From: Stappia indica
GTDB lineage: Bacteria; Pseudomonadota; Alphaproteobacteria; Rhizobiales; Stappiaceae
Length of the DNA: 64,000 bases
Assembly: GCF_009789575.1 (NCBI RefSeq)
Contig: NZ_CP046908.1
Span: 3,997,001-4,061,000, forward strand
Direction: 5' to 3'
Shown: positions 1-64,000 of the stretch, in pieces
Layout of the letters: each line of letters begins with the position of its first letter
Numbering within the stretch: the stretch's first letter is position 1
The notes under the pieces: generated by a model
The model's input: the letters and a program-made list of their open reading frames with translations, nothing else
What the model was told of the DNA's origin: nothing
The model's database searches: none
Made by a program: the position numbers and the translations under genes

Positions 1-2
1 TC

Positions 3-926
3 CCGGAGATCGAGTGGCCCGTTCTGGCGCCCGTGATCCACGAGATCAACCGCCTCAAGAAGGAGCGGAACGCCGTCATCCTCGCCCACAACTACATGAC
101 GCCGGAGATCTTCCACGGTGTTTCCGACATCGTCGGCGACAGCCTGGCGCTGGCGAAGGAGGCGGCGAAGACCGACGCTGACGTGATCGTCCAGTGCGGC
201 GTCCATTTCATGGCCGAAACGGCGAAGATCCTCAATCCGGACAAGACGGTCCTGATCCCCGACATGAAGGCCGGCTGCTCGCTGGCCGAGTCGATCACCG
301 CGGCCGATGTGCGTGCCCTGCGCGAGAAGCATCCGGGCGTGCCGATCGTCACCTATGTGAACACCTCGGCCGACGTGAAGGCCGAGTGCGACATCTGCTG
401 CACCTCGGCCAATGCCGTGCAGGTGGTGGAGAGCCTCGGCGCACCGCGCGTGCTGCTGATCCCCGACCAGTATCTGGCGGCCAATGTCGCGCGGCAGACG
501 GATGTCGAGATCCTGACCTGGGCCGGCGCCTGCGAGGTGCACGAGCGCTTCACCGCGGCGGAGCTGCGCGAATATCGCGAGATCGAGCCGAGCGTGAAGA
601 TCATCGCTCATCCGGAGTGCCCGCCTGAGGTGGTCGACGAGGCCGACTTCACCGGCTCCACCGCCGGCATGATCGACTGGGTCAAGACCAATCGGCCGGA
701 GAAGGTGATGCTGGTCACCGAGTGCTCGATGGCCGACAACATTGCCTCGGAGACGCCGGGTGTGGACTATGTCCGTCCGTGCAACCTGTGCCCGCACATG
801 AAGCGCATCACGCTGTCCAAGATCCTGGACTGCCTGCTGGAAATGCGGGATGAGGTGACGGTCGATCCGCATGTCGCCGCCCGGGCGCGCACTGCGGTCG
901 AGCGGATGATCAACCTCAAGATGTGA
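3..926 (+). CDS. nadA: Quinolinate synthase, 5' end outside the window
   Basis: NadA condenses iminoaspartate with dihydroxyacetone phosphate to give quinolinate, the second step of de novo NAD synthesis, using a [4Fe-4S] cluster in the cytoplasm. The three cluster cysteines are visible in KAGCSLAES, in GACEVHERF and in [10 protein letters not shown] near the C-terminus. The AHNY motif and the VGDSLALA segment are also typical. The reading frame stays open back to the window edge ([10 protein letters not shown] precedes a GTG at 33), so that GTG is probably internal and the true start lies upstream; the family is usually about 330-360 residues. nadB follows after 126 bp and nadC overlaps nadB, so this is the classical nadABC order. 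Confidence 0.96.
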
Positions 927-1052
927 TCGTCCTTCCAACGGCAACAAAGCCAATGCCGGGCGCGCCTTGCGTCCGGCATCGCCGCGTGGCGGCCCGCCCC
1001 GACCGTCGTTCCTCCGGCTGCCGCCCGGCCGCCGGCCTTCCGGACGAAATCC

Positions 1053-2681
1053 ATGACGTCGCCACGTCCCGTGACTTCCCATATCGATGATGTCGTCATT
1101 CTTGGCGGCGGCCTGACCGGCCTGTTCTGCGCGCTGAAACTGGCGCCGCGGCCGGTCACGATTCTCTCCGCCTCCCCCATTGGCGAGGGCGCATCCTCCG
1201 CCTGGGCGCAAGGCGGCATTGCCGCAGCCGTGTCCGACGAGGACAGCGCGGCCGCCCATGCCGCCGACACGATCGCCGTCGGCGGCGGGCTGTGCGAGGA
1301 GAAGATCGTCCGCCTGATGACCGAGGAGGCGGGCGAGCGCGTCCGCGACCTGCTCGGCTACGGCGTTCCCTTCGACATGGACCTGGAAGGGCGGCTGCAG
1401 CTGTCGCGCGAGGCGGCGCATTCGATGAACCGCATCGTGCGCGTGCGCGGCGACATGGCCGGCCGTGCGATCATGGATGCGCTGGTCGCGGCGGTGCGCA
1501 ACACGCCGTCGATCCGGGTGGTCGAGGGGTATCTGGGCGAGGAACTGCTGCATGAGGGGCGGATCGTCACCGGCGTGCTCGCCCGTCGGCGCGGCGACCG
1601 CGAGCGCCTGGCCTTCCCGGCTCATGCGGTGGTGCTGGCCTCCGGCGGCATCGGCCATCTCTATGCGGTGACGACGAACCCGCCGGAAGCCAACGGCCAG
1701 GGCCTTGCCATGGCGCTCACTGCCGGCGCCGTGGTCGCCGATACCGAATTCGTCCAGTTTCACCCGACCGCCCTCAATGTCGGACGCGATCCGGCTCCGC
1801 TTGCCTCCGAGGCGCTGCGCGGTGAGGGCGCGACGCTGATCAATGCCGACGGTCGCCGCTTCATGGAGGCGATCGATCCGCTGAAGGAGCTGGCGCCGCG
1901 CGATGTGGTGGCGAGAGCGGTCTTTGCGGAGAACCTTGCCGGACGCGGGGCGTTTCTCGATTGCCGCGAAGCGCTGGGCGAGAGCTTTCCCGAACGGTTC
2001 CCGACCGTTTACGCCGGCTGCATGGAGGCCGGCATCGACCCGGTGCGCCAGCCGATCCCGGTGGCGCCGGCCGAGCACTACCACATGGGCGGCGTGCTGA
2101 CCGACGCCAACGGCCGCACCTCTCTCGACAATCTGTGGGCGGCCGGCGAGGTCGCCTCGACGGGCGCCCATGGCGCCAACCGCCTGGCGTCCAACTCCCT
2201 GCTGGAGACGGTGGTCTTTGCCGCGCGCGTCGCCGAGGACATCCAGAACCAGATGCCCAATCCGCGCACGGCGCACTGGCCGGGCATGGATGATCGCATC
2301 CAGGAGCCGAGCCGGCGCAACGAGGTCGAGCGCGAGGCGATCAGCCTGCTGCGGCGGACCATGGCGGACGGCGTCGGCGTGGTCCGCACCGCCGAGGGTC
2401 TGACGGCGGCGCTCGCCGTGATCGATGCGCTGGAGGCACGCTGCAAGCGTCGCTCGATCCGCAACATGATGACGGCCGGCAAGGCGGTCGCGGCCGCCGC
2501 GCTGCTGCGCCGCGAAAGCCGGGGCGGCCATTCCCGCGCCGACTATCCGAAGGAAGATCCTGCCTTTGCGCAGCGCACTTATCTCACGGCGAAGGACATT
2601 GCCGCGGTGGTGCGCGAGGCGGCGGACAGCGACATCGGCCGCCGGGCTATCGAAGCCCTGCCGGCCGTCGGAGACGCATGA
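1053..2681 (+). CDS. nadB: L-aspartate oxidase
   Basis: NadB is a cytoplasmic flavoprotein that oxidises L-aspartate to iminoaspartate, the substrate of NadA. At 542 residues it has the normal length. The FAD dinucleotide-binding fold starts with GGGLTG at residues 18-23. Further family motifs are [29 protein letters not shown] and the C-terminal flavin motif [15 protein letters not shown]. These are shared with succinate dehydrogenase and fumarate reductase flavoproteins, but the position between nadA and nadC settles the identity. The ribosome-binding site before the ATG is weak. The stop codon overlaps the nadC start (ATGATGA), so the two are probably translationally coupled. Confidence 0.96.
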
Positions 2682-3550
2682 TGACGAGCGCTGGAACCAA
2701 TCTGCCGGTGCTCCCGGCGCTGATGGTCGAGGACGCGGTCCGTGCCGCGCTGCTGGAAGACTGGGGCCGGGCGGGCGACATCACCGCCCAGGCGACGCTG
2801 TCAGCGGAGATCGGCGCGCGCGCCGTGATCGCAGCCCGCCGCCCTGGACGCCTGTCGGGGCTCGACCTGGCGGCGACCGCATTCCGTCTGAGCGACCCGG
2901 CCATCGGTATCGAGACCCTGGCGCGCGACGGCGACCGGCTGGAGCCGGGTGATGTGGTGATGCGGGTATCGGGACCGGCCCGCGGCATGCTGTCGGCCGA
3001 GCGGGTGGCGCTGAACTATCTCGGCCACCTGTCGGGCATCGCCACGGCGACGGCCGCCTTCGCCGACCGTATCGCCCACACGAAGGCGCGCATCGTCTGC
3101 ACCCGCAAGACGACGCCGGGCCTCAGGGCCTTCGAGAAATACGCCGTGCGCTGCGGCGGCGGCGCCAACCACCGCTTCGGCCTGGATGATGCGATCCTGA
3201 TCAAGGACAATCACATCGCGGTCGCCGGCGGCGTGCGGCAGGCCATCGAGGCCTCGCGGCGTTTTGCCGGCCATCTCGTGCGCATCGAGGTGGAGGTCGA
3301 CACGCTCGACCAGCTGCGCGAGGCGCTGGAGGCGCGGCCGGACGTGATCATGCTCGACAACATGCAGCCGGACCGCCTGCGCGAGGCGGTCGCTATCGCC
3401 GGCGGCCGGGTGGTGCTGGAGGCGTCCGGCGGCGTCAGCCTGGAGACCGTGGCCGCCATTGCGGAAACCGGCGTCGACCTGATTTCCGTCGGTTGGATCA
3501 CCCACTCCGCGCCGGTGCTGGACCTCGGCCTCGACATCGAGATCGGCTGA
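2678..3550 (+). CDS. nadC: Nicotinate-nucleotide pyrophosphorylase (carboxylating)
   Basis: NadC, also called quinolinate phosphoribosyltransferase, converts quinolinate and PRPP to nicotinate mononucleotide, CO2 and pyrophosphate. It is the last dedicated step of the pathway started by NadA and NadB. The protein is 290 residues, as usual. The phosphate-binding and catalytic segments [46 protein letters not shown] and EASGGV are all present. The start codon overlaps the nadB stop by four bases. No terminator is obvious before the convergent gene that ends at 3566. Confidence 0.97.
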
Positions 3551-3565
3551 AGCAGCGCTCCGGGA

Positions 3566-5431
3566 TTATAGCGCTTCCCGGAGCCGCTCGGCGGTCTTGT
3601 GCAACTCGTCGACCGCGCTGCGGTCCTCGCCGTCGGCCCCGAATGTCGCGACCGCCACGCCGCCCGACTCCGCCTTGGCGCGCTGCTTGAGGCGGGCGAT
3701 GTGGTTGCTCAGAAGGTCCAGGTTCTCGATCGACAGCCCGGTCGGGATATGCAGGATCGCGATGGAGCAGGACAGCAGCGGATAGGTCTGCGTCCGTCCC
3801 TTGCGATCCTCGGCCAGGATATAGCCCTGGCGCCGGTGCTCGGGGCTGTAGAGGCTCTCGACATTGCGGGCGAACTCATCGCGCAGTTCGGCCATCAGCC
3901 GGCCGGCCCGGTCCGGCGTCCATTCTTCCAGTCCGACGAAATAGTCGTCGCCGCCGATATGGCCGACAAAAGCGCGCAGCGTGTCGAGCCGGCGCTTCAT
4001 CAGCTCCGCGAAGAGGATCAGCGCCCGGTCGCCGATGCGGAAGCCGTAGGCGTCGTTGAACGGCTTGAAGTTGTCGAAGTCGATATAGCAGAAGGCCCGG
4101 TCGCGGGAGGGTTCGGCGCAGGCCCGTGTCACGTGGTCGGCGATGGCCGAATTGCCCGGCAGCTTGGTCAGCGGGTTCTGGTCCTGGGCGATCTGCAGGC
4201 GGACCTCGTTGGAGATCTTGAGCAGCGATCCGGCCAGAAGGCATCCGGCATAGCGGCCGTCACGCGTCACCAGTAAACCGTCGGCGAAATCCTCCGTGCC
4301 GAGCTCGACGAGCCGATCGAGCGGCGCATTGATGTCGGCCACCACGCAAGGGCGCACGAAGCGCTGCAGGTGATTGTCGAGCGTCGGGTTGAGCAGCAGA
4401 TCCCGCCCGAAGGAGAGATAGAGGAAGCTCTTCAGGTCCGCCTCGCGGATCAGGCCGCGCGGCTCGCCGGCCGCGTTGAGGACGGGCAGGATGGACTGGT
4501 GCGGATTGGCCTGGAAGATCTCGAGCGCGTGGGCAACGCTCCTCGTCTCGCTGATGGCGGCGAGCTTGACCATCTCCCGCTCCAGGAAATCCCGCTCGGC
4601 GACCTTGCGCATGTCCGAGCGCAGCGGGCGGTCGGTCGGCACCGGGTAGCTCGGCCGCGCTTCGCCAAGGTCGGTGAAGGGACGCGCGACCACGTAGCCC
4701 TGGACGAGATCGCAGCCGACGTCCCGGCAGGCGCGCAGCTCGGACGGAGTCTCCACGCCTTCTGCGACCACCCGGATGCCGAGCACATGCGCCAGTTCGA
4801 CGACGCTCGACACGAAGAGGCGCTTGCGTGCGTCGTTCTGCAGGGCGGTGATGAAGAAGCGGTCGATCTTCAGGATGCCGGGCTCGTACTGGTAGAGCAC
4901 GCGAAGCTGCGAATAGCCCTGCCCGAAGTCGTCGAGCGCGATGCCGAAGCCGCGGTCGCGTGCCCGGCCGACCAGGTTGCGCAGGTCGTCCTGGGCAAGG
5001 CGTTCGTGAATCTCCGGAATTTCGAGGCAGATGTTCCAGGGCGACAGCCCGTGCGCCGTCACTGCCGCGACCGTCGTGTCCAGCATGTCGTCGGTAGCTG
5101 CCAGGTTCCTGGCATCGATGTTGAGAAAGAGCTTGGTCTTCTCGGCGGCCTTCATGCGCGAGAACTTGGCGATGGCCTTTCGCCGCAGCAGGGTCTCAAG
5201 TTCTGCGAGGCAGCCGATGCCGTGTGCGTGGTCGAAGACATCGCGCGGTGCGCGGAAGCCGAGCTTCTCCACCTCCCTGAGCAGCGCCTCGTAGCCGTAG
5301 ACCTCGCCGGAATGGATGTCGACGATCGGCTGGAACGCATAGTCGAGCGCAGCTTCCGCCTGCGTCATGAACAGCGGCAGGCTCTGTGCGCTCCGCCAGG
5401 CGGCGGCGATCCGATCGGAAGTCTCGCTCAT
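3566..5431 (-). CDS. EAL-CBS-GGDEF cyclic-di-GMP signalling protein
   Basis: This is a cytoplasmic c-di-GMP turnover protein of 621 residues. Residues 28-255 form an EAL phosphodiesterase domain with EAL at 48-50, N104, E137, DDFG at 168-171, K188 and E224, so all the usual metal and catalytic positions are there. Residues about 275-405 resemble a CBS pair that could bind an adenine nucleotide. The C-terminal GGDEF domain has DFDNFK at 451-456 but reads GGDDY at 493-497, and I see no RxxD inhibitory site at the usual spacing. I therefore expect phosphodiesterase activity; cyclase activity is uncertain. A longer frame reaches 5659, but the ATG at 5431 has an AGAGG about 8 bases upstream and begins the conserved region. 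No transmembrane segment is seen. Confidence 0.87.
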   Translation of the reverse strand: MSETSDRIAAAWRSAQSLPLFMTQAEAALDYAFQPIVDIHSGEVYGYEALLREVEKLGFRAPRDVFDHAHGIGCLAELETLLRRKAIAKFSRMKAAEKTKLFLNIDARNLAATDDMLDTTVAAVTAHGLSPWNICLEIPEIHERLAQDDLRNLVGRARDRGFGIALDDFGQGYSQLRVLYQYEPGILKIDRFFITALQNDARKRLFVSSVVELAHVLGIRVVAEGVETPSELRACRDVGCDLVQGYVVARPFTDLGEARPSYPVPTDRPLRSDMRKVAERDFLEREMVKLAAISETRSVAHALEIFQANPHQSILPVLNAAGEPRGLIREADLKSFLYLSFGRDLLLNPTLDNHLQRFVRPCVVADINAPLDRLVELGTEDFADGLLVTRDGRYAGCLLAGSLLKISNEVRLQIAQDQNPLTKLPGNSAIADHVTRACAEPSRDRAFCYIDFDNFKPFNDAYGFRIGDRALILFAELMKRRLDTLRAFVGHIGGDDYFVGLEEWTPDRAGRLMAELRDEFARNVESLYSPEHRRQGYILAEDRKGRTQTYPLLSCSIAILHIPTGLSIENLDLLSNHIARLKQRAKAESGGVAVATFGADGEDRSAVDELHKTAERLREAL

Positions 5432-5756
5432 TCCCGATGCCTCTGCTCGCTCTTCCGGATGAGATTCGGCTGCACCGTCCTCGATCGCGTCGACCGGCGG
5501 GGAGGGGAACGCACATGCAAGCAGACGTCCCCTGGGCGCGGCCGGCGCCGGAGGGTGTGCCGATTCGGCCAGATATTTGCGCAGCTTGCCCGAAAAGGAT
5601 GACGGTATGACTGCAGCCAGTCGCGGAGCCAGCCGCGCAGGTGCATGCACGAGAAACATGAAGTCGTCTTCTCCCGGAAATGCAGCAGTTGAAACGAATT
5701 GTCGTCAATCGGCCGCAACTGGCCTCGCGGGAGGGCTTAAGGGACAAATGTTAAAG

Positions 5757-5790
5757 GCAAGGCCGCCAGCGGAACCCGTGGCGGCCTTGC
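5757..5790 (-). terminator. Terminator of the SleB-like hydrolase gene
   Basis: A 12-bp perfect stem (GCAAGGCCGCCA at 5757-5768 pairing with 5779-5790) has a 10-base loop and is followed on the minus strand by CTTTAAC. It lies 45 bp past the stop of the gene ending at 5835. Confidence 0.7.
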
Positions 5791-5834
5791 GGATATGGAT
5801 ATCGGGGAAAACGATAGGCGGCGGGTGGCTCGCC

Positions 5835-7118
5835 TCAGCTCCAGCCGCCGCCCTTGGTGCGGTAGAAGATGTGCTGGCCGATCCGGTCCAGCCGCTTCAT
5901 GTAGCGCGCCCAGCGCGGGCTCACATAGGTCGCGTGGTAGTGGGTGGAGGCGCCGACCTTGTCCAGGTAGCGCTCGCCCGAAACGGTCTCGCGCGCCACC
6001 TTCTGCGCCAGCTCCCATTGCGGCTTTTCGCCGATATTGTCGCGGATGCCGTCGCAGGCAAAGGAGAACTGGCAGCGGTTGCGCAGGTGCCGGTTCTGGT
6101 AGACGACCTTGCAGATCGTCTCCGGATAGGCGGGGTTCCGCACCCGGTTCAGCACCACCTGGGCGACGGCGACCTGGCCCTCGAGCGGCTCGCCGCGCGC
6201 CTCGAAATAGACGGCCTCGGCCAGGCAGCGCTGCTCCTTGGAGGTGATGACGCTGGCCGGCAGGGCACGGTTCGCCCACCAGAACGGATCGCTCTTGGCA
6301 TTGGTCTCGAGCGAGGCCTCGTCCTCGGCCACCTGCGGCAGGCCGGAGCCGCCGAGCAGCGCCTCGAACGGCGCCCGGACATTGTCCATGCCCTGGGGCG
6401 CATAGGCGCTGGCATAGGAAACGCTGGTGGCGGCAACGTTGCGGGCCATCGCGAGCCGGACGAGATCGAGTGCCTCGCCCTTGGTCCCGGTCTTCCCGCC
6501 GGCATCCGCCAGTGCGGTGCCGGACAGGCCGACCGGGTGGTTGGGACGCACGAAGGCGACGCGCGGCATGTCCGAAGGGGTCTTGCTGCCGAGCATACTG
6601 CTCATGGTGTAGACCGTGCCGGAGGCCACGCCGGTCATCAGGCGGTCCGGCGCGAGCGACACGTAGCGGTCGCCCTTGGCCGCGCGATTGACAGGCGTCT
6701 GCGCCGGCGGGGTCTTGGGCGCGCTTTCCTTGGCGAAGTTCTCCAGGCCGCGAATGACGGCGGCATCGGTTCCCGGAGCGGCATTGGTGATCGCGTAGTC
6801 AGGCGCATCCTGCTGACGCCCCTGCGAGGCATCGGCGAGGACGAGGCTCGGGGTGATGCTGCTCGAATGCGGCGCGGCTTCGATGGCCGACATCCAGCGC
6901 GGCGCGCTGCCGCGGCTCGCCTCGATGAGGGCCGTGATGTCCTGCTGTCCGATGCCGCCCGACCAGGCGAGATAGATCGCCGGGGCCAGGGCCGCGAGCC
7001 GCCACTTCGTGCGCTTTGCAGCCGGCTTGCGCCGATATCGGCCGGGCGTGCCGGTGCTGCGTGTACGAAGCCACCGCGGGGCTTGGCGGGGGTCGAAGGT
7101 CTGCACCGTGCCAGTCAT
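5835..7118 (-). CDS. SleB-type cell-wall hydrolase with membrane anchor
   Basis: This is a predicted peptidoglycan hydrolase of the SleB / Hydrolase_2 family, 427 residues. A basic N-terminus precedes one hydrophobic segment (LAALAPAIYLAWSG, about residues 42-55), so the bulk is probably periplasmic and anchored. The middle is low-complexity Ala/Ser/Pro-rich sequence. The C-terminal catalytic domain (about 300-427) contains AEAVYFEARGEP with the likely catalytic glutamate, VLNRVRNPAYP, CQFSFACDG and THYHATYVSPRWA. A TTG at 7127 would extend the protein by three residues, but the ATG at 7118 has GGAG nine bases upstream. Substrate and target bond are not evident; in non-sporulating alphaproteobacteria this family is thought to act in wall remodelling. 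Confidence 0.88.
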   Translation of the reverse strand: MTGTVQTFDPRQAPRWLRTRSTGTPGRYRRKPAAKRTKWRLAALAPAIYLAWSGGIGQQDITALIEASRGSAPRWMSAIEAAPHSSSITPSLVLADASQGRQQDAPDYAITNAAPGTDAAVIRGLENFAKESAPKTPPAQTPVNRAAKGDRYVSLAPDRLMTGVASGTVYTMSSMLGSKTPSDMPRVAFVRPNHPVGLSGTALADAGGKTGTKGEALDLVRLAMARNVAATSVSYASAYAPQGMDNVRAPFEALLGGSGLPQVAEDEASLETNAKSDPFWWANRALPASVITSKEQRCLAEAVYFEARGEPLEGQVAVAQVVLNRVRNPAYPETICKVVYQNRHLRNRCQFSFACDGIRDNIGEKPQWELAQKVARETVSGERYLDKVGASTHYHATYVSPRWARYMKRLDRIGQHIFYRTKGGGWS

Positions 7119-7339
7119 ACGCGGCAACTCCGGTCCATGCGGCTAGCGTGTCTGGGGCGCCGGGCCATACGGGCTTGCGGCGAGATCGATTGAATTGATC
7201 GTCGCTGTTTAACCTTGAGAGAGAGTTAATGCGGTCGAAACGCCGCGGAAATCTTCCGAAAGGCGAGGGGGAGAGGCACTGTTCTTGGTTAACGACAGTG
7301 TAGCCGGGCCGGCGGAAATTGTTCGCCGGACAGGACTTT

Positions 7340-8029
7340 CTAGAACGGGCAGGGAGCCGAGAAGGTCATTCGTTCGCCGCCGCAAGGATGGTGCAGCGTC
7401 AGGCTCTGCGCATGCAGTTGCAGCCGGGATGCCGCCTGCTGCGACTCAGGGGTGCCGTAGAGCGGATCGCCGAGGATCGGATGGCCGATGGCGCACATGT
7501 GCACGCGCAACTGGTGGGAGCGCCCGGTGACCGGCTCCAGCTGCACCCGTGTCGCGTGCCGCTCGCGCGCAAGGACGCGCCAGTGGGTACGAGCGCTCCG
7601 TCCCTCTTCGTGATCGACCATCTGCCGGGGGCGGTTCGGCCAGTCGCAGCGCAGCGGCAGATCCACCGTGCCGCCGTCCAGGACCGGTTGTCCGGCAACA
7701 CGGGCCAGATAGGTCTTGGCGACGTGGCGCCGCTCGAATTGCAGGCCGAGGTGGCGATGCGCCGCCGGGTTCATCGCAAGGACGAGGACGCCGGACGTGT
7801 CCATGTCGAGGCGATGGACGATGCGCGATTGCGGGTACAGCGAAAGCGCCCGCGCCGCCACGCAATCCGCAAGCGCCGGATCCTTGCCCGGAACGGTGAG
7901 GAGCCCGCTCGGCTTGTCGACGACGAGAAGGTCGTCGTCGCAATGCAGCACCACGAGGAACGGCTCGCGCTCGGGGGCGTAGACGCGCTCGGGCAGGGGC
8001 CGGATCTGGTGCTGGTGCTGGTTCGACAT
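7340..8029 (-). CDS. rluA: RluA-family rRNA/tRNA pseudouridine synthase
   Basis: This enzyme isomerises uridine to pseudouridine in structured RNA. The catalytic motif HRLDMDTSG with aspartate at residue 75 is complete. The downstream segments AKTYLA and EPVTGRSHQLRVHM, and the ending GHPILGDPLYG, are typical of the RluA/RsuA superfamily. At 229 residues and without an N-terminal S4 domain it fits RluA, which modifies 23S rRNA U746 and tRNA U32, rather than RluC or RluD. The N-terminus is His/Gln-rich (SNQHQHQ). It is the last gene of the leftward run starting at ygfZ, 46 bp after the thioesterase gene. Confidence 0.9.
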   Translation of the reverse strand: MSNQHQHQIRPLPERVYAPEREPFLVVLHCDDDLLVVDKPSGLLTVPGKDPALADCVAARALSLYPQSRIVHRLDMDTSGVLVLAMNPAAHRHLGLQFERRHVAKTYLARVAGQPVLDGGTVDLPLRCDWPNRPRQMVDHEEGRSARTHWRVLARERHATRVQLEPVTGRSHQLRVHMCAIGHPILGDPLYGTPESQQAASRLQLHAQSLTLHHPCGGERMTFSAPCPF

Positions 8030-8075
8030 CAGCGGATCAATAGCGCCGCGTGCCGACAGTGCAAGCCGCTTGCCG

Positions 8076-8567
8076 TCAGCGGGCCTCGCCGGCGGGGAAG
8101 ATCATGCAGGTCTCGACGCCGTGGGCGATCAGCTTGCCTGCCTTGTCGAGGAGCCGGGCTTCGGAGGTCGCCATGCGTCGGCCCCGATGCAGGACGCGCC
8201 CCTCGCAGGTGAGCACGCCGCTGGTGTCGAAGGCCGGCCGCACGTTGTTCACCTTGAACTCGACGGTCGTATAGCCTTCGCCGATACCGAGGGTCGCGTG
8301 AACCGCGCAGCCGAGAGCCGAGTCGAGGATGGCCGCGATCCAGCCGCCATGGACGGTGCCGAGCGGATTGTAGTGATCGAAGGAGGGCTCGCCCTCGAAA
8401 CGCGCAAACCCGTCGACCTTGGCTTCGGTGAGGATGAAATTCAACGTCCGGCAGATCGGCGGGGCGGGAAAGCGGCCGGCGATCATCGCTTCCAACTGGC
8501 CGATGCCCGCCAGCCTTGCGGCTTCCGCGGGATCGGCGAGACCGAAAGTTCGCGTTTCGATGTTCAT
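8076..8567 (-). CDS. PaaI-type hotdog-fold thioesterase
   Basis: This is a 163-residue acyl-CoA thioesterase of the PaaI / YbgC-like hotdog superfamily. The segment NPLGTVHGGWIAAILDSALGCAVHATL is the central helix with its HGG motif, and TTVEFKVNNVRPAF is the following strand pair that shapes the substrate channel. No signal peptide is present. The substrate cannot be named from sequence. The frame is open far upstream into the neighbouring gene, but MNIETRTFGLADP at 8567 begins the conserved domain. It lies 59 bp after the NrtR-like gene in the same direction. Confidence 0.87.
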   Translation of the reverse strand: MNIETRTFGLADPAEAARLAGIGQLEAMIAGRFPAPPICRTLNFILTEAKVDGFARFEGEPSFDHYNPLGTVHGGWIAAILDSALGCAVHATLGIGEGYTTVEFKVNNVRPAFDTSGVLTCEGRVLHRGRRMATSEARLLDKAGKLIAHGVETCMIFPAGEAR

Positions 8568-8626
8568 CTGTCTGGTTCCGCTTCCTCGAATGGGCGCATG
8601 CCGATTGCGATGCAAGTGTCCACAGC

Positions 8627-9592
8627 CTACCGCCCGCCGACCCGCAGCCCGAGGGCCGGGCGCTCCTTGAGCACCTCGTGACGGAACCGGAAGAGCGCCG
8701 CCGGACGACCGCCGGTCTGGGTCGAGGTTTCGCCGGTCGGCTCGACAAGGTCGCCCTTTTCCACCAGGCGGCGGAAGTTCTGCTTGTGGATGTGCCGGCC
8801 GGAGATCGCCTCGACGCAGCGTTGCAGGTCCGTCAGCGTGAAGGCATGCGGCATCAGCTCGAAGATCAGCGGCCGGTATTTCAGCTTTGTGCGAAGTCTC
8901 GAGATGGCGGTCGCCAGGATCCTGCGGTGGTCGTGCAGCATCGGCTGGCCGAGCATCGGCAGGCCGTCGCGCTCCTGGGCCGCCGGCCGCCCGTCGCGCT
9001 GGGCCTCCTCCAGCAGTCCTGCCTCGTACAGCATCTCGTAGCGGTCGAGAACGCGCTCCTCGTTCCACATCCCGTCGGTGATGGCGAAGGCCTGGTGGAC
9101 ACGGTCTTCGCGTGTATTGCCGCGCGGCGGGCTGTGTTTCGGTACGGGGGCGTCGGTCCAGCGTTTCAGCGCGGGAAGGACCTCGCGTTCCACCATCGGC
9201 GGCATGCCGTCGCGCCAGTCTTCCCAGGGAAAGAACGAGTACCAGGAGCGCCACTGCGCATTCTGCTGGGTCAGCGTCTCGTCCGACTTCGGCGTCTGGC
9301 GGGCAAGCGCAAGATACCCGACCGACACGACATGCGGTCCGGCATCGGAATGGATGTGATGGCGCCCGCGGTCGCCGAACGTATAGAGCTGCTCGACATA
9401 GCCGAGCTTCAGCGCGGTCTGTTCTTCCACCCATTCGCGCAGGCCGATCTCGAACGTTCGGTGGCGGGTCGGATCGAACGGGCCGAAGGGCAGCGAGGGG
9501 ACGCTGGTGTCGGGAGGGGCCGCGATGGTGAGAACCTGCGGCTGCGGTGCGGCGACGGAGACGATGACGGCGTTGAGACCGATCTCGATCAT
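8627..9592 (-). CDS. NrtR-like Nudix/winged-helix regulator (COG4111-like)
   Basis: The 321-residue protein has an N-terminal Nudix-fold domain and a C-terminal winged helix. The Nudix box is degenerate: REWVEEQT survives, but the preceding glycine/glutamate half and the terminal glycine are gone, so hydrolysis is unlikely and ligand sensing more plausible. The C-terminus (RPLIFELMPHAFTLTDLQ, then QNFRRLVEKGDLVEPTGE, then GGRPAALFRF) closely matches the winged-helix domain of NrtR, which represses NAD biosynthesis genes and senses ADP-ribose. A middle section of about 90 residues is longer than in classical NrtR. Start overlaps the stop of the upstream phosphatase gene (ATGA). nadABC lies only 5 kb away, which fits a role in NAD control, but no operator was identified. 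Confidence 0.75.
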   Translation of the reverse strand: MIEIGLNAVIVSVAAPQPQVLTIAAPPDTSVPSLPFGPFDPTRHRTFEIGLREWVEEQTALKLGYVEQLYTFGDRGRHHIHSDAGPHVVSVGYLALARQTPKSDETLTQQNAQWRSWYSFFPWEDWRDGMPPMVEREVLPALKRWTDAPVPKHSPPRGNTREDRVHQAFAITDGMWNEERVLDRYEMLYEAGLLEEAQRDGRPAAQERDGLPMLGQPMLHDHRRILATAISRLRTKLKYRPLIFELMPHAFTLTDLQRCVEAISGRHIHKQNFRRLVEKGDLVEPTGETSTQTGGRPAALFRFRHEVLKERPALGLRVGGR

Positions 9593-10128
9593 GCGCGCTC
9601 CGGGCCCGTTCGCTGGTCGCGCGGTGCGACCGGCAGGGTGAAGGGCGTTCCCTCGAAGGCATCCGCGCCGCGGCCGATGGAGCGGACCGCATCGACCATC
9701 CGCCCGTCGCGCTCCAGCAGCGTATCGGCAAGCGCCACCAGCCGGGCGTTGGGCGTTGCTGACGGCGACGCCCGGCGCAACGCGCCGGCGAGGGTCATCT
9801 CGTTCGCCCTGGGAGCCAGCGCACAGGTCGCGATGAAGGCCGCGGCGGTGGAGCGGCTGATCCCGGCGAAGCAGTGAATCACCAGCGGCGTTGCGCGGTC
9901 CCAGTCGCCGACGAAGGCGAGCAGCTCGCGCACATGCGCTTCGGCGGGAGGCGTCAGCCCTTCGGCCGGCGCGGTGATGTCGTTGAAGGCGAGGAAAAGG
10001 TGGTCGCCGGCAGCGATGCTCATCGGTCGGTCGACCCGCGTGCCGGCGTTGATCAAGGTGATCATCCTGCGCGCGCCGGTCCGCTCCACGGTTTCGTGCA
10101 AACGGGCGAGCGAACAGACGGTGATCAT
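9589..10128 (-). CDS. Dual-specificity/tyrosine-phosphatase-like protein
   Basis: This is a small cytoplasmic protein of 179 residues carrying the cysteine-phosphatase signature HCX5R as VIHCFAGISRSTAAA, with cysteine 86 and arginine 92. The upstream aspartate-rich loop FNDITAP may supply the general acid. Such alphaproteobacterial proteins are annotated as protein tyrosine phosphatases, but the physiological substrate is unknown. An open frame reaches 10179, but the ATG at 10128 has AGGGG a few bases upstream and starts a compact domain. It is translationally coupled to the NrtR-like regulator through an ATGA overlap, which suggests a functional link worth testing. Confidence 0.75.
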   Translation of the reverse strand: MITVCSLARLHETVERTGARRMITLINAGTRVDRPMSIAAGDHLFLAFNDITAPAEGLTPPAEAHVRELLAFVGDWDRATPLVIHCFAGISRSTAAAFIATCALAPRANEMTLAGALRRASPSATPNARLVALADTLLERDGRMVDAVRSIGRGADAFEGTPFTLPVAPRDQRTGPERA

Positions 10129-10219
10129 GGCATCCCCTGTATTGTCGTGACGTGCGGCCGACGCCGCATCAGGTGCCACGGCGTCCGCCTGAATTATTTA
10201 AGGCCTGTGCCCGCCCCTG

Positions 10220-10864
10220 TCACCGGCTTGACGCGGCGCGCATGCGCTCGAGCTCGGAAAACCGGTCGAGAAACAGTTTCTGAGCCGTTGCCACCGGCAG
10301 CGCTTCCAGCCCGAGGCGCGGGGGCTGGCCGCGCCGCTTGGCAAAACCGGTCGGCTCGCCGAACAGGCGGCAGGCTTCCTCGTCGCTGAAGCCGGCAAGC
10401 TCCACCGCCTCGAAATAGGCGGCGACATGATCCGCCTTCTTGGTCAGCCTGCGCAGGATCGCCGGTGTCGTAGCCGGCAGGGCGAAGCGCATGTGGATGG
10501 CCGCCTGCAGCCGCGCCTCGATCTCCTTGTAGCTGCCGCCCATCACCGCCTTGAACGGCGAGATCATGTCGCCGATGACGTATTCGGGGGCGTCGTGCAG
10601 CAGGATGGTCAGGCAGCTGTCGGGCGACAGGCCCGGCTCCATCTGCAGCGCAAGCCGCTCCACCAGCAGCGAATGCTCGGCGACGGAGAACGCGTTGTCG
10701 CCGATGGTCTGGCCATTCCAGCGCGCCACGCGCGCAAGGCCGTGGGCGATGTCCTCGATCTCGACGTCGAGCGGGGAGGGGTCGAGCAGGTCGAGCCTGC
10801 GGCCGGACAGCATGCGCTGCCAGGCCCGCATCGGCTCCGCCTTCTTTCCGGCCGCGCGGCTCAC
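10220..10864 (-). CDS. HD-domain phosphohydrolase (YfbR-like)
   Basis: A 214-residue HD-superfamily metal-dependent phosphohydrolase. The metal ligands are seen in NAFSVAEHSLLVERL (histidine 64) and LLHDAPEYVIGDM (His-Asp at 90-91). The order and spacing resemble E. coli YfbR, a 5'-deoxynucleotidase, and the rhizobial HD family hydrolases. The substrate is therefore probably a nucleoside monophosphate, by family inference only. The start is 13 bp downstream of the YgfZ-like gene, so these two are very likely cotranscribed; 91 bp separate it from the phosphatase gene. Confidence 0.83.
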   Translation of the reverse strand: MSRAAGKKAEPMRAWQRMLSGRRLDLLDPSPLDVEIEDIAHGLARVARWNGQTIGDNAFSVAEHSLLVERLALQMEPGLSPDSCLTILLHDAPEYVIGDMISPFKAVMGGSYKEIEARLQAAIHMRFALPATTPAILRRLTKKADHVAAYFEAVELAGFSDEEACRLFGEPTGFAKRRGQPPRLGLEALPVATAQKLFLDRFSELERMRAASSR

Positions 10865-10877
10865 GGACGCGCCGCCG

Positions 10878-11798
10878 TCATTCGGCTGTCTCCGGATTGG
10901 CGGCCGTCTCCGGCCAGGTGAAGCGGGCGAAGTCCGGCAGGGCCGGCTCCAGCTGCACTCCGCCGGCGGTCACCGGCTCGCCGCGGGTCCGGGCCTGGGC
11001 GATCCTGTCCAGCCGGACGAGCGCAAGGCCCGCACTGCCGTCGACGGTGCCGAGCGTTCCGGCAGGTTTTTCGCCTGCAAGGATCTCCGTTCCCGGGACC
11101 GGAAGGTCGGCCGTGCCGGTCACCTTGATGATGCGGCGCCGCGCGGTGCCGCGATGGCGCATCCGGCTCACCACCTCCTGGCCGATGAAGCAGCCCTTGT
11201 CGAAGGCAACGCCGTTGAGGTCGTCCATGTCCGCATCGTGCGGGAACGCATCACCGAGCGCGAAGTCGAAAGGCGCTTCCGGTACGCCGGCTGCAACGCG
11301 GCGCGCATGGTACTGCGCTTCGGTCCCGCCGGCAGCCAGGGCGTCGACGACGGCGGGCGGGCCGATCACGCGCCAGCCGAACCCGGCAAGGCGCGGGTCG
11401 GCGACGACGAGGCAGCCCTCCGCTTCCGGTTTCGGCCCGAAGGTTGCCGCGACCTTGTGCGTCTCGCTGACATCGGCGATCTCGACCTTGGAGCGAAGCT
11501 TGTAGAAGCCGAGCCGGCGGGCGAAGTCGCTCGCCGGCTCCTGCGCCGTGTCGAGGAGGTAACCGGCCTCGTCCGCCAGCACCAGGAAGTCGAACAGGAT
11601 CTTGCCCTGCGGTGTCAGCAGGGCACCGTAACCGGCTCCTTCCGCGTCGACATCGTCCATGTCGCAGGTCAGAAGGTTCTGCAGGAAGCCGTGCGCATCC
11701 GCCCCGGCGACGCGAAGGACCGCGCGCGAGGGGAGGGAGACGAAGGCCCTGTCGCCCTCATCCGTCGGCGCCGGCTGGTTGGGTGTGTCTTCACTCAT
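10878..11798 (-). CDS. ygfZ: YgfZ/GcvT-like folate-binding Fe-S maintenance protein
   Basis: YgfZ proteins bind tetrahydrofolate and help build or repair iron-sulphur clusters in some enzymes. The diagnostic KGC[YF]xGQE signature is present as KGCFIGQEVVSRMRHRG. The N-terminal GcvT-like domain begins VSLPSRAVLRVAGADAHGFLQNLLTCD. The protein is 306 residues from the ATG at 11798, which has GAGGAG about 10 bases upstream; a longer frame to 11846 lacks support. NadA in the same neighbourhood is an Fe-S enzyme, but any direct link is speculative. It is the first gene of the leftward run. Confidence 0.9.
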   Translation of the reverse strand: MSEDTPNQPAPTDEGDRAFVSLPSRAVLRVAGADAHGFLQNLLTCDMDDVDAEGAGYGALLTPQGKILFDFLVLADEAGYLLDTAQEPASDFARRLGFYKLRSKVEIADVSETHKVAATFGPKPEAEGCLVVADPRLAGFGWRVIGPPAVVDALAAGGTEAQYHARRVAAGVPEAPFDFALGDAFPHDADMDDLNGVAFDKGCFIGQEVVSRMRHRGTARRRIIKVTGTADLPVPGTEILAGEKPAGTLGTVDGSAGLALVRLDRIAQARTRGEPVTAGGVQLEPALPDFARFTWPETAANPETAE

Positions 11799-12097
11799 CG
11801 CGTCGCCGCTCCTCGGTTTTTCTCGCGGTGAATGCCGATGGTGCAAGCCGACTCAGGCCGGCTGCAATCCGTTTCTCGCGACATAGGCCGGAACGCAGCA
11901 AGCAACAAGGGGAGCGGGCTTGCCAGTGGGGTTACGGGAAAGCTGCGCAAAAGCGTGGGACGCCGGGTGTCCTGCCGAAAATTCGACACGGTTTGTTACC
12001 CTCTTCGCATTACGATCCGTTCTGGGTCCGTTGTCACCCATTTCCCGCTCTCGGGCCCTGTTGCCGGCATTTCCGGCAGTTTCTGGGGTTTGCTGCC

Positions 12098-12922
12098 ATG
12101 TGCCGCCTGGCTGCCTATATCGGTACCGAAATTCCGCTGGAAAACATCATCGCCCGGCCGCGCCACTCGCTGCTGGTGCAGAGCCAGGACGCCCAGGAGG
12201 CGAAGCTGCGCGTCAACGGTGACGGCTTCGGCATCGCCTGGTACGGCCACCTGCCCGAGCCGGGCCTGTTCAAGGACGTGCTGCCGGCCTGGGCCGACAC
12301 CAATCTGCCGAGCATCTGCCGGCTGGTGCGCTCTCGCCTCTTCCTGGCGCATGTGCGCGCCGCCACCACCGGCGCCTCGTCGCGTGAGAACTGCCACCCG
12401 TTCACCCATGGCCGCTGGGCGTTCATGCATAACGGCGGCATCGGCAATTTCGGTCATCTGCGACGGGACATGGAGGCGCTGATCGGCGACGACTATTACG
12501 CGCTGCGCCGGGGGACGACCGATTCAGAACTCTTCTTCCTGATGATGCTGTCCAACGGGCTGGACGAAGATGCGCCTGCCGCGCTGCGCAAGACGCTGGC
12601 CCAGTTGCTCGGCATTGCCGAGCGGCGCGGCACGGCCGGCCAGCCGATCCGTCTCACTTGCGCATTCAGTGACGGTGCGCGGATCTTCGCGTTCCGCTTC
12701 GCCGACGACCGCCAGGCGCCCACGCTCTATCTGTCCGATTGCCTCGACCACGGCGGGCGCGCCTTCGCGTCCGAGCCGCTGGAGGGACCCTGCGCGCGCT
12801 GGCGCACCGTCGAGCAGGACCTGCTCTACGAACTGGCGCCGAACAGGCTCGACGTGCATGCGATCGCCGCTGCTCCCACGCCGATGGCCGTCGTGGCTCC
12901 GCTGCGGTCGCTGTCTGCGTAA
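12098..12922 (+). CDS. Class II glutamine amidotransferase (YafJ/EgtC-like)
   Basis: This is an N-terminal-nucleophile (Ntn) amidotransferase domain protein of 274 residues. Residue 2 is cysteine (MCRLAAYIG), the expected nucleophile after removal of Met1, so the ATG at 12098 is firm although the frame is open upstream. Supporting motifs are VNGDGFGIAWYG, LFLAHVRAATTG, NCHPFTHGRWAFMHNGGI and the TTDSELFF segment. The glutaminase half stands alone with no synthase domain, as in E. coli YafJ and mycobacterial EgtC. No ergothioneine genes are near, so the acceptor substrate is unknown. Confidence 0.88.
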   Translation: MCRLAAYIGTEIPLENIIARPRHSLLVQSQDAQEAKLRVNGDGFGIAWYGHLPEPGLFKDVLPAWADTNLPSICRLVRSRLFLAHVRAATTGASSRENCHPFTHGRWAFMHNGGIGNFGHLRRDMEALIGDDYYALRRGTTDSELFFLMMLSNGLDEDAPAALRKTLAQLLGIAERRGTAGQPIRLTCAFSDGARIFAFRFADDRQAPTLYLSDCLDHGGRAFASEPLEGPCARWRTVEQDLLYELAPNRLDVHAIAAAPTPMAVVAPLRSLSA

Positions 12923-12926
12923 GAAA

Positions 12927-12957
12927 GAACGCCCCGCACGGTTCGTGCAGGGCGTTC
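12927..12957 (+). terminator. Bidirectional terminator between convergent genes
   Basis: A 14-bp stem with one mismatch (12927-12940 with 12944-12957, 3-base loop) starts five bases after the amidotransferase stop. It has no clear T-run, and lies between the convergent genes ending at 12922 and 12990. Confidence 0.55.
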
Positions 12958-12989
12958 GGGTCACGACGGGCCTGGCGGGGAAGTCGAGA

Positions 12990-13748
12990 TCAGGCGGGGC
13001 TTGGCAGCGAGCCGCGCCCCTTGCCGAAGGCTGCGGTGATCGAGGCGATGCGGGCGCTCGCCGGGATCGGGCGGATGGTGAAAAGGCGCGGGATGCGGTT
13101 GTGACCGGCATCGCTTGCCAGCGCCATCAGCGATTCGATCTGCTCGCCGACCCGGCGATGGGTCTCCGTCTCGATGCGGATGCGCCGCCAGACGTGCCGC
13201 TGGACCACCAGGTCGAGGCACGCCTTGATGTCGCTGATCAGGAATTCGAGATCGAGCGTCGGCAGGCCGAGATAGGCGCGCAACTCGTCGAACACCGTCT
13301 TCAGCACGGCCGCATAGGCGAATTCCTCGGAGGCGGGGCGCAGCTCGTTGATGTCGAGGCACTGGATCTGTGCCTCTTCGCGGGCGGTTTCGATGAAGGC
13401 GGCGATCTGGCCGCTGCTAAGCGTCGCCGTGCCGTCCTCGAGCGCCAGCTGCTTCATCAGCAGCGAGGCCTCGAAAATGTCGAGAATCCGGCGCGACAGC
13501 AGGTGCACCAGCTCCCGCAGGGCGCGCTCCTGGGCAGGATTGCACTCGACGAAATTCATCTCGACGATATCGAACAGCCCCGCCTCGAAGGTTTCGCTCA
13601 TGTTGCGGAAGCAGGCATGGTGATGGAGCAGCTTGTTGACCGCCGGCAGCGCATCCACCTCCACCGGGCAGTCCGACATGCAGATATCGTTGATGTCGGT
13701 GAAGCGCGGTGCAGTGGTGCGGTTCTGGCTATTCTGGCTCTTGAACAC
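12990..13748 (-). CDS. Hypothetical helical protein
   Basis: I do not recognise this 252-residue protein. It starts with GTG, supported by a strong AAAGGAG six bases upstream. The sequence looks soluble and mainly alpha-helical, with no signal peptide or transmembrane segment. It has cysteines at several places in the N-terminal half (ICMSDCPVE, HHHACFRN, FVECNPAQ). A basic C-terminal tail (FGKGRGSLPSPA) follows IPASARIASITAAF. The His/Cys-containing stretch LLHHHACFRN could bind metal, but that is a guess. It is transcribed alone, convergent with the amidotransferase. Confidence 0.7.
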   Translation of the reverse strand: MFKSQNSQNRTTAPRFTDINDICMSDCPVEVDALPAVNKLLHHHACFRNMSETFEAGLFDIVEMNFVECNPAQERALRELVHLLSRRILDIFEASLLMKQLALEDGTATLSSGQIAAFIETAREEAQIQCLDINELRPASEEFAYAAVLKTVFDELRAYLGLPTLDLEFLISDIKACLDLVVQRHVWRRIRIETETHRRVGEQIESLMALASDAGHNRIPRLFTIRPIPASARIASITAAFGKGRGSLPSPA

Positions 13749-14091
13749 GGCAATCTCCTTTGCCGTCCCGTGACGGGGGCGGCGCGATCTCTCGTCTTGT
13801 CTTTTGGGTGTCCGGCCGGAGATGGCCGTCTTGGTTAAACGATTCCGAATCGCGATCTGAGTCGCAATTAGGAAACGCCTCGCAAGGGCAAGGTTATTTC
13901 AGTCCGCGGGAGCGGTTTCATGTGGACAATCGCGAATCGGGCACACCGGCGCATCAAGCGCCCGCCTGTGACGGCAATCACGGCAAGTTGAGAGGCTTCC
14001 AGGGCAGGATCTGCGGCAAATAACGAGGGATTTACGGCTTTGCGCTAGATTGCGCTCAAGCCGCATCCGTGAGACTGCGAAGGTTGTTCGA
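13749..14091. promoter_or_regulatory. Divergent promoter region between 13748(-) and 14092(+)
   Basis: This is a 343-bp non-coding stretch with relatively AT-rich parts. It contains a perfect 13-base palindrome, CGATTCCGAATCG, at 13840-13852. Just beside it at 13832-13838 is TGGTTAA, which on the minus strand is TTAACCA, a CtrA-like half-site. Neither is strong enough to name a regulator. No small reading frame looks convincing here. Confidence 0.35.
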
Positions 14092-15354
14092 ATGATCGAG
14101 ATTTCCCGCGAGACATTCCCTGGCGCCGGCCGGTTTCCGTCCGCCCTTGCCGCATTGCTGATCGCGGCCGGCACGCTGACGATGGGCGGCAGCGGAGCGG
14201 TCGCCCGCGATCCGGCACCGATGACCCCGATCGCCGGCGCGAGCCTGGTGGCCGAGGCCGACGATCCGGACATGCCCCTGCAGATCCTGGTATCGCTGGA
14301 CGAGCAGAAGCTGGAGGTCTATCGCGGCACGAAGCTGATCGAGACCACACGCATCTCGTCGGGCAAGCGCGGGCATGGCACGCCGACCGGCGTCTTCAGC
14401 ATCCTGGAGAAGCGGCGGCGCCACTTCTCGAACCTCTACAACAATGCGCCGATGCCCTACATGCAGCGCCTGACCTGGTCGGGCATCGCCCTGCACGAGG
14501 GTGTCGTGCCGAACTATCCGGCCTCGCACGGGTGCATCCGCATGCCGCGCGGCTTCGCGCAGCAGCTCTTCTCGATGACCGATCGCGGCGCCCATGTGAT
14601 CGTGACGCGCAAGCGGGCCGAGCCCCGCGCCGTCACCCATGCGGCGCTGCCGGCCCTGCGCCTTCCGGAGACGGAGGTCGCGAGCCTCGCGGCCGAGTTG
14701 CGACCGGGCCTGCCAGGTGCCGTGACGGACGGCGATGCGGGCACCGTCGGATCCATCGGCCCGACCGAGCCGACCCTGAAGCTGCCGTCCCAGCCGCTGC
14801 GCATCCTCGTGACGCCGACCTCCGCCCAGGAGCGACTGCGCGACATGCAGCGGGTTCTCGACCAGCTCGGCTACGACCCGGGTCCGGTCGACGGAGTGAT
14901 GGGGCGCAAGACCCGTGCGGCGATCCGCCTGTTCCAGGAAGGGGCCGAACTGCCGGTGACCGGCGAGCCGACCGATCTCGTGCTGCGCGCGCTCTACGCC
15001 GAAGCGGGAGAGGCGGGGCCGGCGACCGGCCGGCTCTATGTGCGGCGGAACTTCAAGGAGGTCTATTCGGCCAATGTGGTGCTGAAGGATCCCGACCAGC
15101 CGCTCGGCACCCATCTGTTCACCGCCATTGCCGGCCTTGCGCCCGGCGCCGACCCTCGCTGGATGACGGTTGTGGCGGACGAAGCGGAGAACCGCTCGCC
15201 GGAGACCATCCTCGACCGGATCGAATGGACGCCGGATGCACGCGCCTTCGTGGAGGAAAACCTTGCCCTCGGCTCGTCGCTTGTGGTCACCGACCGTCCG
15301 TTCCGCCTGCATTCGGGGCTCGGAACCGACTTCGTGGTGATGACGCGCCAGTAA
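14092..15354 (+). CDS. L,D-transpeptidase with peptidoglycan-binding domain
   Basis: A YkuD-family L,D-transpeptidase forms 3-3 peptidoglycan crosslinks or attaches proteins to the wall in the periplasm. A hydrophobic signal segment covers about residues 17-36. The YkuD domain spans roughly 62-180, with histidine 135 (ALHEG) and the catalytic SHGCIR motif at 145-150 (cysteine 148). A PG_binding_1 domain follows at about 265-320 (MQRVLDQLGYDPGPVDGVMGRKTRAAI). The last 100 residues are unassigned. The ATG at 14092 has AAGG eight bases upstream; a TTG at 14050 would add 14 residues. Total length is 420 residues. Confidence 0.9.
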   Translation: MIEISRETFPGAGRFPSALAALLIAAGTLTMGGSGAVARDPAPMTPIAGASLVAEADDPDMPLQILVSLDEQKLEVYRGTKLIETTRISSGKRGHGTPTGVFSILEKRRRHFSNLYNNAPMPYMQRLTWSGIALHEGVVPNYPASHGCIRMPRGFAQQLFSMTDRGAHVIVTRKRAEPRAVTHAALPALRLPETEVASLAAELRPGLPGAVTDGDAGTVGSIGPTEPTLKLPSQPLRILVTPTSAQERLRDMQRVLDQLGYDPGPVDGVMGRKTRAAIRLFQEGAELPVTGEPTDLVLRALYAEAGEAGPATGRLYVRRNFKEVYSANVVLKDPDQPLGTHLFTAIAGLAPGADPRWMTVVADEAENRSPETILDRIEWTPDARAFVEENLALGSSLVVTDRPFRLHSGLGTDFVVMTRQ

Positions 15355-15374
15355 GTCTCAAGGCTCATCGGGCA

Positions 15375-15415
15375 AACGAAAAGCGGCGGAGGGATGCCCT
15401 CCGCCGCTTTTCGTT
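15375..15415. terminator. Strong 19-bp palindromic terminator between convergent genes
   Basis: The arms 15375-15393 and 15397-15415 are perfect complements of 19 bases with a 3-base loop (ATG). The outer part of each arm is A/T-rich (AACGAAAAG and its complement), so it can terminate both the L,D-transpeptidase transcript and the convergent one ending at 15438. Confidence 0.8.
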
Positions 15416-15437
15416 GCTTGCCCGGGATGCCGGGCGA

Positions 15438-16133
15438 TCAATCGCCGGCGACGAAATAGTGCAGCGTGCCGTCCGGACCGATGCCGACACGGTAGAAGGT
15501 CCAGGCGCCGGTCGCCTCCATGTCGGCCATGTCGCCGGACGTGACGACGCGGTACATCTCCACCTTCTGTTCCTTGGTCAGCCGGGCGAGCGGAATGCGC
15601 GAGAAATACGGCCAGATATACATTTCCTGCGCCGTCCCCTTGTCGACATGGACATAGCCGGTCTCCAGCAACTCGGTCAGGATCGCCATCACCTCCAGGC
15701 CCTCTCCGTCGCCGGAACTTGACTTGATGAACTCGATCGGGTCACCCGTCTCGCCGAAAGAGAGCGTGGGCATCATCTCGTTGCCCTCCAGCACCATGCG
15801 GAAGCGGTCGAGGTCTCCGGCATGCGCTGCCTCCAGCAGTTGGGCGCGTGTGCGGGCCACAGCCTTGGGCAGGTCGGCATCGCCGTATTTCACTTCCGGA
15901 AGGTGGAGAGGCTGTACGCCATAGGCGCCCGAGGCGGCGGTGCCCGGTTCCGGAGCGGCGGCCGGAGCCTCCAGCGCGTCGGACGGGATCTGGGTTGTCT
16001 CCGCCGGCGCTTCGGTCGGCGTCACCTGGATCCGCTCCGTCCGCACGGTTGCCGCTTCCGCACTGGCAGACGTGTTGAGCGCAACTGTGAGCAGAAGGGC
16101 GGCAAGGGCCGGACCAGCGTGCATGTCGATCAT
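15438..16133 (-). CDS. Exported hypothetical protein
   Basis: This 231-residue protein has a cleavable-looking signal peptide (ALAALLLTVALNTSASAEA, about residues 9-27) and a Thr/Pro/Ala-rich linker to about residue 65. The C-terminal domain contains AHAGDLDRFRMVLEGNEMMPTLSFGETGDPIEFIKSSS written here in parts: AHAGDLDRFRMVL, then FGETGDPIEFIKSSSGDG, and a WTFYRVGIGPDGTLHYFVAGD ending. I believe similar exported proteins occur across Rhizobiales, but I know no function. It is convergent with the L,D-transpeptidase and shares its terminator, so an envelope role is possible but unproven. Confidence 0.75.
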   Translation of the reverse strand: MIDMHAGPALAALLLTVALNTSASAEAATVRTERIQVTPTEAPAETTQIPSDALEAPAAAPEPGTAASGAYGVQPLHLPEVKYGDADLPKAVARTRAQLLEAAHAGDLDRFRMVLEGNEMMPTLSFGETGDPIEFIKSSSGDGEGLEVMAILTELLETGYVHVDKGTAQEMYIWPYFSRIPLARLTKEQKVEMYRVVTSGDMADMEATGAWTFYRVGIGPDGTLHYFVAGD

Positions 16134-16277
16134 TCCTCTTGTCGGGGCGGGCTCTCGTCGGCAGACCCTATACCAAGCAGGGAGTGGGGGAAATCACGCC
16201 TTGTCGATCAAGGATTGCGCTCTGTCCCCGGCCGGTTCGGCGCGAACGGTTGAGCTTGCCGGTGCTGTTGGTTAGGG

Positions 16278-16955
16278 ATGAGCGAGAGCAGGCTGCGGGG
16301 CTGTCCGCTGGCAGGGGGTCGGGAGCTTTTGCAGGAACCGTTGTTCTTTTTCATCGGGCTGGGCATTGGTGTCGCCACCAGTGCGCCGGTCGGTCCCGTG
16401 AATATCGCGGTCATCCAGCGCGCGTTTCGCTCCGGGCTGTTGCCGGGCCTGTGTGCCGGTTTCGGCGCCATGCTCGCGGACGGGCTCTATGCGACCTTTG
16501 CGGCCTTCGGCGTGACCGTGGTCTCCGATTTCGTCGATCAGCACAGCCGGATCATCCAGTCGGTCGGCGGCGTGCTGGTGATCCTCTTCGGTCTGCGCAT
16601 CCTGATGACACGGCCGCATTTCGAGGCCGGCGACGAGGCCCCGCAGGGGCTGATGTCCGGCCTGGTCGGCGGATTCGCGATGACCGCCACCAATCCGGGC
16701 GTGGTGCTCGGGTTTCTGGCGATCTTCGGCAGTCTCGGCGAATGGGCGCCGGATCCGGGCAACTATATCGGCGCCGCCACGCTGGTGCTCGGTGTGCTGA
16801 CCGGTGCGCTGGTCTGGTGGATCCTGCTGGCGTCGCTCGTTTCGCACCTGCGCGAAAGGATGAACGACACCTGGCTATTGTGGATCAACCGGGTTGCCGG
16901 CGGGGCGCTCTGCGCCTTCGGCCTGGCGATCTTCGCCCATCTCTACCTTTTGTGA
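16278..16955 (+). CDS. LysE-family translocator
   Basis: This is a polytopic inner-membrane exporter of the LysE/RhtB superfamily, which exports amino acids and related small molecules. The N-terminal signature is GIGVATSAPVGPVNIAVIQRA, a variant of the usual G-x-SPGP motif. Six hydrophobic segments can be seen, and TATNPGVVLGF matches the central conserved TNP motif. The ATG at 16278 gives 225 residues with 17 before the family-typical start; a TTG at 16329 (LQEPLFFFIGLG) is an alternative. Substrate cannot be assigned. It stands alone between two leftward genes. Confidence 0.85.
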   Translation: MSESRLRGCPLAGGRELLQEPLFFFIGLGIGVATSAPVGPVNIAVIQRAFRSGLLPGLCAGFGAMLADGLYATFAAFGVTVVSDFVDQHSRIIQSVGGVLVILFGLRILMTRPHFEAGDEAPQGLMSGLVGGFAMTATNPGVVLGFLAIFGSLGEWAPDPGNYIGAATLVLGVLTGALVWWILLASLVSHLRERMNDTWLLWINRVAGGALCAFGLAIFAHLYLL

Positions 16956-16983
16956 GGGCGCCTCTAGCGGGTCCTCAGAACCG

Positions 16984-17256
16984 TCAATGCATGGGCTTGA
17001 ACAGCGTGTAGTCACCGCGGCGGACCCGCTCCGGCAGGCCCTCGGCAAGCTGCGCGACCGCTTCCTCGCCATAGGTGGTCACCAGGTCGACAAAGGCGGT
17101 GAACAGTGCCGCATGGGCGACAGCCGCAGAATCGAGACCATCGGCGACGGCCTCCGCAAACGCGTGATCGATGTAGCCGAGGGCCATCCGCCGGATGTCC
17201 TGATCGGTGACCGGGCCTTCATCGAACTCGGTTTCGGTGTTTTCGCTGTCGTGCAT
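16984..17256 (-). CDS. Small acidic hypothetical protein
   Basis: This 90-residue acidic protein (HDSENTETEFDEGPVTDQD) has a predicted helical middle (IRRMALGYIDHAFAEAVADG) and ends in RRGDYTLFKPMH. There is no signal peptide, membrane segment or cysteine motif. It looks like a conserved alphaproteobacterial small protein, but I cannot name a family. The promoter lies in the AT-rich 17257-17398 region. Confidence 0.7.
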   Translation of the reverse strand: MHDSENTETEFDEGPVTDQDIRRMALGYIDHAFAEAVADGLDSAAVAHAALFTAFVDLVTTYGEEAVAQLAEGLPERVRRGDYTLFKPMH

Positions 17257-17398
17257 AAGGGCTGCCTGATTTCCTGTCGACGCGTCCGGTCGAGGCGTCG
17301 TGCAGCCCTCACTGTGCGTGAGTCGTGGCAGGACCGTAAAGAAAAGCTTAAAACCTTCGCTAAATTCCGAAGAATATGGTTAACGCCGCTTCAGGATT
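17257..17398 (-). promoter_or_regulatory. AT-rich promoter region with CtrA-like box
   Basis: This AT-rich stretch lies upstream of the gene starting at 17256. It contains TTAACCAT on the minus strand (17376-17383), the 8-base CtrA consensus of Rhizobiales. One such octamer is expected by chance roughly twice in 64 kb counting both strands, so this is only suggestive. Confidence 0.25.
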
Positions 17399-17827
17399 TC
17401 AACGGTTGTAGCGGGTGGTGACGTTGCGGATCAGCGCGCCGCCTTCCTCGATATAGCGGGCAAGTGCCGCCTCTGCTGCCGGCGTGCATTTGACGTAGAC
17501 AGAGGAGAACCCGCGATAACCCTGGTTGAAGCGTTCGATGAAGCGACGCCGGCGTTCATCGTCCTGAACTTCCGCATCCAGCAGAGCCTCCATCTCGTCG
17601 CGCCAGACGGTGCCATCGGGCGAGCCGCAGAGCGGGCGGAGGTAGTGGAGTGCGCCGAGGATCTCCGACAGCCGCATCAACTCCGCCTCGTAGGGCGGGT
17701 CCTCCACCCGCGCGGGCACCTGCGCAGCGCCCGGCGCAACCTGTGCGGCAAGCACGGCGAAAGCGAGCAGCGCGGCAAGCGGGATCAGGCGCATCTGAGG
17801 GAAGGGCAGGCGGAGCGGGCGTTTCAT
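17399..17827 (-). CDS. TIGR02301 family secreted protein
   Basis: A 142-residue exported protein of the TIGR02301 family, known mainly from Rhizobiales and relatives. A signal segment (LIPLAALLAFAVLAAQVAPGAAQ, about residues 14-36) is followed by the conserved RLSEILGALHYLRPLC and, near the C-terminus, a VKCTPAAEAAL segment. The two well-separated cysteines suggest a periplasmic disulphide. The function is unknown. The frame continues to 17911, but the ATG at 17827 puts the signal peptide at the N-terminus. It follows the Nudix gene by 67 bp. Confidence 0.82.
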   Translation of the reverse strand: MKRPLRLPFPQMRLIPLAALLAFAVLAAQVAPGAAQVPARVEDPPYEAELMRLSEILGALHYLRPLCGSPDGTVWRDEMEALLDAEVQDDERRRRFIERFNQGYRGFSSVYVKCTPAAEAALARYIEEGGALIRNVTTRYNR

Positions 17828-17894
17828 GGCCGGCAAGATGCGCCGTCTGGTGCCGTTCCGCAAGGGGAGGGGAGCCTGCCCCGGCACTGCGCGG

Positions 17895-18320
17895 TCATGA
17901 TGCCGAGGCATCGCCGATCAGGCGCAAGAGGCGGGCCGCCGTGCCCGGCGTCATGGTGAGATCGGCGAAGGCTCCGGGCTCGAAGAAGGCGGCGTCGGCC
18001 GCGTCGTCGCCCGGCTGGAGCGTGCCTTGCGGATGGCTCGCCCGGAACACCGCTATCACGAAGTGCCGTCCCGGCGCGTGGTCCTGGGGCACCAGCTCGA
18101 CGAGTTCCGCCGGGGCCGGCTCGAGCCGGGCAGACAGGCCTGTCTCCTCGAAGAGTTCGCGCGCTGCGCCCTCGCGCAGCCTCTCCCCGAATTCCACCGA
18201 CCCGCCGGGCAGGCTCCAATATCCGGCGAAGGGCTCCTTGCCGCGCTTCACCAGCAGGACCTTGTCTTCGTGCCGGAGGAAAACGCTGACGCCGAGGCGG
18301 GGATGGTTCGAATCGCTCAT
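17895..18320 (-). CDS. Nudix hydrolase
   Basis: This 141-residue Nudix hydrolase splits a nucleoside diphosphate linked to another moiety. The Nudix box is intact at about residues 40-62 ([12 protein letters not shown] then [11 protein letters not shown]), fitting GX5EX7REUXEEXGU. The N-terminal strand [30 protein letters not shown] is typical of ADP-ribose pyrophosphatase or MutT-like members. The exact substrate cannot be called. It is likely cotranscribed with the TIGR02301 gene. Confidence 0.92.
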
Positions 18321-18389
18321 GACCGAAGCATGCCACGGCGCGGCGATACAGCAAGATGGGCCGGCAAGATGGATAAGCAGCGGAACGGA

Positions 18390-18896
18390 CTACGCGAACA
18401 GCGCGTCGATGGAGGCTTGCGAGTCGGTCTCGGTGCCGCTCGCCGGGTCCAGATGGCCATGGATGATCGCGCTGGCGGTGGCGATCAGCGGCTTGACTTC
18501 CTCAACCGTCTGCAGGGCGATGACCGGTGCGACGGCCGCGATGTCGTCGCTTTCGCGCAGGCGCCCCTGCTTCTCGCAAACAGCGGTGTCGAGCGTCGCC
18601 ACCACATCCTTCAAGGCCTTGCGCACGGCCGCAGGAGCTGCGCGAAAGGCCTCGACCGCAAGGTGCTTCTCGGCGAAGTTCGATGCCTCGAAATGCTGTT
18701 CGTAGCTGAGCGGCTGCCAGTCCAGGACGTCTTCCACGCAATCCGGCATGTCGGGGAGCATCTCGAGCAGCATGACCACCTCGTTGAAATGGTTGAGGTA
18801 GTCGGTCGCAAGGCCGGTGCGGGGATTGATATTCGCCGCAACGAGCCTGTCGGCCGAAAGATGCCCTTCTCCCAATGTCGGTACCGCGAGGGTCAT
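18390..18896 (-). CDS. Conserved alphaproteobacterial hypothetical protein
   Basis: I do not know the function of this 168-residue protein. It starts MTLAVPTLGEGHLSADRLV, followed by NPRTGLATDYLNHFNEVVMLLEMLPDMPDC, which looks like a conserved block, and contains two cysteines (DCVEDV, AVCEKQ). A long helix is suggested at AFRAAPAAVRKALKDVVATLD. It is cytoplasmic by appearance. It is divergent from the SRAP gene with 128 bp between them. It stands 69 bp upstream of the Nudix gene in the same direction, so the three leftward genes could share a transcript. Confidence 0.72.
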   Translation of the reverse strand: MTLAVPTLGEGHLSADRLVAANINPRTGLATDYLNHFNEVVMLLEMLPDMPDCVEDVLDWQPLSYEQHFEASNFAEKHLAVEAFRAAPAAVRKALKDVVATLDTAVCEKQGRLRESDDIAAVAPVIALQTVEEVKPLIATASAIIHGHLDPASGTETDSQASIDALFA

Positions 18897-19024
18897 TTGA
18901 CGTCCTTTGACGATCCAGTCTCCGTCGTTTTAACTGCGTCGGGTTTCAATTTGCCTAATTGCGCGAATACCATAACAAGCCTGCGGCCCGTTGCCGGACT
19001 GCAGGCCAGGAAGGACTGGACTTC

Positions 19025-19792
19025 ATGTGCGGCCGTTTCGCCCTGAAAGCCTCCGCGGAGGAGCTGCGAAATGTCTTCGGGTATCTGGGTGAAGCTCCAG
19101 GTGCCGAAGGCATGCCGCCGCGCTTCAACATTGCGCCGACCCAGCCCATCGCGACGATCCGCCATGCCCATGGGGCGCGGCGCTTCGCGCTGGTCCGCTG
19201 GGGGCTGGTGCCGGGATGGGTGAAGGACCCTTCCGCCTTTTCCCTGCTGATCAATGCAAGGGCCGAGACGGTCGCCGAGAAGCCGTCCTTCAGGGGCGCA
19301 ATCCGCCATCGCCGCTGCCTCGTTCCCGCCAGCGGCTATTACGAGTGGCATCGCCCGTCCGACGGGTCGAAGCAGCCGTGGTACATCCGGCCGCGCGACG
19401 GCCGGATGGTGGCGCTCGCCGGTCTTTGGGAGGAATGGTGCGATCCCGATGGCGGCGAGATCGAGACGGGAGCCCTGCTCACCGTTCCGGCCAACGCAGC
19501 GCTCGCGCCGATCCACCACCGTATGCCCGCGGTCATCGCCCAGGAGGATTTCGACACCTGGCTCGACGTCGGCGGCACATCGGTGAAGGAGGCGGTCGCC
19601 CTGCTGCGGCCTGCCCCGGAGGACTTCTTCGAAGCCGTTCCGGTATCCCAGCGGGTCAACTCGGCGCGCGATGACGACGAGACGCTCACCGAGCCGGTGG
19701 CGCTGCAAGACACGCCGCCCGAAGCGGTTTCGACCGCGACGCCGCAGAGCAAGCCGGCCGGACGCGATGCCGGCCAGCTCGATCTCTTCTGA
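19025..19792 (+). CDS. SRAP/HMCES-YedK family abasic-site DNA-protein crosslinker
   Basis: SOS response-associated peptidase proteins form a covalent thiazolidine link to abasic sites in single-stranded DNA through Cys2. Here the ATG at 19025 gives MCGRFALKAS with the cysteine in place. Other motifs are NIAPTQPI, RWGLVPGWVKD, INARAETVAEKPSFR, RCLVPASGYYEWH (active glutamate 107) and HHRMPAVI. At 255 residues the length fits, with a C-terminal extension of low complexity. An open frame further upstream is excluded because Cys2 must be at the N-terminus. Confidence 0.94.
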   Translation: MCGRFALKASAEELRNVFGYLGEAPGAEGMPPRFNIAPTQPIATIRHAHGARRFALVRWGLVPGWVKDPSAFSLLINARAETVAEKPSFRGAIRHRRCLVPASGYYEWHRPSDGSKQPWYIRPRDGRMVALAGLWEEWCDPDGGEIETGALLTVPANAALAPIHHRMPAVIAQEDFDTWLDVGGTSVKEAVALLRPAPEDFFEAVPVSQRVNSARDDDETLTEPVALQDTPPEAVSTATPQSKPAGRDAGQLDLF

Positions 19793-19812
19793 ATATCCTG
19801 GAGGCCGCGAGC

Positions 19813-20082
19813 CTAGGTCGTGAACTCATAATTCTGGCGAGAAACGGTATGCCCGAACCCGATCGGATACAAGGAGCAAGGCCGCAGGAAACCATCAGGT
19901 TTTCAAGGACTTGCGACGCTGTTGCCGGCGAGTTCCGGCATACCCAAAGGGCGCCGTTCGAGCTTCGATCTGCGGCGTCGGATCGCTCGGCCGGGGAACC
20001 TGCCCCGGCCATCGCGCTCCTCCTAGCATATCATTGCCCGAACGGACGCCGTTTCCGGCACAATTATGAGTCCACGACCTAG
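19813..20082. mobile_element. 270-bp MITE-like element with terminal inverted repeats
   Basis: Both ends start CTAGGTCGTG on opposite strands. The first 21 bases match except at one position (CTAGGTCGTGAACTCATAAT on the left; CTAGGTCGTGGACTCATAAT read from the right), followed by weaker similarity including AAACGG in both arms to about 36 bases. Both outer borders are CTAG, compatible with a 4-bp target duplication of the type made by IS5-family elements. The interior holds no transposase-length frame. The plus-strand frame entering the right end ends NYESTT then TAG inside the repeat, so this could be an internally deleted insertion sequence. The right CTAG also supplies the stop codon of the flavoprotein gene. 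Confidence 0.72.
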
Positions 20083-21503
20083 AGGACGCGGCCGGGATTG
20101 AGCGTGTTGTTGGGGTCGAACGCGGCCTTGATCCGGCGCATCAGGTCCATCTCGACCGGGCTCTTGACCTCGCCGAGAAGATCCCGCTTCAGCCGGCCGA
20201 TGCCGTGCTCGGCCGAAATCGACCCGCCGTATTTCAGCACGATGCCGTGGACGAGTGCGTTCATCTCGTCCCAGCGAGCGAGAAAGGCCGCCTTGTCGGC
20301 GCCCACGGGCTGGCTGACGTTGAAGTGGATGTTGCCATCGCCCATGTGGCCGAAGGGGACGGGCCGGCACTCCGGCACCATGGCCTCGACGGCCGCGATC
20401 GCCTCGGCCAGGAAGGCGGGAACGCTGGCGACCGGCACGGACACGTCGTGCTTGATCGAGCCGCCTTCTTCGCGCTGCACCTCGGACATGCCGTGCCGCA
20501 GGTGCCAGAAGGCGGCGGCCTGAGCGACTGATTCGGCAAGTGCGGCATCCTCGACCAGCCCGGCTTCATAGGCCTCGCCGAGAATGGTCTCCATCAGGCT
20601 GCGTGTTGGGTTCTCGCCCTCCTCGCCTTCCGTGCCGGAGGAGAGCTCCATCAGGACATACCAGGGAGAAGGCGCCTGCAGCGGGTCGCGGGCACCGGCG
20701 AGATGACGGACGGAAAAGTCCAAGCCGACGCGAGGCATCAGCTCGAACCCGGTCAACATGGCGCCGGCGCGTGCACGGGCGCGGGTGAACAGCTCCAATG
20801 CGTCTTCCGGCGAGGCCAGGCCGACAAAGGCGACGTCCTGTGCCCGGGGCCGTGGATAAAGCTTCAGGACGGCCGCCGTGATGATGCCCAGCGTGCCCTC
20901 CGAACCGATAAATAATTGTTTCAGATCGTAACCGGTATTGTCCTTGCGCAGGCCCCTCAGGCCCTCCACGACGCGCCCGTCGGGGAGCACGACTTCCAGT
21001 CCGAGGACGAGATCGCGGGTGTTGCCATAGGCGAGCACGGCGGTGCCGCCGGCATTGGTGGCGATGTTGCCGCCGATCTGGCAGGACCCCTGCGAACCCA
21101 GCGTCAGGGGAAACAGACGCTCCACCTCGTCGGCCGCATCATGGATCGCCTGCAGCGTGCAGCCGGCCTCCACGGTCATCGTGTAGCCCTGCGCGTCGAC
21201 CTCGCGGATGCGATTGAGCCGGCTCAGGCTAAGCACGATTTCCCTAGCGGAATCATTGGGAATTTGTCCGCCGACCAGTCCCGTATTGCCGCCCTGCGGC
21301 ACGATCTTGAGGCCTGTCCGGTCGGCATGGGCGAGGATCGCGGACACCTCCTCGCGGCTGCCGGGGCGCAGCACGAGAGGGGTCTGGCCCTGGTACAGGT
21401 CACGCCACTCGCGCAGGTAGGGGGCCATGTCGGCAGGGTCGGTCAGCGCGTTGCGCGGTCCGACGATATCGACGAGCGGGGAGAGGAGGCTTGATTCGAG
21501 CAT
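20079..21503 (-). CDS. GlcD-type FAD-linked D-2-hydroxyacid dehydrogenase
   Basis: This is a 474-residue flavoprotein of the FAD_binding_4 / FAD-oxidase_C architecture, seen in D-lactate, D-2-hydroxyglutarate and glycolate dehydrogenases. The FAD site is marked by PQGGNTGLVGGQIPND and LGSQGSCQIGGNIATNAGG. The C-terminal domain has GHMGDGNIHFN and SAEHGIGRLKRD with the metal-binding histidines. The exact 2-hydroxyacid is not decidable, but D-2-hydroxyglutarate or D-lactate are likely. The frame reaches 21815 but MLESSLLSPLVDIVG at 21503 is the family start. The last residues (NPGRVL) run straight into the inverted-repeat element, whose CTAG gives the TAG stop. Confidence 0.9.
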   Translation of the reverse strand: MLESSLLSPLVDIVGPRNALTDPADMAPYLREWRDLYQGQTPLVLRPGSREEVSAILAHADRTGLKIVPQGGNTGLVGGQIPNDSAREIVLSLSRLNRIREVDAQGYTMTVEAGCTLQAIHDAADEVERLFPLTLGSQGSCQIGGNIATNAGGTAVLAYGNTRDLVLGLEVVLPDGRVVEGLRGLRKDNTGYDLKQLFIGSEGTLGIITAAVLKLYPRPRAQDVAFVGLASPEDALELFTRARARAGAMLTGFELMPRVGLDFSVRHLAGARDPLQAPSPWYVLMELSSGTEGEEGENPTRSLMETILGEAYEAGLVEDAALAESVAQAAAFWHLRHGMSEVQREEGGSIKHDVSVPVASVPAFLAEAIAAVEAMVPECRPVPFGHMGDGNIHFNVSQPVGADKAAFLARWDEMNALVHGIVLKYGGSISAEHGIGRLKRDLLGEVKSPVEMDLMRRIKAAFDPNNTLNPGRVL

Positions 21504-21726
21504 GGCTGGACCGGCGTGATGGAAACGGGGAGTGCGGAAATTCCGGCGGTCACGCATATCACATTTTGCGGTGCAGTCGACGCGGGACAGGCGGTTGCCA
21601 GTGGCTTGATGCGGTTGGGGGGCTGTGCCATAGGAACCGTCCCGGACTGCCGGTTGCGGTGCGGGGCGGTTGGCGTTCGGCCCGTGTGGCGACCGACGCG
21701 TGTATGGACTTGCTGGAGACGTGAGC

Positions 21727-22545
21727 ATGGCGATGACGCAGGGACTGATGGCTGGGAAGCGCGGCCTTATCATGGGTGTCGCGAACAATCGGTCCATCGC
21801 TTGGGGGATCGCCAAGGCGCTCGCCGATGCGGGAGCCGAAATCGCGCTGACTTATCAGGGCGATGCGCTGCGAAAGCGCGTAGAGCCGCTGGCCGGCGAA
21901 CTCGGTGCGCAGGTCGTCGGCCACTGCGATGTGCTGGACGAGTCCACCATCGATGCCGTCTTCGCCCGTATCGAGGAGATGTGGGGCAAGATCGACTTTC
22001 TCGTCCATGCGGTGGCCTTCTCCGACAAGGATGAGCTGACCGGCCGCTATGTCGACACGTCCGCCGACAACTTCCGCAACACGATGCAGATCTCCTGCTA
22101 TTCCTTCACGTCCGTCGCACAGCGCGCCGAGAAGCTGATGACCGAAGGCGGCTCCATGCTGACCCTCACCTATTACGGTGCCGAGAAGGTCATGCCGCAT
22201 TACAACGTCATGGGCGTTGCCAAGGCCGCGCTCGAGGCCAGCGTGCGCTACCTCGCGGTCGACCTGGGCAAGGCCGCCATCCGCGTCAACGCCATCTCCG
22301 CCGGCCCGATCAAGACGCTTGCCGCCTCGGGCATCGGCGACTTCCGCTACATCCTCAAGTGGAACGAGTACAACTCGCCGCTGCGCCGTACCGTCACGAT
22401 CGAGGAAGTCGGCGACGCCGCCCTGTTCCTGCTGTCCGATCTCGGCCGCGGCGTGACCGGAGAAATCCAGCATGTCGACTGCGGCTACCACGTTGTCGGC
22501 ATGAAGTCGGTGGACGCCCCCGACATCTCGGTGGTCAAGGACTGA
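21727..22545 (+). CDS. fabI: Enoyl-[acyl-carrier-protein] reductase (NADH)
   Basis: FabI reduces trans-2-enoyl-ACP in the last step of each fatty-acid elongation cycle. The NAD-binding motif is the FabI variant GVANNRSIAWGIA. The Tyr-x6-Lys catalytic pair is in YYGAEKVMPHYNVMGVAKAAL, with a second conserved block RVNAISAGPIKTLAASGI. Length is 272 residues. The ATG at 21727 has GGAG eight bases upstream; a GTG at 21721 is less likely. The histidine phosphatase gene follows in the same direction. The divergent flavoprotein gene starts 223 bp upstream. Confidence 0.96.
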   Translation: MAMTQGLMAGKRGLIMGVANNRSIAWGIAKALADAGAEIALTYQGDALRKRVEPLAGELGAQVVGHCDVLDESTIDAVFARIEEMWGKIDFLVHAVAFSDKDELTGRYVDTSADNFRNTMQISCYSFTSVAQRAEKLMTEGGSMLTLTYYGAEKVMPHYNVMGVAKAALEASVRYLAVDLGKAAIRVNAISAGPIKTLAASGIGDFRYILKWNEYNSPLRRTVTIEEVGDAALFLLSDLGRGVTGEIQHVDCGYHVVGMKSVDAPDISVVKD

Positions 22546-22636
22546 CCTTTTCCGAACAATCGCAAGAGTGCCGCAATGCGGCGGGGCCTGCCGGGGGGCG
22601 GGCGGCCGTTCGCCGTCGCATCGCGACTTCGGAGGT

Positions 22637-23266
22637 ATGATGAGCAATGCCGGTGCGGGCGCGTCCCGCTTCTTTCCCCCCTTCCTGGTCTTCATCCGCC
22701 ATGGGCAGACGGACTGGAACGCCGAAGGCCGCATGCAGGGCCAGCGGGACATCCCGCTCAACGATACGGGCCGCGGCCAGGCCAGGCGCAACGGCGCCGC
22801 CCTTCGGGACTACCTGAAGGAAAACGGCATCGCCCTCGAGGATCTCTCCTATTTCGTCTCCCCCCTGTCGCGGGCGGTCGAGACGATGGAACTGGTCTGC
22901 GGGGAGCTCGGCCTGTCGGCGGATCTTTGCCAGCGCGACGAGCGGCTGCGGGAAATCACCTTCGGCGCCTGGGAAGGCTATACCATTCCGGAACTGGCGG
23001 AGCGCGCTCCGGACCTGACCGCCGCCAGAAAGGCCGACAAGTGGGGCTTCGTGCCCCCGGAAGGCGAGAGCTATCGCATGCTGGCGAGCCGCATCGATGC
23101 CTGGCTGGCGACGGTCACGCGCCCCGCCGTCGTGGTCTCCCACGGCGGCGTGATGCGCGTGCTGCAGGGGCGCTTCCTGTCGGTGCCGCAGCCGGAGATT
23201 CCGACGCTCGACACACCTCAGGATCGCTTCCTCGTCTGGAAAGATGGGGAACTGGCGTGGGTCTGA
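22637..23266 (+). CDS. Histidine phosphatase family protein
   Basis: This 209-residue protein belongs to the histidine phosphatase (phosphoglycerate mutase-like) superfamily. The phospho-acceptor motif is IRHGQTDWN, followed by a second arginine in SPLSRAVETM and the second histidine in VVVSHGGVMRVL. The sequence resembles cofactor-dependent PGM-like phosphatases rather than a housekeeping mutase, so its substrate is open. A very strong GGAGGT sits directly before two adjacent ATGs (22637 and 22640); the second has the better spacing. It lies 91 bp after fabI and probably shares its transcript. Confidence 0.88.
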   Translation: MMSNAGAGASRFFPPFLVFIRHGQTDWNAEGRMQGQRDIPLNDTGRGQARRNGAALRDYLKENGIALEDLSYFVSPLSRAVETMELVCGELGLSADLCQRDERLREITFGAWEGYTIPELAERAPDLTAARKADKWGFVPPEGESYRMLASRIDAWLATVTRPAVVVSHGGVMRVLQGRFLSVPQPEIPTLDTPQDRFLVWKDGELAWV

Positions 23267-23279
23267 CCGCCTGAGGCGA

Positions 23280-23540
23280 TCAGTCCAGGACCTGGACGTC
23301 GGTCAGCATGCGATTGCTGGTGGACTCGTCGTAGAACACCAGCACACGCATGCCCGGCTTCAGGTCGTCGACGAAGAAGTCGACCGGAATCGCGTAGGTC
23401 TGGCCGTCGGACAGGATCATCACCGAAGCATCCGGGCGGATCTCGACGATCGTCGCCTCAACCTCGCCTGCCAGCGCGGCTGCGGTTCCAGCCAGCGACA
23501 GCATGATGGCGGCAAGGGTCATCTGCAGCATGCGTTTCAT
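23280..23540 (-). CDS. DUF1344 family small exported protein
   Basis: An 86-residue protein with a signal peptide (MLQMTLAAIMLSLAGTAAALA) and one small domain. VEATIVEIRPDASVMILSDGQTYAIPVDFFVDDLKPG, read as several beta strands, matches the DUF1344 pattern of short periplasmic proteins in Rhizobiales. The function is unknown; the fold resembles small OB/SH3-like barrels. The frame starts earlier, but the ATG at 23540 places the signal peptide correctly. It is convergent with the histidine phosphatase with 13 bp between stops. Confidence 0.82.
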   Translation of the reverse strand: MKRMLQMTLAAIMLSLAGTAAALAGEVEATIVEIRPDASVMILSDGQTYAIPVDFFVDDLKPGMRVLVFYDESTSNRMLTDVQVLD

Positions 23541-23847
23541 CGTGTTCTCCGTGGAGCCGCCCGTTTGGCTCGGAGCAGGATCGAACAAAACCCGGGCTCC
23601 GGCGTCAAGTGGGGATCGGCAGAAGCGCGGATGGAAGTTGCTGGTTCATCGGGGGGTTGGGCGGCGAGGCACGGTCTGCCATGGGGCCGACGGCTGCGCC
23701 CGGACCTGGATGCGACCGGCGAACGGAGCGGGTGGTAAGGGTCAAGCGTGGCCTTTCGATGGCGGCATGCGGCTCTCGTGGTTCCTTGCCTGAAAAGGGT
23801 CAGGGCCGCCAACCGGCGGCCCTGTGCCTGATCGCTGGGCGAGGGGG
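23541..23847. other. Intergenic region without a recognised gene
   Basis: This holds the promoter of the DUF1344 gene at its left and the hydrolase terminator at its right. I see no convincing coding frame and no RNA gene in the rest. Confidence 0.5.
23801..23824 (-). terminator. Terminator of the alpha/beta hydrolase gene
   Basis: A perfect 10-bp stem, CAGGGCCGCC with GGCGGCCCTG, has a 4-base loop and is followed on the minus strand by ACCCTTTTC. It lies 24 bp beyond the stop at 23848. Confidence 0.8.
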
Positions 23848-24813
23848 TCAGGCCCCGCGGATGAAGTCCAGAACGTCGGCGTTGAACTGTTCCGCCTGAA
23901 GCTGGGCAAGGCCGTGGCCTCCGCCCGGATAGACCTTCAGCGTCGCATCCCGCACGATCTTCGCCGCGCGGTAGGCCGTTGCCTTGATCGGGACGAGCTG
24001 GTCGTCGTCGCCATGGATGATCAGGGTCGGCCTGTCGATTGCCCTCAGGTCGTCCGTATAGTCGATTTCCGAGAACTCGCGGATGCAGTCGTACTGCCCC
24101 TTGATGCCGCCGGCCATGCCCTGCAGCCAGAAGCTGTCGCGCAGGCCCTGGTTGTTCGCGACGCCCTCGCGGTTGAAGCCGTAGAAGGGCGTGGTGATGT
24201 CCTTGTAGAACTGCGAGCGGTCGAGCGAAGTCCCCCGGCGGATGTCGTCGAACACCTCCATCGGGACGCCATCGGGATTGTCTGCGGTCTGCAGCATCAG
24301 CGGCGGAATGGCGCCGACCAGGACCAGTCTGGCGATCCTGTCGTTGCCGTGGCGGCCGACATAGTGGGCGACCTCGCCGCCGCCGGTGGAATGGCCGATC
24401 AGGATCGCATCCTTGAGGTCGAGATGCTCGATCAGCTCGGCCAGATCATCGGCGTAGCGGTCCATGTTGTTGCCGTCCCAGGGCTGGGAGGAACGGCCGT
24501 GGCCGCGCCGGTCATGGGCGATGACCCGGTAGCCGTTCATGCCGAAGAACAGCATCTGCGCGTCCCAGGCATCGCCCGACAGCGGCCAGCCATGGGAGAA
24601 GACGATGGGCTGACCCGAGCCCCAGTCCTTGTAGAAGATCTCGGCGCCGTCGCTGGTGGTGAAGGTGGTCATGATCATGTCTCCGTGTTCTGCGGCCTGT
24701 GCGGCTAGGGGCAAACCCAGGTTGGGAAGAAGGGTGAGGCCGATGCCGAGCGCGCCGCCGCCGATCAGAGCGTTGCGACGCGTAAGCTGGAAGCGTGAGC
24801 TCGAGTTCGTCAT
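23848..24813 (-). CDS. Tat-exported alpha/beta hydrolase (non-haem chloroperoxidase-like)
   Basis: This 321-residue alpha/beta-fold hydrolase is close to the cofactor-free chloroperoxidase/arylesterase group. An N-terminal twin-arginine signal ([20 protein letters not shown], about residues 11-30) ending in AQAAE predicts export. The mature part has [29 protein letters not shown], the nucleophile elbow GHSTGGG, aspartate in [10 protein letters not shown] and histidine in GGGHGL, completing the triad. Start choice: the ATG at 24813 is preceded by GGATGG; in-frame codons upstream have no such site. It is divergent from an OhrR-like regulator, suggesting peroxide- or electrophile-linked expression. 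Confidence 0.88.
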
Positions 24814-24836
24814 GGGGTCCATCCATTTTGATCGTG

Positions 24837-24851
24837 AGCGATTTAATCGCT
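24837..24851. promoter_or_regulatory. Palindromic operator candidate 1 (hydrolase/MarR intergenic)
   Basis: AGCGATTTAATCGCT is a perfect 7-1-7 palindrome 23 bases upstream of the hydrolase ATG. It resembles MarR/OhrR-type operators with an ATT-AAT core. Confidence 0.6.
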
Positions 24852-24893
24852 GACGAGTTGTTGTGTAACCGATGCCTGAAGAGGATGTCAATC

Positions 24894-24910
24894 GCTATCG
24901 ATTAAATCGT
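24894..24910. promoter_or_regulatory. Palindromic operator candidate 2 (hydrolase/MarR intergenic)
   Basis: CTATCGATTAAATCGTG contains CGATT-A-AATCG, the same core as the palindrome at 24837-24851 in inverse orientation, 46 bp away. A further CGATTTTT half-site follows at 24914. A MarR dimer could bind both sites and control the two divergent genes. Confidence 0.55.
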
Positions 24911-24990
24911 GTACGATTTTTATTATTGATGGGAGGTTGCGATATGATCGCGCACGACTTATATGGGCGACATGCACAAGGAGAGCGGAT

Positions 24991-25449
24991 ATGGCGCCCG
25001 AAAAGACAACTGACGACGATGCGACCTGCGGCTTGCCGGAGGAGATGCTGTGCTTTTCCGTCTATGCGGCGTCGCATGCGTTCAATCACCTGTATCGCAA
25101 GGCGCTTGCCGACCTGGGCCTGACCTATCCGCAATACCTGGTCATGATGCTGCTGTGGCAGGCCGACAACCGGATGGTGAAGGATATCGGCCGGCACATG
25201 GACCTTGAGTCCAACACCCTGACACCGCTCCTCAAGCGGCTGGAGGTGCTCGGCTTCATTCGCCGCTCGCGCGATGCCGAGGATGAGCGCGTCGTGCGGG
25301 TCCAACTGACGGCAAAGGGCCGCGAACTGGAGCAGGTCGCCCGCTCGGTGCCGGAGTGCATCGCCGCGGCCGTCGATCTGGATCCCGACGAGTTGAAGGA
25401 TCTCTCGCGACGGCTCAACGGGTTGCGGTTGCGCTTGCTGGAAGCCTGA
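24991..25449 (+). CDS. MarR-family regulator, OhrR-like with N-terminal cysteine
   Basis: This is a 152-residue winged-helix transcription factor. Cysteine 21 in EEMLCFSVYAASHAFN matches the peroxide-sensing cysteine of OhrR, and tyrosines follow as in that family (HLYRKAL, LTYPQYLVMMLLW). The winged helix runs through KDIGRHMDLESNTLTPLLKRLEVLGFI and the RSRDAEDERVVRVQLT wing. No ohr gene is in the window; instead the divergent gene encodes an alpha/beta hydrolase. The ATG at 24991 has AAGGAG ten bases upstream. Confidence 0.88.
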   Translation: MAPEKTTDDDATCGLPEEMLCFSVYAASHAFNHLYRKALADLGLTYPQYLVMMLLWQADNRMVKDIGRHMDLESNTLTPLLKRLEVLGFIRRSRDAEDERVVRVQLTAKGRELEQVARSVPECIAAAVDLDPDELKDLSRRLNGLRLRLLEA

Positions 25450-25586
25450 CGGGCGTTTGCCTGCCGGCCCTGGTCTTTTCCTACAGGTTTCAGGTCTGCC
25501 CGCGCTATCGCCGGCGTGGTGGAGACGTCGCCTTGCACGCCTTGCGCGGCTGGCGGACACTGCGTGCGGGGCGGAACGGTGGTGCC

Positions 25587-26795
25587 ATGACGGATGTGAG
25601 TGCGGAAAGCGAGCTCTTCTACCAGTCCCTGCCGGTGTTCAGCGACTTCGCAAAGGTCAGCGATGCAGCAGCCTTTGCTCCCTTGCCCGAGGACTGGACG
25701 CTGCTGGCATCCGATATCGTGCGCTCGCGCGATGCGATCGCTGAAGGTCGCTACAAGGACGTCAACATGGTAGCGGCGGCAGCGGTTGCCGCCGTGCTGA
25801 ACGTGGCAGGGCGTGCCGACCTTCCGTTCGTATTCGGTGGCGACGGGGCGCTGGTCGCGGTGCCGCCGGGCCTGGTGGATGCTGCCAGCCGTGCACTCGT
25901 GTCCGTTCGCGTGATGGCGCGCGAGACCAGCGGTCTTCGGCTTCGCGTCGCAGCCATCCCGGTTGCGGCGTTGCGCAAGGCGGGCGCGGATTTGCGGGTC
26001 GCGAAGTTCGAGCTCAGCCGGGGCAACAATCTCGCGATGTTTTCTGGCGGCGGCATCGAGCTGGCGGAGACGATCCTCAAGGACGAGGACCGTGTGGAAC
26101 CCTACCGCCTCGCCGAGCCGGATGTGGTGGAGGCTGCGCCGCTGGACGGCCTGTCCTGCCGCTGGGAGCCGTTGCCGGCGCGCCGCGGCCGTATGGCGAC
26201 CCTGCTCCTGAGGCCCGCCAGCGGCCGGGTGGAGGAGTTGAGCGGGATCCTGGAGGATCTTCGCGGAATGCTCGGCATCGACCTGACGGGGGCGGATCCC
26301 GCCAGCGCGCCGGTGCGGCGCAGTTCGTTGCGGTTCCGCTTTCCGCCGGCCGGGCTGAAACTGGAAGCGCGGATGGTCGGCTGGAAGAAGGGGCGCTGGC
26401 GGACCTACCTGGCTGGGCTGGCGGCCTGCGCCGCTTTTGTCTTCGGCGTTGCCACGGGGCGCCGGGTCGGACCTTTCGAGGCCGAGCGCTATCTGCACCA
26501 GGTCGCACTCAATACCGACTTCCGCAAGTTCGACGACACGCTGCGTCTGGTACTGGATCTCGACTCGCGCGAACTGGCGGCGCTGACGGCGTATCTCGCC
26601 CGCGAGGAGGCTGGCGGGCGCCTCTCCTACGGTCTGCACGTCTCCAACGAAGCGCTGATGACCTGCCTCGTCTTCAGCCTGGAGGACAATCGACATATCC
26701 ATTTCATCGACGGCGCGGATGGCGGTTATGCGCGCGCGGCCCAGGACTTGAAGCAGAGACTTGCCGTTGGAACGGCGGGAAGTGCGACCGCCTGA
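25587..26795 (+). CDS. DUF3095 family protein, nucleotidyl-cyclase-like
   Basis: This 402-residue protein matches DUF3095 in its opening ([14 protein letters not shown] then [13 protein letters not shown]) and in [19 protein letters not shown]. The block FVFGGDGA at residues 81-88, together with SDIVRS at 42-47, looks like the metal and nucleotide site of class III cyclases (or GGDEF relatives). I infer the fold from memory of the family, and no activity is established here. One hydrophobic stretch ([19 protein letters not shown]) lies in the second half. The ATG at 25587 begins the conserved region. It precedes aroC by 95 bp. Confidence 0.78.
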
Positions 26796-26890
26796 TCCGG
26801 TCCCGGTCGCTTTTGCGGTTTCCCTCTGCGGCGCGGCGCTTTAGAAGACCTGTGCCAACCCGCTTGTCGGCCATGTTCCGGATCACGCAG

Positions 26891-27976
26891 ATGTCGCACA
26901 ATACCTTCGGTCACCTTTTCCGCGTCACCACCTGGGGCGAAAGCCACGGCCCGGCGCTCGGCTGCGTCGTCGACGGATGCCCGCCGCGGATCGAGCTGAC
27001 CGAGGCGGAAATCCAGGCCTTCCTCGACAAGCGCAAGCCCGGCCAGTCGAAGTACACGACCCAGCGGCGCGAGGCCGATGCGGTGCGCATTCTCTCCGGC
27101 GTGATGAGCGACGACCATGGCGTGCAGCGCACCACCGGGACGCCGATCTCGCTGATGATCGAGAACACGGACCAGCGCTCGAAGGACTATTCCGAGATCC
27201 GCGAGAGCTATCGTCCCGGCCATGCCGATTTCACCTATGACGCCAAATACGGCATCCGCGACTATCGCGGCGGCGGGCGCTCGTCCGCCCGCGAAACGGC
27301 TGCGCGCGTCGCTGCGGGCGCCATTGCCCGGAAGGTGGTCCCCGGTCTTCTCGTGCGCGGCGCGCTGGTTCAGGTCGGGCCGCACAAGGTCGACCGCAGC
27401 CGCTGGGACTGGGACGAGATCGGCAACAACCCCTTCTTCTGCCCCGATGCGACGACGGCCGCGCGCTGGTCCGAATATCTCGACCAGATCCGCAAGGACG
27501 GGTCCTCCGTCGGCGCGGTGGTGGAAGTGGTCGCCGAGGGCGTGCCGGCGGGGCTTGGCGCTCCGCTCTATGGCAAGCTGGACCAGGAGATCGCCGCTGC
27601 GCTGATGTCGATCAACGCGGTGAAGGGGGTGGAGATCGGCAACGGCTTCGACGCCGCAGCCCTGACCGGCGAGGAGAATGCGGACGAGATGCGCATCGGC
27701 GCCGACGGACGTCCCGTCTTCCTGTCCAACAATGCCGGCGGCATTCTCGGCGGTATTTCCTCCGGCGAGCCGGTGGTCGCGCGTTTTGCCGTCAAGCCGA
27801 CCTCGTCGATCCTGACCCCGCGCCGTTCCGTCACCCGCTCCGGCGAGGATGTGGACGTGCGCACCAAGGGGCGGCATGACCCGTGCGTCGGCATTCGCGC
27901 CGTGCCCGTTGGCGAGGCCATGCTGGCCTGCGTGATCGCCGACCACTACCTGCGTCACCGCGGACAGGTCGGCTGA
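26891..27976 (+). CDS. aroC: Chorismate synthase
   Basis: AroC eliminates phosphate from 5-enolpyruvylshikimate 3-phosphate to make chorismate, using reduced FMN. The protein is 361 residues. Family signatures are [19 protein letters not shown] at the N-terminus, [25 protein letters not shown] in parts, and the C-terminal block [10 protein letters not shown] with RGRHDP replaced by [12 protein letters not shown]. The flavin requirement is notable because ribB follows directly. An in-frame ATG at 26873 (MFRITQ) is possible, but MSHNTFG is the usual start. Confidence 0.96.
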
Positions 27977-28022
27977 TTTCAGTATTGCTGAAATCTGTGA
28001 TCATTTTTATTGCTACTGAAAA
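27976..28022. promoter_or_regulatory. Repeat cluster before the HTH-RibB gene (operator candidate)
   Basis: A perfect inverted repeat ATTTCAG-TATTG-CTGAAAT covers 27976-27994, beginning at the last base of the aroC stop. The heptamer TATTGCT followed by TGAAA occurs twice (27983 and 28008), so a third CTGAAAA half-site lies at 28016-28022, about 23 bp before the ATG at 28045. The whole leader is only 68 bp, too short for an FMN riboswitch. Confidence 0.5.
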
Positions 28023-28044
28023 TCCGCTGCGGTAGCATGCTGGC

Positions 28045-29364
28045 ATGCGTCTAGATGCTTGGCTCACCCTCAACAAGGAAACCCGGTCGGCCTTTGCCCG
28101 CCGCGCCGGCCTGTCGCCGGCGGCCGTGACCGCCCTGTGCAACGACCCGGGCGTTTGGGTTTCGCGTGAAAGCGCGGAAAGGATCGCTGCCGCCACAGGC
28201 GGCGAGGTCACTCCGAACGACCTGCTCGGCTTGAAAGGATCTACCAACGTGGACATGTCCCAGACACGTGTCGCGGAGGCGCTGCGCGCCTTCGAACGCG
28301 GCGAAATGCTTGTGGTTACCGATGACGACGACCGGGAGAACGAGGGCGACCTGATCGTCGCGGCCTCGCTCATCACTCCGGAGCAGATGGCCTTCATGGT
28401 TCGCCATACCTCAGGCATCGTCTGCGCTCCCATGACCCGGGACAATGCGCGCCGCCTGCGGCTCGACCCGATGGTCGCCGACAATGACGCGCCGCTGTCG
28501 ACGGCCTTCACCATTTCGGTCGACTATCGCCACGGCCTCACCACCGGCATCTCCGCCGAGGAGCGGTGCTCGACCGTGCGCGGCCTCGCCAATCCGAATG
28601 CAGGGGCGGCGGATTTTGCACGTCCCGGACACATCTTCCCGCTGGTGGCTCGCGAGGGCGGCGTGCTGATGCGCTCCGGCCATACCGAGGCGGCCGTCGA
28701 TCTCTGCCGCCTTGCCGGCCTGCCGGAGGTCGGCGTGATCTCCGAGCTCGTCAACGACGACGGCACGGTCAAGCGCGGCCCCCAGGTGGCCGAATTTGCC
28801 GCCCGTCACAATCTCAAGTCCGTTTCGGTGGCCGATCTCATCGCCTGGCGCCAGCGCATGGAGCGCTTGGTCGAGCGGATTGCCGAACAGCCGATCGAGA
28901 CCATCGCAGGCCCGGCTTATGCGGTCACCTACGCGACGCCCTATGACCCCATGCACCATGTTGCGGTGGTCTTCGGTGACATTCTCGATGGTCGCAACGT
29001 GCCTGTCCGCCTCCAGTTGGAATCGGTTCTCGACGACGTCTTCGGGGATGCGCGGGTGATGGACGACGTGATGCGCAGCTTCGCCGCACGCGGCCGCGGT
29101 ATCGTGGTCTATCTGCGCGAGGGTTCGGTCGGCGTTGCGCGCCAGGCGCGTCGTGCACGGACGGATCTGGCGGCTGCAGAGGCGGAGGAGCACCATTCGG
29201 CTCAGGCGCGTGAGGAGCAGTGGCGGGAAATCGGTCTCGGCGCGCAGATCCTGAAGGATCTGGGTGTCAACTCGATCACCCTGCTTGCGTCCCGCCAGCG
29301 TCGTTATGTCGGCCTTGAAGGCTTCGGCATCGCCATCGAGTCGACCGAGATCCGCGAAGCCTGA
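28045..29364 (+). CDS. ribB: HTH-RibB fusion: DHBP synthase with degenerate RibA domain
   Basis: RibB converts ribulose 5-phosphate to 3,4-dihydroxy-2-butanone 4-phosphate for riboflavin synthesis. Residues about 75-275 are a complete RibB domain: DDDDRENEGDLI, HTSGIVCAPM, DYRHGLTTGIS, RPGHIFPL, RSGHTEAAVDL, GVISELVND. The C-terminal part resembles GTP cyclohydrolase II, but all three zinc cysteines of its S-E-C...C-D-C region are missing (LESVLDDVFGDARVMDDVM), so it should be inactive. Residues 1-65 are extra: ETRSAFARRAGLSPAAVTAL then SRESAERIAAATGG and EVTPNDLL form a Cro/C1-like helix-turn-helix. An internal start near 28249 (GTG with AAAGGA upstream, or ATG 28255) would give a conventional RibB, so two products are conceivable. 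Confidence 0.87.
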   Translation: MRLDAWLTLNKETRSAFARRAGLSPAAVTALCNDPGVWVSRESAERIAAATGGEVTPNDLLGLKGSTNVDMSQTRVAEALRAFERGEMLVVTDDDDRENEGDLIVAASLITPEQMAFMVRHTSGIVCAPMTRDNARRLRLDPMVADNDAPLSTAFTISVDYRHGLTTGISAEERCSTVRGLANPNAGAADFARPGHIFPLVAREGGVLMRSGHTEAAVDLCRLAGLPEVGVISELVNDDGTVKRGPQVAEFAARHNLKSVSVADLIAWRQRMERLVERIAEQPIETIAGPAYAVTYATPYDPMHHVAVVFGDILDGRNVPVRLQLESVLDDVFGDARVMDDVMRSFAARGRGIVVYLREGSVGVARQARRARTDLAAAEAEEHHSAQAREEQWREIGLGAQILKDLGVNSITLLASRQRRYVGLEGFGIAIESTEIREA

Positions 29365-29428
29365 GGGGCACGACTGGCCCGCGACGCATCCACGCAGGGG
29401 ACAAGATCTGCTCCGCCGCACAAAAAAG

Positions 29429-29453
29429 GAGGCCGTGCCAATGGCACGGCCTC
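29429..29453 (-). terminator. Minus-strand intrinsic terminator with no annotated gene upstream
   Basis: GAGGCCGTGCC pairs perfectly with GGCACGGCCTC over 11 bp with a 3-base loop. On the minus strand it is followed by CTTTTTTG, a classic U-tail. No annotated minus-strand gene ends here. Confidence 0.78.
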
Positions 29454-29600
29454 AAGTCGATCACTGTGCACGTGGCCCCATCGACCACAACCTGTATTTA
29501 GTATCTTTTTTGGCCCATTGCATCACCTAAATGCTAGATAAAAGTCATATTTTTCCGTCGCATCAGAAATTCCTACAGGGTCTTATTTACTCAAGGTTGC
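29429..29600 (-). ncRNA. Candidate small RNA (5' end uncertain)
   Basis: Reading the minus strand toward the terminator at 29453-29429, a second possible stem pairs GTCGAT (29485-29480) with ATCGAC (29461-29456) just before it. Two successive stems and a U-tail in an AT-richer gap are typical of trans-acting alphaproteobacterial sRNAs. A 20-codon frame, 29523-29461, beginning MQWAKKDTKY and preceded by AGGTG, lies inside and could be a tiny peptide or chance. I could not fix a promoter; 29600 is only an approximate boundary. Confidence 0.4.
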
Positions 29601-29788
29601 ATTGTTCTTGTTCGAATGGGGGTGTCTGAGCTTTGTGGTTGCCGGACCTTGCGGCAAGCGCAAAGAGGGGGTGCGCCGCGCGGATTTGCGCCCTATGTGA
29701 ACATGGTGGTATTCACCGGCATGGCCGCCACACGTTCGGGAGTGCTCCGACCTCCCGTGTCTCGCGTCGAACCTCTGGGATCGCTTCC

Positions 29789-31708
29789 GTGTACAAACGC
29801 CCCGAAACGCCTTTGCTCGACACCGTCAGTTCGCCGAGCGACCTTCGCCAGCTTCCTGAGCGCGAGCTGCGCCAGCTTGCAGACGAGCTGCGGGCGGAAG
29901 TGATCGACGCCGTCTCGGTCACCGGCGGCCATCTGGGCGCGGGCCTCGGCGTGGTGGAGCTGACCACGGCGATCCACTACGTGTTCAACACGCCCGACGA
30001 CCGGCTGATCTGGGATGTCGGCCACCAGTGCTACCCGCACAAGATCCTGACCGGCCGGCGCGACCGAATCCGCACCCTGCGCCAGGGCGGTGGCCTGTCC
30101 GGTTTCACCAAGCGTTCGGAGAGCGACTACGATCCCTTCGGCGCCGCGCATTCCTCCACCTCGATTTCCGCCGGGCTCGGCATGGCCGTGGCGCGCGATC
30201 TCGATGGCCGCGCCAACAACATCATCGCGGTGATCGGCGACGGTGCCATGTCCGCCGGCATGGCCTATGAGGCGATGAACAACGCGGGCGCCCAGCATTC
30301 GCGGCTGATCGTGATCCTCAACGACAACGACATGTCCATCGCGCCGCCGGTCGGGGCGATGAGCGCCTATCTGGCGCGTCTCGTCTCCGGGCGTACCTAT
30401 CTCACGCTGCGCGATGCGGCCAAACAGCTGGCCAAGGTCCTGCCGCGCCACCTGCAGCAGAAGGCGGCCCGCGCGGAAGAATATGCCCGAGGTTTCTGGA
30501 CCGGAGGGACCCTCTTCGAGGAGCTCGGCTTCTATTATGTCGGCCCGGTCGACGGCCATAACCTCGATCACCTGCTACCCGTGCTGAAGAACGTGCGCGA
30601 CACCCATCAGGGCCCTGTGCTGATCCACGTGGTGACCCGCAAGGGCAAGGGCTATGCGCCTGCCGAGAATTCCGCCGACAAGTATCACGGGGTGGCGAAG
30701 TTCGACGTCATCACCGGCGAACAGTCGAAGCCGAAGGCCAACGCGCCCAGCTACACGCGCGTCTTTGCCGAAAGCCTGGTCGAGGAAGCGCGCCACGACG
30801 AGCGCATCGTCGCCATTACCGCCGCCATGCCCGACGGTACGGGGCTGGACCTGTTCGGCGAAGCCTATCCGGAGCGCACTTTCGACGTCGGCATCGCCGA
30901 GCAGCATGCGGTGACCTTCGCGGCCGGCATGGCAACGGAAGGCTACAAGCCGTTCTGTGCGATCTATTCCACTTTCCTGCAGCGCGGCTACGACCAGGTG
31001 GTGCATGACGTCGCCATCCAGGGGCTGCCGGTCCGCTTCCCCATCGACCGCGCCGGCCTCGTCGGCGCCGACGGTCCGACGCATGCGGGCAGTTTCGACA
31101 CGGCCTATCTCGCCTGCCTGCCCGGGTTCGTCGTGATGGCTGCCGGCGATGAGGCAGAGCTTCGCCACATGGTCGCGACCGCCGCGGCCTATGACGAGGG
31201 ACCGATCTCTTTCCGCTATCCGCGCGGCGAGGGCGTCGGCATCGACCTGCCGCAACGCGGGCAGGTGCTTCAGATCGGCAAGGGGCGGGTGCTGCGCGAG
31301 GGCACCAAGGTGGCGCTGCTGTCGTTCGGCAGCCGTCTGCGCGAGTGCCTTCTTGCGGCGGACGAGCTGGACGCGGCTGGCCTGTCGACCACCGTTGCCG
31401 ATGCGCGCTTCGCCAAGCCTCTCGACGAGGATCTGGTCATGCGGCTTGCCCGCGAGCACGAGGTTCTGGTGCTGGTCGAGGAAGGCTCGGTCGGCGGTTT
31501 CGGGTCCCATGTGCTGCAGCTGCTGGCCGAGCGCGGAGCCCTGGATGCCGGCCTCAAGGTTCGGCCGCTCTGTCTGCCGGATCGCTTCATCGAGCACGAC
31601 CGGCCGGAGCGCATGTATGCCGAGGCCGGCCTCGATACCCGCGGCATTCTCCAGACGGTGTTCGCGGCGCTGGGCCGGGATGCGGGAACGGCCGCGCGGC
31701 TGGCCTGA
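29789..31708 (+). CDS. dxs: 1-deoxy-D-xylulose-5-phosphate synthase
   Basis: DXS condenses pyruvate and glyceraldehyde 3-phosphate using thiamine diphosphate, the first step of the MEP isoprenoid pathway. The 639 residues from the GTG at 29789 match the normal length. Motifs are [15 protein letters not shown], the TPP-binding [16 protein letters not shown] with NDNDMSI, the catalytic [17 protein letters not shown], and [15 protein letters not shown]. The frame continues upstream to 29633 but that part is not DXS-like, and GGGA lies nine bases before the GTG. In Rhizobiales dxs is often next to xseB and tlyA. Here xseB is at 38.5 kb and tlyA at 35.3 kb, so extra genes have come between. Confidence 0.95.
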
Positions 31709-31953
31709 AACCGGCACAGGGCAGCCGGGTTTGCGACCCATGCCCTGAGCGGGCGGCGCCATGCATTGCCCGCGCATTGACACTGCCGCGCGAATATTGA
31801 AACGGTCCCGCCAGGTTCGGGCACGCGCTCGTTTTGCGCGTGCCCTTGGTCTGGACGCGTTGGGCACCTGCGCGCTGCGCGCCGCTTGAACCATCCGCAA
31901 CGCCACGGTCGGACCGGGCCAGCCCGTCCCGCACAGTCAGGAAAGAGCGAGCC

Positions 31954-33378
31954 ATGGCGCAGGTGCTGGCCCCTGTATCGGCCCTTCTCATCGCGATTAC
32001 GCTGCTCGTCATCGGCCATGGTCTGCAGAGCACGCTGATCCCGCTTGCCGGTTCCTTGGCCGGCTTTTCCGACCTGCAGGTCGGTCTTGTGTCGTCGAGC
32101 TATTTCTTCGGCCTCGTCCTCGGCTGCCTCGGCGCGCCTTACGTGATCATGCGCGCCGGGCATATCCGCGCGTTCGCCGCGCTCGTCTCGCTGATGTCGG
32201 CGGCGGCCATCCTGCACCCGATCATGGTGGACCCGCTGTCCTGGAGCGCCATCCGCATCATCTCCGGCTTCTGCCTTGCCGGTTTCTACATGATCGTCGA
32301 GAGCTGGCTGAACGAGCAGGCGTCCAACGAGAACCGCGGCACGATCATGTCGATCTACATCGTTCTGGTCTATGCGGCGATGACCACCGGGCAGCTGTCG
32401 CTGACGGTGATGGACCTCACCACCTTCGTGCCCTTCGCCATCGCGTCGGTTGCCGTCAGCCTGGCCGTCATTCCCGTGTCGCTGACCACGGCCAACCAGC
32501 CGGCGCCGATCACCGTCGTCCGCTTCCGGCCGGTGAAGCTTTACCGCAACTCGCCGACGGCGCTGGTCGCGGTGCTGCTGATCGGCGTCACGCAGGGCGC
32601 GCTGTGGATGCTGGCACCGCTCTATGCGATCCAGATCGGGCTGACGACCAGCCAGGCAGCCTATTTCGCGGCCGCCTTCGTCGGCGCCGGGGCTATCACG
32701 CAGTGGCCCATCGGCCGCCTGTCCGACCGGCTCGACCGCCGGCTCGTGCTGCTCGGTCTTGCCGCTTCGGCCGTCCTGGTCAGCATCATCTTCATGACGG
32801 TGCCCATCGAGGGCATGGCCATGGCGATCATGCTCGCGCTGCTGGCGGGCGTCGCCACCCAGCCGGCCTATGCGATCGCCGCCTCGCACGCCTTCGACCA
32901 CGCGGACCGCAACGACTATGTCGAGACATCGTCGGGCATGAACCTCGCCTTCGGCATCGGCTCGTCCTTCGGTCCGCTTACCGCGTCCTACCTGATGCAG
33001 TCGGTCGGCTCCTGGGGCCTGTTCCTCCAGGTCGCGGTGATCCAGGCCTTGATGGGGCTTTACATCCTGTCCCGCCTGTTCCAGAGGGCCGGCCCGACGG
33101 TCGAGGAAAAGACGGACTTCGACTACGCCGCCTCGGCACAGGTCGGTACGGTGCTCAGCCCCGAGCCGCTCGATCTCGAAGATCCTTCGGTCATTCCGCC
33201 GGAAGAGTTCCCCGCCTACGACTACATCACCGAGGAGAGTTCCGAGGAGGCGTCCGCTCCGGTCAGCGAGGAGTTCTGGACGAGCGCGGCCAATGAGCCC
33301 GCTGCGGAGGAAGACGGGGTTGCCTCTCCATCGCCGCAGTCTGCGAGCGATACCGAGGCCGGCTCGCGCCGGGACTGA
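31954..33378 (+). CDS. MFS transporter (YcaD-like)
   Basis: This is an inner-membrane major facilitator with about 12 hydrophobic segments in 474 residues. The loop motif between helices 2 and 3 (CLGAPYVIMRAGHIR) and the mid-protein loop ITQWPIGRLSDRLDRRLVL match the MFS A-type motif. WLNEQASNENRGTIMS is characteristic of the YcaD-like group. An unusual acidic, Pro/Ser/Glu-rich cytoplasmic tail of roughly 90 residues follows the last helix (from about residue 385). The substrate is unknown. The ATG at 31954 has AGGAAAG upstream; 245 bp separate it from dxs. Confidence 0.85.
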   Translation: MAQVLAPVSALLIAITLLVIGHGLQSTLIPLAGSLAGFSDLQVGLVSSSYFFGLVLGCLGAPYVIMRAGHIRAFAALVSLMSAAAILHPIMVDPLSWSAIRIISGFCLAGFYMIVESWLNEQASNENRGTIMSIYIVLVYAAMTTGQLSLTVMDLTTFVPFAIASVAVSLAVIPVSLTTANQPAPITVVRFRPVKLYRNSPTALVAVLLIGVTQGALWMLAPLYAIQIGLTTSQAAYFAAAFVGAGAITQWPIGRLSDRLDRRLVLLGLAASAVLVSIIFMTVPIEGMAMAIMLALLAGVATQPAYAIAASHAFDHADRNDYVETSSGMNLAFGIGSSFGPLTASYLMQSVGSWGLFLQVAVIQALMGLYILSRLFQRAGPTVEEKTDFDYAASAQVGTVLSPEPLDLEDPSVIPPEEFPAYDYITEESSEEASAPVSEEFWTSAANEPAAEEDGVASPSPQSASDTEAGSRRD

Positions 33379-33454
33379 GCGTGGTCTCGCAATCGGCCGA
33401 GCCTGCGGCATCTCATCTCTCGACCCGCGGCACCGCATGGGGCATTGTCGCGCC

Positions 33455-33868
33455 ATGATCCGAAGCGCGACCATGCTTGGCGTCTTGCGCCGCGAGGCCC
33501 TGCCATTGGTGCTGGCCTGCGCGCTCGCGCTCATGCTGCAGCTCGCGGCCATGCCGCTCACTCTGGCAAAGGCCGGCGGCGAGGGGAGCGAGGCCCTGTC
33601 GGTGTTGTGCCTCGGCAGTGCCGATGCCGATGCCGAAACGCAGCCCGTTTCGCAGTCCTCGCATCATGTGCCGGGCTTTTGTCCCTGCGGGCCGGTCTGC
33701 GCCCATTCCGGCTCGCTTCTCTCTGTGACCATGCCCTCCGTCGCCGAGACGGCGCATGCCTCGTATGTCAGCCGCCTCCAGCCGCTGCGACCCGGCAGCG
33801 AGCCGGCACGTGCCGGTCGCGCGCACCGATCGGGCGCGATCCGCGGCCCGCCTCCCGCCAGGACCTGA
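33455..33868 (+). CDS. DUF2946-like small membrane/secreted protein, copper locus
   Basis: This 137-residue protein has an N-terminal hydrophobic segment (LPLVLACALALMLQLAAMPL) and a short Cys/His motif HHVPGFCPCGPVCAHSGS, the type of cluster seen in DUF2946. The family often sits in copper-related loci, and here PCuAC and SCO1 genes follow directly, supporting a copper role. The tail is Arg/Pro-rich and poorly defined. The ATG at 33455 lacks a clear ribosome-binding site, so the start is moderate. Confidence 0.6.
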   Translation: MIRSATMLGVLRREALPLVLACALALMLQLAAMPLTLAKAGGEGSEALSVLCLGSADADAETQPVSQSSHHVPGFCPCGPVCAHSGSLLSVTMPSVAETAHASYVSRLQPLRPGSEPARAGRAHRSGAIRGPPPART

Positions 33869-33973
33869 TCCGGCAGCGCCCCAATTGCGCCTGCCGGCAA
33901 TGTCCACCGTCCTTGCGCCATGTCCATGTCGCTGCGGGACGGAGCTGCTACACGTCCATCGGGAGACGATGAC

Positions 33974-34489
33974 ATGACCAGACTTGCCAAGCTTGCCATT
34001 GCCGCGCTGATCGCGGCTGCCACACTGCCTGCCTTCAACCTGCCGGCGTTCGCCGCCGACGTGACCGCCGGCAACCTGACCCTGTCGGGAGCCTGGACGC
34101 GCGCCACCCCGCCGCGCGCACGCGCCGGCGGCGGGTTCCTCACCATCGCCAATTCCGGCGAGGCCGACCGCCTTGTTTCCGCGTCTTCGCCTGTGTCCAC
34201 CCGGACGGAGATCCACGAGATGGCCGTCCAGGACGGCGTCATGAAGATGCGAGAGATGGCCGACGGCATCGAGGTGCCTGCGGGCGGAACGCTCGAACTG
34301 AAGCCGGGCAGCTACCACGTGATGTTCCTGGAACTGGCCGGTCCCTTGAAGGAAGGCGAGAGCGTGCCCGTTACCCTTACCTTCGAGAAGGCGGGTGCGG
34401 TCGAGGTGTCGCTCACGGTCGAGAAGATGGGGGCCAAGGGCATGGCCGGCCACGGAATGGGCCACGGCCAGCAAGGCGCGAAGGAGTAA
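33974..34489 (+). CDS. pccA: PCuAC-type periplasmic copper chaperone
   Basis: PCuAC proteins carry Cu(I) in the periplasm and pass it, with SCO1, to the CuA centre of cytochrome oxidase. A signal peptide (LAIAALIAAATLPAFNLPAFA) leads into ITIANS-type sequence GGGFLTIANSGEADRLV. The copper-binding residues are in EIHEMAVQDGVMKM (H81, M83, M92) and YHVMFLEL (H115, M117), close to the HMX10MX21HXM consensus. A Met/His-rich tail (MAGHGMGHG) may add copper sites. The SCO1-like gene begins six bases after the stop, so the two are cotranscribed. Confidence 0.9.
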   Translation: MTRLAKLAIAALIAAATLPAFNLPAFAADVTAGNLTLSGAWTRATPPRARAGGGFLTIANSGEADRLVSASSPVSTRTEIHEMAVQDGVMKMREMADGIEVPAGGTLELKPGSYHVMFLELAGPLKEGESVPVTLTFEKAGAVEVSLTVEKMGAKGMAGHGMGHGQQGAKE

Positions 34490-34495
34490 GCCGGA

Positions 34496-35113
34496 ATGTC
34501 CTCTCTGAAGATCCTTCGCTACGTCGCCTGGGCGGCGGTGATCGTCCTGCTCGGCGCCATGGGCTTCGTCGGCTACAAGCAATATGTCGCGCCGGAAGGC
34601 GAGGGGCTGATAGCGCCTCTCGCCAGCATCGGCGGTCCCTTCACCATGACCGATGCGTCGAGCGGCAAGCTCGTCACCGATGCCGATTTCCGCGGCAAGC
34701 CGTCGGCCTATTTCTTCGGATTCACCTTCTGTCCGGATGTCTGCCCGACCACCCTTGCGGAAACGCAGATGTGGATCGAGCAGCTCGGCCCGGATGCCGA
34801 CAAGATGAACTTCGCCTTCGTCTCCGTCGATCCCGAGCGCGACACGCCGGAGGTCATGCGCGACTATGTCGCCGCCTTCGACAAGCGCATCCGGCCGCTG
34901 ACGGGGACGCCGGAGCAGACCGAGGAAATGATCAAGGCGTATCGCATCTATGCGCGCCGTGTGCCGCTGGATGACGGCGACTACACGATGGACCATTCCG
35001 CAGCGGTTTTCCTGATGGACAAGGACAACCGGTTCGTCGGCACGATCGCCTATGACGAGGCCCCTGAAAACGCCATGGCCAAACTGCGCCGCCTGATCGA
35101 TAATGCCTCCTGA
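34496..35113 (+). CDS. SCO1/SenC family copper metallochaperone
   Basis: This 205-residue membrane-anchored thioredoxin-fold protein is required for CuA assembly in cytochrome c oxidase. An N-terminal anchor (residues 8-27) is followed by the periplasmic domain. The copper ligands CPDVC (cysteines 79 and 83) and the distal histidine 167 in TMDHSAAVF are all present, as is the segment FVSVDPERDTPEVMRDYV. It is in an operon with the PCuAC gene. Confidence 0.93.
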   Translation: MSSLKILRYVAWAAVIVLLGAMGFVGYKQYVAPEGEGLIAPLASIGGPFTMTDASSGKLVTDADFRGKPSAYFFGFTFCPDVCPTTLAETQMWIEQLGPDADKMNFAFVSVDPERDTPEVMRDYVAAFDKRIRPLTGTPEQTEEMIKAYRIYARRVPLDDGDYTMDHSAAVFLMDKDNRFVGTIAYDEAPENAMAKLRRLIDNAS

Positions 35114-35139
35114 CACGTGATGTGAACCGGACCTTCAAG

Positions 35140-35274
35140 ATGCGCTCCGACTTGCTCCTTCCTGCCGGACTGTTCTTCGCGGCGGCCTTCGTCGCGACGG
35201 GCGCTCTGTGGTGGGTGTATGGCGAGCGCATCTATGTCGACCGGCTGCTCACCGGCATTGCCAATTGCTTCTGA
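35140..35274 (+). CDS. 44-residue small membrane protein
   Basis: This is a very short gene between the SCO1 gene and tlyA. The product has one transmembrane helix (LLLPAGLFFAAAFVATGALWWVY) and a short tail ending GIANCF. Stop and tlyA start are separated by three bases, so it is probably translated together with tlyA. The ATG has no obvious ribosome-binding site; an in-frame GTG at 35122 would add six residues. I do not recognise a family. Tight packing and a clean membrane-protein profile are the reasons to call it. Confidence 0.55.
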   Translation: MRSDLLLPAGLFFAAAFVATGALWWVYGERIYVDRLLTGIANCF

Positions 35275-35277
35275 CCC

Positions 35278-36021
35278 ATGGCGGAGCGTGAGCGGCTGGA
35301 TCAGCTTCTGGTGGCGCGCGGGCTTGTCGAAAGCCGTGCCCGCGCCCGCGACGCGATCCTGCGCGGGCACGTGCGGGTCGACGGTACGGCCGTCGACAAG
35401 CCGGGGCAGAAGGTGGCCGTAGGCGCCCGGCTCGACGTGGACGATCCGGCCGGCGGTTACGTTTCCCGCGCTGCGCTGAAGCTGAAGGCCGGGCTTGAGC
35501 ATTTTTCCCTCGATGTTTCCAGCCGGATTGCCCTCGATCTCGGCGCGTCGACCGGCGGCTTCACGCAGGTCCTGCTGGAGGCCGGCGCTCTCAAGGTCCA
35601 TGCCATCGATGTCGGCCACGGGCAGATGCACGCCTCCATCGCGGGCGATCCGCGCGTGGTCAGGCGCGACGGGATCAATGCCCGCGCCTTGACGCTCGAC
35701 GACCTGGACGGCGAGAACCCGGCCGCGGTCGTCTCCGACATGAGCTTCATCTCCCTGCGCCTTGCGCTGCCGCCCGCACTGGACCTTGCGGCGCCGGGCG
35801 CATGCGGGCTGTTTCTGGTGAAGCCGCAATTCGAAGCGGGCCGCGAGGCGGTCGGCAAGGGCGGTCTCGTGGCCCCTGACGTCGGCGAGGAGGTCGCCCG
35901 CGATCTCGCACGCTGGCTGGCCGGTCAGCCTGGCTGGTCCGTCCTCGGCCTGGAACCTTCGCCGATCGCCGGCGGCGACGGCAACCGCGAGTGGCTGCTG
36001 GCCGCACGCAAGGACGGCTGA
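35278..36021 (+). CDS. tlyA: TlyA family rRNA 2'-O-methyltransferase / putative haemolysin
   Basis: TlyA has an N-terminal S4 RNA-binding domain (residues 5-62, RLDQLLVARGLVESRARARDAI) and a FtsJ-like Rossmann methyltransferase. The SAM motif is ALDLGASTGGFTQVLL. The lysine of the catalytic K-D-K-E set is likely in VSRAALKLKAGL, the aspartate in VVSDMSFISL and the next lysine in FLVKPQFEAG. In mycobacteria it methylates 16S and 23S rRNA, but the target here is not determined. Length 247 residues is normal. Confidence 0.93.
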   Translation: MAERERLDQLLVARGLVESRARARDAILRGHVRVDGTAVDKPGQKVAVGARLDVDDPAGGYVSRAALKLKAGLEHFSLDVSSRIALDLGASTGGFTQVLLEAGALKVHAIDVGHGQMHASIAGDPRVVRRDGINARALTLDDLDGENPAAVVSDMSFISLRLALPPALDLAAPGACGLFLVKPQFEAGREAVGKGGLVAPDVGEEVARDLARWLAGQPGWSVLGLEPSPIAGGDGNREWLLAARKDG

Positions 36022-36091
36022 GCGCGTTCCTTTTGGCCACTCTCCCGCATCGCGGCTTGCGCGCGCATCGGCGGCAGAGTAACCGGTGCCC

Positions 36092-37351
36092 ATGACCCAG
36101 GACGCGACACTCGACATCATCGCTCTTGCCCACAAGGGCGAGGGCAGGGCGGACACTCCGGACGGTCCCGTCCATGTTCCCTTCACGCTGCCCGGGGAGA
36201 CCGTACGGGTCCGCCGCGAGGGCACACGTGCCCGGTTGCTGGAGGTGCTGACCTCCTCGCCGGACCGCGTGGAGCCCGCCTGCCCGCATTTCGGCACCTG
36301 CGGGGGCTGCGCGCTGCAGCACATGGATCAGGCCCCAATCCTCGACTGGAAACGCCAGCAGGTCGTCGCAGCATTTGCCGCGCGCGGGCTCGAGGGGCTC
36401 GAACCCCTGGTCGAGCCGACGGTGGATGCAGGCGGGCGCGGCCGTCGCCGTGCCGTCTTTGCTGCGACGCGTGGCGGCGCCCGCATTCTTCTCGGCTTCC
36501 ATGAACGCTCCAGCCACCGGCTCGTCGATGTCTCCCGCTGTCCGGTCTTGGTCCCGGAAATCGTTGAGCTGTTGCCGGTGCTCAAGGCGCTGGCCGCCCG
36601 CGTGATGCCGCGCAAGGGCGAGGTGACGCTGACCGTCCTTGCAACGCCTGCCGGTGCCGATCTGGCGCTTGCCTCGCCGGCGAAGATCGAGCCGCGCGCG
36701 ACGGCGGGCTTGATCGAAGAGGCGATGGCCGCCGGCATCGCCCGCCTGTCGCTCAACGGCGAGGTCCTCGTCGAGGCGCGCGCGCCGGCCATCGACATGG
36801 GCGGTATTCCCCTGATTCCGCCGCCCGGCGCCTTCGTCCAGGCGACGGAAGCGGGAGAGGAGGCGCTGGCCGCGCGCGTGCTGGCCGGCGTGGGCAAGGC
36901 GCGCAAGGTTGCCGATCTCTTCTGTGGCTCGGGCACGTTTGCGCTCCGCCTTGCCCGCAAGGCGACGGTGCGGGCGGTCGAGGGCGAGGCCTCTGCCCTT
37001 GCCGCGCTCGATCGGGCGATGAGGGCCGGCGCGGGCGCGCTGCGAGAGATTCGCGCCGAGCGACGGGACCTCTTCCGCAATCCGCTGACCGCCGTGGAAC
37101 TCGACGACTACGGCCGCGGCATGGAGGCGGTCGTGTTCGACCCGCCGCGTGCCGGCGCCGAGGCGCAGGCGAAGGAGCTTGCCCGCTCGAAGGTGCCGAC
37201 GGTGGTCGCTGTTTCCTGCAATCCGGGGACGCTGGCGCGCGACTTGCGCATCCTCGTCGATGGCGGCTACCGGATCTCGTCGGTCCTGCCGGTGGATCAG
37301 TTCCGCTTTTCGCCCCATATTGAGGTTGTCGCGGTCCTGTCGCGCGGCTGA
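36092..37351 (+). CDS. TrmA/RlmD-type class I SAM RNA methyltransferase
   Basis: This 419-residue RNA (uracil-5-)methyltransferase starts with a TRAM-like RNA-binding domain (residues 1-55). Iron-sulphur cysteines C64, C70 and C73 occur in PACPHFGTCGGCALQHM and a fourth in SRCPVLV. The methyltransferase domain has ADLFCGSGTFALRLA and VFDPPRAGAEAQA. The catalytic cysteine is in VSCNPGTLARDL. It modifies U in tRNA or 23S rRNA, but the exact site is unknown. It is the usual neighbour of tlyA in Rhizobiales. The ATG at 36092 is preferred over a GTG at 36086. Confidence 0.92.
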   Translation: MTQDATLDIIALAHKGEGRADTPDGPVHVPFTLPGETVRVRREGTRARLLEVLTSSPDRVEPACPHFGTCGGCALQHMDQAPILDWKRQQVVAAFAARGLEGLEPLVEPTVDAGGRGRRRAVFAATRGGARILLGFHERSSHRLVDVSRCPVLVPEIVELLPVLKALAARVMPRKGEVTLTVLATPAGADLALASPAKIEPRATAGLIEEAMAAGIARLSLNGEVLVEARAPAIDMGGIPLIPPPGAFVQATEAGEEALAARVLAGVGKARKVADLFCGSGTFALRLARKATVRAVEGEASALAALDRAMRAGAGALREIRAERRDLFRNPLTAVELDDYGRGMEAVVFDPPRAGAEAQAKELARSKVPTVVAVSCNPGTLARDLRILVDGGYRISSVLPVDQFRFSPHIEVVAVLSRG

Positions 37352-37394
37352 GCAAGCCGTCGCGGCGACCCGGGTCGAAAGACAGGAGAGCGCC

Positions 37395-38525
37395 ATGGCG
37401 GAAACGAGCCTTGCCGGACTTGCCTTCAACTGGGGCCGGAGGGCGCGCTATGCCGCCCGCCAGGGCTCCCGCGTCGCCTGGTTCGCGGTCCACGGCGAGC
37501 TCGCCCAGTCGATCTCGCGCCGCATCGTCAGGTCAGCGCGTGACGACAGCAAGCCTGATCCGAAGCAGCCCGGCGGCGAGGAAAGCGGAGCCGCGCGCCG
37601 CCGGACCATATCGACACCGGACCTGCGGCGCCTCTTGTCACAGATTGCGGGGCTGTTCGCGCGAGACCTCGCCAATGTCGAGGCCGGACACTATCCCATG
37701 CCAGAGGGCGAGTTCGGCAGCCCGCGCACCTTCCTCGACCTCAGCCGGCGGTTTCTTGCCGATGTGCCGAAGGTTGCCCGGCGGCGCGTTGCCGGCGGCC
37801 ATCAGGAAGTCTATGAGGCCACCCGCGAGGGCGCGTCCGGACTCCCGCGCTACTACCGGCAGAACTTCCACTTCCAGAGCGAAGGCTGGTTGTCGCGCGA
37901 CAGCGCCCGCATCTACGACTTCCAGGTCGAGGTGCTGTTCAAGGGCGCGAGCGCGGCGATGCGGCGGCAGGGGCTGGTGCATCTGTCGCAGCTGGTGCGC
38001 CGGAAGGATCAGCGCGAGATCGCCTATGCCGACATCGCCTGCGGGACGGGCGGGCTGCTGGCGCCGGCCCTTGCTGCCTTCCCGCGGCTTCGCGGCGTAG
38101 GCGTCGACCTGTCATTGCCGTATCTGGAGCATGCGCGCGAGATATTGCCGCAAGCCCGGTCGCGGAGAGCGGGTTTCGTCAATGCCAATGCCGAAAGCCT
38201 GCCCTTTGCCGATGCCAGCCTCGATGCGGTGTCCTGCGTCTACCTGTTCCACGAACTGCCGCCGAAGATCCGCCGCGTGGTCGCTCGCGAGCTTGGCCGG
38301 GTGCTGAAACCGGGCGGGCGGCTGATCTTCATCGACAGCCTGCAGCGTGGCGACCTGCCGGAGAACGACGGGTTGCTGGAGCTGTTTCCCGACCTCTTCC
38401 ACGAGCCGTATTATCGCAGCTATCTGGAAGAGGATCTCGACGCCTTGTTCGAAGCAGGCGGGCTGCATCGGGCCGAACTGTCGGCGGCCTTCCTGTCGCG
38501 CATCGCGCTTTATACCAAGGAATAG
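37395..38525 (+). CDS. Class I SAM-dependent methyltransferase
   Basis: This 376-residue protein has a class I methyltransferase domain in its second half: YADIACGTGGLLAPAL (motif I), GVDLSLPYLEHA, and VSCVYLFHELPP followed by LGRVLKPGGRLIFIDSLQ. The N-terminal 190 residues contain YRQNFHFQSEGWLS and a helical region, with no membrane span. Substrate is unknown; the layout resembles ubiquinone/menaquinone or lipid methyltransferases. The ATG at 37395 has AGGAGAG eight bases upstream. The gene follows the TrmA-like gene by 43 bp. Confidence 0.84.
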   Translation: MAETSLAGLAFNWGRRARYAARQGSRVAWFAVHGELAQSISRRIVRSARDDSKPDPKQPGGEESGAARRRTISTPDLRRLLSQIAGLFARDLANVEAGHYPMPEGEFGSPRTFLDLSRRFLADVPKVARRRVAGGHQEVYEATREGASGLPRYYRQNFHFQSEGWLSRDSARIYDFQVEVLFKGASAAMRRQGLVHLSQLVRRKDQREIAYADIACGTGGLLAPALAAFPRLRGVGVDLSLPYLEHAREILPQARSRRAGFVNANAESLPFADASLDAVSCVYLFHELPPKIRRVVARELGRVLKPGGRLIFIDSLQRGDLPENDGLLELFPDLFHEPYYRSYLEEDLDALFEAGGLHRAELSAAFLSRIALYTKE

Positions 38526-38537
38526 CGGGCTGCAGCT

Positions 38538-38792
38538 TCAGTCGACGTCGAGCGGGGCGGTTCCGGTGGCGCTGCCATCCTCGGCCAGCTGGATGCGCTC
38601 GACCTTGGCTTCCGCCGCCTTCAGCAGCTTGTCGCAGTGGCGGCGCAGCAGGTCGCCGCGCGAATAGAGCTTGATGCTCTCTTCCAGCGGGACGTCGCCG
38701 CGCTCGAGCCGACCGACGATCTCCTCAAGTTCCTTCAGGGCAACCTCGAAGGCGAGCGCCTCGATCGCCGGGTCGATATCCTCTCGGGCCAC
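38538..38792 (-). CDS. xseB: Exodeoxyribonuclease VII small subunit
   Basis: XseB is the small subunit of exonuclease VII, which degrades single-stranded DNA. The 84-residue protein contains the characteristic [22 protein letters not shown] in parts and [24 protein letters not shown]. The large subunit xseA is not in the window. The gene is convergent with the methyltransferase, 12 bp between stops. Confidence 0.95.
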
Positions 38793-38899
38793 GCGTCGGC
38801 TCCTGCTTGCTGCCTCGTTTGGAGTGCCAACCTACAGGGCGCCCCGGTGCCGGGCAAGGCAGCCGGCGCTTCCCCGGCCGCAGCCTGTGGACGGGGGCG

Positions 38900-39829
38900 T
38901 CACGCCTTCATCAGCGTCATGATATGGGCAGCGGTCGAGCGGGCAAGGCCCTCCAGGTCGTAGCCGCCTTCCAGGACGGACACGACACGGCCGCCGCATT
39001 GACGGTCGGCGATCTCCATCAGCTTCATCGTCGCCCAGGCAAAATCCGCTTCGACCAGGTTCAGCCCGCCGAGCGGGTCGCGGGTGTGGGCGTCGAATCC
39101 GGCGGAGATGATCACCAGGTCCGGCTGGAAGGTCTCGACTCGCGGCAGGATCGCAAGATCCATCGCCTCGCGAAACTCCTCGCCGCCGTCACCGGCCGCC
39201 AGCGGTGCGTTGACGATCGTGTCGGCTTCGCCGCGCTCGCTCGCCGCGCCTGAGCCCGGATAAAGCGGCATCTGGTGGGTGGAGCAGTACATGACTGTCG
39301 GGTCGGACCAGAAGATGTCCTGGGTGCCGTTGCCGTGATGCACGTCGAAATCGATGATCGCGACGCGCTCGGCACCGTGCTCCTGCTGGGCGTGCCGCGC
39401 CGCCACGGCGGCATTGTTGAACAGGCAGAAGCCCATGGCGCGCGCGGTTTCCGCATGGTGTCCGGGGGGGCGCGAGGCGGAGAAGGCATTGCCCACCTTG
39501 CCGCTCATCACCTCGTCCACCGCCTGGCAGGCGCCGCCCACGCCGCGCATCGCGGCCTCCCACGTGCCGGGCGACATGGTCGTATCGGCATCGACGCGCA
39601 CCAGCCCGTCCTGCGGCGCCATCGTGTGCAGCATGTCGATATAGGAAGAGGGATGCACCCGTGCGATGTCCTGGATCCGCCCCATCGGCGCGACTTCGCG
39701 CTGCAGCGTCTGGAAGCGCTCGTGCTCCAGGATGCGGTCGATGGCACGGAGTCTGTCGGGACGTTCGGGATGCCCGACCGGGGTGAGGTGGTCGAGATAG
39801 GCGGAGTGATGCAGGTAGAGGGTTGCCAA
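38900..39829 (-). CDS. Class II histone-deacetylase-like amidohydrolase
   Basis: A zinc-dependent deacetylase-fold enzyme of 309 residues, related to class II histone deacetylases and bacterial acetylpolyamine amidohydrolases. Motifs are RPPGHHAETARAMGFC, the zinc ligands in DFDVHHGNGTQDIF and SAGFDAHTRDPLGG, and VLEGGYDLEGLA at the end. In bacteria likely substrates are acetylated polyamines or other small acyl amides, not histones. A polyamine-type importer lies at 54 kb. The TTG at 39829 (reading as ATLYLHHSAYLDH) has a clear AAGGAAA upstream and fits the family start; an ATG at 39874 would add 15 residues. Confidence 0.87.
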   Translation of the reverse strand: MATLYLHHSAYLDHLTPVGHPERPDRLRAIDRILEHERFQTLQREVAPMGRIQDIARVHPSSYIDMLHTMAPQDGLVRVDADTTMSPGTWEAAMRGVGGACQAVDEVMSGKVGNAFSASRPPGHHAETARAMGFCLFNNAAVAARHAQQEHGAERVAIIDFDVHHGNGTQDIFWSDPTVMYCSTHQMPLYPGSGAASERGEADTIVNAPLAAGDGGEEFREAMDLAILPRVETFQPDLVIISAGFDAHTRDPLGGLNLVEADFAWATMKLMEIADRQCGGRVVSVLEGGYDLEGLARSTAAHIMTLMKA

Positions 39830-40270
39830 GGGCGTTTCCTTGCTTGGGCCGTTTGCGGGCGCTTGGTAGCTCATCTGACCGGCCGCAGCGGGGCGTGTCA
39901 ATGAGCCAAAGGCAAGGGAACAGCGGTGACGCAGACGGCGTCTGGCGGGCTGCGGACAAAAGAAAGCCGGGGCGGCTCGAAAGTGCCGGCCCCGGAGAGA
40001 GGTGCGGGCGCGCTAAGGCCCGTAGGGGAGGTCCGCTGCATCGCCTGTGAAGGCAATGATAATACTAATTGATTCGTAGCCGTTTCAGAAGGTGGAATAT
40101 GCCGAAAAGTGAAAAGCTACTTGATAAAAGGTTCTCGCCCGCAAGATGCCGACAATTTTTCAGTGTAAGAAATGACAGTGTCTCAAGTTGAATTTTGCGT
40201 CATCTTTCAATGACGCTGCGTTATCGGATGGCCGATGCAAAGCCCGTGTCGCCAGTCGACGAGGGTGTCG
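39830..40270. other. Intergenic region with AT-rich core, no gene seen
   Basis: Between the deacetylase-like gene and the sua5 stop there is an AT-rich segment (about 40050-40200). A GC-rich imperfect hairpin around CCGGGGC/GCCCCGG lies near 39967-40001, and a 7-bp hairpin GCGTCAT-ATGACGC at 40197-40216 just before the sua5 end may terminate that transcript weakly. A frame starting at 39901 codes for basic low-complexity sequence and is unconvincing. Confidence 0.4.
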
Positions 40271-41263
40271 TCAGCCGCGGGGAGCTGCCGCACGGCGCAG
40301 CCGGTCGTTGATCGCCTCGCCTAGTCCCGTCTCGGGAACAGGCATGGCGGCAATGCGCGCAACGCCATCGGCGTCCAACCGGCGCATGGCCGTGAAGAGA
40401 TTTGCCGCGGCTTCCTGCAGGTCGCCGCTCTCGCTCATCTGTGCGATGGCGGATGCGCGCTCTGCACCGGCAGGCAGGGGCGTTCCGAAGGCGAGCAGGG
40501 CCTCTCCGGGCTCCACATGGGCGGCATTGAGCCTGAGGCCGGCGCGCGGGGCATAGTGCGATGTCAGCATGCCCGGTGCCTCTGGCGCCGCTCTCGCCGA
40601 CTGCGCAGGGGCGGCGAGCCTTTCTCCGAGCACCGCCTCGATCTCCTCGCGCGCGATACCGCCGGGCCGCAGCAGCGTTGCCCGGTTGCCGGCAAGGCCG
40701 ATGATGGTGGATTCCAGGCCCACCGGCGTCGGGCCGGCGTCGATCAGCAGGGCGAGATGCTCGCCAAGATCGCCGGCGACAGCATCCGCCGTGGTGCCGC
40801 TGATGCGGCCCGAGCGGTTGGCGCTGGGCGCTGCGATGGGCCGGCCGCAGGCCTGCGAGAGCTCGCGCATGATGGCCGCAGCAGGCACCCGCAAGGCTAT
40901 GGTGTCGAGGCCGGCGGTCGCGAGATCGCAGACCGGGCCGCCCGGGCGCTTCGGTACGACCATCGTCAGCGGTCCGGGCCAGAAGGCGGCCGCCAGCTTC
41001 CTTGCGCGCTCGTCAAGAATGCCGTGGTGCTCGGCAGCCTCGCTGGAGGCGACATGGGCGATCAGCGGGTTGAAGCTTGGGCGCCCCTTGGCAGCGTAGA
41101 TCGCAGCGCAGGCATGCGCGTTGGTGGCATCGGCTGCGAGCCCGTAGACGGTTTCCGTCGGCACCGCCACCAGCCGTCCGGCGAGGATGTCGGCAACGGC
41201 GGCGCCGAACTCCGGCGTATCGCGCCAGTCGGTTCCCTGCGGATCGATCTGCCAGCGCCGCAT
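40271..41263 (-). CDS. L-threonylcarbamoyladenylate synthase (Sua5/YrdC)
   Basis: Sua5 makes threonylcarbamoyl-AMP from threonine, bicarbonate and ATP for the t6A37 modification of ANN-decoding tRNAs. The 330 residues comprise a YrdC domain (VPTETVYGLAADA, AKGRPSFNPL, and the SxN motif in APSANRSGRISGTTA) plus a C-terminal Sua5 domain after a linker containing LTSHYAPRA, the segment that closes the active site. The ATG at 41263 has AGGAAAA upstream. The gene stands alone and diverges from the acyl-CoA dehydrogenase operon. Confidence 0.94.
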   Translation of the reverse strand: MRRWQIDPQGTDWRDTPEFGAAVADILAGRLVAVPTETVYGLAADATNAHACAAIYAAKGRPSFNPLIAHVASSEAAEHHGILDERARKLAAAFWPGPLTMVVPKRPGGPVCDLATAGLDTIALRVPAAAIMRELSQACGRPIAAPSANRSGRISGTTADAVAGDLGEHLALLIDAGPTPVGLESTIIGLAGNRATLLRPGGIAREEIEAVLGERLAAPAQSARAAPEAPGMLTSHYAPRAGLRLNAAHVEPGEALLAFGTPLPAGAERASAIAQMSESGDLQEAAANLFTAMRRLDADGVARIAAMPVPETGLGEAINDRLRRAAAPRG

Positions 41264-41433
41264 GTCCGTTTTCCTGCTTCCCAAAGTGCCGTTTGGAGAC
41301 CCGGTCGGTTTTCGCCACGTCACGTGTTGACGTTTACGTTAGCCGCAGCCATCCTCGCGCCCGAAATGATGCCGGGCGGTTCTGCGGCCTTAGCCGTCTT
41401 TCGTCAAGCGCCGGCCTGTCAAGGGAGTGAGAC

Positions 41434-43203
41434 ATGTACCGTGCCCCCGTATCGGAGATCGCCTTCACGCTGAAGCAGGTGGCGGGACTGGGAGAGGTTC
41501 TGGCCCATCAGCAGCATGGCGAGGTGACCGACGATCTGGTGGACGCGATTCTGGAGGAAGCCGGCCGTTTTGCTGCCGAGGAGATCGCCCCGCTGAATGT
41601 CGTCGGCGACCGGCAGGGCGCCCGCCTTGAGAACGGCGTGGTGACGATGCCCGACGGCTGGCGCGACACCTACAGGGCGTGGATCGACGGCGGCTGGAAC
41701 GCCTTGACCGGCGCGCCTGAATTCGGTGGGCAGGACCTGCCCACCATGCTCCACGCCGCGGCGCTGGAAATGTGGAACTCGGCCTCCATGGCCTTCGCCC
41801 TCGGTCCGACCCTGACCATGGGCGCTGTCGAGGCGCTGGAAAAGCATGCAAGCAAGGACCTGCAGGAGACCTATCTCGCCAAGCTGATCTCCGGCGAGTG
41901 GATGGGCACGATGAACCTGACGGAGCCGCAGGCCGGCTCTGACCTCAATGCCCTGCGAGCCCGTGCCGAGCGCGCCGACGACGGCACCTATCGCATCTTC
42001 GGCCAGAAGATCTTCATCACCTATGGCGAACACGACTTCACCGACAACATCGTCCATCTGGTGCTGGCCCGGTTGCCGGATGCGCCGGCCGGTACGCGCG
42101 GCATCTCGCTGTTCCTGGTGCCGAAGTTTCTGGTCAATGCCGACGGGTCGCTGGGCGCGCGCAACGATCTGCGCTGTGCCGGTATCGAGCACAAGCTGGG
42201 CATCCATGCCTCGCCGACCTGCACCATGGCCTATGGCGACAATGACGGTGCCATCGGTTGGCTGATCGGCGAGGAGAACCGCGGCCTTGCCTGCATGTTC
42301 ACGATGATGAACAACGCGCGCCTTGCCGTCGGGATCCAGGGGCTCGGCGTTGCCGAACGCGCCACCCAGCAGGCGCTGACCTACGCGCTGGACCGGCGGC
42401 AGGGCCGGGCGGCCGGTCAGACCGGCGAGGGCATGAGCCCGATTGCCGCACATCCCGACATCCGCCGCACCCTGCTGGACATGCAGGCCTGGACGCAGGT
42501 TGCCCGGGCGATCTGCTACGCCAATGCCCATGCCATCGACATGGCGCGGCTGGCTGGCGACGATGCCGCGCGCAGCCATTGGAGCGAGCGGGCGGCCACG
42601 CTGACCCCGCTTGCCAAGTCCTTCGCGACGGATATCGGCGTCGAGGTCGCCTCCCTCGGCGTGCAGGTGCATGGCGGCATGGGCTTCATCGAGGAAACCG
42701 GGGCGGCCCAGCACTATCGCGACGCGCGCATCGCCCCGATCTATGAGGGCACCAACGGTATCCAGGCCATCGACCTGGTGATCCGCAAGCTGCCGCTGTC
42801 CGGCGGCGAACAGTTTCGCGGCCTGATCGGCGAGCTGTCTGCAGTAGCTGAAGCCGCGCGCGAGGCCGGCGGAGAGTTTGCAGATGCCGGTGATCGCCTG
42901 GCCAGGGCGCTGGCGAGCCTGTCGGACGCGACGGAGTGGATGCTGGCTGCGCTCGCCGACGGCCGCCAGCAGGAGGCGCTGGCCGGTGCCACCCCGTTCC
43001 TGCGCCTGTTCGGCATCGCCTATGGCGGCGCCATGCTGCTCAAGGGTGCGCTTGCCGGGCGCGGCGATGCATCGCCCGACGCGGCCCGCAGGCTGCTGCT
43101 GGCCCGCTATTTCGCCTCGGCGCGTCTCGCGGAGACCGCCTCGCTCAAGGAGCAGGTCGTCTCGGCCGCCGCTGCCGTGCTCGACTACGATCCGCTGGCC
43201 TGA
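41434..43203 (+). CDS. Acyl-CoA dehydrogenase, long C-terminal-domain type
   Basis: This 589-residue FAD acyl-CoA dehydrogenase is of the extended type with an extra C-terminal helical domain (family that includes DmdC and FadE-like enzymes). Key parts are TMNLTEPQAGSDL, KIFITYGEHDF, IQGLGVAERATQQALTYAL and the catalytic glutamate in PIYEGTNGIQAID. It forms an alpha,beta-double bond in an acyl-CoA; the chain type is not decidable. DmdC, from DMSP demethylation, belongs to the same group, but so do many fatty-acid enzymes. A crotonase gene follows by 21 bp, indicating an operon. Confidence 0.92.
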   Translation: MYRAPVSEIAFTLKQVAGLGEVLAHQQHGEVTDDLVDAILEEAGRFAAEEIAPLNVVGDRQGARLENGVVTMPDGWRDTYRAWIDGGWNALTGAPEFGGQDLPTMLHAAALEMWNSASMAFALGPTLTMGAVEALEKHASKDLQETYLAKLISGEWMGTMNLTEPQAGSDLNALRARAERADDGTYRIFGQKIFITYGEHDFTDNIVHLVLARLPDAPAGTRGISLFLVPKFLVNADGSLGARNDLRCAGIEHKLGIHASPTCTMAYGDNDGAIGWLIGEENRGLACMFTMMNNARLAVGIQGLGVAERATQQALTYALDRRQGRAAGQTGEGMSPIAAHPDIRRTLLDMQAWTQVARAICYANAHAIDMARLAGDDAARSHWSERAATLTPLAKSFATDIGVEVASLGVQVHGGMGFIEETGAAQHYRDARIAPIYEGTNGIQAIDLVIRKLPLSGGEQFRGLIGELSAVAEAAREAGGEFADAGDRLARALASLSDATEWMLAALADGRQQEALAGATPFLRLFGIAYGGAMLLKGALAGRGDASPDAARRLLLARYFASARLAETASLKEQVVSAAAAVLDYDPLA

Positions 43204-43224
43204 GTGCGGAGTGGGGAGAGCGCG

Positions 43225-43968
43225 ATGATCGAGATCGAGACAAGCGGGGGCGTCCAGCGCATCCGGCTGAACCGGCCGGACAAGAAGAACGCGCTGACTG
43301 GCGAGATGTATGCAGCGCTTGCCGAGGCGCTGGAGCGGCCGGGCGACGGCGTGCGCGCGCATCTGCTAAGCGGCGTACCCGGCGCTTTCACGGCCGGCAA
43401 CGACATTGGCGACTTTCTCGCCATGGCCGAGGGAGGAATGCAGGAGACGCCGGTGGTGCGGTTCCTGCGAGCCCTGGCCCACTGCGAGACCCCCATCGTG
43501 GCTGCGGTCGACGGCCTTGCCATCGGCATCGGCACGACGCTGTTGTTCCACTGCGACATGGTGATTGCGAGCCGGCGTTCGGTGTTCCGCACGCCGTTCC
43601 TCGATCTCGGCCTTGTGCCGGAAGCGGGAGCTAGCCTGCTGGCGCCGCGCACCATGGGGCACGCACGGGCGTTCGAGCTGCTGTGCCTTGGCGAGCCGTT
43701 CGATGCGGCGCGGGCGCAGGCCGCAGGCTTCGTCAATCACGTCGTGGCAGAGGACGAGGTCGAGGCACGCGCCCTTGCCGCTGCCAGCGCCATCGCGGCC
43801 AAGCCGGCGGAGGCCATGCGCCTGTCCCGCGCCCTGCTGTGGGGGGATCGCGCGGAACTGCGCAGCCGGATGGAGGAGGAGATCCGGCTCTTTACCGAAC
43901 GTCTTGCCTCCGAGGAGGCGAAGGCTGCCTTCACGGCCTTCATGGCGCGCTCGCGAAAGGGCAGCTGA
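43225..43968 (+). CDS. Crotonase-fold enoyl-CoA hydratase/isomerase family protein
   Basis: This 247-residue crotonase has the oxyanion-hole segment GAFTAGNDIGDFL and the second loop AVDGLAIGIGTTLLFHCDMV. The two glutamates of true enoyl-CoA hydratase appear to be absent: GGGCELA is replaced by GIGTTLL, and the second position reads FRTPFLDLGLVPEAG. The glutamate in VPEAGAS is where delta3,delta2-enoyl-CoA isomerases keep their acid. I therefore favour an isomerase-type reaction. GGGGAGAG precedes the ATG at 43225. It is likely cotranscribed with the dehydrogenase. Confidence 0.85.
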   Translation: MIEIETSGGVQRIRLNRPDKKNALTGEMYAALAEALERPGDGVRAHLLSGVPGAFTAGNDIGDFLAMAEGGMQETPVVRFLRALAHCETPIVAAVDGLAIGIGTTLLFHCDMVIASRRSVFRTPFLDLGLVPEAGASLLAPRTMGHARAFELLCLGEPFDAARAQAAGFVNHVVAEDEVEARALAAASAIAAKPAEAMRLSRALLWGDRAELRSRMEEEIRLFTERLASEEAKAAFTAFMARSRKGS

Positions 43969-44000
43969 CGGGGAAGGCGGGGGGCGGCGGCGACGGGCTG

Positions 44001-44132
44001 CTACCAGCCCACCGCCTTCCAGAAGAGGGCTCCGAGAAACGCGCCTGCGCAGAGCGCGAAGGCCAGCCAGCGCAGCACCGGGTTCTCGCGCTTGCGCGGT
44101 TCGCCTCGAGCCGGCGGTGGATCTTCAGCCAT
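44001..44132 (-). CDS. 43-residue single-span membrane protein
   Basis: This tiny gene follows the DnaJ-type gene by 8 bp on the minus strand. The product begins MAEDPPPARGEPRKRENPV, followed by a transmembrane segment (LRWLAFALCAGAFLGALFW) and ends KAVGW. A GAGG about 6 bases upstream of the ATG supports translation. Its type (short basic-Pro N-terminus and one helix) is common among small alphaproteobacterial membrane proteins, but I know no function. Confidence 0.6.
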   Translation of the reverse strand: MAEDPPPARGEPRKRENPVLRWLAFALCAGAFLGALFWKAVGW

Positions 44133-44140
44133 CGCGGGCC

Positions 44141-45133
44141 TCAGTCGAATTCAGGCCCGCGCGCACGGTAAGGACGCAGCTCCTTCCAGGCCCGCATCAG
44201 GGTCGCCAGTTCCTCGTCGCCTTCCTCAGGCAGCACGATCCGCAGCGTCACCAGAAGATCGCCGCGGCCGCCGGTCCGGTTCGGCAGGCCCTTGCCCTTC
44301 AGCCGCATCGTTTTGCCGGCCTTCGCGTTCGGTGCGACGGTGAGGTTCACCGCCCCGTCGAGCGTCGGCACGCGCACCTTGGCGCCGAGCACTGCCTCGT
44401 AAAGGGTGATCGGCAGGTCGAGCCGCAGGTCGTCGTCTGCCGGCATGAACAGCGGATGACGGGCAAGGCGCACCTCGACGATGGCATCGCCCGCAGGTCC
44501 GCCGTTCTCGCCGGGTTCGCCCTGTCCGCGCAGGCGGATCTTCTCGCCGTCGGTCGTGCCGTCCGGCAGCTTCACATCCAGCGTCTTGCCGGAGGGCAAG
44601 GTGACCCGCGCCTTGCGGTCGTGGACGAGCTGCTCCAGCGTCACCCGCGCGGTGACGTTGGCATCGTTCCCGCGCCGTGTCGGGCGTGGTCGCGGTCCCG
44701 CACCGGGACCCGCGCCCGCGCCTGCACCCGCACCGGAAAAGCCGGCGCCGCCGCGCGCACGCCCGCCAAGTCCGCCGAGAATATCGTTCAGGATGTCGTC
44801 GAATCCGCCGCCCTGGCCGAAACCGCCGAAGCCGGAGGACTGGCCGCGCGATTGGCGGAAGATATCGGACTCGTCGAAGCCGCCGCCGAAGCCGTGCGCC
44901 TGGAAGCGCGGCTTGCCTTCGGCGTCGATCTCGCCCCGGTCGAACTGGCCGCGCTTTTCCTTGTCTCCAAGGATTTCGTAGGCCTGGTTGGCCTCGGCAA
45001 AGTGCTCCTTCGCCTTCGGATCGTCGGCGTTCTGGTCCGGGTGATACTTTTTCGCGAGCTTCCGGAAGGCTCGCTTGATGTCGGCCTCGCTCGCCGATTT
45101 TGCGACGCCGAGAACGGAATAGGGATCACGCAT
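44141..45133 (-). CDS. DnaJ/CbpA-type co-chaperone without zinc finger
   Basis: This 330-residue Hsp40 co-chaperone has an N-terminal J domain with HPD at residues 31-33, which stimulates DnaK ATPase. A Gly/Phe-rich region (about 78-125) is followed by an Ala/Gly/Pro repeat (AGAGAGAGPGAGPRPRP). The two C-terminal substrate-binding domains (VTARVTLEQLV, VEVRLARHPLF, AVLGAKVRVPTLDG) come next. The cysteine zinc-finger of DnaJ proper is absent, so this is a CbpA-like class B member. A 43-residue membrane protein is encoded 8 bp downstream. Confidence 0.92.
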   Translation of the reverse strand: MRDPYSVLGVAKSASEADIKRAFRKLAKKYHPDQNADDPKAKEHFAEANQAYEILGDKEKRGQFDRGEIDAEGKPRFQAHGFGGGFDESDIFRQSRGQSSGFGGFGQGGGFDDILNDILGGLGGRARGGAGFSGAGAGAGAGPGAGPRPRPTRRGNDANVTARVTLEQLVHDRKARVTLPSGKTLDVKLPDGTTDGEKIRLRGQGEPGENGGPAGDAIVEVRLARHPLFMPADDDLRLDLPITLYEAVLGAKVRVPTLDGAVNLTVAPNAKAGKTMRLKGKGLPNRTGGRGDLLVTLRIVLPEEGDEELATLMRAWKELRPYRARGPEFD

Positions 45134-45292
45134 GGTTCAGACCGCGATGGTGTGTGGTGCAACGGGTATACACCCGCGCTGTGCTCGGGAAACATATGGT
45201 TGTTGATAGGAATAAAATCCAGAGGTCGGGTGTCTCGCGCCCTGTCGGAATTTGCAAGGCAGTGCGCAGGTTCCCCGCAGGCGGGATGGCGA

Positions 45293-45799
45293 TCAACCCG
45301 CGCTGTCCGCCTCGGCGTTTTTCACCGAAAGGTCGATGATCGCCCACTCCTGCATGAGATCGCGGCAGGCGGTGCCAAGGTAGGCGCGCACGCCGCCGAC
45401 CGTATTGGCTGTCGTCTCGAAGCGCGTGCAGCCGGTGCCGCCGGCCTGGGTGTCGTCCTTCACCGCGACGATGGTGCCGGAATTTCCGGTGATCGGGTTG
45501 TTCCAGGAGAAGGGCGGCTCGGCCTGGCCAGCCTCGTGCGCCGTGGCGATGGCACGGGCGATGATCGCGCGGTCCTGCGAGCTGATGTCCACATCCGCCG
45601 CGTTCTGCTGGGAATCGATGGAGCCGGTCAGGTCGAGCGGCGTCTCCAGATCGGAGCTGCCGATGGGCATGGAGACGCTGCTGCAACCGGCAGCGGCCAG
45701 CGGCAGAAGCAGGAGGAGTGCGAATGCGCTACCCCGGCGGCAGCTGTGGCCGGCGTTGTGGAGACTGCTGGGGATTGTCGTGACCCGGTGGTTTGTCAT
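45293..45799 (-). CDS. RT0821/Lpp0805-like surface lipoprotein
   Basis: This 168-residue predicted outer-membrane lipoprotein has a lipobox LAAAGC with cysteine 39 after the hydrophobic SAFALLLLLPLAAAG. The mature part contains ISSQDRAIIARAIATAHEAGQAEPPFSWNNP in parts and GGTGCTRFETTAN, then AYLGTACRDLMQEW, typical of the 17-kDa surface antigen / RT0821 family. A disulphide between the two mature cysteines is likely. The ATG at 45799 places the signal at the N-terminus; a longer frame to 45841 exists. Function is unknown beyond envelope association. Confidence 0.75.
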   Translation of the reverse strand: MTNHRVTTIPSSLHNAGHSCRRGSAFALLLLLPLAAAGCSSVSMPIGSSDLETPLDLTGSIDSQQNAADVDISSQDRAIIARAIATAHEAGQAEPPFSWNNPITGNSGTIVAVKDDTQAGGTGCTRFETTANTVGGVRAYLGTACRDLMQEWAIIDLSVKNAEADSAG

Positions 45800-45984
45800 G
45801 GCGATACCGTTCCGACGCTGGTTGCTCGGCCTCGCAAGCAAGGCTGTTGCCCCTTTGCAACAGGATCGGTGAAAGCAATTAACAAACGGTAACCCGGCTC
45901 ACATAGAGATTCCGTTTTCACTGTCGGGGCAGGGGCTTGTGGATTGCTTGTGTGGTCGGCTGGCATGAGGGCAGGGGAGAGGAC

Positions 45985-46986
45985 TCAGCTGTCCTTGCCC
46001 AGCACTGCGCAGAATTCGCTGACGAGATAAGGGGTTGGGTAGATGCGGTACGGCGTGAGGCCGGTCATGCCGAGCCCGTTCAGCGTGGTGATGATCTGGG
46101 CGAAGCTGTCGGGCGTGAAGCGCCAGGCATGCACGTCGATATAGCTGCCCTTGCTCTGCTCCCATTCGCGGATTGCGTTGCGCGTGCGTGCGACCGTGTG
46201 GTCGAGCGTACCGTGGTCGCCCTTCCAGTGGCGGGCGGCGTCGTTATGCGTGGTCAGCGCGCGCATCTCGACGACGCTGCGCAGGGTGTGAACCTTCGGG
46301 TTCTGATGATGCGCCTCGATCACTTGGCCCAGGGTGGAGGGCGGAATGAAGTGGTCGAAACAGAAGCGACAGTCCGGGACGATCATCGCGTAGACGCCGC
46401 CCTTGTCGAGAATGCGTTCCACATGGGCCAGATGCGCGACGAGATTGGGCTGATGTTCGATCACGTGCGAGGAGACGATCATGTCGAACGGCTCGTCGAC
46501 GACGGCAAGGTCGCCCGAGGGCGAGACGAAGTCGATTTCGGGAATGCCCTCCGGCTTCTCACCGATCGCCTTGGCCCGCTCGACCAGCTGTGCCCGAGGC
46601 AGCACGTCGAAATGCTTGGTATGGGCGCCGCGCATCAGCGGTCGGTGAAAGGCGCCGAGTTCCAGCGAGCGCTCGTCGCCTTGCAGTGCATCGACGAAAT
46701 AGCCGCGTGCGGCGAGCGGCGAGGCGACCCGCCCCTCGGCACGACCCGCCTCGTGATAGTGGCGCTCCAGCGCTTCGTCGTCCAACTGGCTCAGGTCCGG
46801 ATAGAGCGCGCGGTAGTAGTCGGGGTCGAATTCGGGAAGGAACCTGTCGCGCAGGGGCAGGGGCGCCACGCGCTCGAGCACGGCCTCGCGCGACCAGGAG
46901 CCGGTGGTCTGCGGGCGACGGGATGCAGGAGCCCGGCGCCTACCGAGGCGCAGGGCGCCAGCGATCTTCTGGGCGAGGCTCGTCAT
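45985..46986 (-). CDS. SAM-dependent methyltransferase-like protein
   Basis: This 333-residue protein has a methyltransferase 11/24-like core: SSHVIEHQPNLVAHLAHVERILDKGGVYAMIVPD contains the HVIEH motif and the post-motif III strand, cited here in parts. Motif I is atypical and hard to place; LELGAFHRPLMRG may be it. The N-terminal part has FLPEFDPDYYRALYPDLSQLDDEALERHY in parts, a motif seen in glycosyl- and methyltransferases of surface polysaccharide loci. I infer a role in saccharide or lipid modification with low confidence. Start at 46986 has no strong ribosome-binding site. Confidence 0.72.
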   Translation of the reverse strand: MTSLAQKIAGALRLGRRRAPASRRPQTTGSWSREAVLERVAPLPLRDRFLPEFDPDYYRALYPDLSQLDDEALERHYHEAGRAEGRVASPLAARGYFVDALQGDERSLELGAFHRPLMRGAHTKHFDVLPRAQLVERAKAIGEKPEGIPEIDFVSPSGDLAVVDEPFDMIVSSHVIEHQPNLVAHLAHVERILDKGGVYAMIVPDCRFCFDHFIPPSTLGQVIEAHHQNPKVHTLRSVVEMRALTTHNDAARHWKGDHGTLDHTVARTRNAIREWEQSKGSYIDVHAWRFTPDSFAQIITTLNGLGMTGLTPYRIYPTPYLVSEFCAVLGKDS

Positions 46987-47047
46987 CGATTCGTGTCGGC
47001 TTTCGGCTTGGTCATCGGCAGGCAAACTAGGGCAGGGGCGCCGGCGC

Positions 47048-48022
47048 TCAAAGCAGCTTCTTCCAGCGGAAGTAGAGGAAGGTGAGGGCCACCGATGCCA
47101 CCATGATGCCCAGAGAGAAAGGATATCCGTAAGTCCAGGCGAGCTCCGGCATGATCTCGAAGTTCATGCCGTAGATCGAGGCAATCAGCGTCGGCGGCAG
47201 GAAGATCACGGCGAGAACCGAGAAGATCTTGATGATCTGGTTCTGCTCCAGGTTGACCAGGCCGACCGTTGCATCCAGCAGGAAATTCAGCCGCGCGTCG
47301 AGCCCGCCGGCATGTTCGCGGATCGAGCGGATGTCCCGGCCGAGTGTCTTGGCGGCGCTCTTCTGCTGGCTGTTGAGGTTCAGCGTCTTGCCGTGCAGGG
47401 AGAGGAAAAGAAACAGCCGCTCCAGGCTGGCGCAGGCATCGTGCATGCGGGCGATCTTGAGGCCGATATGTCCGATCTTCTGGATGGTCGCCTTGTATTG
47501 CGCGCTCTTGCGGGTATCGAGCCCGACCCCGAAGACCTGGCTTGAGACCGCGTCGAATTCGGCCGAGCATTCCTCCACCACATCGGCGGCCCGGTCGGCG
47601 ATGGCGTCGAGCAGGGTGAAGAGAATGTCGCAGGCGGAGCGGATCGGCACCCCTTCATGCTGGATCCGCCGCACCGCGATCGCGACCGCGGCGGGCTCGC
47701 CATGGCGCAGGGAGACGAGGCGATCCTTCGTTGCCACCAGGGTCATGGCCGCGGACTTGGGATCGGGATTGCGGGCAATGAGCGGCATGACCGCCGTCAT
47801 GATCAGCGCCGACTGGAATTCGTAGAGCCGTTCGGAGGTCTCGATCGCCGCCATTTCCTCGCGCGTCGGGATCTCCGTACCGATCCAGGCCTCCGCCATT
47901 GCCCGTTCTTCATGCGTTGGCGAGAACAGGTCCACCCACAGGGCCAGGTCGGGGATCCGCATTTCGCTGGAGCAGCGGATCTCGACGATGGTGCCTGCAT
48001 CGAGCGTATAGGCGGTGATCAT
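47048..48022 (-). CDS. corA: CorA-family magnesium/divalent cation transporter
   Basis: CorA is a pentameric inner-membrane channel for Mg2+ and other divalent cations. The 324 residues end in two transmembrane helices, with the essential GMN motif in SIYGMNFEIMPEL between them and basic residues (RWKKLL) at the C-terminus. The long N-terminal cytoplasmic domain includes the helical DRAADVVEECSAEFDAVSSQ region. The gene stands alone; the leader 48023-48155 shows no obvious regulatory hairpin. Confidence 0.93.
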   Translation of the reverse strand: MITAYTLDAGTIVEIRCSSEMRIPDLALWVDLFSPTHEERAMAEAWIGTEIPTREEMAAIETSERLYEFQSALIMTAVMPLIARNPDPKSAAMTLVATKDRLVSLRHGEPAAVAIAVRRIQHEGVPIRSACDILFTLLDAIADRAADVVEECSAEFDAVSSQVFGVGLDTRKSAQYKATIQKIGHIGLKIARMHDACASLERLFLFLSLHGKTLNLNSQQKSAAKTLGRDIRSIREHAGGLDARLNFLLDATVGLVNLEQNQIIKIFSVLAVIFLPPTLIASIYGMNFEIMPELAWTYGYPFSLGIMVASVALTFLYFRWKKLL

Positions 48023-48107
48023 GCGAAAAGGCTCCGGGAGTGTTTCGTTTCCGATCCCGGCAACCTATAGCGCTTTCTTGTCGGATTTGCCGCACTTCGG
48101 GTCAGGG

Positions 48108-48124
48108 GGCGCCCAATGGGCGCC
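48108..48124 (-). terminator. Weak hairpin after the 48-residue small gene
   Basis: GGCGCCC-AAT-GGGCGCC is a perfect 7-bp stem 32 bp past the small gene stop at 48156. It has no T-run, so termination is uncertain. Confidence 0.35.
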
Positions 48125-48155
48125 GCCACCTGGTCCCACCCGGCGGCTACCGGGA

Positions 48156-48302
48156 TCACTTGGCCTTGGGGGCCGTCGCCTTGACCATGCCGGTCTTGCA
48201 GATGTTTGCGGCCGTGACGGCACCGATGCCGACCGGCTTGTAGAGCGAAGCGAGGCTCGGTCGCGGTGCGGGAGCGGCGGCTTGGGGGGACTTGGAAGTC
48301 AT
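48156..48302 (-). CDS. 48-residue small protein
   Basis: The product has a Pro/Ala-rich start (TSKSPQAAAPAPRPS), then the short core LASLYKPVGIGAVTAANIC and a Lys-rich end (KTGMVKATAPKAK). The SLYKPVGIGAVTAA core looks like a conserved motif of small alphaproteobacterial proteins, but I cannot name the family or function. No signal peptide or membrane helix is clear. The ribosome-binding site is weak. A perfect CRP/FNR-type palindrome lies about 100 bp upstream, in the position of a promoter. Confidence 0.5.
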   Translation of the reverse strand: MTSKSPQAAAPAPRPSLASLYKPVGIGAVTAANICKTGMVKATAPKAK

Positions 48303-48402
48303 GACAGGGTCCGGGTTTTGGTTGCGCCGGGGAACATCCCTTCGGCGGAGCTCACAAATCCTCTGTGATTTGGACAAAACTAAGGATGCCGCAAGAAAAG
48401 GC

Positions 48403-48418
48403 TGTGATGCCAGTCACA
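48403..48418. promoter_or_regulatory. CRP-like palindrome TGTGA-N6-TCACA
   Basis: TGTGATGCCAGTCACA is an exact match to the CRP-family consensus. It sits in the 243-bp gap upstream of the small gene that starts at 48302. Confidence 0.55.
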
Positions 48419-48545
48419 CTTCCTAACGCCCTGTAACCTTTCGCGATTTTTCGCTGCCGTCGAAACGGCTCAAAGATGAGCGAGCAGGCTTTTCTCTTCT
48501 CCAAAGAAGACATGAAATCAAGAGGGTGACGATATCGAAAAGGCG

Positions 48546-49517
48546 TCACTGTGCCGGCGCTGCATCCCGGCGGTCTTCCTCATAAATTTCCGACAGATCG
48601 TCGGGCAACTGCTCCAGCGGCGCACGGTCCTCGCTGCCGATGGTTTCGGCTTCCTCCGGTTCCTGCGATTCCGGCTTGGTGCCGGGCAGTGGCGGGGGAC
48701 CGTCTTCGCGCTGCTGGGCATTGGGATCGAGCAACGGCAGGTCGGGCGGCAGTTCCTCGTCCTCCTCCACCGGCTCGAGCGTGCCGTAGGCAGCAACGAG
48801 CACGGCGTCGAGATCCTCGAAGAAGCTGCGGATGCGATTGGCGTTGGCGCCAAGATCATGCGCGCCGAAGCGCGAGGCGGAGCGGATGTCGAGTTTGGCG
48901 CCGACCGGATCCGGCAGGATGCGCAAGGCGATTTCGTCGCGAAAGGCGAAGACGAGCGAGGTTGCGACCGCCTGGAAGCGGGTGGGGTCGTCCGGCATGC
49001 CTGGCGGCAGTTCCGCGGTCACCGTCCAGCGGCTGCGCATGGCGACCTGAAGTGCTGCCTCGTGCAGATCGGCCGGGGGGATGCGAAAGCGCCGCGATAC
49101 CAGGTCGGGATAGGCCGAGGCCTGCGATTCGCCATTGGTGAAGGGGCGCCCGCTCGCCAGTTGCGGCGGGTTTGCCGTGTCCGTGCTGATATCGGCGAGA
49201 CGGGGATAGATCGCAAAGGCATAAAGCGCGACGAAGGCCGGCGAGAGCGCGATCAGCCCGTAGAGAAAGCCGCGCACCGCCTTGGCCCAGCCATGACCGC
49301 CGCGCTGCCAAAGCACCAGGCCGGCGGCCAGCGCCGAGCCGCAGGCCAGCGCGCCCAGCAACAGGCCGAGCGTCAGCAGCACAAGGAACTGCGGGGTCGT
49401 GACGATGTCGGCCCGGTGCACCAGCGCGGATATCACCAGCACGGGCAGGGCCAGCCGCCCGAACTGGAGACTTGCTGCCGCGAGCCGCGACCGGAAGGGG
49501 GGCAGGATCTTGCGCAT
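48546..49517 (-). CDS. DUF1499 family membrane protein
   Basis: This 323-residue protein has three hydrophobic N-terminal segments (about 20-110) followed by a DUF1499 domain. [21 protein letters not shown] and the conserved [23 protein letters not shown] mark that domain. The last 75 residues are acidic, Pro/Glu-rich and probably disordered. DUF1499 has no established function. The gene stands alone, with the acyl-CoA ligase gene further right in the same direction. Confidence 0.85.
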
Positions 49518-49608
49518 GCGGCGGGCGGAAACTTCCCTGTGACGTCGACCGCGTTTCGTTCCAACCGCTTACCACGGCCGGAGCCGAATGCGAACCGCCT
49601 TGCGTCGA

Positions 49609-51252
49609 TCAGCCGGTGTCGGCAAAGCGGAAGTCGGCAAATTGCTCGCGCAGGGCGGTCTTCTTGATCTTGCCCGTCGCCGTGTGCGGGATCTCGTCGA
49701 CGAAGACCACCGCGTTCGGCATCCACCAACTGGCGATCCGCCCTTCCAGCACCTTGAGGATCGCCTCTTCGGTAGGCGTGCGCCCCTCTTTGGCGACCAC
49801 CACCAGCAGCGGCCGCTCGTCCCACTTCGGGTGCGGTACGCCGATGACGGCGGCCTCCGCCACGTCCGGATGCAGCAGGGCGAGGTTTTCCAGGTCGATG
49901 GTTGAGATCCACTCGCCGCCGGACTTGATCACGTCCTTCGCGCGGTCGGTGATCTGCATGTAGCCGAAGGCATCGATATGGGCGACATCGCCGGTGTCGA
50001 AAAAGCCCTCGTCGTCGAGGATCGGCGTCTCCTCTTCCTTGAAATAGGTTCGTGCCACCGCCGGGCCGCGCACCTTCAGCCGGCCGAACGTCTTGCCGTC
50101 CCAGGGCCGCTCCCTGCCTTCGTCGTCGGTGACCTTCATTTCGACGCCGAAGGGCGCAAATCCCTGCTTCTCCTGCAGGTCGAGAAGGGCTTCGCCCTCA
50201 AGATCCGCCACTTCCGGCCGGGCCGCGCAGACCGAGCCGAGCGGGCTCATCTCGGTCATGCCCCAGGCATGGCGCACCCGGACGTCGTAAATCTCCTCGA
50301 ACGCCTTGGTGATCGCCCGTGGACAGGCGGACCCGCCGATCACCACCCGCTCCAGATAGGGGAGCGTGCGCCCGCTCGCCTCCAGGTGCTGCAGCAGCAT
50401 CAGCCAGATGGTCGGCACCGCGGCGGTCAGGGATACCTTTTCCGCGTCGAGGAGCTCCCACAGGGCCTCGCCGTCCATGCGCGGCCCAGGCATGACCAGG
50501 GCTGCCCCGGACATCGGCGCGGAAAAGGCGAGCGACCAGCCATTGGCATGGAACAGCGGCACCACCGGCATGACGCGATCCCGGGAGGACAGCCCCAGCA
50601 TGTCGGGCGTTGCCGCGGTCAGGGCATGCAGCACGTTGGAGCGGTGCGAGTAGACGACGCCCTTCGGGTTTCCGGTCGTGCCGGACGTGTAGCACATGCC
50701 GGCCGCCGCATTCTCGTCGAGCTCGACCCAGGCGAAGTCCGCGTCGGTTTCGGCGAGCCACTCCTCGTAGGGAACGGCATCGAAGCCGGTTGCGGGCAGG
50801 TGCTCCTCGCCGGTGAGCACGATCACCTGCTCGATGGTGGTCAGGTGCGGCAGCACCTTTTCCACCAGCGGCAGGAAGGTCAGGTCGACCAGCAGGAACC
50901 GGTCCTCGGCGTGATTGATGATCCAGATGATCTGGTCGGGAAACAGCCGCGGGTTGACCGTATGGTAGACGGCGCCGATGCCCATCAGTCCGTACCAGGC
51001 TTCCATGTGCCGCCAGGTGTTCCAGGCAAGTGTCGCCACGCGGTCGCCCTCGCGGATGCCGGCCTTCTGCAGCCGCTTGGCGAGTTGCAGCGAACGGGTG
51101 CGCAACGTTCTGTAGGTGGTGCGGTGGATCGGCCCCTCGACCGATCGCGAGACAATTTCGCGCTCCGGGTGGTTGCGCGCGGCATGGTCGAGAATGCGGG
51201 TACAGGTCAGCGACCAGTCCTGCATCAGACCGGTCATCCTCGGCTCTGGCAT
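49609..51252 (-). CDS. Medium/long-chain fatty-acid CoA ligase (AMP-binding)
   Basis: This 547-residue ANL-superfamily ligase activates a carboxylic acid to acyl-AMP and then acyl-CoA. Motifs are [12 protein letters not shown] (P-loop), GWGMTE-type [23 protein letters not shown], the hinge [15 protein letters not shown] and the catalytic lysine in [13 protein letters not shown]. The N-terminal [17 protein letters not shown] is typical of the FadD/AlkK-like medium-chain group. The exact acid is unknown; DmdB-like ligases also belong to this group. The ATG at 51252 has GAGAGGA upstream; the longer frame does not. Confidence 0.92.
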
Positions 51253-51361
51253 CTGTTTCCTCTCCGGCAAGTGCCTCTTGTGGCGAGGCTTTTCTTGTGG
51301 AGAAGCATAGCACCGGCGACCGGGGGCCTGTCCAGCGGCAGCGGCTTTCGGTCTCTGGCGA

Positions 51362-52078
51362 TCAGTCTCGGACGATCAGCGTCTCGATCCAGTCGATGGC
51401 GGCGCTCAAGGACGCGGCGACGTGGTCCGCGTGCGGGGCCAGTACCTCGGCCCCGACGGTGCCGGTGGTGACCGCCAGCGTTCGCGTTCCCGCGGCCTGG
51501 CCGGCATGCATGTCGTGCAGGCTGTCGCCGACCATCACAACTTCCTGCGGGTCGAGGCCGAGGGCTGCACAGAAGCCGGAGACCATGCCGGGCGAGGGCT
51601 TGGCGCCGTGACCGCTGTCGAAGCCGATCACCGCGGCAAAGCGCTGGGTCAGGCCGAGCGCGTCGAGCTGCGCCAGCGCCGAGGCCTCCGCGTCGTTGGT
51701 GGCGATGCCGAGCGCCAGCCCGTGGCCTGCGAGCCGGTCGAGCGCCGGCACCAGATCGTCGAACGGAGAGAGGTGCGGCAGGCTCATCTCGCCGATGCGG
51801 GCGTTGATGTCCTCGGCAAGGGCCTTGGGGTCGGAAAGACCCAGGATCTCCGCGAAGGCATCGGCGATGTCGTCGTTGGAGCCGGCGATCAGCACCGAGT
51901 CCAACTCGAAGCGCACGGCCTCCAGGTCGAAGCCGGCGGCCGCCGCCAGCCGCTCTGCCTTCAGCCGATCACCGGCCGCAAGCTCGCTCATCAACGTGTG
52001 GAAGGTCGGCGCCCAGGTGTTCTGGAAGTCGATCAGCGTGCCATCCTTGTCGAACAGCACTGCGCGCACGGGTGTCAT
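51362..52078 (-). CDS. HAD phosphatase, tandem copy 2
   Basis: A 238-residue HAD-superfamily phosphohydrolase of the phosphoglycolate-phosphatase-like type. Motif I is LFDKDGTLIDF, motif II the threonine in GIATNDAEA, motif III the lysine in HGAKPSPGM and motif IV VMVGDSLHDMHAG. It is clearly paralogous to the next gene upstream (same motifs, similar length, same SLHDMHA). Substrate is unknown. It starts three bases after the stop of that gene. Confidence 0.88.
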   Translation of the reverse strand: MTPVRAVLFDKDGTLIDFQNTWAPTFHTLMSELAAGDRLKAERLAAAAGFDLEAVRFELDSVLIAGSNDDIADAFAEILGLSDPKALAEDINARIGEMSLPHLSPFDDLVPALDRLAGHGLALGIATNDAEASALAQLDALGLTQRFAAVIGFDSGHGAKPSPGMVSGFCAALGLDPQEVVMVGDSLHDMHAGQAAGTRTLAVTTGTVGAEVLAPHADHVAASLSAAIDWIETLIVRD

Positions 52079-52080
52079 CG

Positions 52081-52788
52081 TTAGGCTGCCCTGCCGAGCG
52101 CCACGGGCAGCAGTTCGGACATGCGCTCGATCACCAGATCCGCCTCTCCGACGAGCCGCTCGCGCGGGATCGCGCCGGTGGTCACCGCAATGCGCATCAT
52201 GCCGGCAGCCTTTGCCGCATGCATGTCGTGCAGGCTGTCGCCGACCATGGCGATCTCGCCCGGCTCGAGGCCGACATGGCGGGCAAAGGCAAGCAGCTGG
52301 CCGGGCTCGGGCTTGGACCCGTGGCCGCTGTCGTAGCCGGCAAGGAAGCCGAACGCCTCGCCGAGGCCGAGTGCCTGCATCTGCTTGCGCGCGGAGGCTT
52401 CGGTTCCGTTGGTGGCGATGCCGAGCGGCATGCCGCTGAGGTTCAGCGCGGTCAGCGTGTCCACCACGCTGTCGAACGGCGTGACCGTGCGGTCGCAATG
52501 GTCCAGCAGGATCGTCTCGATACGCTCCAGCATCGCCTGCGGGTCCGGCTCGCCGATCACCTCCGCCCAGCCGGCCGAATAGTCCTTCGGCGACTGCACC
52601 TTGAGGATGGAGGGGCCGGTGAACCGTGCCTCGGCCACATCGAACATGGCGAGTTCCTGCAGCGTCGCCAGAAGCGTTTCGTCGCCGCGCGCCAGGTCCT
52701 TCAGCACCAGCGAAATGGCGGGGCCCCAGGTGCTGTCGAAGTCGGTCAGGGTTCCGTCGCGGTCGAACAATACGGCCTTGATGCGCAT
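52081..52788 (-). CDS. HAD phosphatase, tandem copy 1
   Basis: This 235-residue HAD hydrolase parallels its downstream neighbour: LFDRDGTLTDF, GIATNGTEA, GHGSKPEPGQ and AMVGDSLHDMHAA. The cap region between motifs I and II differs most, which suggests altered substrate choice after duplication. Both appear cytoplasmic. An open frame extends to 52845, but the ATG at 52788 is the family start. It is preceded 119 bp upstream by the metallo-beta-lactamase-fold gene, so the three may form an operon. Confidence 0.88.
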   Translation of the reverse strand: MRIKAVLFDRDGTLTDFDSTWGPAISLVLKDLARGDETLLATLQELAMFDVAEARFTGPSILKVQSPKDYSAGWAEVIGEPDPQAMLERIETILLDHCDRTVTPFDSVVDTLTALNLSGMPLGIATNGTEASARKQMQALGLGEAFGFLAGYDSGHGSKPEPGQLLAFARHVGLEPGEIAMVGDSLHDMHAAKAAGMMRIAVTTGAIPRERLVGEADLVIERMSELLPVALGRAA

Positions 52789-52907
52789 TGAGGTCTCGTT
52801 CGGTGGGAGGTGTCCGGCGGGCATGGGCCCGCATTCCGCCGTCACATGCCACGTTCCCCGCCGCCCGTCAAAGGCGATGGAGCGCGGCGCTGGTCACGGT
52901 GTGTCGG

Positions 52908-53828
52908 TCAGGCAAGTTCCAGTCGGCTGACCAGCGTCAGGGTCGGGCCTTCGCCGGCGGCGAGGCCGACCAGCCCGCGTTCGATCAGCCATTCGACCTG
53001 CGCCAGCACCGAAAGCGCTGCCGCTCCGTGCAGCGAGCGGTCGACATCGGCATAGATCGTCGCGACCATCTCCGGGATCGTCCTGTCCCCGGCGGTGAGC
53101 CGGTCGAGGATCGCCTTCTCCCGCGCCTGGCGGTGAGCGGCGAGACCGGCCACATAGTCTGCCGGACTGGCGACCGCGCCGCCATGGCCCGGCAGATAGC
53201 TGGCATCGTTGCGCTGCGACAGCCGTTCCAGCGAGGCCATGTAGGCGCTCATCGAGCCGTCAGGCGGGGCGACGATCGAGGTCGACCACGCCATGACATG
53301 GTCGGCGGAAAAGAGCACTCGGCCCTCGTCCAGGGCGAAGGCAAGATGATTGGCGGTATGTCCGGGCGTCTCCACTGCTGTGAGGGTGAGCCCGTCGACG
53401 CTGACGCTGTCGCCGCCGCGCAATTCGCGGTCGGGCGCGTAGTCGGTATCGGCGCTGGCATCCAGCGGATTGGTCTCGCCCGGCAGCAGGGCGCGCGCCG
53501 CCCGGTGCGGACCGCAGCCGATCAGCGGGGCGCCGGTCATCTCCTTGAGTAGCCGGGCGCCCGGCGAGTGGTCCACATGGGTGTGGGACACGAGGATCGC
53601 CGAGATGCGGTCCGCGCCGGCAGCGGCCATGAGCGCCCGCACGTGGTCGGGGTCGGCGGGGCCGGGGTCGAGCACCGCCACCTCGTCGCGGCCGATCAGG
53701 TAGCTGTTCGTGCCGTGCCAGGTGAAGGGGCCGCGGTTGGGGGCCGTGAGGCGGCGTACCGCTGCTGAAATCTCGACCACCTCGCCGTGGCGCGGGTCGA
53801 AGTCCCGATCATGTCGCAGGGAAACCAT
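52908..53828 (-). CDS. Metallo-beta-lactamase-fold hydrolase (LACTB2-like)
   Basis: This 306-residue MBL-fold enzyme has the metal motif SHTHVDHSPGARLL (HxHxDH), further histidines in VETPGHTANHLAF and YLPGHGGAV, and an aspartate in LFSADHVMAWSTS. A C-terminal winged-helix-like region (AALSVLAQVEWLIERGLV) is typical of LACTB2-like proteins, which include endoribonucleases. Actual substrate is unknown. The ATG at 53828 begins the conserved sequence; upstream in-frame codons encode low-complexity sequence. Confidence 0.88.
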   Translation of the reverse strand: MVSLRHDRDFDPRHGEVVEISAAVRRLTAPNRGPFTWHGTNSYLIGRDEVAVLDPGPADPDHVRALMAAAGADRISAILVSHTHVDHSPGARLLKEMTGAPLIGCGPHRAARALLPGETNPLDASADTDYAPDRELRGGDSVSVDGLTLTAVETPGHTANHLAFALDEGRVLFSADHVMAWSTSIVAPPDGSMSAYMASLERLSQRNDASYLPGHGGAVASPADYVAGLAAHRQAREKAILDRLTAGDRTIPEMVATIYADVDRSLHGAAALSVLAQVEWLIERGLVGLAAGEGPTLTLVSRLELA

Positions 53829-54174
53829 AGCTTTTGGGGGTCCGTTTCTGTTTTTCGCCTTTGCCCTTGCGGAAAAAGTCGGGCCTGGCAAGTGAGCGGC
53901 GAGCTCGTCGATTGCTTCGCAGCCGGCTAATCTTTCGGTTGAAAGATCATTTCTGCACCCATAACGTCAGTCCCGCATGCGAGGGGCGGTGTTGCTGAAC
54001 AGTGCCGCGCGAGGAGCCCGTCGTGCTCCGGTCGCGCCGGCTGGTTGGCCAGTGTCACACCCTTCCGTGTCATACTAACGTTGTCAAACTGACCTATGGC
54101 CGAGCAAGCGATGCGGGGAGGAGACCCGCCATTCCGTCGCCGCTCGCAAGACCAATGAAACGGAGAGGTCCGAC
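53829..54174. promoter_or_regulatory. Divergent promoter region of MBL-fold and potD-like genes
   Basis: This 346-bp gap holds a perfect 7-bp inverted repeat ATCTTTC-GGTT-GAAAGAT at 53930-53947. Nearer the binding-protein gene, the pentamer TGTCA occurs three times at 14-15 base spacing (about 54053-54088). Either could serve a regulator of polyamine uptake. No coding frame or RNA gene is convincing. Confidence 0.4.
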
Positions 54175-55293
54175 ATGTCCATTTCCCGCCGTTCGGTGCT
54201 CAAGGGCTCCGCAGCTGCCTCGACCCTGCTTGCTGCCCCGGCCATTCTGAAGGCCGGTGACGCACTGGCCTCGTCCGGCCAGGTCAACGTCTTCGCCTGG
54301 GGCGACTATATCCAGCAGAACATGATCGACAAGTTCGAGGGCGACACCGGCATCAAGGTGAACCTGTCGACCTACGGCTCCAACGACGAGGCCGAGCAGA
54401 AGCTGCGCGCCGCCGGCGGCAAGGGCTTCGACGTGATCTTCCCGTCGATCACCAATGGCAACAACTACTATCCGGACGGCCTGCTGCAGCCGGTCGACGA
54501 GAGCAAGCTCGCGCTCGACAAGCTGATCCCGTCCATGCTGCGCGATAGCGTCCAGCTGGGCGGCACCTATCGCGGCAAGCGCATGCTGCTGCCGTTCAAC
54601 TGGGGCACCGAGGCGATCACTCTCGACAGCAGCCAGTTCAACGCCGACGACGTCTCCTACGGCACCATGTGGTCGCCGGAAGCTGCCGGCAAGGCCGCCT
54701 TCCGCCAGAAGTCGGTGATCATGGGCGTCGGCCTCTACCTGGACGCCACCGGCGAGGTGAAGTCCAACCGCATGCTCGATGTCTACAAGACCGAGGAAGA
54801 TGCCCGCCGCGTGTGGGACGCCTGCGCCAAGTTCATCATCGACCGCAAGGCCAACATCGCCGCGTTCTGGAACAACGCGACCGAGGCGACCAATGCGTTC
54901 AAGCAGGCCGGCGCGACCATCGGCCAGACGTGGGATACCACGGGCCTCCTGCTGAACCGCGAGGATGCCAAGTGGAAGTACCGCATGCCCAAGGAAGGCG
55001 GCATCACCTGGATGGATTCCATGGGCATTCCGTCGGGCTCGGAAAACCTGGAACAGGCCTACGCCTTCCTCAACGCCATGCTCGACCCGAAGATGGCCGG
55101 CCTGCTGGCGATGAACACCGGCTACAATTCGGCCGTTGCCGGCGCCGCCGAATACGCGGGCGACAACTACAAGGCCCAGTTCGCCGACGTCTACAATGCC
55201 GAGAACCTCGCCAACCTTTGGTGGTGGCAGGCCGACACGCCGTGGTTCGCCACGCTGCGTGAGGAGTATGTGGACAAGATCACCAACGCCTGA
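54175..55293 (+). CDS. Polyamine-type ABC transporter substrate-binding protein
   Basis: This periplasmic solute-binding protein of the PotD/spermidine-putrescine family has 372 residues. It begins with a twin-arginine signal (SRRSVLKGSAAASTLLAAPAI). The mature part has VNVFAWGDYIQQNMIDKFEGDTGIKVNLSTY in parts, plus GFDVIFPS, GLLQPVDESK and LPFNWGTEAIT. Conserved WWWQADT at the C-terminus is typical of alphaproteobacterial homologues. Exact ligand (spermidine, putrescine or related) is unknown. A terminator follows, before the ATPase and two permeases. Confidence 0.9.
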   Translation: MSISRRSVLKGSAAASTLLAAPAILKAGDALASSGQVNVFAWGDYIQQNMIDKFEGDTGIKVNLSTYGSNDEAEQKLRAAGGKGFDVIFPSITNGNNYYPDGLLQPVDESKLALDKLIPSMLRDSVQLGGTYRGKRMLLPFNWGTEAITLDSSQFNADDVSYGTMWSPEAAGKAAFRQKSVIMGVGLYLDATGEVKSNRMLDVYKTEEDARRVWDACAKFIIDRKANIAAFWNNATEATNAFKQAGATIGQTWDTTGLLLNREDAKWKYRMPKEGGITWMDSMGIPSGSENLEQAYAFLNAMLDPKMAGLLAMNTGYNSAVAGAAEYAGDNYKAQFADVYNAENLANLWWWQADTPWFATLREEYVDKITNA

Positions 55294-55307
55294 GGCGCTT
55301 GAACCAT

Positions 55308-55341
55308 GCGGATCGCGGCCCTTTGCCGCGATCCGCTTTTT
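55308..55341 (+). terminator. Intra-operon terminator after the binding-protein gene
   Basis: A perfect 12-bp stem, GCGGATCGCGGC with GCCGCGATCCGC, has a 5-base loop and is followed by TTTTT. Placed between the first and second genes of the transporter operon it should lower expression of the ATPase and permeases relative to the binding protein. Confidence 0.85.
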
Positions 55342-55392
55342 GTTTCCGGTCGCGTGCTTTCGGGGCCGGGCCACGTGCCAGACGAGGGGCCA

Positions 55393-56490
55393 ATGCACGG
55401 ACAAGACGTCGTTCTCGACGGGGTGTCGATGCGCTTCGGCGATTTCACCGCCGTTCAACCGACCGACCTGACGATCAATGCCGGGGAGTTCTTCTCCATT
55501 CTCGGGCCTTCGGGCTGCGGCAAGACCACGATCCTGCGGATGATCTCCGGGTTTCTCGACCCGACCGCCGGCGATGTGCGCATCGGCGGTGCCAGCATGG
55601 CCGGCATCCGTCCCAACGCCCGCCCGACGGCACTGATCTTCCAGAACCTCGCGCTCTTTCCCCTCATGAGCGTGTGGGAAAACGTTGCCTTCGGCCTCGA
55701 GGCGCGGGGCGTGGCGAAGAAGGTTCGCCGCGAGCGCGCCGAGGAGCTGCTGGCGATGGTCGCGCTCACCGGCCAGGGCGAGAAGAAGCCGACCGAACTG
55801 TCCGGCGGCCAGCGCCAGCGCGTCGCGATCGCCAGGGCCCTTGCGGTCGAGCCTGCGGTGCTGCTGCTCGACGAGCCGCTGTCGGCCCTCGATCTCAAGC
55901 TTCGCCAGCACATGCGCAGCGAGCTGAAGGACCTGCAGCGCAAGACCGGCGTCACCTTCATCTACATCACCCACGACCAGGGCGAGGCCCTGACCATGTC
56001 CGACCGGGTGGCGGTAATGAACCGCGGCGTGGTCGAACAGGTCGCCACGTCCGACGAGATCTACAACCTGCCGGCGACGCCCTTCGTTGCCAGCTTCGTC
56101 GGAGAGCAGAACGTCTTCCGCGGCCGCCTTGCCGGGGTCGACGGCGAGATTGCGCGCGTCGACACGCCCCAGGGCGAGATGCTTGCCCATCTGCGCGGCA
56201 AGGCCGGCGTCGGCGACGAGGTCATGATCTTCGTGCGTCCCGAGCGCATGGGGCTCGGCGCGAACGGCGTCGGCAGCGAGCCGCGCAACCGCCTGCGCGC
56301 CACCATCGAGCGCCGCGACCTGGAAGGGCCTTTCGTGAACCTGCATTGCCGGGCCGGCGATGCGTCGGTGACGGTCCATCTGCCGAATTCGGGCGATGCG
56401 GCCTCTTCGCTGGCCTCCGGCGAGACGGATCTGGGCTTCCGGCCCACCGATGCCATCGTCATGGCGGTCGGGGAGCTCGCCCGTGAATAG
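55393..56490 (+). CDS. potA: Polyamine-type ABC transporter ATPase
   Basis: This 365-residue ATPase powers the importer. Walker A is GPSGCGKTT, the Q-loop FQNLALFP, the ABC signature LSGGQRQRVAIARAL, Walker B LLLDEPLSALD and the switch histidine in ITHDQGEAL. A C-terminal TOBE-like regulatory domain covers about 245-355. The ATG at 55393 has GAGG upstream. Its end overlaps the next permease start by eight bases, GTGAATAG. Confidence 0.95.
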   Translation: MHGQDVVLDGVSMRFGDFTAVQPTDLTINAGEFFSILGPSGCGKTTILRMISGFLDPTAGDVRIGGASMAGIRPNARPTALIFQNLALFPLMSVWENVAFGLEARGVAKKVRRERAEELLAMVALTGQGEKKPTELSGGQRQRVAIARALAVEPAVLLLDEPLSALDLKLRQHMRSELKDLQRKTGVTFIYITHDQGEALTMSDRVAVMNRGVVEQVATSDEIYNLPATPFVASFVGEQNVFRGRLAGVDGEIARVDTPQGEMLAHLRGKAGVGDEVMIFVRPERMGLGANGVGSEPRNRLRATIERRDLEGPFVNLHCRAGDASVTVHLPNSGDAASSLASGETDLGFRPTDAIVMAVGELARE

Positions 56491-57775
56491 CCTGGTCAAG
56501 AGCTACGGCAAGGGCCTGACCGGGATCTTCCTGGCGCTCACCGCCGTGTGGATCGCCGTCCTGATCGTGCTGCCGCAGGCGCGCATGATCGAGCGCGCCT
56601 TCACCTATGTCGACCGTTCGGGCGATGCGGCGACCCTGTCGCTCGAGATCGACCGCGCCTATACCCGCGTCTTCGACATCGACACGGACCTGCGGGACCT
56701 GAGTGGCCAGCTTGCGGCCGGGCAGACCGGCGATGCAGCCCCCTCCGGCGGCTTGCCGACACCCTCGCTCACCCCGTCGCCGTCACTGGTTCCCTCGCCG
56801 TCCCTGACCCCCTCGCTGCCAAGCCCCGGCGTGCCGAGCCCCTCGCTCTCTGCGCCATCGCCCGCGACACCCACGCCGGGCGTTGCCCCGAGCCCCTTCG
56901 CCGCGCCGCAGGAAACCTTGCCGCGCGAGGAGATCGAGGCCCGCATCGCCGAGCTTGAAGAAGAGAAGGCCGGTCTTCAGACCCGCATCGCCGAACTGGA
57001 GGTACAGGAGGCCGAGTTGACCTCGACCGCCGGCACCAGCGAGAGCTATTCGGCGAAGAACTTCACCGACATGAGCGAGCTGCACTTCCGCATCTTTCTC
57101 TCGACCATCGTCTATGCGCTCTGCGTGACGCTGCTGTCCTTCGTCGTGTGCTATCCGGTGGCCTATGCCGCCGCCACAGCCAAGAGCGCCAACAAGGTGG
57201 CGCTGATGATGCTCGGCCTCGTGATCCCCTATGCGATCAACGAACTGCTGCGCATCTTTTCCTGGGTGATGATCCTGGAGAAGCAGGGCATCCTCAACGG
57301 CGTCCTCGACTTCATGGGCCTGATCGACATGCAGGCGGGCGAGGGCGTGCGCTTCGTCGCGTCCAACGGTGCCGTGTTCACCGTGATGGTCTACGCCTAT
57401 GTGCTCTTCATGGTGTTCCCGATCTACAACACCATCGACACGCTGGACAAGAACCAGATCGAGGCGGCGCGCGACCTCGGCAGCTCCACCTGGCGCATCC
57501 ATTGGCGCGTGGTGCTGCCCCATGCCAAGCCCGGCATCGCCGTCGGCGCGATCATGACCTTCATGCTGTCCGCCGGGTCCATCGCCGTGCCGGAGATCGT
57601 CGGCCGCGGCCTGCATCCCGACTGGTTCGCGCAGGTGATCTATCGCCGCTTCTTCGAGGCCGGCTCCTGGAACGAGGGTGCGGCCTATTCGCTGGCGCTG
57701 CTTGTGGCCTGCATCATGTTCATTCTCATCAACATGGCCGTCTTCCGCGTCGGCATCAGGGACATCGCGAAATGA
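56483..57775 (+). CDS. potB: Polyamine-type ABC permease 1 with Pro-rich/coiled-coil insert
   Basis: This inner-membrane permease has 430 residues, about 130 more than PotB. After the first helix (residues 12-30) comes a periplasmic insert. Residues 84-145 are Pro/Ser/Thr-rich with a repeated PSL-x-PS pattern, and residues 147-181 are a strongly predicted coiled coil (EARIAELEEEKAGLQTRIAE). The rest is a normal permease core with the EAA loop IEAARDLGSSTWRIHWRVVLPHAKPGI in parts. The GTG at 56483 has GGAG upstream and overlaps the potA end by eight bases, so these are translationally coupled. Confidence 0.9.
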   Translation: MNSLVKSYGKGLTGIFLALTAVWIAVLIVLPQARMIERAFTYVDRSGDAATLSLEIDRAYTRVFDIDTDLRDLSGQLAAGQTGDAAPSGGLPTPSLTPSPSLVPSPSLTPSLPSPGVPSPSLSAPSPATPTPGVAPSPFAAPQETLPREEIEARIAELEEEKAGLQTRIAELEVQEAELTSTAGTSESYSAKNFTDMSELHFRIFLSTIVYALCVTLLSFVVCYPVAYAAATAKSANKVALMMLGLVIPYAINELLRIFSWVMILEKQGILNGVLDFMGLIDMQAGEGVRFVASNGAVFTVMVYAYVLFMVFPIYNTIDTLDKNQIEAARDLGSSTWRIHWRVVLPHAKPGIAVGAIMTFMLSAGSIAVPEIVGRGLHPDWFAQVIYRRFFEAGSWNEGAAYSLALLVACIMFILINMAVFRVGIRDIAK

Positions 57776-58617
57776 CCGTCGTCACCGCAGAGCACGCCGC
57801 CCGGGCGATAGCGCCGCGCCGTCGCCGGACCAGGGACTGGTCGGACGCGGTGCTGTCCGGCTACCTGCTGCTGTTCTTCGCCTACATGTTCCTGCCGCTG
57901 ATGTTCATGGTTGCGGCCGCGTTCAACGCCAATCCGACGCCGTCCGTCACCGACTGGCAGGGCTTCACGCTGAAATGGTTTCAGGCGCTGCCGCAGGACG
58001 CGCGCTTCGTGCAGGGCCTCTTGCATTCGCTGGCCATCGCCGGCGGCGTCATCGTCATCTCGATCCCGCTCGGCCTTGCCGGCGCATTGATCCTGACGCG
58101 GCTGCAATCGCGTGCCTCGACCCTGCTGTACACCGTGCTGGTCTCGCCGATCCTCACTCCCGGCATCGTGCTCGGTGCCACCACGATGATCTTCTGGCGC
58201 GATGCTTTCGGGATGGAGGCGGGCCTGTTCACCGCGGCCATCGCCCAGGCGGCCTTCATCGCGTCCTACTGCATGCTGATGTTCATGGCGCGCCTGCAGC
58301 GCCAGGACCGTGCGCTGGAGGAGGCGGCCCTCGACCTCGGCGCCTCGTCGGTCTTCGTCTTCCGCCGCATCACGCTGCCGTTCCTGATGCCGACCATGCT
58401 CACCGCCGCGCTGATCTCCTTCCTGCAGTCGATCGAGAACTACAACACCACCTTCTTCGCGATCGGCTCCAGCTGGACGCTCGTCACCGAGATCGGCGCG
58501 CGCATGCGCTTCGGCCTGTCGCCGATGATCAACGTAATCGGCGTGATCTTCGTCGTCATCACGGTGGTTGCGGCCACGGCCTGGGTGCTGGCCAGGAGGC
58601 GCTCGGGCAACGGTTGA
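57772..58617 (+). CDS. potC: Polyamine-type ABC permease 2
   Basis: This 281-residue PotC-like permease has six hydrophobic segments. The EAA motif is LEEAALDLGASSVFVFRRITLPFLMP. A conserved SFLQSIENYNTTFF follows and is typical of polyamine permeases. It starts in the ATGA overlap with permease 1. With the ATPase and binding protein it completes an importer, which by family would carry spermidine, putrescine or a related cation. Confidence 0.92.
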   Translation: MTVVTAEHAARAIAPRRRRTRDWSDAVLSGYLLLFFAYMFLPLMFMVAAAFNANPTPSVTDWQGFTLKWFQALPQDARFVQGLLHSLAIAGGVIVISIPLGLAGALILTRLQSRASTLLYTVLVSPILTPGIVLGATTMIFWRDAFGMEAGLFTAAIAQAAFIASYCMLMFMARLQRQDRALEEAALDLGASSVFVFRRITLPFLMPTMLTAALISFLQSIENYNTTFFAIGSSWTLVTEIGARMRFGLSPMINVIGVIFVVITVVAATAWVLARRRSGNG

Positions 58618-58680
58618 CGGGCGGGCCGGTCGGCTGCGACCTTGAGGTTCTTTCTTCCGGCGATTCATTCGGGAGCTGAC

Positions 58681-59166
58681 ATGTCCGACAGGGACGGGCC
58701 CATCGTCTTCCAGCGCACGCTGCCATTGGCACGCGAGGCGGCGTTCGATCTCCTGGTCGACCAAATCGGCGACTGGTGGCCGCGCGAGCTTACCTTCTCG
58801 CGCGATCCGGCGGCTGACCTGTCCATCGAGCCTGTCGCAGGCGGTGCCTGCACCGAGCGGCTGCCCGGCGGTTCGCGCCTGGTGTGGGGCACGGTCCTGT
58901 CCATCGAGCGCCCGCTCTATTTGCGCCTTGCCTGGCAGATCTCGTTCGACCGCAAGCCGGTGCCCGATCCCGCCGCCGCCAGCCGCGTGATGATCGAGTT
59001 CCGCCAGATGGCCGACGGAACCCGCATCGAACTGGTGCATGGCGACTTCCTGCGCCACGGCGAGGACGGCATCGCCTATCGCGAGGCAATGGCCTCCGCG
59101 CAAGGCTGGCCGGCCTGTCTCGACGCGTTGGAAGCGGCTGCCCGCGCCCGCCCGGCACGGCGATGA
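58681..59166 (+). CDS. SRPBCC/AHSA1-like ligand-binding domain protein
   Basis: This 161-residue protein has the START-like helix-grip fold pattern: REAAFDLLVDQIGDWWP, then SIEPVAGGACTERLPGGSRLVWGTV in parts, RLAWQISF, TRIELVHGDFL and a C-terminal helix GWPACLDALEAAARA. The conserved W-rich loop (DWWPRELTFS) is typical of the AHSA1 subgroup. Ligand and function are unknown. Its stop overlaps the start of the next gene (ATGA), implying coupling. Confidence 0.85.
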   Translation: MSDRDGPIVFQRTLPLAREAAFDLLVDQIGDWWPRELTFSRDPAADLSIEPVAGGACTERLPGGSRLVWGTVLSIERPLYLRLAWQISFDRKPVPDPAAASRVMIEFRQMADGTRIELVHGDFLRHGEDGIAYREAMASAQGWPACLDALEAAARARPARR

Positions 59167-59873
59167 AACTTTCCTTCCGCTGCCTGCCGGAGCTGGCCGG
59201 CCACGTGCCGGAGCCGGTCCCGGCCCGCGCCAGTCTGCCGGACTGGCTGAAGGCGGCGCCCTCGCTCGTTGCCAGCGACGTTCTTGGCGGCGCCGAGGTC
59301 CGCACTTTCAAGCATTGCCCGCCGCTGATCGACGCGCTGGCTCAAGGGGTGATGTTCCGCCTTGCCGCCGATCTCGATATCGCGGGCGGCGAGATTTCCT
59401 GGGACTGGTCGCCGCCGGTCACGCAGACGGCACGCCAGACCCGCTCGCCCGTCGGCCTGCATGTGCCGGAACAGGCGCAAGGGCTGCCTTTCGGGCTGCC
59501 GGATGGTCAGTTCGTGCTGAAGTTCACCAACTTCTGGACGGTCGAGGCGCCGGACGGCGTGTCCTTGCTGTTCACCCATCCGCTCAACCGCGAGGATCTG
59601 CCGTTCCGTACGCTCGCCGGCCTCGTCGACTGCGACCGCTACCGCGACGGCTTCGTCCATTTCCCGGCCATCTGGCAGGATGCAGGCTTTTCCGGGCGCC
59701 TGCCGGCGGGCACGCCGGTCGCGCAGGCCTTCCCGATCCGCCGGGAGGCGCTGGAGCTGGACATCCGGGCGATGGACAAGGGCGAACTCGCCCGGCACCT
59801 GGAGGTGCAGGACGGCCTGCAGGACGATCCGGGACTGTACCGCAAGAGCTTCCGCGCGCCGCGCGAGCGGTAA
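59163..59873 (+). CDS. Unknown protein coupled to SRPBCC gene
   Basis: I cannot place this 236-residue protein in a family. Distinct blocks are LPDWLKAAPSLVAS, TFKHCPPLIDALAQG, ISWDWSPPVTQTARQ, FKFTNFW-type KFTNFWTVEAPDGVSLLFTHPLNRE, and GFVHFPAIWQDAGFSG. These suggest a beta-sandwich enzyme or structural fold, with one conserved cysteine. It lacks a signal peptide. It overlaps the SRPBCC gene by four bases, so the two likely act together. Confidence 0.75.
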   Translation: MKLSFRCLPELAGHVPEPVPARASLPDWLKAAPSLVASDVLGGAEVRTFKHCPPLIDALAQGVMFRLAADLDIAGGEISWDWSPPVTQTARQTRSPVGLHVPEQAQGLPFGLPDGQFVLKFTNFWTVEAPDGVSLLFTHPLNREDLPFRTLAGLVDCDRYRDGFVHFPAIWQDAGFSGRLPAGTPVAQAFPIRREALELDIRAMDKGELARHLEVQDGLQDDPGLYRKSFRAPRER

Positions 59874-59876
59874 TCT

Positions 59877-60485
59877 TCAGCCGGCGGTCGGTGTCTTGCC
59901 GGTGAGCGCGAGGCTCGAAAGCGGGATCGTTCCGCGCGGTCCCTGGCTCATCGCCTTCAGCAGCCGTGGCCGCTCGCCCGGCAGGTCGGCGAAGAGAGCT
60001 CTCAGGTTCGAGGCTGATTCCGGCCGCCCCAGCCGCAATCCCGCTTCCGCCTTGCCGATCACGGCATCCCGGCCCGGCGGGCGCAGCGCCAGAACCCGGT
60101 CGAAGGCCGCTTCCGCCTCGCTTGCCGCATCGCGGCGCAGGAGCAGCCGGGCAAGGTTCAGCCATCCGTCCGCATCCTGCGGGGCTTTTGCGACATAAAG
60201 CGCAAAGCCGGCTTCCGCGGTCTCGTGCCGGCCTGCATCCATTGCGGCCGACGCCTTCTCGAACACGGCGTTGAGGTGATCCGGCGAAAGTTTCAGGGCG
60301 GCCGCAAAGCTCGCCTCGGCCGCGTCGGTATCGCCGAGCCGGCGCAGCACGAGGCCGAGATTGTAGTGCAGCGAGGCATTGCCGGCATCGGCCCGCAGCA
60401 GGCGCTTCAGCGCCTTGCGCGCGGTCTCCCAGTCCTGTGCCGCCAATGCCTGCGGCAGCAGCTCCGCCGCCTTGGCCGGTGTCAT
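59877..60485 (-). CDS. TPR-repeat protein
   Basis: This 202-residue protein consists largely of tetratricopeptide repeats: ASLHYNLGLVLRRLGDTDAAEASFAAALKLSP in parts, and DGWLNLARLLLRRDAASEAEAAFDRVLALRP in parts. TPR proteins mediate protein contacts; the partner is unknown. The start at 60485 has GGAGGT nine bases upstream, so the longer frame to 60506 is not preferred. It is divergent from phoR with 244 bp between them. Confidence 0.85.
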   Translation of the reverse strand: MTPAKAAELLPQALAAQDWETARKALKRLLRADAGNASLHYNLGLVLRRLGDTDAAEASFAAALKLSPDHLNAVFEKASAAMDAGRHETAEAGFALYVAKAPQDADGWLNLARLLLRRDAASEAEAAFDRVLALRPPGRDAVIGKAEAGLRLGRPESASNLRALFADLPGERPRLLKAMSQGPRGTIPLSSLALTGKTPTAG

Positions 60486-60729
60486 CGTGCGAAACCTCCC
60501 TGGCATCGGGCCCCTCCGGGGCGATGCATCGTTCGGCAGATAGCATCCGCAAGGAGTTTCGCAAAGCGGCCCGCCGGATTGTTTCCCGTCTTCGGTTTCC
60601 GTCTTGGGCCTGTCATGTTGACCATGCTATTCAGGGCGTCCCCTTTCCGGCCGTTCCGCTCAGCGTCTTTCCGCCGCCCGCGGGCGCAACCGCCGGAAGG
60701 AAAACCGAAAGATCCGACCGGCGACTGGA

Positions 60730-62109
60730 ATGAGCGACGACACCACAGAGCGCCCCGCAGCGCGTTCCGGCCTGCGCAGCCGGCTTCGCGACCGCATCGC
60801 GGAGCAGCGTTGGGTGCTGGCCGCGCTGGCCGTCGTCGCGCTTCTTGCCGTTTTTGTCGCCGGGGTGCCGCCGCTGCTGGTTACGGCCGGCGGAGCGCTC
60901 CTGCTGCTTGCTGCGCTGGTTCCTCCCACGCGCCGTCTCCTGGTCACCCGCCGCCGCCGCGAGGCCCGCTCGCTGACGCCCTGGCCGGAGACCGGTATGA
61001 AGCAGCTGGCCGACGCGCTGCCCAACCCCTGTTTTATCGTCGACCGGCGCGGTATCACCCGCTACGTCAACCGCGCGGCGCGGGTGCGTTTCGGCGATCC
61101 GCTGCCGGGCGATCCGATTTCGCTGCGCCTGCGCGTGCCCGTTCTTCTGGAGGCGCTCGACAAGGTCATGGCCGGCGGTCCGGCGCAGCGGATCGAGTGG
61201 AGCGAGCGGGTGCCGACCGAAAGCTGGCTCGAGGCCTATGTCACCCCGGTCGCCGAACTCGTGTCGCCGCCTGGAGAGCCCGCGCGGGCCGGGGCCGCCG
61301 GCGGAGCAGGGCGCTTCGTTCTCGTGACCCTGCAGGACCTCACCGAGCAGCGCCGGCTGGAGCGCATGCGGGCCGACTTCGTCGCCAATGCCAGCCACGA
61401 GCTGCGCACGCCGCTTGCCTCGCTCACCGGCTTCGTCGAGACGCTGCAGGGGCCGGCGCGTGACGACCCCGTCGCTCGCGACCGCTTTCTCTCCATCATG
61501 CTGCAGCAAGGCGACCGCATGCGGCGACTGATCGACGATCTGCTGTCGCTGTCGCGCATCGAGCTGAAGGCGCATGTCCAGCCCGAGACGGTGCTCGATT
61601 TTGCATCCCTGCTGCGGCAGGCATGCGATGCGCTGAAACCGGTCGCCGACGAGGCCGGCGTTCTTCTCGACATCGAGACGCCGGACGCGCCCTGCCTGGT
61701 CAGGGCGGATCGGGACGAGCTCATCGAAGTGATCGAGAACCTGGTCGAGAACGCCATCAAGTATGGCGCTACCGGCAAGAAGGTGGAGATCCGGCTGGCA
61801 CTGGCGCCGCAGGCGGCCGAGGGCGCACGTGCCGGCGGCACGTTCGTCATGAGCGTGCGCGACTTCGGGCCGGGCATCGCGGCCGAACACCTGCCGCGGC
61901 TGACGGAGCGCTTCTATCGGGTGGACGCATCGCGTAGCCGGGAAACCAGGGGCACCGGCCTGGGGCTCGCCATCGTCAAGCACATCCTGACCCGGCATAA
62001 GGCGAGGCTGGAAATCGACAGCGTTCCCGGCAAGGGCGCGGTCTTCACCGTTAGGTTTCCTGTCGCAAAAGACGCCGAGATTTCGGAAAAAGTCGAAAAA
62101 GCCGTTTAA
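60730..62109 (+). CDS. phoR: Phosphate regulon sensor histidine kinase
   Basis: PhoR senses phosphate limitation together with the Pst transporter and phosphorylates PhoB. The 459 residues comprise two membrane helices (28-66), a PAS domain (about 92-200, NPCFIVDRRGITRYVNRAA), a HisKA domain with the phospho-accepting histidine 223 in NASHELRTPLASL and a HATPase domain (NLVENAIKYG, DFGPGIAAEHLPRLTERFYR, GTGLGLAIVKH). It directly precedes pstS, which has a Pho box, the usual rhizobial order phoR-pstSCAB-phoU-phoB. Confidence 0.95.
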   Translation: MSDDTTERPAARSGLRSRLRDRIAEQRWVLAALAVVALLAVFVAGVPPLLVTAGGALLLLAALVPPTRRLLVTRRRREARSLTPWPETGMKQLADALPNPCFIVDRRGITRYVNRAARVRFGDPLPGDPISLRLRVPVLLEALDKVMAGGPAQRIEWSERVPTESWLEAYVTPVAELVSPPGEPARAGAAGGAGRFVLVTLQDLTEQRRLERMRADFVANASHELRTPLASLTGFVETLQGPARDDPVARDRFLSIMLQQGDRMRRLIDDLLSLSRIELKAHVQPETVLDFASLLRQACDALKPVADEAGVLLDIETPDAPCLVRADRDELIEVIENLVENAIKYGATGKKVEIRLALAPQAAEGARAGGTFVMSVRDFGPGIAAEHLPRLTERFYRVDASRSRETRGTGLGLAIVKHILTRHKARLEIDSVPGKGAVFTVRFPVAKDAEISEKVEKAV

Positions 62110-62124
62110 AATCAACGCATTGAA

Positions 62125-62142
62125 TTGTCACAAAACTGATAC
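62125..62142 (+). promoter_or_regulatory. Pho box of the pst operon
   Basis: TTGTCAC-AAAA-CTGATAC is two direct 7-base half-sites separated by 4 bases, close to the PhoB consensus CTGTCAT-N4-CTGTCAT. A -10 element TATAAG follows at 62153-62158, ten bases further, matching the usual PhoB-activated promoter layout. Confidence 0.85.
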
Positions 62143-62247
62143 CGGACCTTCATATAAGCATCACGGGCCAGGACTAGGGTGCCCTCGACCTCGCGGGAAT
62201 AAGTCCGCGGGGGAAGTGAGAAATCCTGAAATCCAGGGAGAGGTCAG

Positions 62248-63288
62248 GTGAACATCAAAGCTCTTCTCAGCGCGACCGCGGTCGCTTCGGTCGCCTTCGC
62301 TGGCGCCGCCATCGCTCGCGACCAGATCCAGATCGCCGGCTCCTCGACGGTTCTTCCCTATGCCTCCATCGTTGCCGAGGCCTTCGGCGAGAACACCGAC
62401 TTCCCGACCCCGGTGGTCGAGTCGGGTGGTTCGGGCGCCGGTCGCAAGAAGCTGTGCGAAGGCGTGGGCGAGAACACGATCGACATCGCCAACTCCTCGT
62501 CGCGCATCAAGCAGTCGGATATCGACAACTGCGCCGCCAACGGCGTGACGGAGATCCAGGAAGTCCGCATCGGCTATGACGGCATCGTCTTCGCCTCGGA
62601 CATCAACGGCCCGTCCTTCGCGTTCACGCCGGCCGATTGGCACAACGCCCTTGCTGCCAAGGTCGTCAAGGACGGCAAGCTCGTCGACAATCCGCACAAG
62701 ATGTGGAACGACATCCGCGCCGACCTGCCGGCCCAGCCGATCCTCGCATTCATTCCGGGCACCAAGCACGGCACCCGTGAAGTGTTCGACGAGAAGGTGC
62801 TCATCGACGGCTGTGAGGAGAACGGTGCGTTCGAGGCACTCGCCGCTGCCAACAACGGCGACAAGAAGGCCGCCGAGAAGGCCTGCATGGCGCTGCGGAC
62901 CGACGGCGCGTCGATCGACATCGACGGCGACTACACCGAGACGCTCGCGCGCATCGACGCCAACAAGGATGGTATCGGCGTGTTCGGCCTGTCGTTCTAC
63001 GAGAACAACACCGACAAGCTGAAGGTCGCGACCATGAATGGTGTCGTGCCGACCACCGAGGCGATCGCCAAGGGCGAGTACCCGGTTTCGCGTCCGCTCT
63101 ACTTCTACGTCAAGAACGCGCATCTCGACGTTATCCCGGGTCTCCAGGAGTACGTCGAGTTCTTCGTCTCCGACGAGATCGCCGGTCCGGACGGCCCTCT
63201 GGCTCAGTACGGCCTGGTCTCCGATCCGGAGCTGGCCAAGACCCAGGAGATGGTCAAGAACCGGACTCCGATGGGGCCGCTGAACTGA
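62248..63288 (+). CDS. pstS: Phosphate ABC transporter substrate-binding protein
   Basis: PstS binds inorganic phosphate in the periplasm for the PstCAB importer. The 346 residues begin with a signal peptide (LLSATAVASVAFAGAAIA). The ligand ring is marked by AGSSTVLPYA, ESGGSGAGRKKLCEG and IDIANSSSRI, all conserved in the alphaproteobacterial type. A Pho box lies 105 bp upstream, so expression should rise in phosphate starvation. A terminator follows the stop, allowing more PstS than PstC. Confidence 0.96.
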   Translation: MNIKALLSATAVASVAFAGAAIARDQIQIAGSSTVLPYASIVAEAFGENTDFPTPVVESGGSGAGRKKLCEGVGENTIDIANSSSRIKQSDIDNCAANGVTEIQEVRIGYDGIVFASDINGPSFAFTPADWHNALAAKVVKDGKLVDNPHKMWNDIRADLPAQPILAFIPGTKHGTREVFDEKVLIDGCEENGAFEALAAANNGDKKAAEKACMALRTDGASIDIDGDYTETLARIDANKDGIGVFGLSFYENNTDKLKVATMNGVVPTTEAIAKGEYPVSRPLYFYVKNAHLDVIPGLQEYVEFFVSDEIAGPDGPLAQYGLVSDPELAKTQEMVKNRTPMGPLN

Positions 63289-63301
63289 CACTGAAGCACA
63301 T

Positions 63302-63328
63302 CCGGCGGTGCGGTCTTCGCACCGCCGG
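63302..63328 (+). terminator. Intra-operon terminator after pstS
   Basis: CCGGCGGTGCG pairs perfectly with CGCACCGCCGG over 11 bp with a 5-base loop, followed by TCCTGTTTT. It lies 14 bp after the pstS stop and before pstC, reducing downstream expression. Confidence 0.8.
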
Positions 63329-63360
63329 TCCTGTTTTGGCGGCAAGCGGCGGACGATTCC

Positions 63361-64000
63361 ATGAACGCTGGATTTCTTATTTTGATCGTGCTGGGCGTCT
63401 CCGCGCTCGGCTATTTTTTCGGCAGGCGCCGAGCCCTCGCGCTTTCGGCAGCCAGCGGGCGTCGTCTGCACTCGCTCCCTACCTATTACGGGCAACTTGT
63501 GGCCTTGTTCGCCGGCGTGCCGGCACTGCTGCTTCTGCTGGCCTGGCTTTTCGCGCAGCCCATCGTCCTTCATGGGCAGGTGAGTAGCCTGATTCCCGAC
63601 AGCGCGATCCCGGAGGGCGGCGCCAGGAGCCTGGTGATGGCCGATGTCGAGCGTATCGCCGGCGGCCTCGATGCGTTGATGCAGGCGCGTGGCCTCGGCG
63701 AGGCCGAACTGGACCGCATGCGTGCCGACATGACCGACATTCGGTCGCGCCTCGCCGATGTCGGAGTTGCGCTGGGCTCAAATGTCCCGGTAGAGGTTTT
63801 CGAGGCTGCCAAGACCTACAGGAGTGCCCACCGCAACGGCCAAATGCTGATGACGGTGTCGGTTCTGATCCTGTCCCTCGGCCTCGCCTTCCTTGCATAT
63901 CGCCGCGTGACACCGGAGTTGAGGGCCCGCAATACCAGCGAGACCTTCGTGCTCTCCTTGCTCATCGGCTCGTCCTCGGTGGCGATCCTCACCACCGTCG
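63361..64000 (+). CDS. pstC: Phosphate ABC permease PstC, 3' end outside the window
   Basis: The visible 213 residues are the extended N-terminus typical of alphaproteobacterial PstC. A first helix (FLILIVLGVSALGYFFG) is followed by the basic loop RRRALALSAASGRRLHSLPTYYG in parts. A second helix (LVALFAGVPALLLLLAWLF) leads to a periplasmic domain of roughly 110 residues, and a third helix (LMTVSVLILSLGLAFLAYR) starts near residue 162. The permease core begins at the right edge (ETFVLSLLIGSSSVAIL). The frame has no stop before the window end. It follows the pstS terminator by 32 bp. Confidence 0.9.
   Translation, partial: MNAGFLILIVLGVSALGYFFGRRRALALSAASGRRLHSLPTYYGQLVALFAGVPALLLLLAWLFAQPIVLHGQVSSLIPDSAIPEGGARSLVMADVERIAGGLDALMQARGLGEAELDRMRADMTDIRSRLADVGVALGSNVPVEVFEAAKTYRSAHRNGQMLMTVSVLILSLGLAFLAYRRVTPELRARNTSETFVLSLLIGSSSVAILTTV

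Follow-up and report, generated by a model that had tools for sequence, protein, structure and literature searches.

The window analysed here, a stretch of 64,000 nucleotides from Stappia indica, carries on its forward strand a ribBX gene with a 68-bp leader (27977-28044). Proteins 97-100% identical to its own likewise point to Stappia as the host. The leader follows a gene that we take, from its sequence, to be aroC, and an inverted repeat (O1) begins at the aroC stop codon. In window coordinates the features are:

26813-27976, + strand: upstream gene, presumably aroC; the first base is that of the open frame's first start codon
27975-27995, no strand: predicted operator O1, inverted repeat GATTTCAG-TATTG-CTGAAATC with perfect 8-nt arms
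28005-28021, no strand: predicted operator O2, imperfect copy TTTTATTGCTACTGAAA with 2/12 mismatches, overlapping the predicted -35 element
28010-28015, + strand: predicted -35 element TTGCTA, 17-nt spacer; exactly at -35 if the ATG is the transcription start
28033-28038, + strand: predicted -10 element TAGCAT, 6 nt before the ATG, which would mean a leaderless mRNA
28045-29364, + strand: ribBX gene, open reading frame of 439 aa, three domains
28045-28233, + strand: N-terminal Cro/C1 (YdaS-like) helix-turn-helix (HTH) domain, residues 1-63, recognition helix at about residues 25-33
28234-28251, + strand: internal Shine-Dalgarno-like AAAGGA (28234-28239) and GTG start (28249-28251), with an alternative ATG at 28255
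28276-28848, + strand: RibB domain, residues 78-268
28873-29340, + strand: X domain, degenerate GTP cyclohydrolase II-like and cysteine-free, residues 277-432

Domains and internal start of HTH-RibBX

The sequence-only reading of this locus had placed a Cro/C1-type HTH ahead of an intact RibB domain, and both are confirmed. Against Pfam HTH_26, whose cut-off is 22, residues 7-63 reached 22.5 bits with the N-terminus alone as query and 18.7, under that cut-off, with the whole protein; YdaS (PF15943) scored 17.6, under its curated cut-off of 30. An AlphaFold model of the domain has five helices in an HTH fold (mean pLDDT 82.8), and the first 50 Foldseek matches of this model include the 434 and P22 repressors, SinR and YdaS at probability 1.00, with a best E-value of 0.036 and none below 0.001. 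Searching the PDB with the HTH sequence returned spurious matches only (TAL repeats, diaminopimelate decarboxylase), and the full-length model (pLDDT 66) is too poor for reading dimer geometry.

The RibB domain is intact (PF00926, E 4e-83; TIGR00506, 234.9 bits against a cut-off of 177.45), and its RENEGD and GHTE motifs are invariant across 25 sequences. PF00925 matches the genome once, at the X domain (102 bits). The zinc ligands of GTP cyclohydrolase II (RibA) are cysteines, and the protein has no Cys beyond residue 221; against the bifunctional RibBA equivalog PRK09311 (NCBIfam) it reaches 387.5 bits, below the cut-off of 569. With an intact RibB and, after it, a RibA-like X domain that lacks these cysteines, the protein belongs among the RibBX proteins. 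In these, according to passages of PMC10012899 (citing Brutinel 2013 and Nouwen 2021), X has lost GTP cyclohydrolase II activity and modulates RibB by an unknown mechanism. The Stappia protein shares the RibB domain and an X domain without that activity, and those passages mention neither an HTH at the N-terminus of RibBX nor an operator or internal start. The X domain is one of four things that the sequence-only reading had passed over, the others being the likely leaderless promoter, a second target gene in relatives and a wider set of HTH-enzyme fusions.

The HTH is present on RibBX in all 37 Stappiaceae genomes and in 2 of 24 other genomes of the order, and HTH-RibBX occurs in further Hyphomicrobiales families. 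The HTH profile matched in 96 of 397 genomes of the order, a count in which some matches are small standalone proteins; at 59 of the 67 non-Stappiaceae loci looked at, mostly long frames, the HTH runs on in frame into RibBX. Because the genomes are related, such counts are not independent. Of 10 pairs compared, 9 give an HTH dN/dS of 0.03-0.14 and one is saturated, whereas the linker is relaxed. Collectively, these results strongly support the HTH as a conserved protein domain under purifying selection. An enzyme and a DNA-binding-type HTH domain are thus united in one polypeptide under selection.

At the enzyme boundary, AAAGGA sits 9 nt before GTG 28249, where the earlier reading had seen a possible start for an enzyme-only product; both the GTG and the ATG are present and the arrangement is conserved at the codon level. 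An internal Shine-Dalgarno sequence and start are kept in 105 of 130 genes, compared with 3.4% of control windows and with 46.6 +/- 3.7 genes after synonymous shuffling (130 of 131 genes were counted, one without the anchor motif being lost). This supports a second, enzyme-only product, which would be made if the internal start is used; since such a product lacks the HTH, non-repressing enzyme could be produced from the same gene. The same frequent internal start would also fit a gene in which it is the only start used, the HTH frame being a decayed or untranslated extension. This is extremely improbable given the low dN/dS of the HTH, its in-frame conservation across families and the promoter columns described below, which are positioned as for a leaderless ATG.

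A palindrome that tracks the HTH

The perfect inverted repeat that the sequence-only reading had seen in the 68-bp leader is there, as O1, together with a related copy, O2. The core of O1, TTTCAG-N5-CTGAAA (27977-27993), has its centre about 60 bp before the ATG (-60). The window holds 3 matches to this pattern at up to 2 mismatches, two of them O1 and O2, where 0.77 would be expected; 3 matches occur in 4 of 100 shuffles. Genome-wide (5.1 Mb), O1 is the single perfect match, and the two one-mismatch sites (L112, L113) lie among ambiguous open frames, before no gene that we could recognise.

All 37 Stappiaceae genomes have the palindrome ahead of ribBX at up to 2 mismatches, 25 of them perfectly. 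That reading had proposed a search of relatives for the fusion and the repeat and had staked itself on their conservation; as both the N-terminus and the repeat are conserved (37/37 each), the search does not refute it. Among 112 TTTCAG-type leaders (one counted twice, L079 = L218; 9 minus-strand loci and 20 leaders of the f23 family set apart), 109 have the palindrome at up to 2 mismatches and 100 at up to 1, compared with 0.38% and 0.03% of shuffles. It was found before none of 33 HTH-less loci, namely 0/22 (a set without the fragment match in G045 or the additional copy in each of G046 and G059) and 0/11 (without L092 and L110, whose upstream sequence is absent). Of the 109 sited leaders, 77 have O1 starting between -71 and -67, and in 27 the best site lies at -42 to -38. 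The O2 position has up to 3 mismatches in 39 of 77 leaders, compared with 0.8% of shuffles; in 25 of the 77, with at least 5 mismatches there, O2 is weak or missing.

Furthermore, the palindrome marks a second gene. All 14 Stappiaceae genomes that have a RibN-like EamA transporter gene with a riboswitch carry the palindrome before that gene, at up to 1 mismatch. In Pannonibacter and Pseudovibrio the site lies 68-75 bp before the aptamer (91 in G028), and allowing up to 2 mismatches reveals no other site there; in three Roseibium genes it abuts the aptamer. Of the 46 perfect sites in the 37 Stappiaceae genomes, 25 stand at ribBX, 12 belong to the riboswitch/EamA gene and 9 lie elsewhere; the reversed pattern gives 3. 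We infer from the sites that HTH-RibBX also controls the transporter gene in relatives.

One could read the palindrome as an RNA element, an aroC terminator or a leader hairpin unconnected with the HTH, as in Stappia it begins at the aroC stop and could form an 8-bp stem. This is highly improbable: the palindrome is kept in Roseibium, where the adjacent upstream gene is not aroC, in Pseudovibrio, where aroC is 191 to 1487 bp off, and before the transporter gene, but is missing from 10 HTH-less ribBX genes with an adjacent aroC. It would moreover fall outside a leaderless transcript, and its arms are nearly fixed while the middle of the spacer, the would-be loop, is unconserved, as for a protein site. 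The terminator version was rejected, as a scan found no terminator-like site and the palindrome is kept without aroC and absent from HTH-less loci next to aroC.

A separate repressor could instead bind the palindrome, leaving the HTH of RibBX a structural or protein-binding role, and these genomes do encode other XRE-type proteins, of weak similarity. We consider this very unlikely, because the palindrome tracks the fused HTH (37/37 with, 0/33 without) and differs in the f23 family, which has another recognition helix and another palindrome near the ATG. That palindrome starts 24-26 bp ahead of the ATG in most f23 leaders, and of its 7 exact sites in 40 genomes 6 are at ribBX (2 for the backwards control). 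The four further matches of the HTH query in genome G000 at E <= 1 all lie above about E 0.5, and a standalone paralogue as the true binder was set aside, there being no close one in this genome. By computation, operator and HTH both co-occur and change together.

Predicted control of ribBX

Across 77 leaders, columns -35/-34/-33 are T/T/G in 99/70/70%, and T at -12 and A at -11 are found in 69 and 71%. A sigma-70 consensus scan returned no promoter, TTGCTA/TAGCAT fitting the consensus at 8 of 12 positions. The promoter is probably leaderless; Pseudovibrio ribBX has a different layout, which looks Shine-Dalgarno-led. Phylogenetic footprinting places a putative operator in the gene's own promoter.

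A riboswitch as the control of ribBX was rejected. In line with the sequence-only reading, which had seen no room for one, no FMN riboswitch was found: no Rfam family reached its gathering score in the window, and RF00050 was found neither in the ribBX leader nor elsewhere in the genome. The Rfam scan of 20 HTH-less ribBX loci (1.2-1.6 kb) likewise gave no family at gathering score; two further HTH-less copies, both in G041, lie about 1.7 kb downstream of an FMN riboswitch.

With a phage-repressor-like domain on the enzyme and a matching DNA site before the gene, HTH-RibBX very probably controls its own production. We put at roughly three in four the probability that it is a bifunctional enzyme that would repress its own, probably leaderless, promoter. 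Under this hypothesis, the RibB domain forms dihydroxybutanone phosphate and, RibB being a dimer, its dimerisation would pair two N-terminal Cro-like HTH domains that bind O1 at about -60. The weaker O2, over the -35 box, would be bound once the protein level is higher, and RNA polymerase would be excluded from the leaderless promoter, so that synthesis would be repressed in proportion to the amount of enzyme. The response may be tuned by a ligand, either ribulose-5-phosphate bound at the RibB site or a flavin or nucleotide bound by the X domain, and in relatives the same protein would control the RibN-like transporter gene.

The earlier proposal had left open whether the enzyme represses or activates its own gene. 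Its core, self-control, is strongly supported by comparative evidence, in the selection on the HTH, the tracking and co-change of the repeat and the site at a flavin-transporter-like gene, while DNA binding, the direction of control and the coupling to ribulose-5-phosphate or flavin level are at the level of prediction. Class I activators bind at about -60, where O1 lies, and with the Pannonibacter and Pseudovibrio EamA sites some 70-90 bp ahead of the aptamer and lacking a second site, activation is conceivable there. HTH-RibBX at O1 might thus activate its own and the transporter promoter, and O2 would then shut transcription off at high level, in the manner of lambda CI at PRM; O1 is also the better site and most often starts at -71 to -67. 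We hold this to be unlikely, as several sites occupy what look like repressor positions: the 27 best sites at -42 to -38, over the -35 box where the layout is leaderless (not Pseudovibrio); the f23 palindromes close to the ATG, with several CoaBC fusions alike; and the Roseibium palindromes abutting the aptamer.

Relation to known systems and to other fusions

If true, self-repression by HTH-RibBX would be a protein-based alternative to the FMN riboswitch, with a riboflavin-synthesis enzyme as its own repressor, the RibN-like transporter added to the regulon in relatives as a second flavin gene, and two products suggested for one gene. It would also offer a role for an easily overlooked N-terminal extension, and the predicted operators are short and defined to the base. 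The archaeal RbkR, a bifunctional riboflavin kinase/regulator, likewise joins a flavin-pathway enzyme to a DNA-binding domain and controls flavin genes; it differs in being a riboflavin kinase rather than a DHBP synthase, in being archaeal and in its DNA-binding domain. PutA, BirA and NadR are trigger enzymes, active metabolic enzymes that double as regulators of genes of their own pathways, but with other pathways and DNA-binding folds, whereas HTH-RibBX carries a Cro/YdaS-like domain, has one perfect site in Stappia, at its own gene, and would yield domain-less enzyme from a second start. HEPD, MPnS and HppE, enzymes with a stretch of the same fold, are among the structural matches of the HTH model, although no palindrome or autoregulation was tied to them in this analysis. 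No title among the open-licence papers listed names an HTH-RibB fusion; one study reportedly deals with regulators of riboflavin genes in Wolbachia (PMC3518464), and one paper is said to bring together CoaBC and helix-turn-helix (PMC11487621).

BzdR, as described in PMC3602430, controls benzoate-degradation genes and also has an N-terminal DNA-binding domain fused to an enzyme-derived one, which is shikimate-kinase-like; its enzyme activity is lost, whereas the RibB of HTH-RibBX keeps the conserved residues. The FMN riboswitch RF00050, which according to PMC4418817 controls ribB and ribN, serves the same pathway and stands together with the palindrome at the Stappiaceae transporter gene, but ribBX here has a protein-site leader instead.

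A similar HTH is also joined to other enzymes, among them CoaBC, MeaB and glutamine synthetase-like ones, and some of these fusions have palindromes of their own. We counted how many of 300 shuffles reached the observed inverted-repeat arm, with mixed results. Counts were not low for a dehydrogenase E1 gene (74), a carbamoyltransferase gene (200), a 198-aa protein (245) and a 128-aa protein (176). They were split for CoaBC (3, 10 and 2 in three of seven; 47, 212, 238 and 249 in the other four), for RibBX of family f94 (1 and 241) and for four glutamine synthetase-like genes (0 and 7; 53 and 241), where the two low-count repeats, which begin at -99 and -69, are doubtful as operators. They were low for MeaB (12, 0 and 0), a TorD-like protein (4) and a 181-aa protein (2).

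With such domains on coenzyme A, propionate, nitrogen and pyrimidine enzymes, this would be a regulatory design that is general and easy to test. Tentatively, and at somewhat less than even odds, Alphaproteobacteria may share a device in which an HTH of the Cro/YdaS kind, some 60 residues long and resembling phage repressors, is fused in frame to the N-termini of pathway enzymes (RibBX, CoaBC, MeaB, glutamine synthetase-like, 2-oxoglutarate dehydrogenase E1, aspartate carbamoyltransferase, TorD-like), each with its own palindrome before its own gene. The internal start of RibBX would free the enzyme from the repressor, and enzyme amounts would thus be held steady by the enzymes themselves rather than by a separate regulator or riboswitch.

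The HTH-RibBX protein and its leader

We found that the ribBX gene encodes a Cro/C1-type helix-turn-helix (HTH) followed by a RibB (DHBP synthase) domain (residues 78-268, E 4e-83) and a GTP cyclohydrolase II-like domain (residues 277-432, E 2.5e-29; both Pfam).

28045-29364, + strand: HTH-RibBX reading frame, 439 residues
27975-27995, leader of ribBX: O1, predicted operator copy, a perfect inverted repeat
28005-28021, leader of ribBX: O2, predicted operator copy related to O1
28249: GTG of the candidate internal start AAAGGA-N9-GTG

Pfam HTH_26 matches residues 7-63 at 22.5 bits (cut-off 22) when the N-terminus is searched alone, and scores 18.7 bits against the same cut-off in the whole protein. 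AlphaFold models the domain as a five-helix HTH with the recognition helix at about residues 25-33 (pLDDT 82.8), similar in Foldseek to the 434, P22, SinR and YdaS domains, every match having E >= 0.001. This fold and the RibB E value bear out the sequence-only reading, which had placed an N-terminal HTH ahead of RibB; the perfect inverted repeat that it had described in the 68-bp leader, aroC ending at 27976, is likewise present as O1.

Furthermore, the only cysteines of the protein lie at positions 32, 127, 175 and 221, so the GTP cyclohydrolase II-like part is without a cysteine for zinc. In this it resembles the X domain of RibBX, described in PMC10012899 as devoid of GTP cyclohydrolase II activity and as modulating RibB by an unknown mechanism. 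The sole PF00925 match in the whole genome is the X domain itself, so this search turned up no ordinary GTP cyclohydrolase II. Judged from proteins with 97-100% identity, the host is probably Stappia.

Conservation of the palindrome and of the HTH

The palindrome TTTCAG-N5-CTGAAA was found within 120 bp in 37/37 Stappiaceae leaders (exact in 25, one mismatch in 10 and two mismatches in 2). Among 112 leaders with a TTTCAG-type HTH, which come from related genomes in seven families, include one leader twice and are not 112 independent events, the match is exact in 69, one mismatch off in 31, two off in 9 and three or more off in 3; shuffled controls came within one mismatch in 0.03% and within two in 0.38%. 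At two or fewer mismatches, the palindrome is absent from 400 bp at 22/22 HTH-less loci (covering 21 of the 22 HTH-less genomes of the full-length ribBX search), and it is likewise absent from another 11 named HTH-less loci, of which 10 lie just behind aroC. The repeat is thus kept before HTH-ribB fusions of Stappiaceae relatives, the check that had been proposed from the sequence alone.

The ribBX leader holds the only perfect copy of this palindrome in the 5.1 Mb genome, two further places having one mismatch. Across the 37 Stappiaceae genomes we found 46 perfect copies (25 at ribBX, 12 beside an FMN riboswitch and 9 elsewhere, by coordinates) and 3 occurrences of the reversed pattern. In the set of TTTCAG-type leaders, the six arm positions carry 1.2-2.0 bits and the three central positions 0.3-0.7 bits, a profile as expected of a site that would be bound by a dimer.

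A full-length search found ribBX in 61/61 genomes (the window's own and 60 relatives), with the match beginning at residue 1 in 37/37 Stappiaceae and in 2/24 other genomes of the order. The HTH profile matches 96/397 genomes of the order, some matches being small standalone proteins. At 67 non-Stappiaceae loci, picked mostly for long frames, the HTH continues in frame into RibBX in 59, into CoaBC in 7, and in one is a 127-residue protein; two more RibBX fusions lie beyond the order (family f94; family search on one of the two). HTH dN/dS was 0.03-0.14 in nine of ten pairs and saturated in the other, a range like that of the enzyme, and constraint on the 11-residue linker is relaxed (0.17-1.16 across the eight computable pairs). 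When 87 RibB-X sequences were placed in a tree with only a midpoint root, the 10 HTH-less rows, mostly Phyllobacteriaceae/Rhizobiaceae, branched at two points within a grade made up of HTH-bearing rows; this favours HTH loss, perhaps after a single origin. One ribBX match (G059:C1670:206438-207550) carries a TAG inside an open frame, and a contig filed under Nostoc favosum (L104) has aroC and ribBX in a Hyphomicrobiales-like pairing, perhaps through contamination of that assembly.

Predicted operator and recognition helix change together. In family f23 the helix is mostly (S/T)QGR(V/I)SQ(L/I), versus SPA(S/A)(V/I)TALC in the TTTCAG type, and the leader palindrome is TATTAGC-N3-GCTAATA. In most leaders its first base lies 24-26 bp ahead of the ATG, and 17/20 leaders have it at two or fewer mismatches, its consensus having been derived from these same leaders. 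As an independent check, exact ATTAGC-N3-GCTAAT occurs seven times in 40 genomes, six directly before HTH-ribBX, and the backwards pattern twice. At four loci (L285 and L286 of f94, L263 and L264 of f42) Gln replaces Ala in the helix (TQL/TQF versus TAL) and TTTAAG/TTTAG-like arms replace TTTCAG, hinting that one recognition-helix residue may read one base pair; L253, L254 and L261 have TQL but TTTCAG arms, and count against a strict residue-base rule.

Probable autoregulation and a candidate second target

O1 lies at -71 to -67 in 77/112 leaders. With positions numbered from the first base of the ATG, these leaders have T/T/G at -35/-34/-33 in 99/70/70%, T at -12 in 69% and A at -11 in 71%. 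The window's version of these columns is TTGCTA-17-TAGCAT-6-ATG; a standard promoter scan did not detect it, and if it is a promoter, transcription would start at or near the ATG and give a leaderless ribBX mRNA.

Most likely, a dimer of HTH-RibBX would repress its own gene. The main rival is that the protein bound at O1 activates transcription: O1 is centred at about -60, a position compatible with an activator, and at some transporter genes an O1-type site is the only one. Against this, and in favour of autorepression, predicted sites cover the -35, sit near the ATG or abut an aptamer. The best site is at -42 to -38, over the -35, in 27/109 sited leaders, those of Pseudovibrio differing in layout; O2 covers the -35 in other leaders; in f23 and several CoaBC fusions the sites lie a short way before the ATG; and the palindrome abuts the aptamer in three Roseibium. 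Should HTH-RibBX have a ligand, it may bind in the RibB site or on the X domain. Enzyme-regulator proteins as a kind, and RibBX, are known already; among the titles listed by a non-exhaustive open-licence literature search, none names an HTH-RibBX autoregulator, its operator, its second target or its internal start.

The riboswitch beside these palindromes is linked to an EamA transporter gene (PF00892 in three examples searched). The known analogue of this RibN-like gene is RibN, which, according to PMC4418817, imports riboflavin and in alpha-Proteobacteria has an FMN riboswitch. The gene is present in 14 Stappiaceae genomes, and all 14 have the palindrome by the riboswitch at one mismatch or fewer (12 perfect), including G025, where it straddles the aptamer edge and was missed by a 150-bp scan. 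Both HTH-less genomes having this gene and riboswitch lack the palindrome, and a search for the transporter in the window's genome gave nothing at E <= 1e-30. In two HTH-bearing Stappiaceae (L133 in G001, L115 in G019) the FMN riboswitch precedes a ribH-type lumazine synthase gene and has no palindrome beside it.

Candidate internal start and similar HTHs on other enzymes

An SD-like motif lies 4-10 nt before an in-frame ATG/GTG/TTG at the HTH/enzyme boundary in 105/130 genes, versus 89/2605 other windows of the same genes (3.4%), and synonymous-codon shuffling left it in 46.6 +/- 3.7 genes (maximum 57). It occurs in 60/61 Stappiaceae genes, and is weaker outside them (f23 10/20, f28 9/14, f42 4/7, f35 0/1, f36 0/1). 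The alignment of HTH-less orthologues begins near this start. These counts support the internal start for an enzyme-only product that had been suggested near 28249; it may yield that second product or be a preserved route of HTH loss.

A similar HTH heads CoaBC, of CoA synthesis, in seven f32 genomes (L268, L271, L273-L276, L279; from translations, with a family search on one). In several of these genes a palindrome, for instance TTACAT-N3-ATGTAA, stands some 24 bp ahead of the ATG; the palindromes reach significance in 3/7 genes. For other fusions, in single genomes or small groups within Alphaproteobacteria, one to three members of each kind were assigned by Pfam, and L301, L309 and L311 by sequence likeness. 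Glutamine synthetase-like proteins (L295, L298, L304, L311) have mixed upstream palindromes, and none is significant for a 2-oxoglutarate dehydrogenase E1 (L287) or an aspartate/ornithine-type carbamoyltransferase (L303). The palindrome is clear for a nitrate-reductase-delta/TorD-like protein (L288) and for the HTH-MeaB fusions (L296, L301, L309), which come from small genomes of 1.4 Mb and have, for example, AACTTAACC-N5-GGTTAAGTT directly before the start.
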